In this document: one piece after another, positions 1 to 37,191 of the stretch | Numbering within the stretch: the first letter of the stretch is position 1 | Layout of the letters: the number at the start of each line of letters is the position of its first letter | DNA from: an uncultured Methylococcaceae bacterium | Lineage (GTDB): Bacteria > Pseudomonadota > Gammaproteobacteria > Methylococcales > Methylococcaceae | Direction of reading: 5' to 3' | NCBI GenBank assembly: GCA_903911305.1 | Contig: CAIWDB010000248.1 | Location: 1 to 37,191 of the forward strand | Length of the DNA: 37,191 nt | Notes under the pieces: generated by a model | What the model was told of the DNA's origin: nothing | The model's input: the letters and a program-made list of their open reading frames with translations, nothing else | Database searches by the model: none | Translations under genes and position numbers: made by a program

Positions 1-88
1 CATATACACCCTTCTATTCGACCTATCAATTCTATTTTCGTGTATCATTTAAACAAATTGATGGCTACATGAAGAGGGCGGCAATCCC

Positions 89-562
89 ATGCAATGGCAA
101 GAAGTCTGCGAACATCCAAGCTTGCAAAACTTACCGTTTAAAGTCGAGCTTAACGAAAGAGGGCAAATCTTAATGTCTCCGGTTAAGGTGTACCACTCCG
201 CATTTCAAGGAAAAATCTCTCGTTTATTGCCAGATCATGGAGTTATTCTGCCTGAATGCGCGATTACCACCACAAAAGGGACGAAAGTGGCCGATATTGC
301 ATGGTGCACGGAACAACGCTTTGGTGTGATCCAGCATGAAACGGAATGTTCCATCGCCCCGGAACTTTGCATTGAAGTCACCTCTTCAAGCAATACAAAA
401 ATGGAAATTGAGGAAAAAAAACAGTTATATTTTACGGCAGGGGCTATCGAATTCTGGGTTTGTTATGAAGACGGGGATATTAAATTTTTCGATACCAGTG
501 GAGAATTGAACAAGTCAAATTTAATGCCTAATTTTCCAAACAAAATTAGAGTGATAGGCTAA
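89..562 (+). CDS. Uma2-family (DUF820) putative endonuclease
   Basis: This 157-residue protein matches the Uma2/DUF820 fold, a PD-(D/E)XK nuclease-like family common in bacteria with many repeats; the biological target is unknown. Visible signatures are the acidic residue in VADIAW (D69), the core strand PELCIEV with E96, the following SSSN turn, a lysine-rich helix (KMEIEEKK, 104-111), and the terminal YFTAGAIEFWV block that is diagnostic of the family. The length is slightly short for the family (usually about 180-200), mostly because the N-terminal helical region is compact. A purine-rich stretch (GAGGGCGG) lies about 8 bases before the ATG. It stands alone, upstream of greB on the same strand. 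Family assignment is good; nuclease activity is inferred. Confidence 0.8.
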   Translation: MQWQEVCEHPSLQNLPFKVELNERGQILMSPVKVYHSAFQGKISRLLPDHGVILPECAITTTKGTKVADIAWCTEQRFGVIQHETECSIAPELCIEVTSSSNTKMEIEEKKQLYFTAGAIEFWVCYEDGDIKFFDTSGELNKSNLMPNFPNKIRVIG

Positions 563-618
563 ATATTCATTTTGTGCGAAAAAAATTTTTACGCTAAATC
601 ATCCGCCAAGCCTTATCC

Positions 619-1188
619 ATGACCCGCTACCGCGCTCCTGCCCCGGCCAAATCCGCTTATATCACCCCGGAGGGTTTTGCTGTCTTGCAAGCCGAACAGC
701 AAGCCTTGTGGAAACGGCGGGCCGAGGTGACGGTGGCTTTGTCCGATGCCGCCGCCGAAGGGGACAGATCGGAAAATGCCGAGTATATTTACCGCAAGAA
801 GGAATTGCGGGAAATTGACCGCCGCATTCGTTATCTGCAAAAACGTTTGCCTGAATTGACGGTGGTGGCGAATCAAGCCACAGACCGTTCCAGAATTTAC
901 TTCGGCTCTTGGGTTTGTTTGGAAGATGAAGAGGGTAGGGAAGTAAGTTATCGCATCGTCGGGCCTGATGAATTTGACCCGGCTTTAGGTTGGATTAGTA
1001 TGGATTCGCCGATGGCACGGGCCTTGATGAAAAAAACCGTGGATGATGAGGTGAGGGTGGAAACGCCGAGCGGTTTGATGGTTTATTATGTGGTTGAGGT
1101 GAGTTATGAGCCACCTAAGACCGATCCGGTTTATATAACCGAGTTAGCCTTATCGAAACCGCCACCAACGGACAAACCTGAACCCTAA
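619..1188 (+). CDS. greB: transcription elongation factor GreB
   Basis: GreB rescues backtracked RNA polymerase by inserting its N-terminal coiled coil into the secondary channel and stimulating transcript cleavage. The coiled coil carries the acidic tip EGDRSENAEY (about residues 48-57). The run YRKKELREIDRRIRYLQKRL distinguishes GreB from GreA by its high basic content. The C-terminal FKBP-like domain follows (about 90-175). At 189 residues it is about 30 longer than E. coli GreB: a short N-terminal extension and a proline-rich tail (ALSKPPPTDKPEP). That tail is encoded in the 39 bases that overlap the end of the convergent msrQ gene, which suggests loss of the original stop codon or drift of the 3' ends. 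Confidence 0.93.
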   Translation: MTRYRAPAPAKSAYITPEGFAVLQAEQQALWKRRAEVTVALSDAAAEGDRSENAEYIYRKKELREIDRRIRYLQKRLPELTVVANQATDRSRIYFGSWVCLEDEEGREVSYRIVGPDEFDPALGWISMDSPMARALMKKTVDDEVRVETPSGLMVYYVVEVSYEPPKTDPVYITELALSKPPPTDKPEP

Positions 1189-1743
1189 CAAGGCCGTCAA
1201 TACCGCCGCAAATTGCAAGGGTTCGGTGATGTCCTTCTTCACCAACCACCAAAAGTGGATGACTCCGGCAATGCCGATGACATAAACCAACTTATGCAGG
1301 CGTTTCCAGCGTTTGCCGCCTAGTCGCTGGACCATTTTATTCGTGGAGGTGACAGCCAAGGGGATCAACATCAAAAAAGCGGGAAAGCCAATGGTGATAT
1401 AAGGCCGTTTGGCGATGTCTTTGACGATGTCCCCCCAATCAAAAAATTGATCCAGCACCAGATAAGTCAGAAAATGCAGACAGGCATAAAAGAATGCGAA
1501 TAAACCCAACATCCGCCGCCATCTGACCGGCCAACTCCATTTCGAAATTGCCCGAAGTGGCGTAGCCGCCAGCGTAATCATTAAAAAGGTTAAGGTCCAG
1601 TAACCCGTCGTGCGGGTGATCTTCTCAATGGGATTCGCGCCAAGACCATTGTGAAATCCTAGCCAAGCAAGTTTCGCCAAGGGAATTAGCGCAATCAGGA
1701 ATACGAGGCTTTTCGCTGCCGACAAGTATTTTTCTTGCTGCAT
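1150..1743 (-). CDS. msrQ: MsrQ, haem-binding membrane subunit of periplasmic methionine sulfoxide reductase
   Basis: MsrQ (formerly YedZ) is a b-haem inner-membrane protein that passes respiratory-chain electrons to the periplasmic molybdoenzyme MsrP. The 197-residue product shows about six hydrophobic helices, histidines in membrane segments (CLHFLTYLV, KRLHKLVYVIG, GVIHFWWLV) and the family motif TGYWTLTFLMITLAATPLR. I start at the ATG at 1743 because the 61 residues readable upstream are only the msrP coding strand in another frame and have no MsrQ character. The gene begins 10 bases after the msrP stop, so the two form an operon. Its 3' end overlaps convergent greB by 39 bases. Confidence 0.93.
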   Translation of the reverse strand: MQQEKYLSAAKSLVFLIALIPLAKLAWLGFHNGLGANPIEKITRTTGYWTLTFLMITLAATPLRAISKWSWPVRWRRMLGLFAFFYACLHFLTYLVLDQFFDWGDIVKDIAKRPYITIGFPAFLMLIPLAVTSTNKMVQRLGGKRWKRLHKLVYVIGIAGVIHFWWLVKKDITEPLQFAAVLTALLGFRFVRWWRFR

Positions 1744-1753
1744 GTTTGTCGGT

Positions 1754-2686
1754 TTAGAAGTTTTTCTGCAAATCCATGCCGGAGTAAAGCTGCGCGACTT
1801 GATCGGCATATCCATTGAAAGGCAAGCTGGGGCGCTTGAAGAAATCGCCAATGCGCCGCTCTTTGGCCTGACTCCATCGGGGATGGTCAACGCTAGGGTT
1901 GACGTTGGAATAAAACCCATATTCACTAGGCCCGGCCTTCATCCAGCTCGATACGGGCATTTGTTCCATGAATTTGATGCGGACAATGGATTTGGCACTT
2001 TTGAAGCCATATTTCCAAGGCACGACAATGCGGACGGGTGCGCCATTTTGGTTGGGCAATACTTCGCCATAAAGCCCAAAGGTTAATAGTGTCAAAGGAT
2101 GCATTGCCTCATCCATGCGCAAGCCTTCACGGTAGGGCCAATCTAACACGGGCGAGTTGACCCCCGGCATTTGTATAGGGTCGTTGAGCGTGGTGAATTC
2201 GACAAATTTGGCATTGCCAGTCGGCTCGGCACGTTTAATCAATTCGGCTAATGGAAAACCGACCCACGGTATCACCATGGACCATGCTTCCACACAGCGC
2301 AAACGATAGACCCGTTCCTCCAAAGCAGCCAATTTCATCAGGCTGTCGATGTCCCATACTTTCGGGTTACGGACTTCGCCTTCCACGGTCACGGTCCAAG
2401 GACGGGTTTTCAGACTGCCTGCTTGTTGGGCTGGGGACTCCTTGTCGGTTCCAAATTCGTAATAATTGTTGTAATGGGTGACATCCTCAAAAGGCGTGAG
2501 TTTGTCGGGCAGTTCATAGGCTGATTTGACCAAGGTGGGCAACTTCTCCCCGGCAATAAGATGACTGGGCAAAGCAACCCCCAAGGCTGTCCCCGCAGCA
2601 AGCCGCATGAACTCCCGTCGTTGACGGTATACGTCTTTGGGGGTGATTTCCGAAGTCAGGACTTTGGGCATTTTCCAATTGGGCAT
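1754..2686 (-). CDS. msrP: MsrP, Tat-exported molybdopterin methionine sulfoxide reductase
   Basis: MsrP (YedY) is the soluble catalytic subunit that reduces methionine sulfoxide in periplasmic proteins using a mononuclear molybdopterin cofactor. The 310-residue precursor carries a twin-arginine signal ([12 protein letters not shown], residues 21-32) followed by a hydrophobic stretch. The conserved Mo-ligand cysteine is C131 in [20 protein letters not shown]. Other sulfite-oxidase-fold blocks are visible: [31 protein letters not shown] and the C-terminal [17 protein letters not shown]. Two in-frame starts are possible (M1 or M6 at 2671); neither has a strong Shine-Dalgarno sequence. About 240 bases without a gene lie upstream and should hold the msrPQ promoter; I could not pick a specific one. 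Confidence 0.95.
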
Positions 2687-2926
2687 GGCGATGGTTTTTA
2701 TAGTTGATTGCTAAGTCCCCAAGCATTGAACTTTCAAACACTGATTGAAGCAGTTGTCAGTGCTGACCGGTTATGGCTGGAGCGGGAAAAAACGAAACAA
2801 TTAGAGTAACTTTAATATTAGTAATGTCTGGTAAACAGTCCATTTGACAATGCCACGGCAAAAAATTCAATTTTTCCTTCCTGCTTGGAGGTTAAGATGC
2901 CTAACTAGGCTGTGCCGTTACCTACG

Positions 2927-5176
2927 CTACTCAATATTCAACACCACCAAACTTACATCGTCATTGAATGACGGGCTACCGCAAAATTCGCGTAAACTAG
3001 AAACTATTTTTTGTATGGTTACCTCGGGTGATTCAGAACGGTTGGTAGCAAGCAGGTTGCTTAATTTGGAAATGCCAAAAAATTCCCCGTCCCGATTTTG
3101 GGCTTCGGTAATGCCGTCGGTGTAAAGTAGAATCTTGTCGCCCGGTTGAAAAGACAGGCATTTTTCTTCATACATGACATCCTTCATAACGCCTAAGACC
3201 ATGCCTTCGGTATCCAACTCACGGCATAGTTCGTCGTTGACTGGTAACCATAGCGGACAATTGTGTCCGGCATTGGAATAGCAAAGTTGCCTGAGCGTAG
3301 GGTTGTAACGCATATAGAACATGCTGATGAACAAGTCGGACCCGTTCAAATCATCATGCAAAAGCTCGTTGAGGGAGTGCAGAATTTCAGCAGAACCTTG
3401 GTTAGGTTTCAGTGGATCGGACTTGCGCGCCTCGGCTTTCAGCGTGTTTCGCACACCTGCCATCAGCAAGGCCGCGCCCATGCTATGCCCGGACACGTCG
3501 GCAATGACTATATTTAAAATATCGTCGGAATAGAAATAATCATAATAATCGCCGCCGACATGGGTTGCCGGAAGACAAAAACCAGCGACATGCAAGCCTT
3601 CAATATTCAAAGGCGCCTTTGGCAGCAATGAAATTTGGATTTGTTTGGCGATTTCCAATTCATGGCGTTCTTCCTCATATTTTTTCCGGGCCGAAATGTC
3701 GTGGTCCACGCCCCGCCATTTGATGAGCCGTCCGTCTTCCGCCAAGAAAGGCTTTCCAGTGGATTCTGTGAACACTTCGTGACCGTCTTTGTGACGATAG
3801 CGATTGACCAATCGCTGAAACGGTTCCCGCACTTCAATTGTCGCTGGCAACGCCGTCGTCCAATGTAATTTGTCTTTCTCGGTCAGTAGATTCAGATAGG
3901 ATTTTCCAAGAATTTCTTCAGGTTGATAGCCCAATATCTGGTATACCGCACTACTGCTGTAAATATAACAGCCATCCGGGTCTTGCTCCCATAACCATTC
4001 ACCCGTCATTTCGGCGACTTCGCGAAAGCGCTGTTCGCTGGCTTGCAAAGCTTCTTTATCACGCTTTTGTTCGGTTATATCCTGTTGAATGGATAGAAAA
4101 TGGGTCACCTTGCCTTCACTGTTGCGCACGGGCGAGATGGTTTCCGATGCCCAATACAATTCGCCATTTTGTTTCCTATCTTGAATTTCTTCCTGCCATT
4201 CACCCTCGTTAAGCAGCGTTTCCCTCATTCTTTGGTGTTGCTCTTGTGAGGTTTGGGAAGAACGCAAGAATGATGGGTTTCTGCCGATGACTTCGCTACA
4301 GCTATACCCGGTCAGGTGGGAAAAACTGGTGTTGATATATTCGATAATGCCATTAATATCTGCGATCATGACCGCACTGGGGCTTTGTTCCACCGCCCTA
4401 GATAGGGTATGAAGCTGTTCCTCAGCCCTCTTTCTGGAGGTTAAATCATGGATGACCGCTACAAAAAAACGCTCATTGCCCAGTAATGCTTCACCAATGG
4501 ATAAATGCAGAGGGAATAGGCTTTCGTCTTTGCGTTTTCCGGTGACTTCGCGACCGATACCTATGATTGTTTTGACACCTGTGTGCAAATAGTTTGCGAG
4601 ATACCCGTCATGTTCAGCTTGATGTGGGTTTGGCATGAGGATTTTGACGTTCAACCCTAACACCTCGTCAAATGTATAGCCGAACAGTTTCTCAGCCGCC
4701 GGGTTGAATAATTGAATCAACCCATGCTCATCAATCGCTATGACCCCGTCGGTAATAGTATCCAATATGGTTCTGAGTTTAGTCTCGCTATCACGCAAGG
4801 CCATATCGCATAGTGGTGGGGAAATGGTTTCCCTAAACCGAAGCACTGCCCCAAAAAGCTTGCCATTTTCAATCAGTGGATCAATGCAAAAGGAAAACGT
4901 ATGAGTGGCTTGATCTTTGCAATTTAACGAGGCACTGAGTTCATGAAATGAAACCCCCTCGTGAACTGTCCTCTCCAATAAAGCCAAATGCCCGTCGGCA
5001 AAAAATAAACGTTCAGCGGGTTGACCTAGCAACTCGGCTTCAGCATAACCCAACAATCCATGTGCTACCCGATTCAGTGCTTGAATTTTGCAATCTTTGC
5101 TGAAAAGGCAAACGCCTTCATCAAGCGTGTTCAATGCTGCGAGTAGTATGCTTGTTTCGTTCATGGTGATAGCCAT
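2927..5176 (-). CDS. four-PAS sensor with C-terminal PP2C/SpoIIE (RsbU-type) phosphatase; PAS2 is FixL-like
   Basis: This 749-residue soluble protein has PAS domains at roughly 10-115, 130-250, 255-370 and 385-500, then a short linker helix and an RsbU-type serine phosphatase (about 515-745). The phosphatase metal sites are present: GGDYYDYF (541-548), IADVSGHSMG (D560), LLYTDGITEA (D687) and FNDDVSLVVL (D739/D740). RsbU-type enzymes dephosphorylate anti-sigma-factor antagonists, but no STAS or RsbW partner is nearby. The second PAS contains AEHDGY (H189) and IIGIGREVTGKR (R209), equivalent to the proximal haem histidine and the distal arginine of FixL, with the same 20-residue spacing. Oxygen, NO or redox sensing is therefore plausible. 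Start chosen at the ATG at 5176, which has an AGG nine bases upstream; an ATG 12 bases further in is possible. Confidence 0.88.
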   Translation of the reverse strand: MAITMNETSILLAALNTLDEGVCLFSKDCKIQALNRVAHGLLGYAEAELLGQPAERLFFADGHLALLERTVHEGVSFHELSASLNCKDQATHTFSFCIDPLIENGKLFGAVLRFRETISPPLCDMALRDSETKLRTILDTITDGVIAIDEHGLIQLFNPAAEKLFGYTFDEVLGLNVKILMPNPHQAEHDGYLANYLHTGVKTIIGIGREVTGKRKDESLFPLHLSIGEALLGNERFFVAVIHDLTSRKRAEEQLHTLSRAVEQSPSAVMIADINGIIEYINTSFSHLTGYSCSEVIGRNPSFLRSSQTSQEQHQRMRETLLNEGEWQEEIQDRKQNGELYWASETISPVRNSEGKVTHFLSIQQDITEQKRDKEALQASEQRFREVAEMTGEWLWEQDPDGCYIYSSSAVYQILGYQPEEILGKSYLNLLTEKDKLHWTTALPATIEVREPFQRLVNRYRHKDGHEVFTESTGKPFLAEDGRLIKWRGVDHDISARKKYEEERHELEIAKQIQISLLPKAPLNIEGLHVAGFCLPATHVGGDYYDYFYSDDILNIVIADVSGHSMGAALLMAGVRNTLKAEARKSDPLKPNQGSAEILHSLNELLHDDLNGSDLFISMFYMRYNPTLRQLCYSNAGHNCPLWLPVNDELCRELDTEGMVLGVMKDVMYEEKCLSFQPGDKILLYTDGITEAQNRDGEFFGISKLSNLLATNRSESPEVTIQKIVSSLREFCGSPSFNDDVSLVVLNIE

Positions 5177-5197
5177 AACATAAAACCTGATGAGCAA

Positions 5198-5397
5198 GTT
5201 GTTTCAGCCAAGACTTAAAACGCCGTAAGTTAAGGGTTTTAAACATTCCAAAACCATTTGTAGTTCCGGCTTTAGCCGGTCTTTTCGGGGTTTTCCGCCT
5301 AAAGGCGGGACTACGAACGTTAACTTAAAGGCAGTGGCCCATGGCCTGGATACCGGCATCCATGCCGGTATGACGAGCTTAGCTGAAGAATCTTGTT
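5198..5397. repeat. intergenic block of dispersed inverted repeats
   Basis: This 200-base gap holds no gene. It contains a pair of converging arms, TAGTTCCGGCTTTAGCCG near 5262 and CCGCCTAAAGGCGGGACTAC near 5297, and the palindrome ACCGGCATCCATGCCGGTAT near 5352, followed by GACGAG. Related arms recur at about 14740-14760 (GCGGCTAAAGCCGGAACTAC) and about 21333-21354 (GTCATTTTGGCAGGGATGCC). These look like REP/MITE-type dispersed repeats. Located between two minus-strand genes, they may also act as a processing or termination structure for the upstream operon. Confidence 0.65.
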
Positions 5398-6153
5398 TTA
5401 TTCATCATTGTTGGTCTTCACACAGTCTAGGGAAAGGTAATGCTGAATATAGTCGTATAGTTTAGCCATTTCGTCATCCGAAATCGTATCCGTTGTGAAA
5501 GCGGGCATAATGGATTGTCCATCGACAGTGGACGCTGGATTGCGAACATGTTGGGTGAACGTCGCCAAGCTTGCTAGTTGACGTGAGGAGCGTATCGGCT
5601 TGTCAGGCACAATGCGGTTTCCTCCTGAAGGGTGGCAGCTACTGCAATTGGCCTCAAACAAGCTTTGACCTTCATCACGCGGATTGGCTGCGGATGGGGT
5701 ACGACCTGTAAACGTCAATTCGCCACCAAAGAAGCCTAATGAAAGTACACAGATCACACCAATGAAGTAAATGGGCAGCAAGGCTTTAGCTTCCGGGCCA
5801 ACCCGGAAACCGATAAAAATACCTGTCCACATCAGCAGGGTGTAGGGAAAGGCAATCAATAATTTAAATTTGATTGGCTTTAGCAAGCTGCCATTAAAAT
5901 AGTGTTGCCAATCGAGCAAGCCCATGGTCAACGCCACCAACGAAAACAGCCCAGCCAGTACCAAGGCGTGGTAAGCGCTACGCTTCAACTCTGGCTTGCG
6001 AAAAATAATAGCCGCCAAGCACAGCAAAAGTGCGCCTAGATTCATGCCGATAGGCAGATGAACAAGAACAGGGTGCAACGGGTGTTTGTACCCAAAACTT
6101 TCTAAAAAGTGGTAAACGAAATTGCTCGCATCCTTTAAGAGTTCTATCATCAT
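5398..6153 (-). CDS. DUF2231 membrane protein fused to a monohaem cytochrome c
   Basis: The 251-residue product begins with a DUF2231 module: the signature HPLHPVLVHLPIGMNLGA (24-41) and about four transmembrane helices to residue 145. A cytochrome c domain follows, with the haem site CSSCH (170-174) and a likely axial methionine in SIMPAF (M216). The domain presumably lies in the periplasm. DUF2231-cytochrome fusions are thought to be membrane electron-transfer proteins, but no defined reaction is known. It is the last gene of a probable operon, 51 bases after the SGNH hydrolase and downstream of the DoxX/NDH-2-like fusion, which suggests a shared redox role at the cytoplasmic membrane. The electron donor and acceptor cannot be told from sequence. 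Confidence 0.85.
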   Translation of the reverse strand: MMIELLKDASNFVYHFLESFGYKHPLHPVLVHLPIGMNLGALLLCLAAIIFRKPELKRSAYHALVLAGLFSLVALTMGLLDWQHYFNGSLLKPIKFKLLIAFPYTLLMWTGIFIGFRVGPEAKALLPIYFIGVICVLSLGFFGGELTFTGRTPSAANPRDEGQSLFEANCSSCHPSGGNRIVPDKPIRSSRQLASLATFTQHVRNPASTVDGQSIMPAFTTDTISDDEMAKLYDYIQHYLSLDCVKTNNDE

Positions 6154-6204
6154 CGGTGCTGGTCAGTTTTTATATCGTTAAAAATAAGGCATTCGACTAA
6201 GGCT

Positions 6205-6891
6205 CTACATACCTATGGCTTTCAATATTCCCGGCGTAATCACTTGCTCGCACCCTGTGGTGCCGGGGTGTAGGCCATCGGGGACATATTGCTTGAACAA
6301 GGCAGTATCTGTTTTAAGTATTCGCTGCCATTGCTTTTCATGGTCGATTAACGTTAATTTATATTTTTTTGCGACATCCCGGTACATTTGGTAATAGGCT
6401 TCCATGTCGGGGCGTTTCTCAAGGCTTTCGCCAACCGGCGGGTTCATCGTCATTAGAATAATCTCGACATGACGATTGACTTTGTGGATGCGGGAAATCA
6501 TATTTTCCAAATTGGCCTTGGCTTGGGCCAAAGTAATATGATTGGCCACATGCGCATCATTAATGGCAAACTCGATGAAAACGGTATCCGGTCGTTTTTC
6601 GATAACCCGTTCGTCAAGATTGTCCACCCCCCAAGTTGACCACATCCCCGCTTTGCCGCTATTGATCAGATTGACCAAATTTGGGTATTTGGCTTCCAAG
6701 GCAATGCGTAATTGCCCCACCCATGGCCCAACCTCAGTCAAACTAGTTCCATAGGTGACGATAGTTTGCGGTTTGCCTTGGTTGAGATTGTCGATAAGCT
6801 GGCTTTCGTGGTTTGCAGAAACCGCTTTGAAGGTTAGCAGTATCAGCGCCAATATACTAATCGCTATTAATATAAATTTGGTATTCTTCAT
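6205..6891 (-). CDS. membrane-anchored or secreted SGNH/GDSL hydrolase
   Basis: A 228-residue protein with an N-terminal hydrophobic signal or anchor (ILIAISILALILLTFKAVSA, residues 7-26). The SGNH blocks are all visible: nucleophile serine in TYGTSLTEVG (S50), glycine block INSGKAG, asparagine block EFAINDAH, and the Asp-His pair in DGLHPG near the C terminus. The family contains lipases, esterases, acyl-peptidoglycan and carbohydrate deacetylases; no feature identifies the substrate. The absence of an AxxC lipobox-like site suggests release or anchoring by the signal helix. It starts 3 bases after the stop of the DoxX/NDH-2-like fusion gene, so the two are almost certainly co-transcribed; this pairing of an esterase with redox proteins is unusual. 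Confidence 0.85.
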   Translation of the reverse strand: MKNTKFILIAISILALILLTFKAVSANHESQLIDNLNQGKPQTIVTYGTSLTEVGPWVGQLRIALEAKYPNLVNLINSGKAGMWSTWGVDNLDERVIEKRPDTVFIEFAINDAHVANHITLAQAKANLENMISRIHKVNRHVEIILMTMNPPVGESLEKRPDMEAYYQMYRDVAKKYKLTLIDHEKQWQRILKTDTALFKQYVPDGLHPGTTGCEQVITPGILKAIGM

Positions 6892-6894
6892 TGA

Positions 6895-9528
6895 TCAAGC
6901 TTTATTCCTTTCCTCGACTTGTTGTTGAATAGCTTTTGCCATAATGCTTGAACCCACGCTTAGACTTTGGAAATCTTCACCCGTCAGTACAGTCAATTCG
7001 CAAGGGGTCAGGCAGCGGACTGTTGCGGTACGAATGCTGTCTTGCAACAGGGCGATTTCGCCAAAATGATCGCCTTCAGTCAATTCGCCCACTTTCTTGC
7101 CATTCTTCAACACTTCCAACCGACCCGTTTGTACGATATAGGCAGTGTCGCCGCGTTCGCCTTGGCGGATGACTTCGTCGCCGGGTTCAAAGTGGAGCTT
7201 TTGCAATCGTTCCGTGGCATCGGGTGTCAACACGGCAATGTCGGCACGGAATGGCACATCCAAGCACCAGTCAATCAAAATTCTTAAGTTGCGTTCCAAT
7301 CCCGGCAGGGCGGCGAGATTGGTCACACGGGACAGGAACCATGCCGGCGTGCCACCAAACGACAATGGCCCTAGGCGGCAGATTGAACGGCGACCCATGT
7401 TGTAGATTTTCAGCCAACGATCCTTGGGTTTGAAAGCATGGGTGGGGAATTCCTGCGAAGCCGCCCAAGCATTTTGGCCTACCGTCTTGCCCAGATCGAC
7501 ATAATCCGCCGTCGTGAGGAACTTCTTGTCCTCGTGTTGTTGCTTCATCGCCGTCACCCAAATGTGAGGACGGTCCTTAAACCTGAGTTCATCGTCAATG
7601 TCCAACGGCCAGCGGTAGGTTTGGTTGTCGATTTGCAAACTGGGCAACTTGAATGACGCATTGACCACCAGCCCCACGCTTTGTCGTTCGCCGTCAGCCA
7701 ATACAATCGCATCGCGGGTGATCGCGGTTATTTCTTTGTTCCTGCACAGGGTCACGCCTGATTTTTCCAATGCAAGATCGCGTTGGCTCTTTATCATGCT
7801 TTCAAAGCCACTGAAGGGTGCTTTGCTGTCTTCATACAGTAACACCTGCCAAGGGTGTTGTTTGAGTATCGGGTAGGATGTTTCCACCGTCTTCAACATT
7901 TCGCAAATTTCCACCGCAGTCGCGCAGGAACGTTGACCCGATCCAATCACCGCGAAATTCAACAGGCGTTTTCTTTCCGCTGGGTCATCGCTGGCTTCGG
8001 CGTTTTCCACGGAGTCCATGATCTGCTTGCGTATGTGCAAGGCATCGCCCACCGAGTCGATAGGGCTAGTATGAGCCATCATGCCCGGCAACCCAGTCAA
8101 ATTAGGGATTGGGAACAATGCCAGCACTAATTCATCGTAGGGAAGTTCGACGGAGCGGTCGTTTTGTAAAAGGGTGATGATTTTTGCATGGGTGTCCACA
8201 CGCGACACTTCCCCCAATTTAACCCGTGTATTGGGAAGTATTCGGCGTATCGGATTCACCACATTGCCGGGTTGCATCGTCCCCCCTATGACCTCTGGCA
8301 GCAAGGGATAAAACAACATATTCGGATGGGTATGGACGAGAGTTAAGTTCACTCGCGTGTATTGTCCGATCAATCGTTCGATCTTCATAGCAGCATGGAT
8401 GGCCGCCACGGTTCCGCCAATAATGACAATATTGGCTGATTTGTCTTTAGCTTCAGGCATGTGAAAATGTCCCGCACCGTTGAATAAAAGGGAAAGCATG
8501 ACTCCGTAATACAACGCATGAGCCATCCAACTCTCAGGCAGCAAAGCCGCGAAAAATAGAAATGCAAAAAAGAAGAATAGCGACAAAGGTCGCAGCATGA
8601 CCCCAACTGTGATCAATATACCGCAAGTGAACTCAACCAAAGCCATTAACAGGGTGAACGTGTCGGGTGCCGATGACATAATAGGCACATTAAACAAAGT
8701 CAGTATGCCCAAGGCTAGGTTGGGCTGGAAAACTTTGTAGACGACTGCCAGATACAATATGTTTAACCCGGCCAACACGCGCATGATGGCTTGTGCCCGC
8801 TGCCTAGGAATGGCAGCAAGTTGGGTTTGCAAGGGGAGCAAACCCGGCGTCACCGGCAATTGCACAAAATAATTGCCCGGGCCTTGCAACAATAGATAAA
8901 TGGCAACGCCCGCTAGCGCACTGGCATAAGCGAATAAATCTTGTTGGAACAAAACCAAGCCGAATAAAGCCAGTAACATAAGAGCCACCGACAAGATACG
9001 GACATAAATGCCAAGCAGAAAACCAAGCCCGAGCAAAAACTCTATCCAGCGCAAGCCTAGCAAGCTGGACCCATAAGCATTTAACTCCAAGTCAGGAGCG
9101 AAAAGGGTAGGGGATGCGAATTGTTGCACACCATGGCGGGGTTCAAAGCCAAGGGCTGATGAGATCAATACCCACGCCAAACAGAATCTGAGTATCGGTG
9201 AGACATAATCGCCATAGCTTCCCAAACGGGCTTGTAAATCGGGGAATAGGTCTTTTGCACCGGTAAAGCCCAAGCGTATCCAGCCTATCGCGAACAGGGC
9301 AAACGCCGAGATCATGCTGAGGTTTAAGAAAGATAGAGACGTATAGAGGGAAGGTTTTGGCTTCGCATTCCATTCAACGACTTGGTCGGGGGTTAAAATC
9401 CAGCGTTCATGTGCGATGCTAGTATCAGCCCACAGCAAAATAGCAAGCAAAGACAAGGCGGGTATTGCCCATGCCCGCCATCGCATGAGTAAGATCAAAA
9501 AGTGTCTCCGGTCAAGCCAAATTGGCAT
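6895..9528 (-). CDS. DoxX-like membrane domain + degenerate NDH-2-like domain + cyclic nucleotide-binding domain fusion
   Basis: This 877-residue protein has three parts. Residues about 1-355 hold eight or more hydrophobic helices resembling DoxX/SURF4-type proteins. Residues about 365-765 align with type II NADH dehydrogenase, including FYPLLPEVIGG, LPYDELVLA, the second nucleotide fold FAVIGSGQRSC, and MGRRSICRLG with FGGTPAWFLSRVTNL. Residues about 778-865 are a CAP-family cyclic nucleotide-binding domain with GEIALLQDSIRTATV, including the Glu and Arg that normally contact the cyclic phosphate. The usual FAD motifs are replaced: GGTVAA for GGGxAG, LVLALFP for LVLATG, and WVTAM for xxGDC. 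Flavin binding is therefore doubtful. The start at 9528 is set by AGGAG at 9537-9541, eight bases upstream; 19 further in-frame residues lie beyond it. First gene of the operon ending at 5398. Confidence 0.82.
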   Translation of the reverse strand: MPIWLDRRHFLILLMRWRAWAIPALSLLAILLWADTSIAHERWILTPDQVVEWNAKPKPSLYTSLSFLNLSMISAFALFAIGWIRLGFTGAKDLFPDLQARLGSYGDYVSPILRFCLAWVLISSALGFEPRHGVQQFASPTLFAPDLELNAYGSSLLGLRWIEFLLGLGFLLGIYVRILSVALMLLALFGLVLFQQDLFAYASALAGVAIYLLLQGPGNYFVQLPVTPGLLPLQTQLAAIPRQRAQAIMRVLAGLNILYLAVVYKVFQPNLALGILTLFNVPIMSSAPDTFTLLMALVEFTCGILITVGVMLRPLSLFFFFAFLFFAALLPESWMAHALYYGVMLSLLFNGAGHFHMPEAKDKSANIVIIGGTVAAIHAAMKIERLIGQYTRVNLTLVHTHPNMLFYPLLPEVIGGTMQPGNVVNPIRRILPNTRVKLGEVSRVDTHAKIITLLQNDRSVELPYDELVLALFPIPNLTGLPGMMAHTSPIDSVGDALHIRKQIMDSVENAEASDDPAERKRLLNFAVIGSGQRSCATAVEICEMLKTVETSYPILKQHPWQVLLYEDSKAPFSGFESMIKSQRDLALEKSGVTLCRNKEITAITRDAIVLADGERQSVGLVVNASFKLPSLQIDNQTYRWPLDIDDELRFKDRPHIWVTAMKQQHEDKKFLTTADYVDLGKTVGQNAWAASQEFPTHAFKPKDRWLKIYNMGRRSICRLGPLSFGGTPAWFLSRVTNLAALPGLERNLRILIDWCLDVPFRADIAVLTPDATERLQKLHFEPGDEVIRQGERGDTAYIVQTGRLEVLKNGKKVGELTEGDHFGEIALLQDSIRTATVRCLTPCELTVLTGEDFQSLSVGSSIMAKAIQQQVEERNKA

Positions 9529-9674
9529 ATTCTTCACTCCTGTTGGTTTTTTTCTTATGGACTCTGAAGAAAGACAAGGGTTCATTTAGGATTGGAATAT
9601 TAAAATCTTGGTGAATTGTGTCAATTCAATCGACTGATTCTATCATGCTTTGTATCATTTTCACTGACCTATAA

Positions 9675-9716
9675 AAGGCTTGCCCTGCCTGTACGCGCAC
9701 TCGCAAGGCAAGCCTT
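9675..9716. repeat. inverted repeat between divergent genes
   Basis: The arms AAGGCTTGCC (9675-9684) and GGCAAGCCTT (9707-9716) are perfect 10-base complements around a 22-base loop. The element sits in the 302-base gap between the divergent DoxX/NDH-2-like gene and mtnB, where both promoters should lie. It cannot terminate either gene. It could be an operator, a leader structure for mtnB, or a dispersed repeat. The rest of the gap shows nothing else I can name. Confidence 0.6.
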
Positions 9717-9830
9717 GCACTCCCGCATCACTTTTATCGCACCCAGCGACGCCTAACAATTGAGCCAAACAGCCTCACGGTCTACAATCATAACCAAGCC
9801 AACGAAAACCAATCAACGGAGAACACCGTT

Positions 9831-10454
9831 ATGCCTATCACCCAAGAGTTTGAAGCCCGTGCCGCCGAATTGATCGAAGCGGGACGGTTTATCCATGCCC
9901 GTGGTTGGGCGCCAGCCACCAGTGGCAATTTTTCCGCACGCTTATCGGATGGCAGCATTGCCATTACCGTGTCCGGGAAAAACAAAGGGGCGTTGACATT
10001 GGACGACATCATGCGGGTTGACGAAGCAGGCCGTCCGCTGGATGATAAGAAACCCTCTGCTGAAACCCTATTACATACCTCGCTCTATCGGCGTTATGCC
10101 TGGATAAAGTCTATATTGCACCCGCATTCCCCTAATTCATCACTTGTTTCCAAATTATTCGCCCATGAGGTGGTACTGGAAGACAACGAATTGTTAAAGG
10201 CGATGGAAGGTGTGAATACCCACGAAAAACGTGTTGTGGTGCCTATTTTCCCTAATGACCAAAATATTCCCCATTTATCGTTAAGAGTGGATGAATACAT
10301 CGAAATGCACGGCGACGACATTTACGGTTACATCATTGCCGGTCATGGGTTCTATACTTGGGGTATGTCAGTTGAACACGCCTTGCGGCATGTTGAAGCA
10401 TTGGAGCATTTGTTTGACATAGAATTGCGCTTGCACGGGTTAAAAAATAGATAA
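9831..10454 (+). CDS. mtnB: methylthioribulose-1-phosphate dehydratase MtnB
   Basis: MtnB removes water from 5-methylthioribulose-1-phosphate in the methionine salvage pathway and is a zinc enzyme of the class II aldolase/adducin fold. The 207-residue product shows the expected blocks: WAPATSGNFSARL (residues 26-38), PSAETLLH (E78, likely catalytic acid), zinc ligands H97 and H99 in ILHPHSPNS, and the third ligand H172 in IAGHGFYTWG. A good ribosome site (GGAG at 9818-9821, nine bases upstream) supports the start. No mtnA, mtnC, mtnD or mtnK lies in the window; instead the next gene, 3 bases away, is a succinate dehydrogenase iron-sulfur subunit. Confidence 0.93.
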   Translation: MPITQEFEARAAELIEAGRFIHARGWAPATSGNFSARLSDGSIAITVSGKNKGALTLDDIMRVDEAGRPLDDKKPSAETLLHTSLYRRYAWIKSILHPHSPNSSLVSKLFAHEVVLEDNELLKAMEGVNTHEKRVVVPIFPNDQNIPHLSLRVDEYIEMHGDDIYGYIIAGHGFYTWGMSVEHALRHVEALEHLFDIELRLHGLKNR

Positions 10455-10457
10455 GCG

Positions 10458-11243
10458 ATGGTTATGAAAGTCAAATTAAAAATATGGCGACAACCCAACC
10501 AAAACGCCAAGGGAGGGTTTAAAAACTATGCGCTTGATCATGTCGTCGCCGAAATGTCATTTTTGGAAATGATGGAGACCTTGAATGCGCAATTGATCAA
10601 AAAGGGTGAAGACCCGGTGGCATTCGATCATGATTGCCACGAAGGCATTTGCGGCATGTGTAGCATGCATATCAATGGTCGTCCACATGGCCCTTTGCAG
10701 ACTACGACCTGCCAGTTATATATGCGGTCATTCAAGGATGGACAGACTATCGTGGTGGAGCCATGGCGGGCTAGGGCCTTCCCGGTGATTAAAGATTTGA
10801 TCGTCAATCGTTCCGCATTCGACCGGATTCTCCAAGCCGGAGGATATATTTCCGTCAATACTGGCGGTGCGCCCGATGCCAATGCCATTCCCGTCCCCAA
10901 AAAAATCGCTGACGAAGCCTTCAATTCCGCCATGTGCATAGGCTGCGGCGCTTGTGTGGCGGCGTGTAAAAATGCCTCGGCGATGTTGTTTGTCGGCGCA
11001 AAAGTCTCCCATCTTTCCCTGTTGCCGCAAGGCCGGCCAGAACGCAAGGAACGGGTGGAAAGCATGGTCGCCCAAATGGACAAGGAGGGTTTCGGTGCCT
11101 GTTCCAATACCGGCGCCTGTGAAGCCGAATGCCCCAAAGGAATTAAAATCACCAACATCGCCCGGCTAAACCGGGAGTATATCGCAGCCATGTTAACCTC
11201 CTATGAGGTTGATGTCGGCGGCGCAGATCATGAACATGAATGA
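10458..11243 (+). CDS. sdhB: succinate dehydrogenase/fumarate reductase iron-sulfur subunit
   Basis: The 261-residue protein carries all three clusters of SdhB/FrdB. The [2Fe-2S] cysteines are C60, C65, C68 and C85. C160, C163, C166 and C225 should bind [4Fe-4S]; C170, C215 and C221 should bind [3Fe-4S]. The C215/C221/C225 spacing (6 and 4) equals that of E. coli SdhB. The long loop between C68 and C85 and the block [20 protein letters not shown] point to the subfamily found in non-classical (B-type-like) complexes rather than the E. coli enzyme. No flavoprotein or membrane-anchor gene is beside it. It starts 3 bases after mtnB, so it is probably co-transcribed. M3 is an alternative start. 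Confidence 0.92.
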
Positions 11244-11314
11244 CCTAACCATCCTACAATATGGAATTTTCTCAGTAATCAAAATAATCAAACCATGGCA
11301 TACGAAAGATTGAC

Positions 11315-11473
11315 ATCGTTCCCACGGTCTCCGTCACTGCCATTAAGTTAAGGCAAAAGCTGGTAGCCCGGATGTAGCCGCTTTGCGGCGTAATCCGGGA
11401 CCGTATTCCGCTTCGCTTCATACGGGCTACATTTCTTAACTTAATGGCAGTGACGCGGAGCGTGGGAACGATC
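11315..11473. repeat. 159-bp nested inverted-repeat (MITE-like) element
   Basis: The left arm (11315-11352), which begins ATCGTTCCCACG, and the right arm (about 11436-11473), which ends CGTGGGAACGAT, are nearly exact reverse complements over about 38 bases with a few mismatches. Between them lies a second inverted pair: GTAGCCCGG near 11373 opposite the ACGGGCTAC at 11422-11430, with a small CCGCTTTGCGG hairpin. No coding capacity is present. It occupies most of the 291-base gap after sdhB and could also fold as a terminator-like structure. The arm sequence GTTCCCACG recurs at about 12317 and 12405. Confidence 0.75.
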
Positions 11474-11534
11474 AAAAATGACCACTTATCCAAGTTAGAG
11501 CTTGGGGACGAAAACAAGAGAGATGATTTGAAAA

Positions 11535-12122
11535 ATGCATAATCTACCCGTACCAAACGGAAGCCAAATAGAGAAAAGCTACACCACACAAGGCTATAGC
11601 ATTCAGTGGAAGAATCCTGACAATTTGCTATCTCGGTATGGTAGTGTGGCATTCATGCTATTTTGGCTGGGCGGATGGTCTATTGGTGAAACCACCACGG
11701 CCCAAAAACTCTGGACTGAATTTCAACAAGGAAAACCACTGGTATCCTTTGAAATTATATGGCTTGGAGGGTGGACAGTCGCTGGCTTGTCTGCCTTGTC
11801 TTATATATATCCCTTTCTCAGAGATGCAGGCACTACTCAATTAGTGCTTGGCAATTATGAACTGACTTATAATCCCGGTAGGCAGCCGACTACCGAATTT
11901 CTGCTAAACAAAACTAAGCAAGTAGGCAATTCTTTCATATATACTGGCGGCAACAACATAACAGCGAAAAAACAAGACATTAGCAATCTTCAGTTGATTT
12001 ACATAGGCGAGAGGCTTCGACTGAGCTTTGACATTGGCGCACAACGAATAGAAGTTGGGGAATATCTAACCGAGCCGGAAAAAGAATGGCTGCATAAGAC
12101 CATCGAAAACTGGTTATCCTAA
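11535..12122 (+). CDS. hypothetical two-helix membrane protein
   Basis: I do not recognise a named family. The 195-residue product has a short polar N terminus, two hydrophobic segments (about 37-50, SVAFMLFWLGGWSIG, and about 73-92, IIWLGGWTVAGLSALSYIYP) with a short linker, and a C-terminal soluble domain rich in beta strands (about 95-195). The topology, two closely spaced helices followed by a strand-rich domain with LVLGNYELTYNPG and ISNLQLIYIGERLRLSFDIG, resembles small bacterial PH-like membrane proteins. Repeats flank it on both sides. Coding is supported by its length, codon pattern and lack of a competing frame. Confidence 0.7.
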   Translation: MHNLPVPNGSQIEKSYTTQGYSIQWKNPDNLLSRYGSVAFMLFWLGGWSIGETTTAQKLWTEFQQGKPLVSFEIIWLGGWTVAGLSALSYIYPFLRDAGTTQLVLGNYELTYNPGRQPTTEFLLNKTKQVGNSFIYTGGNNITAKKQDISNLQLIYIGERLRLSFDIGAQRIEVGEYLTEPEKEWLHKTIENWLS

Positions 12123-12425
12123 ATCCAACGCAAAGGCGCAATCGTAGGGAGCAATAGCGGCTTCGCCGCGTATTGCGCCGAATGCAAGACCTCACCGATC
12201 TGGATTTTGAGTGAGCAAATAACCCATTAATGAACATCGAATCGCCATACTCAATTGGTGTGGCATTGCATCGACCAGTTTAATATTTGAACTGGTTCCC
12301 AATCTCCGGTTTTCTGGTTCCCACGCTCCCGCGTGGGAACCCGGTTCGACCGCTCTGCGGTCATGCGGCGCAGGAGCGCCGCTGTCTGCATTCCCGCGCG
12401 GGAACGTGGGAACGAGATCGTGGCT
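12123..12425. repeat. repeat-rich intergenic region
   Basis: No gene is visible in these 303 bases. At about 12145-12180 there is a copy of the palindromic family with the core GCAATAGCGGC-TTCG-CCGCGTATTGC. From about 12312 to 12418 lies another composite: GGTTCCCACG and CGTGGGAACC arms, then the hairpins GACCGCTCTGCGGTC and GCGGCGCAGGAGCGCCGC, then GCGCGGGAACGTGGGAACG. The second composite ends just before the stop of the PIN/DUF2283 chimera. Confidence 0.7.
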
Positions 12426-12734
12426 TTATTTTACAGATTGCTTCAATTGCATCAGCTTGGCCTGAGTGCTTTCTAAAATATAATCACGCAAGAACGTGCT
12501 GGCTTTTAATATCTCAATTCCAATCAAATCGCCATCGGCATTAAACTCCGCCGTGATGTTAGGGCTTAATTTCATACTTTCCGTTTCATCTTCCCCGTAG
12601 GCACGAATTTCCCTCGCTACAGGTTCTGGCACATAAATCGAAGCAGCCGCCTCTTGCAATAACCCCAAAAGCCCTGCCTCGGCTAAATGGATCAACGGCG
12701 AGGTGTTGACCACTAAAATTGAGGGTTCCTTCAT
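12426..12734 (-). CDS. chimeric ORF: truncated PIN toxin (DUF3368-like) joined to DUF2283 C-terminus
   Basis: Residues 1-47 are the start of a VapC-like PIN toxin: ILVVNTSPLIHLAEAGLLGL with the first catalytic aspartate position replaced by Asn (VVNTSPL is typical of the DUF3368 group), then VPEPVAREIRAYGE. From residue about 48 the protein becomes a DUF2283 domain: ETESMKLSPNITAEFNADGD followed by LIGIEILKAS. The remaining acidic residues of the PIN active site are absent, so toxin activity should be lost. The nucleotide stretch 12550-12600 is clearly homologous to 14579-14640, where a DUF2283 fragment has its own start. The ATG overlaps the stop of the upstream antitoxin gene by 4 bases, so the 5' end is that of an ordinary toxin-antitoxin pair. 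Confidence 0.75.
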   Translation of the reverse strand: MKEPSILVVNTSPLIHLAEAGLLGLLQEAAASIYVPEPVAREIRAYGEDETESMKLSPNITAEFNADGDLIGIEILKASTFLRDYILESTQAKLMQLKQSVK

Positions 12735-12994
12735 GCGGAATCATTCCTCAAGCCTAGCTCCCGCGCCAAACTGTCATCGTCCATCACAAACACATCCATG
12801 TTTTCACGCGCCAAGGCACGGATAAAATCACGCCGGTTGAGTCCAGCCAATTCGGCCGCCCGCTCCTGAGACATGGCTCCTTGCTGATACCAATGCATCG
12901 CAGCCGCCAGCTTCATTTCACGAACAAATTCTGTGGGCGAACGCCGCAAAGCAGAAAACGAAGAATCTGGAACCGTTATGTTTAAAGCAGCCAT
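12731..12994 (-). CDS. UPF0175-family antitoxin
   Basis: The 87-residue product fits UPF0175: N-terminal strand MAALNITVPDSSF, then a helical region FVREMKLAAAMHWYQQGAMS with QERAAELAGLNRRDFIRALA forming a helix-turn-helix-like unit, and a C-terminal tail (MDVFVMDDDSLARELG). UPF0175 proteins are commonly encoded just before DUF3368 PIN toxins and act as their antitoxins. That pairing holds here by a 4-base ATGA overlap, although the toxin half has been replaced. The gene itself appears intact. Confidence 0.85.
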   Translation of the reverse strand: MAALNITVPDSSFSALRRSPTEFVREMKLAAAMHWYQQGAMSQERAAELAGLNRRDFIRALARENMDVFVMDDDSLARELGLRNDSA

Positions 12995-13006
12995 ATTTGA
13001 CTCCTA

Positions 13007-13115
13007 ATGTTGGGCGATGAATCGTAATATCTCAATTTTGGAAATCACCGCTTCACAGGTTAACAAAGGCAGCGTAATGTTAACAAGTTTACGCACAGCC
13101 CATTCGAGGTTACTA
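13007..13115 (-). pseudogene. fragment of a PIN-domain (VapC-like) gene
   Basis: The frame reads WAVRKLVNITLPLLTCEAVI, matching the second helix and strand of many PIN toxins, where the usual text is (H)xWAVEQL...PLLTCEAV followed by catalytic E. No start, no first aspartate and no downstream half are present. The fragment lies between the MITE-like element and the UPF0175 gene and is readable only as a tail of the interrupted beta-propeller frame. Short fragment, so moderate certainty. Confidence 0.5.
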
Positions 13116-13126
13116 AAGTTATTCTC

Positions 13127-13296
13127 GTCGTTCCGGCAGGGAGCGCCAGAACCTAGGCTCCATGGATGGCAGGGTTTTGATGCATCCTTGCAATCTGGAT
13201 GCATAAGGGACAATCCTTGTCCCTCACCCTTCGGGCAGCAAAGCTGTGCAAATCGGCCATCCTGCCGATTTGTCCGGCATTCCCTGCCGAAATGAC
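13127..13296. mobile_element. 170-bp MITE-like element with terminal inverted repeats
   Basis: The left end GTCGTTCCGGCAGGGAGCGC and the reverse complement of the right end GTCATTTCGGCAGGGAATGC match at most positions. Internally there are three hairpins: ATGCATCC/GGATGCAT (13180-13204), GGGACAA/TTGTCCC (about 13208-13224), and AAATCGGC/GCCGATTT (about 13250-13271). No protein is encoded. It interrupts the gene fragment at 13297-13603 in such a way that the frame runs on into the element. Related ends occur near 5352 and 21333. Confidence 0.7.
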
Positions 13297-13603
13297 GGTT
13301 TAATTGATTGGCATTGCCCAATGCCTCCCGCTTTTTAGGTTTAGTCATTGTCAACAAAGCTTCATCGGGTTTGAGGAATAAGGCATAACCCGGCCCTCGG
13401 GCGATGAACTTCACTTCCTCGGCAGTCTTCCCTTGATTGGCTTCAAAGCTCAACGGCAACTTGCCATAATCCGCAACCAAGCGGGCTTGCTCGGCGGGTT
13501 TGCCAGTGGGTTGGGGAGGTTGCGGCATGGCTGCATAGGCAAGGTGGGAAATCAGGCAAAGCAACGCCCAAACGACGAAAACGGAAAGTCTTGTTGATGA
13601 CAT
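13297..13603 (-). pseudogene. N-terminal fragment of a secreted SBBP-type beta-propeller protein
   Basis: Starting at the ATG at 13603 (AAGGG about seven bases upstream) the frame encodes a signal peptide (LSVFVVWALLCLISHLAYAA) and then VADYGKLPLSFEANQGK followed by VKFIARGPGYALFLKPDEA, the characteristic first block of large SBBP/DUF7948 surface proteins. Those proteins usually run for many hundreds of residues. Here the homology stops after about 100 residues, where the MITE-like element begins (LNRHFGRE is already element sequence), and nothing of the propeller remains downstream. It is a truncated relic with an intact start. Confidence 0.75.
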
Positions 13604-13841
13604 GATGAAACCCTTGAGAGTCTGATAATCTTCCTTTCGGCAAGCTGAGTGCCTCATGCCGATTATAGCCATAACTTGGAAAAGGATAAATCATCATTTC
13701 TGGTTCCCTCTCACCGAAGTTTTGGAATCAGCCTGCGATTCACCCACTTACCTGCCTTCATTGGCCCAATCAAGCCCGCGTAGGGCGGAAATAGGGACGG
13801 GTTACACCGAATGATATTGGTCGATTATTGGCATTCGGGGA

Positions 13842-14177
13842 TCACATCCCAAGGTGCAAACGAATAGCCCTCTCTATCTGCGCCATCAAACCGGCACCAA
13901 TCCGACCGCAAGGCTGACTGCTCAAACGCTGCTTTGAGATCGTGCGGATTTGTTGGGCTTGTGCTTTGGACGGTTTAGGCAAGCCACTGTCACCCGCTGC
14001 CAGAAAAACCTCGAAAGGGTAAACATGTTCGATATTTGAGGTAATTGGTACGATGGTGACTGTATCAGATGCACGATTATTGCGGTCGTTGCTAACAATC
14101 AAAACGGGGCGGCGTTTCGCAATCTCCGAACCCAACGTAGGGTCGAGATTGGCATAGTAAATATCACCACGTTTCAT
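13842..14177 (-). CDS. MazF/PemK-family endoribonuclease toxin
   Basis: The 111-residue protein has the MazF signatures: MKRGDIYYANLDPTLGSEI (residues 1-19), KRRPVLIVSNDRNN, the catalytic region TVTIVPITSN, PFEVFL, and the LPKPSKAQAQQIRTISKQRL block. MazF toxins cleave mRNA at short motifs to slow growth. It starts inside the 3' end of the upstream antitoxin gene (14-base overlap), the normal arrangement for co-translated pairs. Family assignment is strong. It appears intact in an otherwise decayed region. Confidence 0.92.
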   Translation of the reverse strand: MKRGDIYYANLDPTLGSEIAKRRPVLIVSNDRNNRASDTVTIVPITSNIEHVYPFEVFLAAGDSGLPKPSKAQAQQIRTISKQRLSSQPCGRIGAGLMAQIERAIRLHLGM

Positions 14178-14400
14178 CGCTCAATCCATCCGCTATGGCA
14201 CATTCCCAAGTGGAGTCGGTTTCGCTGTTGGCGTTTCGATAAGCCGCCTCCAACTCTTCGTCGCTAGGCAAAAGTTGATCGGTTGACTCTATGGGTTCAA
14301 CTAGCGTCACAATCGCCCGGTAACATCCATCCAATTGTATGGGATGTCTGAACTTGACTATACCTTGTTTGCTTACTTCAGCTTCTATTGCTTGCATCAT
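14164..14400 (-). CDS. putative antitoxin partner of MazF
   Basis: I start at the ATG at 14400 because a GGAG lies six bases upstream, and because the 25 readable residues before it come from repeat sequence. The 78-residue product begins MMQAIEAEVSKQGIVKFRHP and RAIVTLVEP, a short strand-rich fold like small AbrB/DUF104-type antitoxins, followed by an acidic C-terminal tail (SDEELEAAYRNANSETDSTW) suited to wrapping a toxin. No known DNA-binding motif is obvious. Function is inferred from its overlap with mazF. Confidence 0.7.
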   Translation of the reverse strand: MMQAIEAEVSKQGIVKFRHPIQLDGCYRAIVTLVEPIESTDQLLPSDEELEAAYRNANSETDSTWECAIADGLSDETW

Positions 14401-14401
14401 A

Positions 14402-14689
14402 TTAGACTCCGAGTAAATTCGATATGAATAGAGCCGTAGGGCGCAATAGTGGCTTTGCCGCGTATTGCGCCGCATGTATCGGTGAGGCGTGTAACCATTC
14501 GTCGCAATACGGCTTACGCCTCGCGCCTACAACCCAAGTTATTGCGGTTACACCAACCAATCCAACATCGGCATTAGGTTCCGCTGTAATATTAGGGCTT
14601 AATTCCATGCTTTCCGTTTCAACCTCATCGGTTAGGCTTAAGTGAATGATGTCTTGCTCCGGGAAGTAATGCATTATTGGGTTATTCAT
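14402..14689 (-). pseudogene. DUF2283-domain gene interrupted by a palindromic repeat
   Basis: Residues 1-47 are a DUF2283 start: MHYFPEQDIIHLSLTDEVET followed by ESMELSPNITAEPNAD and LVGV. The frame then enters repeat DNA near 14530; everything after VVGARRKP is translated repeat. The intact domain would continue with an IEILxAS strand as in the chimera at 12426. The gene therefore lost its last third. It lies immediately upstream of the MazF pair. Confidence 0.65.
14436..14530. repeat. 95-bp palindromic repeat element
   Basis: It begins GTAGGGCGCAATA and ends TCGCGCCTAC. It has an inner perfect-looking hairpin GGCGCAATAG..., loop GGCTTTGCCG, ...CGTATTGCGCC, followed by a related second half GTCGCAATACGG-CTTACGCC. 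It interrupts the DUF2283 gene. Other copies of the inner hairpin lie at about 12145, 32590, 34612 (GGCGGAATA variant) and 34670. Confidence 0.75.
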
Positions 14690-14852
14690 AAGTCAGCCGA
14701 CCTGATGCTTCCCTCAGCGGAAGACAATCCCAAAAAAGCGGCTAAAGCCGGAACTACGAACGGATTTGGCATGTTCAAAATCCTTAACTTATCCTGATTG
14801 ACAAGATTCTACAGCTAAAGCCAAGAATCTCGCCATAAGTTTGAAATGCCAG

Positions 14853-17423
14853 CTATTGCACCTGCACAGGTTTGGTGGTCAGTCTGTGTTGATGCAACAA
14901 ATTGATATCGACGGGATTGATTTTCCAAATATCATTGGCATACTCTTGAATCGCACGGTCTGACGAAAACAGGCCAGAACGGGCGGTATTCAGGATGGAC
15001 ATGCGTGTCCAATGATCCGGGTCCAAGTAAGCCGTTTCCACTTGGGCCTGACAGTCAATGTAGGATTGGAAATCTGCCATGACTAGGAATGGATCGTGAT
15101 AAAGCAGATTATCCACCAGCGGACGGAAAATGTCGCCGTCGCCCCGGGAGAAGAATCCACAAAGAATCAAGTCGATGACCTCCCGCAAAGCATCATTGGT
15201 TTCATATAAGTCGATGGGCCGATAACCTTCTCGCAGAGTGTCAGCAACTTGTATGTCGGTCATGCCGAAAAGAAAGAAGTTTTCCGGTCCCACTTCATCG
15301 CGCATTTCGATGTTGGCCCCGTCCAAGGTGCCTATGGTCAATGCGCCGTTCATTTGGAATTTCATATTGCCTGTGCCGGAGGCTTCCTTGCCGGCTGTTG
15401 AAATTTGCTCGGACAGCTCCGCCGCCGGATAAACCCGTTGCCCATTGCTGACATTGTAATTAGGCAAAAATACAACTTTGAGTTGGTCGTTCAGCGATTT
15501 GTCGCGGTTAATCACTGCGCCCACCGAGTTGATCAGCTTGATGATGAGCTTTGCCATGTGATAACCGGGTGCGGCTTTGCCACCAAATACGACCGTGCGA
15601 GGAACAGCCGGACCATTGGGTTTTGCCTTCAGCTTGAGGTAAAGGTTAATGACGCTGAGGATGTTCAAATGCTGCCGTTTGTATTCATGTATGCGCTTGA
15701 CTTGGACATCCAACAGGGCATCAGGGTCTATGCCTATGCCGGTGGCATCGCGGACAAAACCGGCAAACTGATGTTTGTTCAGCCGCTTCACATCGCGCCA
15801 TTGTTTGCGAAAATGCACATCTTCCGCCAAAGGTTCCAAATCCTTTAAGCGGGTTAGGTCGGTGATCCAATCTGGCCCTATCGTGTGGGTGATGAAATCA
15901 GATAGGCGCGGGTTACTCAATGCCACCCAGCGGCGGGGAGTGACGCCGTTGGTTTTGTTCTGGAACTTTTCAGGCCACAATTCATAAAAATCCTTTAACA
16001 CATCGCTTTTCAACAATTCAGAGTGTAATCGGGCAACCCCATTGATGGCGAAACTGCCCGCACATGCCAGATGAGCCATGCGTATATAGCGCTCCCCCCC
16101 TTCGTCAATCAGCGAAAGCCTTGACACTCGGTCTTCGTCACCAATGAAGCGCATACGCACTTCTTCCAGAAAGCCGGCATTGATCTCGTAGATGATTTCC
16201 ATATGCCTAGGCAACAAACTGGCGAACATGCCCAGCGGCCAGCGCTCCAAGGCTTCTGGCATTAAGGTGTGGTTGGTGTAGGCAAATGTTTTTCGGGTGA
16301 TAGCCCACGCTTGATCCCATTCAATCTGGTTTTCGTCCACTAAAATGCGCATTAATTCCGCGACGGCAATCGCAGGATGAGTGTCGTTGAGTTGGATGGT
16401 GAATTTCTCATGGAATTGTTCCACCGGGATTTGTTGCACCCGAATGATGCGCATCATGTCCTGTAATGAGCAGGATACAAAGAAATATTGCTGCTCCAGC
16501 CTCAGTCGCTTGCCTTCGATTTGCTCGTCATTCGGGTATAGCACTTTGGTTAGGTTTTCCGAGTTCACTTTGCTTTCAACCGCTCCATAGTAATCGCCCC
16601 GGTTGAACATGCCCACATCGAAGGATTCTGGCGCGTCGGCCTGCCATAATCGCAAGGTGTTGGCGGTGTTGTTTCGGTAGCCGCAAATGGGGGTGTCATA
16701 AGGGACGCCCAAGACAGTTCTGGCAGGTATCCAACGGACTCGCGCCCGGCCTTGAGGGTCTTTGAAATGTTCAAGATGCCCGCCAAATTTCACTTCGACC
16801 GCCCATTCCGGTCTGGGAATATCCCAAGGGTTGCCAAACCTCAGCCATTTGTCCGTGCGTTCCACTTGCCAGCCATCCACGATGGCTTGCTCGAAAATGC
16901 CAAACTCATAACGGATGCCATACCCCAAAGTGGGGATGCGCAGGGTGGCGAGGGAGTCGAGGTAACAGGCTGCCAGCCTGCCCAATCCGCCGTTTCCCAA
17001 TCCCGGCTCGCTTTCCTCGCGTAACAGCTCATCAAAATTCATCCCAAGTTCCTCGATTGCTTGCTTTACCGAATCCATGATGCCTAAATTAATGAGATTG
17101 TTGCCCAAATGCGGGCCGAGTAGGAATTCAGCCGAAAGATAACAGACGGTCCTAGATTTGTTGAATGTATAGATGGACGCGGTGCTTACCCAGCGGTGCA
17201 AGATATGATCGCGAATGGTGTAGGCCAAGGCCATGTAATAATCGTGCTGGGTAGCCAAGGCTGGAAATTTGCCTTGCACATAAAAAAGATTGTCGAGAAA
17301 TTCTCGCTTAAACTCTTCCTTGTCCAACACAAGACGAACCGAATCGTTAGTGATGTCCAATGCAATGGGTGGTAAGGATTCATCAATTTGATCAGATGGA
17401 AATTGCCCGGTATTTGAATTCAT
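14853..17423 (-). CDS. glgP: glycogen/starch phosphorylase
   Basis: Glycogen phosphorylase releases glucose-1-phosphate from alpha-1,4-glucans using pyridoxal phosphate. The 856-residue product is full length, with EPGLGNGGLGRLAACYLDSL, YGIRYEFGIF, NDTHPAIAV, the KTNGVTPRRWV block, KRIHEYKRQHLNIL and the cofactor-lysine site EASGTGNMKFQMNG plus the following TLDGANIEM. The ATG at 17423 is chosen for its AAGG upstream and because the 15 residues before it are not conserved. It is a single gene on the minus strand, with repeats downstream; no other glycogen genes are in the window. Confidence 0.96.
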   Translation of the reverse strand: MNSNTGQFPSDQIDESLPPIALDITNDSVRLVLDKEEFKREFLDNLFYVQGKFPALATQHDYYMALAYTIRDHILHRWVSTASIYTFNKSRTVCYLSAEFLLGPHLGNNLINLGIMDSVKQAIEELGMNFDELLREESEPGLGNGGLGRLAACYLDSLATLRIPTLGYGIRYEFGIFEQAIVDGWQVERTDKWLRFGNPWDIPRPEWAVEVKFGGHLEHFKDPQGRARVRWIPARTVLGVPYDTPICGYRNNTANTLRLWQADAPESFDVGMFNRGDYYGAVESKVNSENLTKVLYPNDEQIEGKRLRLEQQYFFVSCSLQDMMRIIRVQQIPVEQFHEKFTIQLNDTHPAIAVAELMRILVDENQIEWDQAWAITRKTFAYTNHTLMPEALERWPLGMFASLLPRHMEIIYEINAGFLEEVRMRFIGDEDRVSRLSLIDEGGERYIRMAHLACAGSFAINGVARLHSELLKSDVLKDFYELWPEKFQNKTNGVTPRRWVALSNPRLSDFITHTIGPDWITDLTRLKDLEPLAEDVHFRKQWRDVKRLNKHQFAGFVRDATGIGIDPDALLDVQVKRIHEYKRQHLNILSVINLYLKLKAKPNGPAVPRTVVFGGKAAPGYHMAKLIIKLINSVGAVINRDKSLNDQLKVVFLPNYNVSNGQRVYPAAELSEQISTAGKEASGTGNMKFQMNGALTIGTLDGANIEMRDEVGPENFFLFGMTDIQVADTLREGYRPIDLYETNDALREVIDLILCGFFSRGDGDIFRPLVDNLLYHDPFLVMADFQSYIDCQAQVETAYLDPDHWTRMSILNTARSGLFSSDRAIQEYANDIWKINPVDINLLHQHRLTTKPVQVQ

Positions 17424-17536
17424 CAGCTTGACCTTGAATGTAAAATCAGTAATCCGATACACAAGCAAAAAATGTACTCAATTCTTGATTGGTTCATTTA
17501 AAGCTTCACCATAAACGCTAACAAGCGGTAAACCGG

Positions 17537-17950
17537 CTATTTTTTCATTATCCACCATTGCCCGATTCCTAGCCCTGCGATCATGGCGATCACAAACACG
17601 ATCACCGCCAGATTGCCAGTCACGACGGACACCAAAGCAGGGCCTGGACAATAGCCCGACAAGCCCCAGCCCATGCCAAATAGGGCAGCCCCCCACAACA
17701 AGCTAGCATCCACTCCGGCTTTTTCCGTCAGTATGAATCGTTCCCCGAAAATAGGCACACCCCGTTTTAATACCCAAGGGAATGTGATCAGGCCCAGCAA
17801 CACTGCCCCGCCCATCACCAACATCAGGCTCGGGTCCCAATCGCCGGTCACATCAAGAAAGCCTATGACCTTGGCTGGTTTGGTCATTCCAGAAACGCCT
17901 AGCCCGATGGCAAAAACCCAACCACAAATCAATGCACCGACCTGTTTCAT
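17537..17950 (-). CDS. YeeE/YedE-family half-transporter, DUF6691-like
   Basis: A 137-residue integral membrane protein with about four helices and the signatures FAIGLGVSGMTKPAKVIGFL (residues 14-33) and GLSGYCPGPALVS (107-119). YeeE/YedE proteins transport thiosulfate or related sulfur species; small two-gene versions, such as the PmpA/PmpB pairs, are thought to work together as one full-length unit. I start at the ATG at 17950, since sequence upstream is the other half gene in a different frame. It follows the partner gene by 14 bases. Substrate not proven. Confidence 0.87.
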   Translation of the reverse strand: MKQVGALICGWVFAIGLGVSGMTKPAKVIGFLDVTGDWDPSLMLVMGGAVLLGLITFPWVLKRGVPIFGERFILTEKAGVDASLLWGAALFGMGWGLSGYCPGPALVSVVTGNLAVIVFVIAMIAGLGIGQWWIMKK

Positions 17951-17964
17951 GACCACACCCTGCT

Positions 17965-18378
17965 CTATAGTTTCTTGCTGAAATAAACCGTGACCATGGC
18001 CGTCGCCATGAAAACCAAGGTTGCCACGAAGGAGCGCAATGAACGCCGGGACAAGCCACAAACGCCATGACCACTGGTGCAACCATTGCCAATGCGAGTG
18101 CCCAAACCAACCAACAAACCCGCCACTGCCAGCTTCACCAATGAAAATTCGGACTGTCCGAATGATGATGGTCTGAGCATCAGCAGGGTCAGTCCTCCCG
18201 TCCATAAGCCGAATAGAAAAAACCACCGCCAAGAAACATCGCCGCTTGCTGGCGACCAAAGCCCGCCGATGATATTGCTGATACCGGCTATCCTGCCATT
18301 CAACAACAAGAAGAAGGTGGCCGCCAAGCCAATCAACAGTCCGCCTGACAGCGGCATAAGCCAATCTGTAATCATCAT
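17965..18378 (-). CDS. YeeE/YedE-family half-transporter, N-terminal half
   Basis: A 137-residue membrane protein with about four helices and the block GTRIGNGCTSGHGVCGLSRR (residues 93-112), whose cysteines are the conserved sulfur-relay positions of YeeE-type thiosulfate channels. It is encoded just before the DUF6691-like partner and both together correspond to a full transporter. A sulfur role fits the presence of TusDCB elsewhere in the window but the two loci are unlinked. M2 is an equally possible start. Confidence 0.88.
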   Translation of the reverse strand: MMITDWLMPLSGGLLIGLAATFFLLLNGRIAGISNIIGGLWSPASGDVSWRWFFLFGLWTGGLTLLMLRPSSFGQSEFSLVKLAVAGLLVGLGTRIGNGCTSGHGVCGLSRRSLRSFVATLVFMATAMVTVYFSKKL

Positions 18379-18542
18379 TTCGCCACTTTGCTTGATTTCG
18401 TATGTTTGGAATATTAATGGATAGTTGTTACAAAACTGATGTTACGCACGTGACGCAAACCTTGCTTATTTTCTGGCAGGACAGGCTTTGACGCTCCAAT
18501 CTCAGGCCGCTGCATAACATCAGTGGCTAGCCCTAAAGTAGC

Positions 18543-19955
18543 TTAATCCCTCCGCCAAGTTGTCCCTTTCTTGGAGTCTTCCAAGATGATGCCGTTGGCC
18601 TTCAAATCATCACGAATGCGGTCGGATTCGGCCCAGTTTTTCGCTAGTCGGGCTGCCAAGCGTTGGTTGATCAAGCCTTCGATGGCTTCGGCGCTTAAAC
18701 CGTCTTCATGACTGCCACGTAGGAAGTCTTCGGATTCTTCTTCCAACAAGCCGATTACAGAAGCCAAGGATTTCAACAAATTGGCCAATTCCAAAGCTGC
18801 CTTTTGGTCGGCGGATTTCTGCCGATTTATTTCGCGGGCTAGGTCAAACAACACCGAGATGGCTTGAGGGGTGTTGAAGTCGTCTTGCATGGCTTCTTCA
18901 AAGCGGGAGATGAAATTCTCTCCCGCTAGGGTAGCGGCGGGTTCGGAACCCGCACCTACGGGGAAACTAGAGGAGTCCAAACCCCGCAATGCGGTATAAA
19001 GCCTCGTCAATGCCGCATGAGCCTCGTCCAGATTCTCGTCGCAATAATTCAAGGGGCTGCGATAGTGACTATTCAAAATAAAAAAACGCACGGCTTCGGG
19101 ACGGTAACGGGCGAGGATTTCTCGGACAGTGAAGAAATTGCCCAATGACTTGGACATTTTTTCCTCGTTGACCCGCACAAACCCGTTATGCATCCACAGG
19201 TTGACGAATTTCTCGCCCGTCGCACCTTCCGATTGGGCGATTTCATTTTCATGATGGGGGAATTGTAAATCCATGCCGCCGCCATGAATGTCGAAATGAT
19301 TGCCCAGGCAGCAGATTGACATGGCTGAGCATTCAATGTGCCAGCCGGGGCGGCCTTGGCCCCAAGGCGATTCCCAATACGGTTCACCGGGCTTTGCCAT
19401 TTTCCATAGCACAAAATCTAGCGGGTCGCGCTTGGCTTCATCTACGTCTACGCGCTCCCCGGAGCGAAGTTCATCAATATTTTTGCCGGATAACTGACCG
19501 TAGCCGGCAAATTTGCCGACGGCATAAAACACGTCGCCATTGCCCCCAATGTAGGCGTAATCACGTTCGATCAGTTTTTCGATCATACGGATGATTCCGG
19601 CGATGTTAGCGGTTGCCTTGGGTTCGTGGTCTGGAGGCAATACCCCCAAGGCGCGCTCGTCCTCATGCATGGCATCAATAAAGCGGCTGGTTAAAGCAGC
19701 AGTGGATTCGCCATTTTCATTGGCCCGTTTGATGATTTTATCGTCGATGTCGGTAATATTACGCACATAGGTTACGGTATAACCCAAATGACGGAGATAG
19801 CGCACCACCGTGTCGAAAGCGACCATGACCCGTGCATGACCAAGGTGGCAATAATCGTAAACCGTCATCCCGCAGACATAGATGCGGGCCTTGCCGGGTT
19901 CCAGTGGAATGAACTCTTCTTTTTGGCGGGTGAGGGTATTGTGGATTTTCAACAT
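18543..19955 (-). CDS. cysS: cysteinyl-tRNA synthetase
   Basis: CysRS charges tRNA-Cys. The 470-residue product has the zinc/HIGH region [18 protein letters not shown] near residue 30, the [10 protein letters not shown] block, [19 protein letters not shown], the KMSKSLGN loop and the C-terminal anticodon-binding end [17 protein letters not shown]. Start at 19955 (MLKIHNT), as in the family. Residues roughly 330-343 ([14 protein letters not shown]) form an unusually long loop. They are encoded by a palindromic repeat (18931-18959) that replaces the short loop seen in E. coli and leaves the frame open. Confidence 0.96.
18931..18959. repeat. palindromic repeat inside the cysS coding region
   Basis: The 29 bases GTAGCGGCGGGTTCGGAACC plus CGCACCTAC are a near-palindrome. 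The core GCGGGTTC-G-GAACCCGC is a perfect 8-base stem. It lies in frame within cysS and encodes part of a surface loop between the catalytic and anticodon-binding regions, so it is tolerated. The form resembles intergenic repeats of methanotroph-like genomes and the in-gene palindromic elements known from Rickettsia. Confidence 0.65.
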
Positions 19956-20048
19956 AGTCCAAATTCGCAAAGGGGGATTATTGCCCATAGTTTAACATTT
20001 TAGCGATTTTGCCGGTATGATTTGACAGTGTGATGTTGCTGTGCTTTT

Positions 20049-20066
20049 GTCAAAGCAAGCTTTGAC
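20049..20066. repeat. palindrome GTCAAAGC-AA-GCTTTGAC class
   Basis: GTCAAAGCAAGCTTTGAC is an 8-base inverted pair with a two-base centre, followed by GCTCC. Related copies are at 21246-21263 (with TA centre, preceded by GGAGC), a half copy at about 18484-18497, and a half copy at 21375-21390. The four copies surround cysS, the radical SAM gene and the Nudix gene. They may be REP-like elements or bidirectional terminators lacking a T tract. Confidence 0.65.
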
Positions 20067-20150
20067 GCTCCTTCATTGAATGAAATAAGCATTTATTGCA
20101 TCCATGTATCACATCAATAAGTTAATTTCAGACCACTAGGCAGTCAACCA

Positions 20151-21236
20151 ATGCGCCTTTCCAGTAAAACGCCGCTATCGGGCCACGGGGCAGTATCCAA
20201 TCCCGATTCAAGATTTCTGAGGCAGACTCGTTCGGCTGACGAATGTTCGGGCAATCATCCATCGGAAGAAGCACCATTAACAGCCGCTAAGCTGAATGTC
20301 ACTTACGAACAGGCAAAATCAATCATCAGTTACAACCAATCGCCGGATATTCCCTTTGACCGTTCGGTGAATGCTTACCGTGGTTGCCAACACGGGTGCA
20401 GTTATTGTTATGCCCGTCCGACCCACGAATATTTAGGGCTTTCGGCGGGCTTGGATTTTGAGACCAAAATCGTGGTTAAAGAAAACGCCGCCGAGCTGTT
20501 GCGCCATGAAATGTCCCGTCCCAATTACCGTCCTGCCCCTATAGCCTTGGGTGCGAACACCGACCCCTACCAACCGCTTGAACAACAACAGCAAATCACA
20601 AGGCAAATTTTAGGTGTGCTGGCTGAACTCAATCATCCAGTCATGATTACCACCAAGGGTTCGTTGATTACTCGGGATATGGATTTGCTGGCATCCATGG
20701 CGGCGAAAAATCTTGTCAGTGTGATGATCTCGATCGGAACCTTGGACCCAGAAATCGCCCGACGCATGGAACCTAAAGCGGCTGCACCCCATCGACGCTT
20801 GGCAATCATCCGGCAGTTGAGCGAGGTGGGCATACCTGTTGGAGTGATCGTCGCGCCTATCATCCCCGCGCTAACCGACAAGGATATTGAAATGATATTG
20901 CAACTTGCCAAAGCATCCGGTGCCAGTATGGCCTCCTATGTGTTTCTGCGTTTGCCGTTAACCGTCAAGGACTTGTTCGTGGAGTGGTTGGAATCGAATT
21001 ATCCTGATAGGGCCAAACATGTGATGAGTTTGGTACGACAGTCTCGTGGCGGACGCGACAACGTGTCTGAGTTTGGCGAGCGCATGGAAGGGCAGGGGGT
21101 GTTTGCCGATCTGATCAAACAGCGGTTTAGTAAAGCACACGGTCGATTGGGTTATCAGGAGAGCGTATCTTTAGATACCGGTTTATTCAGTCCGCCAAAG
21201 CCTGTAAAGCGGCAGATGGATATGTTTGATGAATGA
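20151..21236 (+). CDS. PA0069-family radical SAM protein
   Basis: The 361-residue protein has the radical-SAM cluster motif RGCQHGCSYCYARP (C79, C83, C86), an SplB-like core (GANTDPYQPLEQQ, TTKGSLITRDMDLL, ISIGTLD, RMEPKAAAPHRRL) and the C-terminal MDMF tail. This is the PA0069 group, related to spore photoproduct lyase, but its substrate is not known. The N-terminal 45 residues are low in conservation. It has no obvious operon partner; repeats lie on both sides. Confidence 0.9.
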   Translation: MRLSSKTPLSGHGAVSNPDSRFLRQTRSADECSGNHPSEEAPLTAAKLNVTYEQAKSIISYNQSPDIPFDRSVNAYRGCQHGCSYCYARPTHEYLGLSAGLDFETKIVVKENAAELLRHEMSRPNYRPAPIALGANTDPYQPLEQQQQITRQILGVLAELNHPVMITTKGSLITRDMDLLASMAAKNLVSVMISIGTLDPEIARRMEPKAAAPHRRLAIIRQLSEVGIPVGVIVAPIIPALTDKDIEMILQLAKASGASMASYVFLRLPLTVKDLFVEWLESNYPDRAKHVMSLVRQSRGGRDNVSEFGERMEGQGVFADLIKQRFSKAHGRLGYQESVSLDTGLFSPPKPVKRQMDMFDE

Positions 21237-21245
21237 TCTTGGAGC

Positions 21246-21263
21246 GTCAAAGCTAGCTTTGAC
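21246..21263. repeat. palindrome GTCAAAGC-TA-GCTTTGAC
   Basis: This perfect 18-base palindrome, preceded by GGAGC, lies just after the stop of the radical SAM gene and belongs to the same family as the copy at 20049. It could serve as a transcription end for that gene, although no T run follows. Confidence 0.6.
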
Positions 21264-21394
21264 AGGCAAAGCCAGCTTCGCTAATTCAGGCCAGCAATTC
21301 TCAGTTTGAGCTAAGTGTATGTTGTAGAACCGTCATTTTGGCAGGGATGCCAAAATCCATCGTCCAAGGATGGCAAGCTTTGACGCTCCTTCGG

Positions 21395-21868
21395 TCAAAC
21401 GAGGTTAGGCATAAAATCCGTACCGAATCCTTCCAAATCTGCCAACCCAAGTTTTTCCCCACGATGCGCCAGTCGTGCCCTTGCCAAAATAGGCAGCAAA
21501 CCTTCGGCAATAGGGTAATCGTTCAACTCATTTTCAGCCACCCAAGCAGCCGCTCTGGCATCGTCGGAGGGTTTGACTTCGGTTTGATTGGGGTTATCGA
21601 GACGGGCTAGGAAATCGACGATGACATAATGAAAGCCTTCCTGCCTGCGTTCCACCACCGCCATGATTGGGCCTATCGTCACGTCCAACCCTGTCTCTTC
21701 TTTGACTTCACGGCGTACACCTTCCACCATGCTTTCACCCGGTTCCAGCTTGCCGCCGGGGACATGCCAATACCCTGCTGCCGGGGGCAGATTTCGTTGG
21801 ATCAGCAAGACTCGCCCGTCGTCGTCAAACACGATGGCGCTCACGCCAATGGCGGCAGTCTTCATCAT
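21395..21868 (-). CDS. Nudix hydrolase
   Basis: The 157-residue product contains a complete Nudix box: GGKLEPGESMVEGVRREVKE followed by ETGL (about residues 38-61), which binds the metal and hydrolyses nucleoside-diphosphate-linked substrates. The surrounding strands (AIVFDDDGRVLLIQRN; YVIVDFLARL) are typical of MutT/NUDT-like members acting on small nucleotides. The substrate cannot be told. It lies 4 bases after the HAD phosphatase gene, probably in one transcript. Starts at M1 and M2 are equivalent. Confidence 0.9.
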   Translation of the reverse strand: MMKTAAIGVSAIVFDDDGRVLLIQRNLPPAAGYWHVPGGKLEPGESMVEGVRREVKEETGLDVTIGPIMAVVERRQEGFHYVIVDFLARLDNPNQTEVKPSDDARAAAWVAENELNDYPIAEGLLPILARARLAHRGEKLGLADLEGFGTDFMPNLV

Positions 21869-21872
21869 AGCC

Positions 21873-22526
21873 TTACCTAAAACTTACCACGGGCCAACCC
21901 TTGTCAAGTGCAAAACGAGACAGGGTTTCGTCAGGGTCCACCGCAACGGGATGGCTGACTTTTTGCAGCAGTGGCAAATCATTATGCGAGTCGCTGTAAA
22001 ACCAACTGTTGCTAAGATCATAATCGTTGATAGTCATCCATTCGTCCAAGCGTTTGACTTTGCCCTCCTGAAAGCACGGGATGCCCTCAAAGTTTCCGGT
22101 GTACCGTCCATCTTGAAATTCAGGTGAGGTGGCGATGAGGTGGTCGATACCGTAAAGTTTGACAATAGGTTCGGTGACGAAACGATTGGTGGCAGTGATT
22201 ACCATTAATAAATCGCCGACGTGACGGTGTTTTTCGACGGCTGAAAAAGCCGCGGGCAGTAGGATAGGTTTGATCCTTTCCTCAATGAATTCCTCACGCC
22301 AGCGGTAAAGCTCAGAGGTGGGATGAAGCGACAAGGGTTTTAGCGCGAATCTGAGGAATTCGGCAATGTCTAGGCATCCCGCCCGATATTGCTCGTAGAA
22401 AACATCATTGGCAGAGCGGTAAGCCTCTCCGTCAACGATACCTTTTTCCACTAGGAATTCCCCCCAAAGGTAATCGCTATCACCGGCTATAAGGGTGTTG
22501 TCGAGATCAAATATAGCTAAACTCAC
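21873..22526 (-). CDS. HAD-IB family phosphatase (SerB/PSP-like)
   Basis: This 217-residue protein carries the haloacid dehalogenase motifs: nucleophile FDLDNTLIAGDSD (D7, D9), the threonine motif VITATNRF, a lysine in GKVKRLDEW and the acidic motif FYSDSHNDLPLL. The helical cap lies between motifs 1 and 2 as in subfamily IB. Members act on phosphoserine or small phospho-compounds; no specific substrate is evident. The start codon is GTG at 22526. It is the first gene of a two-gene unit with the Nudix hydrolase, divergent from rppH. Confidence 0.9.
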   Translation of the reverse strand: MSLAIFDLDNTLIAGDSDYLWGEFLVEKGIVDGEAYRSANDVFYEQYRAGCLDIAEFLRFALKPLSLHPTSELYRWREEFIEERIKPILLPAAFSAVEKHRHVGDLLMVITATNRFVTEPIVKLYGIDHLIATSPEFQDGRYTGNFEGIPCFQEGKVKRLDEWMTINDYDLSNSWFYSDSHNDLPLLQKVSHPVAVDPDETLSRFALDKGWPVVSFR

Positions 22527-22677
22527 GGTTTTTTACCAAGAATGTCAGAAAGATTGGGTTGTAAGCATTCCAAGATATAGCATGGAATCGTGATTTGTGA
22601 AACAATCAATATCGTTGAACGAACGGCTAATTTTTGGCCTCCATTATAGCATTCATGGGAATCGGGCTGTCGCGGTT

Positions 22678-23190
22678 ATGATTGATTCGGAGGGATATCG
22701 CCTCAATGTGGGGATCATCCTGTGTAATGACGAAGGTCGCGTGTTTTGGGCGCGGCGGGCTGGTATGCGCTCGTGGCAATTTCCACAGGGCGGCATCAAG
22801 TGCAATGAATCGCCCGATGATGCCATGTACCGCGAATTATACGAGGAAGTGGGCCTGCAAATTCGGCAAGTGCAGTTAATCGGCAGGACTCGTGAATGGT
22901 TGCGATACGAGCTGCCCGAGCGCTACATACGCAAGCACTCCCAGCCACTTTGCATTGGGCAAAAACAACTTTGGTACATTCTCCGTATGGCGGACCAGGA
23001 AAGCCATATTCGCCTGGATTGTACGGAAAAGCCTGAATTTGACGCTTGGTGTTGGGTGGATTTTTGGCATCCATTGAATGATGTGGTGTATTTCAAGCGG
23101 GAAGTGTATCGCAAGGCATTGACAGAATTGGGTCCTCAACTCGCCTCGGATAAGCTGTCGGTCAGTCCGATGGGTTTCTTGTCTTTGTAA
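22678..23190 (+). CDS. rppH: RNA pyrophosphohydrolase RppH
   Basis: RppH removes pyrophosphate from the 5' end of mRNAs to start RNase E decay. I use the ATG at 22678: from [20 protein letters not shown] the 170 residues match E. coli RppH closely, while the 27 readable residues upstream do not. The Nudix box is [20 protein letters not shown] followed by ELYEEVGL; other blocks are [22 protein letters not shown] and [10 protein letters not shown]. Ribosome site is weak. Length is normal (176 in E. coli). Stand-alone gene. Confidence 0.94.
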
Positions 23191-23232
23191 CAAAAAGCCT
23201 GAAGTGTGAATGCTTCGCCAAAATGAACAAAG

Positions 23233-23541
23233 CTAATTCCAACTTAGGATAGGGCCATGGCTTATGCTTAAATTCACAAATCCCTCGTAACTGATTAGTT
23301 CGATACCCTTCATTACTTCCTCTGCGGCTATTCCCCTAGCCGCCAAATCCGGGGCAAGCACATGGATGTTTACCTTGCGGATGGACTGTTCCATTCGACT
23401 GGCAAGTGCAGAGTGTTTCATGGCGGCGTAAACACCGCTTTGCATTAGCAAAATCGCGTCCCCTTCCCCTGCCCGATCCAGGCATTGGGCAAGTGCCTGA
23501 GTTTCTCCGGGGGAACGATTGACCAAATGTAATACGCCCAT
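23233..23541 (-). CDS. tusB: TusB/DsrH sulfur-relay protein
   Basis: DsrH/TusB is one subunit of the alpha2beta2gamma2 DsrEFH/TusBCD complex, which accepts and transfers persulfide sulfur. The 102-residue product has MGVLHLVNRSPGETQALAQC with the conserved Cys20, then ILLMQSGVYAAM and HVLAPDLAARG. It overlaps the tusC stop by one base (TGATG), so it is translated from the same mRNA as tusD and tusC. No TusE/DsrC is in the window. Confidence 0.9.
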   Translation of the reverse strand: MGVLHLVNRSPGETQALAQCLDRAGEGDAILLMQSGVYAAMKHSALASRMEQSIRKVNIHVLAPDLAARGIAAEEVMKGIELISYEGFVNLSISHGPILSWN

Positions 23542-23897
23542 CAGCAGTTAACCACGATATCGGCCTTGGCTAGAAAAAAAGCTATTTCTGTCCGACCTAG
23601 GGTTCTGACGGGAAGGATCAGATGAGATGGGTCAAGTCCACGTTCGGCGAGTGATTCGCCCTCGACCCAAAGCTCTTCCACGTCATAAAGTTCCAGCGCA
23701 GCGAACAGGGGTGTGCTGGTTTTTAGATCAGGATTGTCTGGGTTCTGGTTGGATTTAAGCAAAAACACCCCATCATCCAGAAACAGTATTTTTACGCACT
23801 GATCAAAGGCTGCGACTGTCATAATCATGTCCATGCTTTCGCGTATGCGTGAACCTTGGAAGGGTGGTTGCCGCATGACAAACAGGAAGTTTTTCAT
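23541..23897 (-). CDS. tusC: TusC/DsrF sulfur-relay protein
   Basis: The 118-residue product shows the DsrF/TusC pattern: KNFLFVMRQPPFQGSRIRES (residues 2-21), MIMTVAAFDQCVKILFLDDG and the acidic segment LYDVEELWVEGESLAERGL. TusC lacks an active cysteine in most members and is a structural partner in the hexamer. It begins immediately after the tusD stop codon. Confidence 0.9.
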   Translation of the reverse strand: MKNFLFVMRQPPFQGSRIRESMDMIMTVAAFDQCVKILFLDDGVFLLKSNQNPDNPDLKTSTPLFAALELYDVEELWVEGESLAERGLDPSHLILPVRTLGRTEIAFFLAKADIVVNC

Positions 23898-24290
23898 TCA
23901 AGCCCCAAAAACCAGTAAGCGATCAGCCTTTAGGCAGGCATCAACCCAAAGTCCCAGTCCGGCGATGCGGAATCCCTCGGCCAAATCATTGTCTGACTTT
24001 CCTAGCCGTTTGGCTTCGGACTGTTCAAGCAGTCCACGCCTTTGCGCGGCTGAGATGCAAATAGTGAGATCGACACCATGCTCGTTTGCCAGTTCAGACC
24101 AACGCCGGATCAAAGGGTTTTCATCATCAGGGGGAGACATCCAGCGCAGGCCATTGTATGCGCCTTCGTAGTAAAAAAAAATGCGGACGATTTCATGCCC
24201 CATAGTAAGGGACGCTCTGCTAAACTGGTACGCAGTTTCGCAAGCTTGGCTTTCCCACGGAGCGGAATTGATTTGAATCGCGAATTTCAC
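23898..24290 (-). CDS. tusD: TusD/DsrE sulfur-relay protein
   Basis: The 130-residue product is DsrE/TusD: MKFAIQINSAPWESQACETA at the start, VRIFFYYEGAYNG, and the active-cysteine region LTICISAAQRRGLLE. TusD carries the persulfide that is handed on to TusE/DsrC. In sulfur oxidisers the related DsrEFH delivers sulfur to the reverse dissimilatory pathway; in E. coli it serves tRNA 2-thiouridine synthesis. No dsrAB, dsrC or mnmA is nearby, so either role is possible. First gene of the three-gene unit. Confidence 0.92.
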   Translation of the reverse strand: MKFAIQINSAPWESQACETAYQFSRASLTMGHEIVRIFFYYEGAYNGLRWMSPPDDENPLIRRWSELANEHGVDLTICISAAQRRGLLEQSEAKRLGKSDNDLAEGFRIAGLGLWVDACLKADRLLVFGA

Positions 24291-24418
24291 GAAATTTTAC
24301 TCTTTAATTACTCATCAAAATTAATATCACCCAATGGCATTTCACAAAAGGCATGTATTATTCGCCAGCTAAGCCATATTATCCATTGGGCGCAACCAAG
24401 CAAACAAGCTACAAACTA

Positions 24419-26023
24419 ATGTTCAGATTTGGCAAATTCTTAAGCGTTTTGCTAATGGCATCACACACCTCTTGGGCTTTGAGTCAGACTCAGTACATTC
24501 CACGCAAACACTTGAATATCGACATCAAGAATGTGTTGAAACTACCTTCGTCACCTTATTCTGGCCTTGAAAGCGACACTCACCTTACTCAAGAATTGCC
24601 GGAAATTGGCGACCCCTCGGGAACTGCGTTTACCCCCACTCAGGAAAAAGAATTGGGCGAGGCATTCTTTCGGAGTCTGCATGGAAACATAGAAGTCAAT
24701 GAAGACCCCGAAGTGGGCGAATACATTCAAACCATTGGGCAGAAGTTGGTGGCCAATTCGGATAATCCAGCCCAGACCTTTCACTTTTTTGTGGTCAATG
24801 AACTCGATATTAACGCATTTGCAGGTCCTGGAGGTTATATCGGAGTCAATTCAGGGCTAATTTTGGTGACGGAAGCTGAAAGTGAGCTTGCCTCGGTGCT
24901 AGGGCATGAAATTGCCCACGTGACTCAGCGCCATCTTTATCAGGCTTTCCAAGCGCAGGGAAAAATTCAATTAGTCTCAATGGCCGCCATGTTGGCTGCC
25001 ATGTTAATTGGGTCGAAGGTCAGTGGATCGGGGTATGGCAGTCAGCCTTATTGCACGTCAAAAAATGAAGGATGCCAACCGACTGGGAACACGGGTCAGG
25101 GTTTGGCGATGGCCGCAATGGGGGCAGGGACTCAGGCGATGATCAACTTCACCCGCGACAACGAAGCCGAGGCTGACAGTGTCGGCATGCAAATATTGTC
25201 AAGGTCAGAATTCGACCCGCGCAGTATGCCCACGTTCTTTGAAAAAATGCAGCAATCCACCCGCTTTGCCGGAAGAACTACGCCGGAGTTTTTGCTCACC
25301 CATCCGGTGACGGTCTCGCGCATTTCCGATACCCGCAACCGTTCAGAAAAATTCCCCTATCGTCAATATCCTGACAGCCTGGTTTATCAACTGATACGCG
25401 CCAAGCTAAGGGTTCAGACCTCTCGCAGCCCCAAAGAGGCAGTTGGTTATTTTCACGCTATATATAATCAAGGGACGAAACAGCAGCAGGATGTCACCCG
25501 TTATGGTTTGGCCTTGGCATGGGTGGCTGACAATCATGCCGAAGAAGGCATCAAACTGTTGCGAGAATTGACGGAAGAATATCCTTACCAGTCGCATTTT
25601 CTTAATGCCTTGGCCAAGTCGGAAATGGACCGGGGTGATGTCAACAAGGCCATGGAAGTGTTTGCAATAGCCCGTGAGCGGTTTCCTGGCAACGATGCCA
25701 TTCGGTTGAATTATGCCAAGGCGCTGTTAGTCCTGAAAAAACCAGAGCCTGCGCGGCGGTTGTTGGAGGAACTATTGCATGGCACTGTCACCCCCGATCT
25801 GTATGAAATGCTCGCCCAAGCTTATAGCGGACTGGGCAATGAAGCCGAATCCCATCGCTATTTGGGCGAGGCTTATTATGCGGATGGGCAGACGAACACC
25901 GCCATTTTGCATATGAAGCTTGCCCGAAAATACGCGGGTCATAATTTCTATCTTAATTCTGTGCTGGATGAGCGCTTGAGGAAATTCACTGAAGAAGAAA
26001 AGGAAAGGCGCGAAGGCAAATAA
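24419..26023 (+). CDS. BepA-like periplasmic M48 metalloprotease with TPR repeats
   Basis: The 534-residue product begins with a signal peptide (KFLSVLLMASHTSWALSQTQ). The M48 domain holds ELASVLGHEIAHVTQRH (zinc HExxH at about 163-167) and the third ligand in DNEAEADSVGM. C-terminal TPR helices (about 330-520) complete the BepA/YfgC layout. BepA assists outer-membrane protein assembly and removes stalled LptD. An insertion of about 25 residues with two cysteines (QPYCTSKNEGCQPTG) lies between the two metal motifs. Start chosen at 24419 because the preceding 22 residues are not signal-like. Single gene, divergent from tusD. Confidence 0.88.
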   Translation: MFRFGKFLSVLLMASHTSWALSQTQYIPRKHLNIDIKNVLKLPSSPYSGLESDTHLTQELPEIGDPSGTAFTPTQEKELGEAFFRSLHGNIEVNEDPEVGEYIQTIGQKLVANSDNPAQTFHFFVVNELDINAFAGPGGYIGVNSGLILVTEAESELASVLGHEIAHVTQRHLYQAFQAQGKIQLVSMAAMLAAMLIGSKVSGSGYGSQPYCTSKNEGCQPTGNTGQGLAMAAMGAGTQAMINFTRDNEAEADSVGMQILSRSEFDPRSMPTFFEKMQQSTRFAGRTTPEFLLTHPVTVSRISDTRNRSEKFPYRQYPDSLVYQLIRAKLRVQTSRSPKEAVGYFHAIYNQGTKQQQDVTRYGLALAWVADNHAEEGIKLLRELTEEYPYQSHFLNALAKSEMDRGDVNKAMEVFAIARERFPGNDAIRLNYAKALLVLKKPEPARRLLEELLHGTVTPDLYEMLAQAYSGLGNEAESHRYLGEAYYADGQTNTAILHMKLARKYAGHNFYLNSVLDERLRKFTEEEKERREGK

Positions 26024-26137
26024 CCTGGCTTAAGCGTTTTTTTATAAAAATTTTATGTCTTAAGTAAGAATCTTAACCTTGTTTTTACGAGAATAGGGGT
26101 AATCTCTGGCAGTGTTAATTAACCTACCAAGGGCAGC

Positions 26138-28021
26138 ATGAGCAACCACTCCAATTCCAATCTCAAAGGCACGACTACCCTGATGATCGGCGCCATAGGC
26201 GTGGTCTATGGGGATGTGGGTACCAGTCCGCTTTACACCATGAAGGAAATTTTCATTGGGCCTCACGCCATACAGCCAACCCCGGAACATGTCTTGGGTA
26301 TTTTATCGCTGATTTTTTGGGCATTGGTTTTCGTCATCAGCATCAAATATGTCCTGTTTGTGATGAACGCCAACAACCGTGGAGAAGGCGGCATCATGGC
26401 TTTGATGGCACTGGCTTTGCGGCGGAGGTTCAATGCCGGGCAACGAGGAGTCATCATTGCTCTGGGTTTGTTTGGGACTGCGCTGTTCTATGGCGACGGG
26501 GTGATTACCCCCGCCATTTCTGTATTGAGTGCCGTTGAAGGCTTGCAAGTTGCCGCCCCGTCTCTTCACGCCTATGTCCTTCCCATCGCCGTCATGGTTT
26601 TGATCGGGCTGTTTCTGTTTCAAAGCCATGGCACGGAAAAGGTCGGCATGTTGTTCGGCCCAGTCATGTTGGCGTGGTTTGCAGCGTTGGCAATTTTCGG
26701 ACTTGCCAGCATTAAGCAAAATCCAAAAGTCCTAGAGGCGCTTAATCCAGTTCATTGTTTAATATTCTTTAGGGAACATGGCTGGCATGGGTTCATCGCC
26801 TTGGGTGCCGTTGTATTGGCGTTGACCGGGGCCGAGGCTCTGTATGCAGATATGGGGCATTTCGGCAAACGCCCCATTCAAACCGCTTGGTTTGCACTGG
26901 TATTTCCCGCACTTGCCTTGAATTACTTCGGTCAGGGGGCTTTGATTTTACGCGACCCATCTGCCGTGCAGAATCCATTTTACCTGCTTGTCCCATCCAA
27001 CTTGCTGTTCCCCATGATCGCCTTGGCGACTGTTGCCACGGTCATCGCTTCGCAAGCGGTCATTTCCGGGGCTTTCTCCATTACCAGCCAAGCCATGCAA
27101 ATGGATTATGTCCCCCGCATGCAACAAGTCCATACCTCAGAAATGGCTATGGGCCAAATCTACATCCCGGCCATGAACCGGGTATTGCTGCTGTTGGTGA
27201 TTTGCACGGTGTTTAGCTTTCAAACCTCAGGCAACTTGGCGGCAGCCTATGGCATTGCAGTGACCGGCACAATGATCATTACCACACTTTTGGTGTCCGT
27301 GGTCGCCTTGGACACTTGGAAGTGGCCGCCGAAGTGGGCCGGTGCTTTGACTATTCTGTTTTTGGCGGTTGACGGTGCGTTTTTCAGTGCCAATTTAATC
27401 AAAATCCCTCAAGGGGGCTGGTTTCCTTTGGTGTTGGGTGCAGTTTTGTATGTGTCGATGTCAACATGGCGAAGGGGCAGGGAAGTACTCACCCACTATT
27501 TGCAGAAATCGGCTATCTCGCTGATGAGTTTCTTAGCCGACTTGCAGGAGCGGCCCGCATTGGCTACGGTTCCAGGCACGGCGGTTTTCATGACAACCCG
27601 GCATCTCAGTATGCCTCATGGTTTGCAAATGAATTTTGAACATAACCATGTGCTGCATGAGCGTGTCATTCTGCTGACCATCATCACTGAAGACATTCCT
27701 TATGTGCCTGACGACGAGAAGATTTCCATTGACAGCTTGGAACACGGCTTTTTTCGCATTACCGCCAAGCATGGTTTTATGGAAAACCCTCACGTACCGC
27801 AAATACTTGGGTTATGTCGCTTGCATGGTCTGGACATTGATGTCGCAGAATCTTCCTTCTTCATCAGTCGGGAAACATTGATCCCGTCTTCAAGGCCGGA
27901 CTTGCACCCATGGCGTGAGCGTTTGTTCTTGGTGATGTTCCGTAATGCCACCTCGCCCATCCAGTTTTTCAACATTCCTCCCGAGCGCGTATTGGAACTA
28001 GGGGCGCAGTTTGAGGTTTGA
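26138..28021 (+). CDS. kup: Kup-type potassium uptake protein
   Basis: A 627-residue transporter with about twelve hydrophobic helices; E. coli Kup has 622. Diagnostic segments are GVVYGDVGTSPLYTMKEIF near residue 20, NANNRGEGGIMAL, GTALFYGDGVITPAISVLSA and LTGAEALYADMGHFGKRPIQ. The soluble C-terminal region (about 440-627) ends with LFLVMFRNATSPIQFFNIPP as in Kup. It imports K+ together with H+. AGGG seven bases upstream supports the start. Its 114-base leader shows no riboswitch I recognise. Confidence 0.96.
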   Translation: MSNHSNSNLKGTTTLMIGAIGVVYGDVGTSPLYTMKEIFIGPHAIQPTPEHVLGILSLIFWALVFVISIKYVLFVMNANNRGEGGIMALMALALRRRFNAGQRGVIIALGLFGTALFYGDGVITPAISVLSAVEGLQVAAPSLHAYVLPIAVMVLIGLFLFQSHGTEKVGMLFGPVMLAWFAALAIFGLASIKQNPKVLEALNPVHCLIFFREHGWHGFIALGAVVLALTGAEALYADMGHFGKRPIQTAWFALVFPALALNYFGQGALILRDPSAVQNPFYLLVPSNLLFPMIALATVATVIASQAVISGAFSITSQAMQMDYVPRMQQVHTSEMAMGQIYIPAMNRVLLLLVICTVFSFQTSGNLAAAYGIAVTGTMIITTLLVSVVALDTWKWPPKWAGALTILFLAVDGAFFSANLIKIPQGGWFPLVLGAVLYVSMSTWRRGREVLTHYLQKSAISLMSFLADLQERPALATVPGTAVFMTTRHLSMPHGLQMNFEHNHVLHERVILLTIITEDIPYVPDDEKISIDSLEHGFFRITAKHGFMENPHVPQILGLCRLHGLDIDVAESSFFISRETLIPSSRPDLHPWRERLFLVMFRNATSPIQFFNIPPERVLELGAQFEV

Positions 28022-28080
28022 CGGGTATAATGCTCAGGCTAGTGCCTTAACCTTATCGTCCACTCAATGCCTATCTTCCC

Positions 28081-28809
28081 ATGACCGATCATTTCGACAC
28101 CATTGCAGACATTTATAATAAAGTTTGGTATTTCTCCCAAAATTATCAAACGACTATGTTGGAAAACATCATCGAACTATTGCAACTGGGCAATGCCGAT
28201 GTGTTGGCGGATTTAGGGGGTGGAACCGGAACTTATACCCGCTTGTTGTTGGAAAAGGCTAGGATAGGCAAGGCGTACTGTATTGAGCCATCACGTGGCA
28301 TGTATTTGGAGGCTAAAAAAATTCCCTCAATCGAGTCAATTTGTGCAGATGCTGAAGCGTTTATGAATCTGGATTTGACCTTTACGAAAGTGTTGCTGAA
28401 AGAGGTCGTCCATCATATTCCAAATAGAGAGGCACTCTGGCGCTATCTGTTCGCAAAATTGCCCGATCAAGGAAGAGTTTTGATTGTAACGCGGCCCTAT
28501 GATATTGCCCTTCCCTTGTTTGAAGCCGCCAAGCAAGCCTTCCGGCAGAAACAGCCGAAGCATGAGACTTTAATTCGGGAACTTGAGTCCAGTGGATTCG
28601 AGGTCTCATTTAGGCTGCATCCCTACCAATTTTCACTGGATAAACCTGTCTGGTTCAATATGATTCGCCAACGCTTCATGTCAGACTTGGCAGGCTTTAC
28701 GGATGAAGAAATTGAGGCGGGTTTGCTGGAAATTGATCAACAAAATCCAGTCAATGATATTAGAATACCGGATAATATCATATACCTATCAGCATGGGTC
28801 AAAAAGTGA
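28081..28809 (+). CDS. class I SAM-dependent methyltransferase
   Basis: The 242-residue protein has a Rossmann methyltransferase core: motif I VLADLGGGTGTYTRLLLE (residues 41-58), motif II-like AYCIEPSRGMY, acidic ICADAEAF, then the motif VLLKEVVHHI and post-motif GRVLIVTRPYD. Substrate is not evident; the long C-terminal helical part (LIRELESSGFEVSF and after) belongs to small-molecule methyltransferases of the UbiE/arsM-like type. It lies 59 bases after kup and 39 before argA, all on one strand, and may be co-transcribed. Confidence 0.82.
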   Translation: MTDHFDTIADIYNKVWYFSQNYQTTMLENIIELLQLGNADVLADLGGGTGTYTRLLLEKARIGKAYCIEPSRGMYLEAKKIPSIESICADAEAFMNLDLTFTKVLLKEVVHHIPNREALWRYLFAKLPDQGRVLIVTRPYDIALPLFEAAKQAFRQKQPKHETLIRELESSGFEVSFRLHPYQFSLDKPVWFNMIRQRFMSDLAGFTDEEIEAGLLEIDQQNPVNDIRIPDNIIYLSAWVKK

Positions 28810-28848
28810 CCAAGCCCTTATTGTTCTCTGTCAATCATTCCAAAATTA

Positions 28849-30174
28849 GTGAACAACTCTTCAGATCATTCTTGCTTTGTCCGTTGGTTTAGAGACTCGA
28901 CTCCCTATATACACGCACACCGTGGGCGAACTTTTGTCGTCTCCTTCGGTGGCGAAGCCTTGACCGATGGCTTATTTGCCAACCTAGTGCATGATTTCGC
29001 ATTGTTAAATAGCCTGGGGATTCGGTTAGTCCTAGTACATGGGGCGAGACCGCAGGTGGAACAGCGGATGAATGCCCGTGGTTGCCAAATGCTTTATGTG
29101 GGCGGTTTGCGTGTGACCGATGCTGTCGCCTTGGAATGCGTCAAGGAGGCCGTCGGGACGGTAAGGGTCGAGATTGAGGCTTTGTTGTCCATGGGCTTGG
29201 CAAACTCACCCATGGCAGGGGTTAGAATCCGAGTCGCCTCCGGCAATTTTGTCGTAGCCAAACCACTGGGTGTCCGTGACGGGGTGGATTTCGGCCATAC
29301 TGGCGAAGTTCGCCGGGTCGATGCAGAGGGAATTCGCGCTCAGTTGAATCAAGGCGATGTCGTGCTGCTTTCGCCCATCGGTTATTCGCCCACTGGGGAG
29401 GTGTTCAACCTTGGGGCGGAGGAAGTTGCCACCTCCGTCGCCGTCGCACTCCGGGCTGACAAGCTATTGTTGTTGACTGAGCAGGATTGCATCAATATCA
29501 CTGACGGCAGACCGATTCGCCAGATCACCACCGATGAGTCCGCAATCCTACTCCAAGACAAATCATTGCCCAATGAATCCATTCCTCATCTAAAAGCGGC
29601 TATGAATGCTTGTAGGCGAGGCGTTCAACGCGCCCATTTGATCAATCGGCGCATTGACGGAGCCAGCTTACTAGAATTATTCACTCGTGACGGATTGGGG
29701 ACATTGGTTAGTTTGACTCCATTCGAGACCATGCGACAGGCTGAGATCAAAGACGTGGGCGGCATTTTAGAGTTGATTACGCCTTTGGAAAATCAAGGCA
29801 TATTGGTGCAACGTTCGCGCGAACACTTGGAAATGCAAATCGCCGCCTACACCGTGATTGAACGGGACGGCATGATCCTTGGCTGCGCCGCCTTACACGC
29901 TTTCCCTGAAGAATTTGCCGGAGAATTGGCTTGCCTGGCATTGCGCGAGGATTATCGGGGTGACAATCGGGGCGAGAGGCTGTTGGAGCATGTGGAGACT
30001 AAGTCCCGCAGTTTGGGAATCAAGCAATTGTTCGTGCTGACCACTCAAACCACTCATTGGTTCAGGGAGCATGGTTTTGAGTACACTGACATCGCCAGCC
30101 TTCCTTCCACCCGCCAAGTCCAATACAACCCGCAGAGGAATTCCAAAATCCTCGTCAAACGATTGGCCGCTTAA
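28849..30174 (+). CDS. argA: amino-acid N-acetyltransferase (N-acetylglutamate synthase)
   Basis: ArgA makes N-acetylglutamate, the first step of arginine synthesis. The 441-residue protein is the classical fusion: an amino-acid-kinase domain (TFVVSFGGEALTDG, LVLVHGARPQVEQRM, ASGNFVVAKPLGV) that binds arginine for feedback inhibition, and a C-terminal GNAT domain (IKDVGGILELITPLENQGIL, LACLALREDYRGDNRGERLL, LFVLTTQTTHWF). Size equals E. coli ArgA (443). The start codon is GTG at 28849. The next 76 bases hold the end of the cassette array. Confidence 0.95.
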   Translation: MNNSSDHSCFVRWFRDSTPYIHAHRGRTFVVSFGGEALTDGLFANLVHDFALLNSLGIRLVLVHGARPQVEQRMNARGCQMLYVGGLRVTDAVALECVKEAVGTVRVEIEALLSMGLANSPMAGVRIRVASGNFVVAKPLGVRDGVDFGHTGEVRRVDAEGIRAQLNQGDVVLLSPIGYSPTGEVFNLGAEEVATSVAVALRADKLLLLTEQDCINITDGRPIRQITTDESAILLQDKSLPNESIPHLKAAMNACRRGVQRAHLINRRIDGASLLELFTRDGLGTLVSLTPFETMRQAEIKDVGGILELITPLENQGILVQRSREHLEMQIAAYTVIERDGMILGCAALHAFPEEFAGELACLALREDYRGDNRGERLLEHVETKSRSLGIKQLFVLTTQTTHWFREHGFEYTDIASLPSTRQVQYNPQRNSKILVKRLAA

Positions 30175-30250
30175 TCACCGATATTAGCACGGATGCCACA
30201 ATTGCTCGTTTTCTGGCGAAACGGGGGTGTGATTAAAAGTGATGCGGCCC

Positions 30251-30346
30251 TTGCAACGAACCCGTTCAGCCGCCCGCGCCCAAGGTGGAACCAGAATCCG
30301 ACACGGGAAGCGATGGGCGCGGGTCGGCTGGAACGGCGGGTTAGGC
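30251..30346 (-). other. attC-like site A (most distal)
   Basis: This 96-bp imperfect palindrome is read on the minus strand. It begins GCCTAAC (R'') with arm GTTCCAGCC and ends with the complementary arm GGCTGAACGGG. An extra base in the first arm gives the polarity of normal attC sites. The final core is degenerate (GTTGCAA), as expected for an array end. It abuts argA. The first seven bases supply the stop codon of the DUF2442 gene. Confidence 0.8.
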
Positions 30347-30610
30347 ATGGATTTGACTGATAAGAGGAAATCTTTCAGGGTGACGAATAGACTCAACGGC
30401 TAAATCCACATCAAGCTCAGGCCAATACAGATGGTTTGATGATGGAAGTTCGACATTAAGAATCTTCCCAACTGCGGCATCCTGAAACCAAGGGAAGTCG
30501 GAGAAAGGGAGAAACAATTCTTCGTCTTCTAGCAATAGCCAGAAGCCATGCCGAGAGATATTGGTTACTTCAACTGGGGAAGTGTTTAAGCCAAGCGCTG
30601 CGGATTTCAT
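30341..30610 (-). CDS. DUF2442-domain protein (integron cassette)
   Basis: The 89-residue product starts at 30610 (AGGAA upstream). Its DUF2442 core is VEVTNISRHGFWLLLEDEEL, PFSDFPWFQDAAV and LYWPELDVDLAVESIRHP. DUF2442 proteins are often encoded beside DUF4160 and may function as a toxin-antitoxin-like or regulatory pair, but this is not established. The gene overlaps the DUF4160 gene by 41 bases. The stop codon TAA is part of the first seven bases (GCCTAAC) of attC site A. Confidence 0.8.
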   Translation of the reverse strand: MKSAALGLNTSPVEVTNISRHGFWLLLEDEELFLPFSDFPWFQDAAVGKILNVELPSSNHLYWPELDVDLAVESIRHPERFPLISQIHA

Positions 30611-30809
30611 TTTCGTGTTCCTGAACCAAGCGAAGTGCTTCGTTGATTTCGCGCCGGGAAAGCCCGACGTGCTGTGCAAGTTCAATGGTGGGTTCAAGCC
30701 AAAATTTTGCCTCTCCATTCTGGCCCTGAACATGGACGTGCATTCTAAGTTCTTCACGCGAGAAGAAATAAAAACGGAAGCCACTTTCTCGAAAAACTGT
30801 TGGACTCAT
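30570..30809 (-). CDS. DUF4160-domain protein (integron cassette)
   Basis: The 79-residue product from MSPTVFRESGFRFYFFSREE has the complete DUF4160 pattern, with MHVHVQ, EAKFWLEPTIELAQ and EHENEIRSAW. A GTG 51 bases earlier (30860) would add 17 residues and has a better purine-rich leader (GGAAAGG), so the true start is uncertain. It lies between a small winged-helix-like gene and the DUF2442 gene; all three seem to form one cassette with attC site A. Confidence 0.82.
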   Translation of the reverse strand: MSPTVFRESGFRFYFFSREELRMHVHVQGQNGEAKFWLEPTIELAQHVGLSRREINEALRLVQEHENEIRSAWLKHFPS

Positions 30810-30879
30810 TTGGGAAAGGATATTCGTATGTCTGATGAGGAAACGGCCTAGGAATAGCACCCTTTCCCCGCTCCGACCT

Positions 30880-31122
30880 TCAAATTGCTTGATAACCAGC
30901 TTCAGTTAAAAAAACAGCTTGGCTGGTTTGATCATTTTGTTGCTCAATAAATCCTTGTTCGCCCAGCCAACGTAAACCAGAAAGTAAATCCTCTATCCGG
31001 TCGGTTCCCCAACGTGTTCGTATCACTTGGATAAGAAGCATCTCTCCTGCGCGGATATTGTCATCCCTAAAGATGTTAAGAATCCTTCTCCTTGATTCTT
31101 CTGGTTTGGGTAGTGTCGCCAT
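30880..31122 (-). CDS. small hypothetical protein, possibly winged-helix
   Basis: The 80-residue protein MATLPKPEESRRRILNIFRD contains two likely helices, a GTDRIEDLLSGLRWLGEQGF segment and a strand-like QAVFLTEAGYQAI end, a pattern compatible with a winged-helix fold; I name no family. AAGGGG lies eight bases before the ATG. It could regulate the DUF4160/DUF2442 pair in the same cassette, but that is inference. Confidence 0.65.
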   Translation of the reverse strand: MATLPKPEESRRRILNIFRDDNIRAGEMLLIQVIRTRWGTDRIEDLLSGLRWLGEQGFIEQQNDQTSQAVFLTEAGYQAI

Positions 31123-31147
31123 GATTTCGCCCCTTTAACGTGGTTAA

Positions 31148-31244
31148 GCCTAACGCCCGCGTTCAGCGCCCCGCGCCACCCCCACGGAACCTGAAAACAC
31201 CATGCCGCTTCGTGGCGCGGGTGCGCTGGAACGGACGGTTAGGC
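31148..31244 (-). other. attC-like site B
   Basis: Both ends are exact GCCTAAC/GTTAGGC cores. The inner arms are GTTCAGCGCC on the plus-strand left and GCGCTGGAAC on the right, again with one extra base in the arm nearest the right end, giving minus-strand polarity. Length 97 bp. It ends the cassette that carries the PIN pair. Confidence 0.85.
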
Positions 31245-31252
31245 AATTTGAG

Positions 31253-31429
31253 TTAGTTTGCGATTTTCTTAGGCGGCAGCGGGTGAGGCTCTCGATTTAC
31301 AAGTTTATGCCCATAAGACTGCTCTATTTCTTTCAGTGCCTTACAAATGGCAGCAAGATTGTTGTTGTGGCGGGCCGCAAACAGTTGGCCGTTTTTACGC
31401 ATTTCTTCGACGATAGGATCATTCAGCAT
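31253..31429 (-). CDS. small protein partner of PIN toxin, probable antitoxin
   Basis: A 58-residue product: MLNDPIVEEMRKNGQLFAAR at the start, then HNNNLAAICKALKEIEQSYG and a tail of prolines and lysines. Small proteins opening with xDPIVEExR are commonly found beside PIN toxins of the type encoded here and are regarded as antitoxins. Its start overlaps the PIN stop by 11 bases. The order toxin-then-antitoxin is the reverse of most VapBC operons. No DNA-binding motif is visible. Confidence 0.72.
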   Translation of the reverse strand: MLNDPIVEEMRKNGQLFAARHNNNLAAICKALKEIEQSYGHKLVNREPHPLPPKKIAN

Positions 31430-31904
31430 CGTTGTTACCTATTAGCTCTTCGGGTGAACACAAAACAGGGCAAACCCATCCAGAATCCGCAATCACCGTA
31501 GTAATGATGCCTCGTGTTTCTGCATTGTTGATGTGTTTGAAATTCCAAGTTAAAAGAAAGTCAGAGCCTTGCAGGGCGGCAATGGCAATATGGAGCGCAT
31601 CACGTTCGCTGTTGGCTGGCACTGCTCCCGCAGTAAGCAAAGCTTCCGCCAATGACTCTGCGCCAGGGTCAATAGTGATAATCGGAATGTTAGCCACCGC
31701 CTGTAATCGTGCTGCGGCAGCTACTGGGTTGCCCGCCGAAATTTCCTCAATAACCAGTGCTGAAATATAGACTTCGTAATGCACCATGTGGTCCATCCAC
31801 CATTCTGAGGTGATGGCTTGGCGGCTTGCAATAACCACGTCACGGTTGGGCCTGGCGGTGAGGTAGCTTATTACAGACGATTCAATATAAACAGATGAGG
31901 GCAT
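31419..31904 (-). CDS. PIN-domain toxin (VapC-like)
   Basis: The 161-residue protein begins SSVYIESSVISYLTARPNRD and shows the PIN catalytic positions: E8 in VYIESSVISY (replacing the common Asp), acidic VIEEISAG, and the later SERDALHIAIAALQGSDFLL and TWNFKHINNAE. This is the 'xxYxExSVVSYLTARPSRD' subgroup of PIN toxins. It is presumed to be a ribonuclease held inactive by the overlapping 58-residue gene. Located within a cassette, minus strand. Confidence 0.85.
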   Translation of the reverse strand: MPSSVYIESSVISYLTARPNRDVVIASRQAITSEWWMDHMVHYEVYISALVIEEISAGNPVAAAARLQAVANIPIITIDPGAESLAEALLTAGAVPANSERDALHIAIAALQGSDFLLTWNFKHINNAETRGIITTVIADSGWVCPVLCSPEELIGNNDAE

Positions 31905-31977
31905 AAATTATCTATTAGGCGACGGACTTGGTAGGGCGGCTATTGTTCTTTGCCCATTTTACACCTATTTCGCCTTC

Positions 31978-32412
31978 TTAACGCGTTAAAAATTTAGGAA
32001 GTGTTGCTGCTTCTTCCTCAGTGAGATAAGGAGAGTTTACCTCAATGAATTTACCCTCGCGCTTTATTTTGCGTCTAGCTTCTACAAAACAAACGTAGAG
32101 TCCATCTGGATAAGAAGATGTGGCATAGCAATGTCGTCTTACGATAGAACCGCAATGTTCGCATACATATTTGTACCAAACTCCGCCGCATTCACAAGTT
32201 ACCACTTTGCGAAGCCGACAACCACCACAAGAAGGGCATGCGTCAGGAAATAAAACAAGAAATTCCTTTAACGAATTTGGCCCCCCACGATCTATGATTC
32301 TTTGGGCTTTATTGCGAACTAACCTCGCATTATTAGAAGCAATTAAAACAGAGGTAATTTTTATAAAGACACCAAAGAGAAGGATTACTCCAAAAAGTAT
32401 TGATACCCACAT
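31978..32412 (-). CDS. hypothetical membrane protein with zinc-ribbon (cassette)
   Basis: No family recognised. The 144-residue product has an N-terminal hydrophobic helix (VSILFGVILLFGVFIKITSV) followed by a soluble part with several cysteine pairs (ACPSCGGCRLRK, TCECGG, YVCEHCGSIVRRHC), which looks like a double zinc-ribbon. A TTG three codons upstream is an alternative start. The 73 bases to the PIN gene contain no clear attC, so it shares a cassette with the PIN pair or a site between them has decayed. Confidence 0.6.
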   Translation of the reverse strand: MWVSILFGVILLFGVFIKITSVLIASNNARLVRNKAQRIIDRGGPNSLKEFLVLFPDACPSCGGCRLRKVVTCECGGVWYKYVCEHCGSIVRRHCYATSSYPDGLYVCFVEARRKIKREGKFIEVNSPYLTEEEAATLPKFLTR

Positions 32413-32442
32413 TTTACCCAAATTAACTTGAATTGAATATTC

Positions 32443-32533
32443 GCCTAACGACCCCGTTCAGCCGCCCGCGCGGAATGAGCCAGAATGAACACACCAGACG
32501 TCGGCGCGGGTCGGCTGGAACGGCGGGTTAGGC
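32443..32533 (-). other. attC-like site C
   Basis: The ends are GCCTAAC and GTTAGGC. Inner arms GTTCAGCCGCCCGCGC and GCGCGGGTCGGCTGGAAC on the plus strand, with the extra base giving minus-strand polarity. Length 91 bp. It is followed on the right by the trailer at 32534-32567, which is shared with site F. Confidence 0.87.
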
Positions 32534-32617
32534 GGGTGGGCAGAGCGACAATGCCGTGGTTTCATGGATTTTGCTCTTATTATCCATTCGGCGCAATATT
32601 TGGCAAGCCGCTATTGC
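32534..32617. repeat. gene-less cassette body with shared trailer and palindrome
   Basis: This short body between sites C and D has no ORF. Its first 34 bases (GGGTGGGCAGAG-C-GACAAT onward) recur after site F (34538-34571) with three differences. Near 32590 it holds a copy of the GGCGCAATA palindrome, whose end GCGCCTTAC merges with the left border of site D. Confidence 0.7.
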
Positions 32618-32706
32618 GCCTTACCGCGTTAAGGGGCGCGGGCGGACGGAATTCGCGGAAACAGGCCAAAGCACAACCCCGCGTCCCCTTGATCGCCGGG
32701 TTGGGC
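32618..32706 (-). other. attC-like site D
   Basis: The right core is GTTGGGC; the left core is eroded to GCCTTAC where a GCAATA palindrome abuts it. Arms AAGGGGCGCGGGCGGAC and CCCGCGTCCCCTTG mark the second attC sequence type in this array, shared with sites E and I. Length 89 bp. Its cassette carries the HicBA pair. Confidence 0.72.
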
Positions 32707-32790
32707 GGCGGACTTGAACGGGGCTGCGGCTCTTGATCTTTGCCTTTTGCTTTTTCGATGGGGGAAACCCACACTTAATCTGGCTATCGA

Positions 32791-33069
32791 CTAAAAAGCA
32801 TGAGGGTCGCCTTTCTTTTTCTTGTCGTGGCAATATTGGAGAAAGACTTTTTTGCTGACCCCTGCTTGATTGGCCATAGACTTTACTAAGGTGTCCCCAA
32901 AAGGGGCTTTTGGACAGTCCACCGTAACTTTGTAAAACTTTCCGTTAGCAATTTTAGTCCAGTGTTCATGGGAAGTTCCGTTTTGCTTTTCAGGTGAAAA
33001 CCCCATAGCTTTTAAAGCAGCTTTAACTTCAGAGCAAGTAGGCGGTGCAAATTTTTGGAAAAAAGCCAA
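32791..33069 (-). CDS. HicA-like mRNA interferase toxin
   Basis: The 92-residue product has the double-stranded-RNA-binding-like HicA fold: SEVKAALKAMGFSPEKQNGT then SHEHWTKIANGKFYKVTVDC, the GTSHEHW block holding the catalytic histidine. The start is a TTG at 33069, since no ATG is available in the right place; the next Met is 21 codons later and would remove the first helix. It follows the HicB-like gene by 11 bases. HicA cleaves mRNA; activity is inferred. Confidence 0.78.
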   Translation of the reverse strand: MAFFQKFAPPTCSEVKAALKAMGFSPEKQNGTSHEHWTKIANGKFYKVTVDCPKAPFGDTLVKSMANQAGVSKKVFLQYCHDKKKKGDPHAF

Positions 33070-33080
33070 AAGACAGTACC

Positions 33081-33410
33081 TTATGCGGTCTGTAAGGGGT
33101 ATTTTTCCATGAATGTTACACCATACTCGCTGTTACTGCACATTTTTGACCAATGCAAAAAGGAAGCAAAATAGTAGAAAAAAATTTGAGACAAAGGAGC
33201 TTTTCGTGAAAGGAGTTGCTTTGAGTAGGCACTGTGTACCCCTAAAGCCTCATCCACATAAGACAGCATCATCGATTCTAATTTTTCAGTTGCCTCTTTA
33301 CATGAGTCTGCTTGGGCGGCAAGGGACAAATCAATGCACACAGCAACCCACTGCGAACCTTCTTTTTTCGCGTAGCATCTTAATATAAGAGATTTCTTAT
33401 CAGTGTGCAT
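33081..33410 (-). CDS. HicB-like antitoxin
   Basis: Start at 33410 gives MHTDKKSLILRCYAKKEGSQ, WVAVCIDLSLAAQADSCKEA and a helix KLESMMLSYVDEALGV, the typical HicB partial RNase H fold. The C-terminal region (after SRKAPLSQIFFYYF) lacks the usual HTH and is unlike other HicB members. 109 residues. The 16 residues readable before 33410 are not conserved. It precedes hicA by 11 bases, in the order antitoxin-toxin. Confidence 0.72.
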   Translation of the reverse strand: MHTDKKSLILRCYAKKEGSQWVAVCIDLSLAAQADSCKEATEKLESMMLSYVDEALGVHSAYSKQLLSRKAPLSQIFFYYFASFLHWSKMCSNSEYGVTFMEKYPLQTA

Positions 33411-33529
33411 AATTTTAACCTGTTGTAAACCGAGCATATACAGTCGCGCTTGATGCAAGTTTAGTCAACCAACATGATATTATCAAGTGGTATTTTTTAG
33501 TTGATTAACGAAAATGTTGATGGTCAGAC

Positions 33530-33622
33530 ACCCAACGCCCGAGCCAAGGGGCGCGGGCGGACTAAACTAGGGGAAAGAAGGCCAAAGCGTAACCCCGCGT
33601 CCCCTTGAGCGCCGGGTTGGGC
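33530..33622 (-). other. attC-like site E
   Basis: Right core GTTGGGC, left core ACCCAAC. Arms are of the AAGGGGCGCGGGCGGAC type. Length 93 bp. Site E is followed on its right by about 36 bases (from GAACGAAGCTGAGGCTC) that resemble the bases after site D at about 80% identity. Confidence 0.85.
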
Positions 33623-33819
33623 GACCTGACCAGAACGAAGCTGAGGCTCTTGATCTTGGCTCTTCGCTCTGTCGGGCGCAACGCAAAGAGACGCGCCCGA
33701 CCTACTTGGCTTTCCCAAGCCAAAATATATGGGACGGTGCGCTTCCTGTCTACCATTCACCTGCTTGCGTTCGTTTAAGGTCATTATTGGCTACTGCCAA
33801 GGATAAAGTCCATATAGAC
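33623..33819. repeat. non-coding trailer of cassette E
   Basis: This 197-base stretch between site E and the zinc-ribbon gene shows no gene I can support. After the D/E shared segment it contains the inverted pair GTCGGGCGC and GCGCCCGAC (about 33672-33700). ORFs readable through the site (PRPLARAL-type) are translated attC sequence. Confidence 0.6.
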
Positions 33820-34017
33820 TTAATCAGAATCTTCAATGAACTTAACATGAACCCACTCCTCGGAACCCCTCTTTTCCGATGGTCTGAAGTAATGACCGCA
33901 GACGATACAGGTGATAAATTCAGAATCACTTATCTCAGTGTGGAAGGAACCCGTTTTTTCAAAGCAATTTCTGCAAAAGATGGGGACTGGCAAGCTATCT
34001 TCATCGACTTTATTCAT
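33820..34017 (-). CDS. small zinc-ribbon-like protein (cassette)
   Basis: A 65-residue product with two CxxC pairs (FCRNCFEKTG, FITCIVCGHYF) separated by about 20 residues, the layout of a zinc ribbon. No family recognised. There is no strong ribosome site, but it lies 34 bases after the coiled-coil membrane gene and may be coupled to it. An overlapping plus-strand frame exists; I prefer the minus one for its cysteine pattern and its orientation with the array. Confidence 0.6.
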   Translation of the reverse strand: MNKVDEDSLPVPIFCRNCFEKTGSFHTEISDSEFITCIVCGHYFRPSEKRGSEEWVHVKFIEDSD

Positions 34018-34051
34018 AAGATTGATGCTAATGCGTTACAAGGGACGGCAT

Positions 34052-34414
34052 TTAAAACTTAATGGTTTGGGTTGGTGGTTTTGGTGGCGAGTCTGGTGAT
34101 GGAATAGACTTAACATTTATAGTTTGTGTTGGAGGTTTAGGTGAATCATGTTTTTTAGATTGTTCTTCTTGATTGCTACATATTTCGGTTATGGCTGGTT
34201 CAAGATTAGGGTTTGGTGGTGTGCTTTGATTACTGGTTTTATTTGTTTCGGACTCTTGCAGACTATTGATTTTTTTCCTGAGTTCGCTTATCTCATCTTC
34301 TCTGCGCTTGAGAAGAAGCGAGCTTTCAGCCGCTTTAACACTGGCGACTATCAACAGAACTACAGCAGATACAAGCAAAGATGCAAAGATTCCATAAATT
34401 TGAGTATCGGTCAT
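34052..34414 (-). CDS. single-pass membrane protein with coiled coil and proline-rich tail (cassette)
   Basis: The 120-residue product has an N-terminal transmembrane segment (IFASLLVSAVVLLIVASVKA), a short charged coiled coil (LLKRREDEISELRKKINSLQ) and a Ser/Pro/Thr-rich tail. The tail repeats PKPPTQTI twice (about residues 92-99 and 111-118). No family recognised. The architecture resembles small phage or plasmid membrane proteins of the Rz/lysis or adhesin-linker type, but I assign no function. Confidence 0.6.
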   Translation of the reverse strand: MTDTQIYGIFASLLVSAVVLLIVASVKAAESSLLLKRREDEISELRKKINSLQESETNKTSNQSTPPNPNLEPAITEICSNQEEQSKKHDSPKPPTQTINVKSIPSPDSPPKPPTQTIKF

Positions 34415-34446
34415 TGCTTATCCGGTGATAGATGTGATTACGAAAA

Positions 34447-34537
34447 GCCCAACGCCCCCGTTCAGCCGCCCGCGCAGGAGATGCTAGACTGAACACGCCA
34501 AACGTCCACGCGGGTCGGCTGGAACGGCGGGTTAGGC
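34447..34537 (-). other. attC-like site F
   Basis: Left core GCCCAAC, right core GTTAGGC. Arms GTTCAGCCGCCCGCGC and CGCGGGTCGGCTGGAAC, almost identical to site C. Length 91 bp. Minus-strand polarity by the extra base. Confidence 0.87.
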
Positions 34538-34735
34538 GGGTGGGCAGAGAGACAATGCCGGGGATTCATGGTTTTTTCCTCTTTGCTTGTTAAATTATCG
34601 TGAAAACATTTAGGGCGGAATAGCGGTTTAGCTTATTCCGCCGAATGTTTCCATTTTCCCATACGGCGCAATACGCGGCGGAGCCGCTATTGCGCCTTAC
34701 GGCCTTATCATTCGGCGGTACCCGTCCATGGTTCC
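34538..34735. repeat. gene-less cassette body with two palindromes
   Basis: No ORF is supported here. The first 34 bases match those after site C. Two palindromes follow: the GGCGGAATAGCGG...TTATTCCGCC form (about 34614-34643) and the GGCGCAATACGCGG...CCGCTATTGCGCC form (about 34673-34703). The second ends GCGCCTTAC, the same border sequence seen at site D and again just before site G. Confidence 0.7.
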
Positions 34736-34793
34736 GCCTTACGGCCTTGAGCGGCGGCCCGTCAGGGCCGTCCGCTCGAACGAATGGTTAGCC
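34736..34793 (-). other. attC-like site G (short)
   Basis: A 58-bp site with right core GTTAGCC and left core GCCTTAC. The stem is GAGCGG-CGGCCC opposite GGGCCG-TCCGCTC around a short loop. The right core matches, as its reverse complement, the left core of site H (GGCTAAC), as it should if the sequence between is one cassette. It supplies the TAA stop of the HD gene. Confidence 0.75.
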
Positions 34794-35411
34794 CCCGCCG
34801 CGCAGTTGTTGAAGCGAATATGCCAGATTCTCTCTAGCCTGGCGCTCAAGGGCCTCGCGCAACGGTGCCGTGTTGTAGATAGGCTGACGGGCAAGGAACT
34901 CCGAAAGCACCTCCGCCCTCTTTAGCCGAAATAGTGGCTCTGGGACCCAAGCATATTCAGCCCGTACTTGGCTCTCATACTCCTCGAAGCGATCACGAGG
35001 GGCCCCAAGAATGGCCAGGTCAATGTCTACCAGCAGCTGCTGATCCTGGCCTTGCGGCAAGGCCGCATGGCGCGTTGCCAGAATGTGCTGCCTTACCCTC
35101 TCTGCGCGCTCCGCTGAAACACCGGCGGCGGTAAGCTCCTCCACCGCCCAATCAGCGCTTCGGGCCTCGTTTTCGTGGCCCGTTACGTCATAAATGGCAT
35201 CGTGAAACCAGAGTGCGATTTCTACCTCAGCGGGCTCAACAGCAACGTGCAGGTACCGCGATAGGAGCACAAGACACTCCGTCAGGTGCTGCACCGTGTG
35301 GTATTTGCGCTGCGGCTCTTCGTAGGCCACAACCAGTTTCTGCATCAAAGCGGATCCATCGCCTTGCGCACAGATCCCGCCCCAACATCTACTCCATGAC
35401 GTTTGCAGCAT
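34788..35411 (-). CDS. HD-superfamily metal-dependent phosphohydrolase (COG4339-like)
   Basis: A 207-residue protein with the layout of predicted HD phosphohydrolases: RKYHTVQHLTECL (first His), ALWFHDAIYDVTGHENEARS (HD plus Asn-Glu) and the later VDIDLAILG aspartates. The GC content and codon use look higher than those of neighbouring cassettes, which is a sign of a different source. AAGGA precedes the ATG. The substrate is unknown. Members of this family are frequent integron cassettes. Its stop codon lies in the first bases of attC site G. Confidence 0.85.
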   Translation of the reverse strand: MLQTSWSRCWGGICAQGDGSALMQKLVVAYEEPQRKYHTVQHLTECLVLLSRYLHVAVEPAEVEIALWFHDAIYDVTGHENEARSADWAVEELTAAGVSAERAERVRQHILATRHAALPQGQDQQLLVDIDLAILGAPRDRFEEYESQVRAEYAWVPEPLFRLKRAEVLSEFLARQPIYNTAPLREALERQARENLAYSLQQLRGGG

Positions 35412-35424
35412 ATTTTCCTTAGGG

Positions 35425-35485
35425 GGCTAACGTATAGTTGAGGGGCGGCCCGCTCAGGGATGTCCCCTCGAACGGCGGGTTAGGC
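35425..35485 (-). other. attC-like site H (short)
   Basis: A 61-bp site, left core GGCTAAC, right core GTTAGGC. Stem GAGGGGCGGCCC opposite a shorter arm TGTCCCCTC. Minus-strand polarity fits the neighbouring genes. Confidence 0.78.
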
Positions 35486-35518
35486 GCAACCAGCAATGGT
35501 ATGGCGCTCAAGATGTTC

Positions 35519-35977
35519 CTATTTTAACTTTTCACAATGATCTATTGCCTGCCTTAGTGGAGTAAATATATCTGCGCCATCACCTAGTGACGATAGTGCT
35601 TGATTCACAATTAGCCAGTCATCGACTTGCTTACCCGCAACATATTTCATAATGGTATTGTATATAGCGTAGTAAGCCATTTCTGCATCATCACCCAAGA
35701 CAAGGTCTTCATCTTGCATGGCACATATAGGTTCTTGATAATCAATTAAAACCTGTGCTGCATTCGAACCGGCCTTTAATACTTCCAAAGCCCTATCAGG
35801 CAAAACGACGTCAAACTCTTGATGAGTACCAACGACAGATTCGCGGTAACTCTGAGGAACATCACCATTTTCAACGAATGCCTTCCATGACCTCAATGCA
35901 AGATCAGCCATTGATATGTGAACTTTCTTTTTATCTTCCTCACTAAGAGCAAAAAATTTTTCAGCAATCTCGTTCAT
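35519..35977 (-). CDS. hypothetical acidic helical protein (cassette)
   Basis: No family recognised. From the ATG at 35977 the 152 residues begin MNEIAEKFFALSEEDKKKVH and look alpha-helical and acidic (DEDLVLGDDAEMAYYAIYNT). The readable extension upstream is translated attC sequence and is excluded. It starts five bases after site I, as a cassette gene should. Likely a cytosolic immunity-like or regulatory protein, but no evidence tells which. Confidence 0.62.
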   Translation of the reverse strand: MNEIAEKFFALSEEDKKKVHISMADLALRSWKAFVENGDVPQSYRESVVGTHQEFDVVLPDRALEVLKAGSNAAQVLIDYQEPICAMQDEDLVLGDDAEMAYYAIYNTIMKYVAGKQVDDWLIVNQALSSLGDGADIFTPLRQAIDHCEKLK

Positions 35978-35982
35978 TATTT

Positions 35983-36075
35983 GCCTAACGCCCGAGCTAA
36001 GGGGCGCGGGCGGACAAAACCAGGGGAAAACAGGCCAAAGCATAAACCCGCGTCCCCTTGAGCGCCGGGTTAGCG
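35983..36075 (-). other. attC-like site I (first of array)
   Basis: Left core GCCTAAC, right core GTTAGCG (followed by C). Arms of the AAGGGGCGCGGGCGGAC type. The right border TTAGCGC is the reverse complement of the GCGCTAA at the attI junction (36928-36934), the match expected for an intact first cassette. It supplies the stop codon of the gene at 36070. Confidence 0.82.
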
Positions 36076-36453
36076 CACATTGCCGAGAGATATGGACTTC
36101 AACTCTAGGGGGACGCTGTTACCAAAACTCGATGCATATGCATGGCAAACCTCAGTCCATTGCCCATTGCGATTGAAAGCCAGAACGACAGACTTCAGAC
36201 CTTGGTAAGAGATGTTTAATTTTTGGGTAAATTCTTTTTCGAGTTCGTTCCAGTTGATTTTCTTGGACTCGTGAAGCTTCTTATCAAACATTTCAAATAT
36301 ATCGTGGGCTGAATCCAAGTCTTGTTCCGACCAGTTGAAATCAACCACCAAGGAGGCGATAGGGTTCTCGGTGTGATTCAATGACTCGGCAAGGAGTTTA
36401 ACGTGAAACTCCAACTTCTCAAGCCTAGCAACAATTGCTTCAATATTTTCCAT
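36070..36453 (-). CDS. hypothetical coiled-coil protein (cassette, second gene)
   Basis: A 127-residue protein with a coiled-coil N terminus (EAIVARLEKLEFHVKLLAES) and a mixed C-terminal domain (YQGLKSVVLAFNRNGQWTEV). No family recognised. It overlaps the stop of the preceding gene by one base (TAATG), which indicates translational coupling, so the two proteins probably act together. The stop is formed by the first bases of site I. Confidence 0.62.
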   Translation of the reverse strand: MENIEAIVARLEKLEFHVKLLAESLNHTENPIASLVVDFNWSEQDLDSAHDIFEMFDKKLHESKKINWNELEKEFTQKLNISYQGLKSVVLAFNRNGQWTEVCHAYASSFGNSVPLELKSISLGNVR

Positions 36454-36911
36454 TATGCTTTCCCGTCAAGTTTGAATACTTTTGAGTTGATCTCGGAGAG
36501 AGATTCTTGAAGCAGGCACTGAACGTCAAATGGATCAATGGCCGGTTGAGTATTATTGCTCTCGTAGGTTCTAAGATGCCCCTGTGCTTCAAGTACCTTT
36601 TGCCGGATGGCTGCGTTACTTCCACTCAATACGTGGGAGCTAAGAATTTGATCAAAATGTGGCCATATCCTTTCCAAGGCATCTTTAATTTTGAAACCGC
36701 GAGGAATATTGGTTTGGTCGCGCGGAAGTTTACGTACTTCCTCTTGGCATCGATATAGCGATTCTGTGATGCGCATGAGTGATACTTTCTCTACGTCCAC
36801 CTTGATTTGGTCAGAGTAGTCTTTGGCTTTTCTTGCTTGATCAAGGGTGAATATGGCACCAGCAATGGTAATGATGGCACCGAAAATTGTGATTATGCTG
36901 TCGGCTGTCAA
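36453..36911 (-). CDS. hypothetical membrane-anchored helical protein (cassette, first gene)
   Basis: The start is TTG at 36911, chosen for a consensus AAGGAG (36918-36923) six bases upstream. The 152-residue product has an N-terminal helix (SIITIFGAIITIAGAIFTLD) and a long, mostly helical charged region (QARKAKDYSDQIKVDVEKVS and after). No family recognised. It is the cassette gene nearest attI, where expression from the cassette promoter should be highest. Confidence 0.65.
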   Translation of the reverse strand: MTADSIITIFGAIITIAGAIFTLDQARKAKDYSDQIKVDVEKVSLMRITESLYRCQEEVRKLPRDQTNIPRGFKIKDALERIWPHFDQILSSHVLSGSNAAIRQKVLEAQGHLRTYESNNTQPAIDPFDVQCLLQESLSEINSKVFKLDGKA

Positions 36912-36927
36912 GGTAACTCCTTAATAA

Positions 36928-36980
36928 GCGCTAACTTTGTATTAGACATCAAGTATGATGCCTTTGCCTGTGTTAGACAT
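36928..36980 (-). other. attI-like integration site
   Basis: Read on the minus strand, the site ends CTAATACAAAGTTAGCGC. The class 1 attI1 end is CTAAAACAAAGTTAGGC, so the inverse core, the ACAAA spacer and the GTTAG core agree. A direct repeat lies 31 bases upstream: ATGTCTAACACA (36969-36980) and ATGTCTAATACA (36938-36949), similar to the accessory repeats of attI. Cut expected at G^TTAGCGC. Confidence 0.75.
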
Positions 36981-37033
36981 TATCGTAACTGACGCTTAGC
37001 CTCGAAAACGTGATTTCTAACAGGGTTGTAAAT

Positions 37034-37061
37034 ATGGTACATTTATCCTGTTTCATGTCAA
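37034..37061 (-). promoter_or_regulatory. candidate cassette promoter Pc
   Basis: On the minus strand a perfect -35 box TTGACA (37056-37061) is followed after 16 bases by TACCAT (37034-37039), a four-of-six -10 box. It points into the cassette array about 90 bases before the attI core, the position expected for Pc. Other weak boxes exist; no expression data are available. Confidence 0.55.
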
Positions 37062-37171
37062 CAAGTTTTTCGGCTTGGCTCGTCATTGATGGAAGTTTCT
37101 ATTCAATCATGAGCATGTAAGCCATGTTTCGAGTTTTTTCCTGTGGTTTTTAGTTTGAATGAGGGTATCCC

Positions 37172-37191
37172 ATGCCTGTCACCGTTAACCC
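37172..37191 (+). CDS. 5' end of a gene, probably the integron integrase
   Basis: An ATG at 37172 with GAGGG (37161-37165) about seven bases upstream starts MPVTVNP and runs off the window. Its position, divergent from the cassettes and about 190 bases beyond attI, is where intI lies in most integrons. The six visible residues cannot confirm the identity, so this rests on context alone. Confidence 0.4.

Follow-up and report, generated by a model that had tools for sequence, protein, structure and literature searches.

The stretch of DNA analysed here, called the window in the following, consists of 37,191 nucleotides of contig CAIWDB010000248.1 from an uncultured Methylococcaceae bacterium, whose genome is assembled into 661 contigs for a total of 5.8 Mb. 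On its minus strand, at positions 6895 to 9528, lies a gene coding for 877 aa that combines a signal peptide, a DoxX-type membrane domain, an apparent pseudo-NDH-2, and a cyclic-nucleotide-binding domain (CNBD). This length is obtained with the ATG at 9528, the upstream ATG at 9585 giving 896 aa, and the stop codon is found at 6895-6897. Residues 1-39 (9412 to 9528, minus strand) form a probable cleavable signal peptide, as suggested by a helix at 7-33 in the model and by a dN/dS unlike that of the rest of the protein; the cut would fall before His40. Residues 40-350 (8479 to 9411, minus strand) make up the DoxX-type membrane domain, with nine predicted membrane helices and conserved polar residues, identified from the model and from the Pfam DoxX profile PF07681 (29.4 bits vs. 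a curated cut-off of 23.6, E 1.2e-6, in two stretches). Residues 362-755 (7264 to 8445, minus strand) hold a complete NDH-2 fold without its cofactor motifs, matched to 5kmq by VIA-align, and Pfam places Pyr_redox_2 at residues 366-623 (E 7.4e-16, above the curated cut-off). The CNBD occupies residues 776-860 (6949 to 7203, minus strand), where cNMP_binding PF00027 covers residues 778-856 (E 1.4e-20, 73.5 bits vs. a curated cut-off of 27.5), and includes a phosphate-binding cassette, FGEIALLQDSIRTATVR, with Glu824 and Arg833 (7015 to 7065, minus strand). The original prediction of an NDH-2 fused to a DoxX-like membrane domain and a cyclic nucleotide domain is thus recovered by the three Pfam families. 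All these domains are of known kinds, and it is their combination that is new: as anticipated, no description of this three-domain architecture was found among the open-licence papers listed, judged by title or start of abstract.

On the same strand, a GDSL/SGNH hydrolase (6205 to 6891; Pfam PF13472, E 1.8e-18) starts 3 bases downstream; this neighbour is present in four of the five same-genus loci compared (the window, L029, L030, and L032, not L031) and is probably an operon partner in the window's genus. It is followed by a membrane protein of the DUF2231 type that also carries a cytochrome c domain (5398 to 6153, minus strand; Pfam); among 36 loci, a relative of it occurs in the vicinity of a single further copy of the gene (L089). 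Our guess is that it acts as a redox partner. We also considered a conserved operon, which was ruled out, as the neighbours differ between genera. Further downstream, a phosphatase of the SpoIIE type, with PAS in four stretches, is encoded in the same orientation as our gene (2927-5197). Two genes at 1150-2686 give Pfam matches to Ferric_reduct and Oxidored_molyb; we take them to be YedZ/MsrQ-like and YedY/MsrP-like. A similar pair lies beside or near a longer, fused version of our gene (see below) at loci L083 and L092. Inspection by eye also showed a short protein resembling PAS/LOV near it and, in L092 and L060, a photolyase-like gene. On the other side of the gene, an SdhB-type iron-sulfur subunit (10458-11243) is found directly behind a methylthioribulose-1-phosphate dehydratase (9831-10454), and no other Sdh subunit was recognised near it by inspection of the listed ORFs.

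Profile searches gave matches in 19 of the 38 genomes of the window's family. In a sample of the order, 54 of 301 genomes match at 1e-30, a number that falls to 53 when G437, which matches over the NDH-2 part alone, is set aside. A second family (f8) also gave matches, and its uncut frames are long forms of 1211-1268 aa, which carry a photoactivated adenylyl cyclase (PAC) fused at the C-terminus; of the 34 matches in f8, 20 were read, together with the three long forms of the window's family. Pfam run on three long forms identifies a BLUF domain in all three and a cyclase in two, with a single cyclase match exceeding the cut-off. Outside Methylococcales, no three-domain protein was present in the class sample (369 genomes) or the phylum sample (398 genomes), where the partial matches are either isolated DoxX-type domains or intact proteins of the NDH-2 and NDH-2-CNBD kinds. 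A contig scan using the single protein as query, which reaches close relatives only, returned four loci.

The intact NDH-2-CNBD proteins deserve a comment. Two of them, of 573-588 aa, are encoded in two genomes of another family (G703 and G853; L099, positions 7966-9729, and L100, positions 2971-4689) and resemble our protein in having an NDH-2 followed by a CNBD, but they keep all four cofactor motifs, have no DoxX domain, and fall outside the pseudo-NDH-2 clade described below. Membership of our protein in this known fusion was rejected on the absence of DoxX and the conservation of the motifs in L099 and L100. These proteins are possibly respiratory NDH-2s regulated by cyclic nucleotides.

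The fold of the NDH-2 domain is well retained, as had been proposed: structural modelling followed by VIA-align matches residues 364-749 to the NDH-2 5kmq with Z 38.7 and an rmsd of 2.6 Å over 372 aligned residues. The likeness to the NDH-2 of Caldalkalibacillus thermarum (4nwz/5kmq) thus extends over the complete fold at 21-22% identity; what differs is that the FAD and NADH motifs are lost here and that the domain sits between a DoxX-type domain and a CNBD. When the full chain is modelled with AlphaFold (27 sequences, mean pLDDT 77, pTM 0.52), the arrangement of its domains cannot be relied upon, and a PDB sequence search with the whole protein, which returned mostly CNBD chains plus the mycobacterial NDH-2 9mqy (E 5.6e-22), does not inform the architecture.

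The three losses of FAD contacts pointed out in the original prediction are present as quoted: the degenerate first motif GGTVAA at residues 371-376 (8401 to 8418, minus strand), LVLALFP in place of the ATG-type motif at residues 467-473 (8110 to 8130, minus strand), and WVTAM replacing the GDC-type motif at residues 657-661 (7546 to 7560, minus strand). A fourth loss had been overlooked. The NADH motif, GGGxSGVE in most intact relatives, reads GSGQRSCA here (residues 529-536), so that GSGQRS (residues 529-534; 7927 to 7944, minus strand) has lost both the third Gly and the following Glu. These motifs were compared between 13 intact relatives, 23 fused forms, and 14 short forms, each of the latter from a different genome; the intact group excludes L066, a fragment of a three-domain protein from G014 that reads GGGAAA. 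At the third Gly of the FAD motif GxGxxG, 14/14 short and 23/23 fused forms have Ala, and 13/13 intact relatives keep the Gly; likewise, all 37 short and fused forms lack, and all 13 intact relatives possess, the ATG-motif Gly, the third Gly of the NADH motif with the Glu that comes after it, and the Asp of GDC. The first FAD motif begins with GGT instead of GGG in the short forms, while the fused forms retain GGG, and the single Ala at the second FAD Gly among the intact rows belongs to L077. Orthologues in four same-genus genomes (81-87% identity) and in eight further genomes of the family (62-65% identity) also have GGTVAA and the other losses, and the pattern is therefore far beyond chance. 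Taken together, the sequences make a strong case that the NDH-2 part is a pseudo-enzyme that has lost its FAD and NADH motifs.

One has to keep in mind that lost motifs may simply indicate a gene on its way out. Our search for three-domain homologues gave none with intact motifs that would turn this copy into a decayed exception, the motifs being missing from 14/14 short and 23/23 fused forms. In nine pairs of short-form genomes, dN/dS was 0.05-0.11 for the pseudo-NDH-2 and 0.045-0.10 for the DoxX domain, and in the eight of nine pairs where it could be computed it was 0.02-0.06 for the CNBD and 0.19-1.2 for residues 1-38; five of the nine have a synonymous divergence above 1, which makes their ratios rough. 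In a tree of 51 NDH-2 domains (the G032 protein is included twice, hence 15 short rows for 14 genomes), all short and fused forms stand on one side of a branch supported at 100/100, with the 13 sampled intact relatives outside this clade. Inside the clade, support for a grouping of the fused forms is no more than 70/100, and the short forms do not resolve into a single group. Shared losses, low dN/dS, and clade placement together rule out a decayed exception. The idea of a respiratory enzyme turned into a sensor or scaffold gains support at the sequence level from losses common to 37/37 three-domain relatives and from purifying selection in the short forms. The fused forms of the window's own family (L061 in G006, L062 in G012, and L060 in G017) branch with the f8 sequences, which suggests a transfer between the two families.

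The membrane domain was also modelled alone (pLDDT 85.6, pTM 0.83), giving a signal-like helix at 7-33 and then nine membrane helices; with the signal peptide cut off, nine helices would place the NDH-2 and the CNBD in the cytoplasm; the loops carry too few charges for their distribution to bear on this topology. Six residues, His40, Glu41, Asp146, Glu299, Glu332, and His337, are invariant or nearly so even in distant standalone relatives; five of these six acidic or histidine residues map to the predicted periplasmic side, Glu299 being inside a helix, and the conserved arginines 177, 242, 244, 250, and 313 fall on the cytoplasmic side of the predicted topology. The mature chain would begin with His-Glu-x-Trp (residues 40-43; window positions 9400-9411) after the probable signal peptide, a stretch that is nearly invariant in the family and in the distant standalone DoxX-type proteins L058, L101, and L102; we would guess that the N-terminal His binds a metal such as copper. 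While the relationship to the DoxX family is given by a Pfam match above cut-off, the likeness to the GGCX transmembrane domain is a weak fold match only. GGCX ranks first with VIA-align and takes 16 of the first 18 rows (Z 10.9, rmsd 4.2 Å, 216 aligned), but this Z is in the ambiguous range for helical folds, the unrelated helical protein 3dby reaching Z 9.0; Foldseek alone gave no match to the membrane domain under E 0.001, its best GGCX row having E 0.61. The GGCX transmembrane domain binds a quinone, and a quinone- or cytochrome-linked output of our membrane domain is a guess. This guess is helped by c-type cytochrome neighbours: beyond the DUF2231-cytochrome c protein of the window, a CCP/MauG-type protein adjoins the fused gene in 12 of the 20 f8 loci fetched (0 of 5 same-genus loci), and a small cytochrome c is encoded near the PAC in G007 and G032.

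At the other end of the protein, the phosphate-binding cassette, FGEIALLQDSIRTATV, retains the Glu and Arg (Glu824 and Arg833), as originally noted; we presume that they have their usual functional role. The pocket is canonical in 14/14 short forms, where Glu824, Ala826, Leu827, Arg833, and Ala835 are all kept. In the fused forms, the pocket Glu and Arg themselves are retained, but in 23/23 the Ala two positions after the pocket Arg is changed to Glu or Asp and the Leu three positions after the pocket Glu to Pro, Gln, or Met. The genome of the window encodes two further CNBD proteins.

A source for the cyclic nucleotide is suggested by the PAC already mentioned in the long forms. Among the 15 genomes of the family that have a short form, 14 encode a standalone PAC, that is, a separate BLUF-cyclase gene, and only G027 (72% complete) does not; a PAC is also found in 2 of the 19 family genomes without the protein (G031 and G034). 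Fisher's test on this difference gives 1.6e-6, phylogeny being ignored. The count does not include G014, whose gene is truncated by the end of a contig. No separate PAC was found in the three family genomes with fused forms. The PAC lies within about 2 kb of our gene in 8 of 14 cases, close by in the neighbourhoods of G007, G016, G032, and G035 as well as in G021, G024, G029 (a fragment at a contig start), and G061. These eight adjacent cases represent two genera only, and in the six others (G000, G001, G002, G003, G005, and G009), the genome of the window being among these unlinked cases, the PAC is on another contig. In the window's genus, G004 has neither the protein nor a PAC, and G006 has a fused form and no separate PAC. 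Across the 301 genomes of the order, a PAC is present in 51, the protein in 53, and both in 49, keeping in mind that in f8 the overlap is trivial because both are one gene; the protein occurs without a PAC in G014 and G633 (genes cut by contig ends), G653 (frame ending at 610 aa), and G027. Second PAC copies exist on other contigs in G016 (C180, 17690-18709) and G029 (C115, 3778-4800). A protein with a response-regulator receiver and a metallo-beta-lactamase fold, identified by Pfam on the L106 copy, adjoins the PAC at L106 (2755-3996), L067 (8660-10042), and L065 (9646-10569); that it is a phosphodiesterase for the signal is a guess.

The PAC of the window's genome (contig C117, positions 1920-2942, L117) matches OaPAC (5x4t) at E 5.9e-98 over 328 residues. 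It has YIS, RNN, FFQ, and WSM, which we take to carry the BLUF Tyr, Asn, Gln, and Trp/Met in their usual roles, together with the class III cyclase motifs FCDMVGFS, YVGDC, and VNMAARLE, which hold the metal Asp pair and the Asn/Arg, presumably with their catalytic functions. The Lys, Asp, and Thr that we assume to be the ATP-selecting sites are also kept, and therefore the predicted product is cAMP. The metal-Asp and Asn/Arg catalytic motifs are intact in the standalone PACs of 14/14 short-form genomes (read in G029 from a partial frame). The fused forms have a different fate. Their BLUF residues are retained as far as the sequences cover them. In the cyclase, however, all 22 C-termini read have lost the first metal Asp (the truncated L085 is outside this count), and the second Asp is left in 4/22. 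Fused and standalone PACs are split at 100/99 in the PAC tree, and the branching of G003, G005, G000, and G001/G002 is identical in the PAC and NDH-2 trees, although common descent alone gives the same result. Fusion, cyclase decay, and CNBD change are a shared history of one group and hence represent few events; the parallel change of cyclase and CNBD fits, as far as sequences can tell, a pathway where cyclase and receptor lived and decayed together. OaPAC and bPAC (5m27) have the same two domains as the fused relatives, BLUF and cyclase, but they are soluble enzymes, whereas in our case the partner to which the PAC is linked or fused is a membrane pseudo-enzyme, and the cyclase of the fused forms lacks one catalytic residue. 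Co-occurrence, adjacency, and fusion provide good, if indirect, evidence that the PAC is tied to the membrane protein, and the originally proposed regulation by cyclic nucleotides would be strengthened accordingly by this apparent link.

Several explanations can be put forward for such a protein. We moderately favour, as somewhat better than an even bet, a membrane effector of a Methylococcales blue-light/cAMP pathway, with the dead NDH-2 as coupling domain. The two genomes having a PAC and no such protein count against this reading. A scaffold regulated by cyclic nucleotides and having no link to light, whose CNBD would sense cAMP in general and whose association with the PAC would come from shared ancestry and a chance fusion, seems unlikely to us: it would account for the six of 14 short-form genomes with an unlinked PAC, cAMP could act through the two other CNBD proteins in the window's genome, and the co-occurrence test ignores phylogeny; however, the PAC adjoins the gene in 8 of 14 short-form genomes, is fused to it in the long forms, and is missing together with the protein from G004 of the same genus. 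The CNBD might also have ceased to bind nucleotide, the cytoplasmic half serving the DoxX domain as a platform for structure or oligomerisation. Canonical binding indeed looks dispensable in the fused relatives, which are still widespread with their pocket substitutions (Pro and Glu among them), but the five pocket residues kept in 14/14 short forms and a CNBD dN/dS of 0.02-0.06 in 8/9 pairs make this quite unlikely.

A surviving flavoenzyme, binding FAD without the standard motifs or holding a different cofactor in the pocket, would agree with the intact NDH-2 fold, the GGG retained by the fused forms at the first motif, and a conserved LLPEVIGG-type stretch; against this, 37/37 have jointly lost the GDC Asp, the ATG Gly, the NADH Glu, and the third Gly in each of the two Rossmann motifs, and we regard it as very unlikely. 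As for a gene in the course of decay, for which the cofactor motifs lost from an enzyme fold could speak, it is contradicted by a dN/dS of 0.05-0.11 in the pseudo-NDH-2 domain and by the same losses across two families, and we give it next to no credence.

The loss of the dinucleotide motifs, the conserved architecture, the purifying selection, and the PAC link can be read from the sequences themselves, and a blue-light/cAMP pathway built on them could operate as follows. The BLUF photoactivated adenylyl cyclase, encoded elsewhere in the genome, would produce cAMP in the light; cAMP would bind the CNBD; the catalytically dead NDH-2, binding neither FAD nor NADH, would relay a shape change to the membrane domain; and the output would be an altered state of the DoxX-type domain, which may bind quinone or meet periplasmic cytochrome c. 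Here we infer the synthesis and binding of cAMP, the coupling through shape, the topology, and the quinone or cytochrome output. In the fused forms, where the cyclase and the CNBD pocket appear decayed, light would presumably be relayed by direct contact. A bolder reading, which we hold to be improbable but worth stating, sees the fused lineage as a photoreceptor made of dead enzymes: BLUF would sense light, and the dead cyclase, the vestigial CNBD, and the dead NDH-2 would relay strain by contact up to a membrane domain that binds quinone or faces a cytochrome, the short forms performing the same step through diffusible cAMP from a separate PAC. If true, the family documents how a pathway based on a second messenger collapses into one membrane redox protein under the control of light.

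For LprA of Leptospira kobayashii, the synthesis of a cyclic nucleotide is described to depend on light and to act on the cell, namely on its motility (PMC9043183); the likeness stops at this point, the output being different and no membrane effector being named in the excerpt of that paper. The blue-light/cAMP reading proposed here would bear on a wider question. Photoactivated cyclases are widely used in optogenetics, and to our knowledge the physiological targets of the bacterial ones are little known. In Methylococcales, co-occurrence, adjacency, and fusion connect the PAC with a membrane protein that is a candidate for its dedicated effector, and a dead NDH-2 under purifying selection would be a respiratory enzyme turned into a signalling part. 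The question thus raised is whether light reaches membrane redox chemistry in methane-oxidising bacteria.
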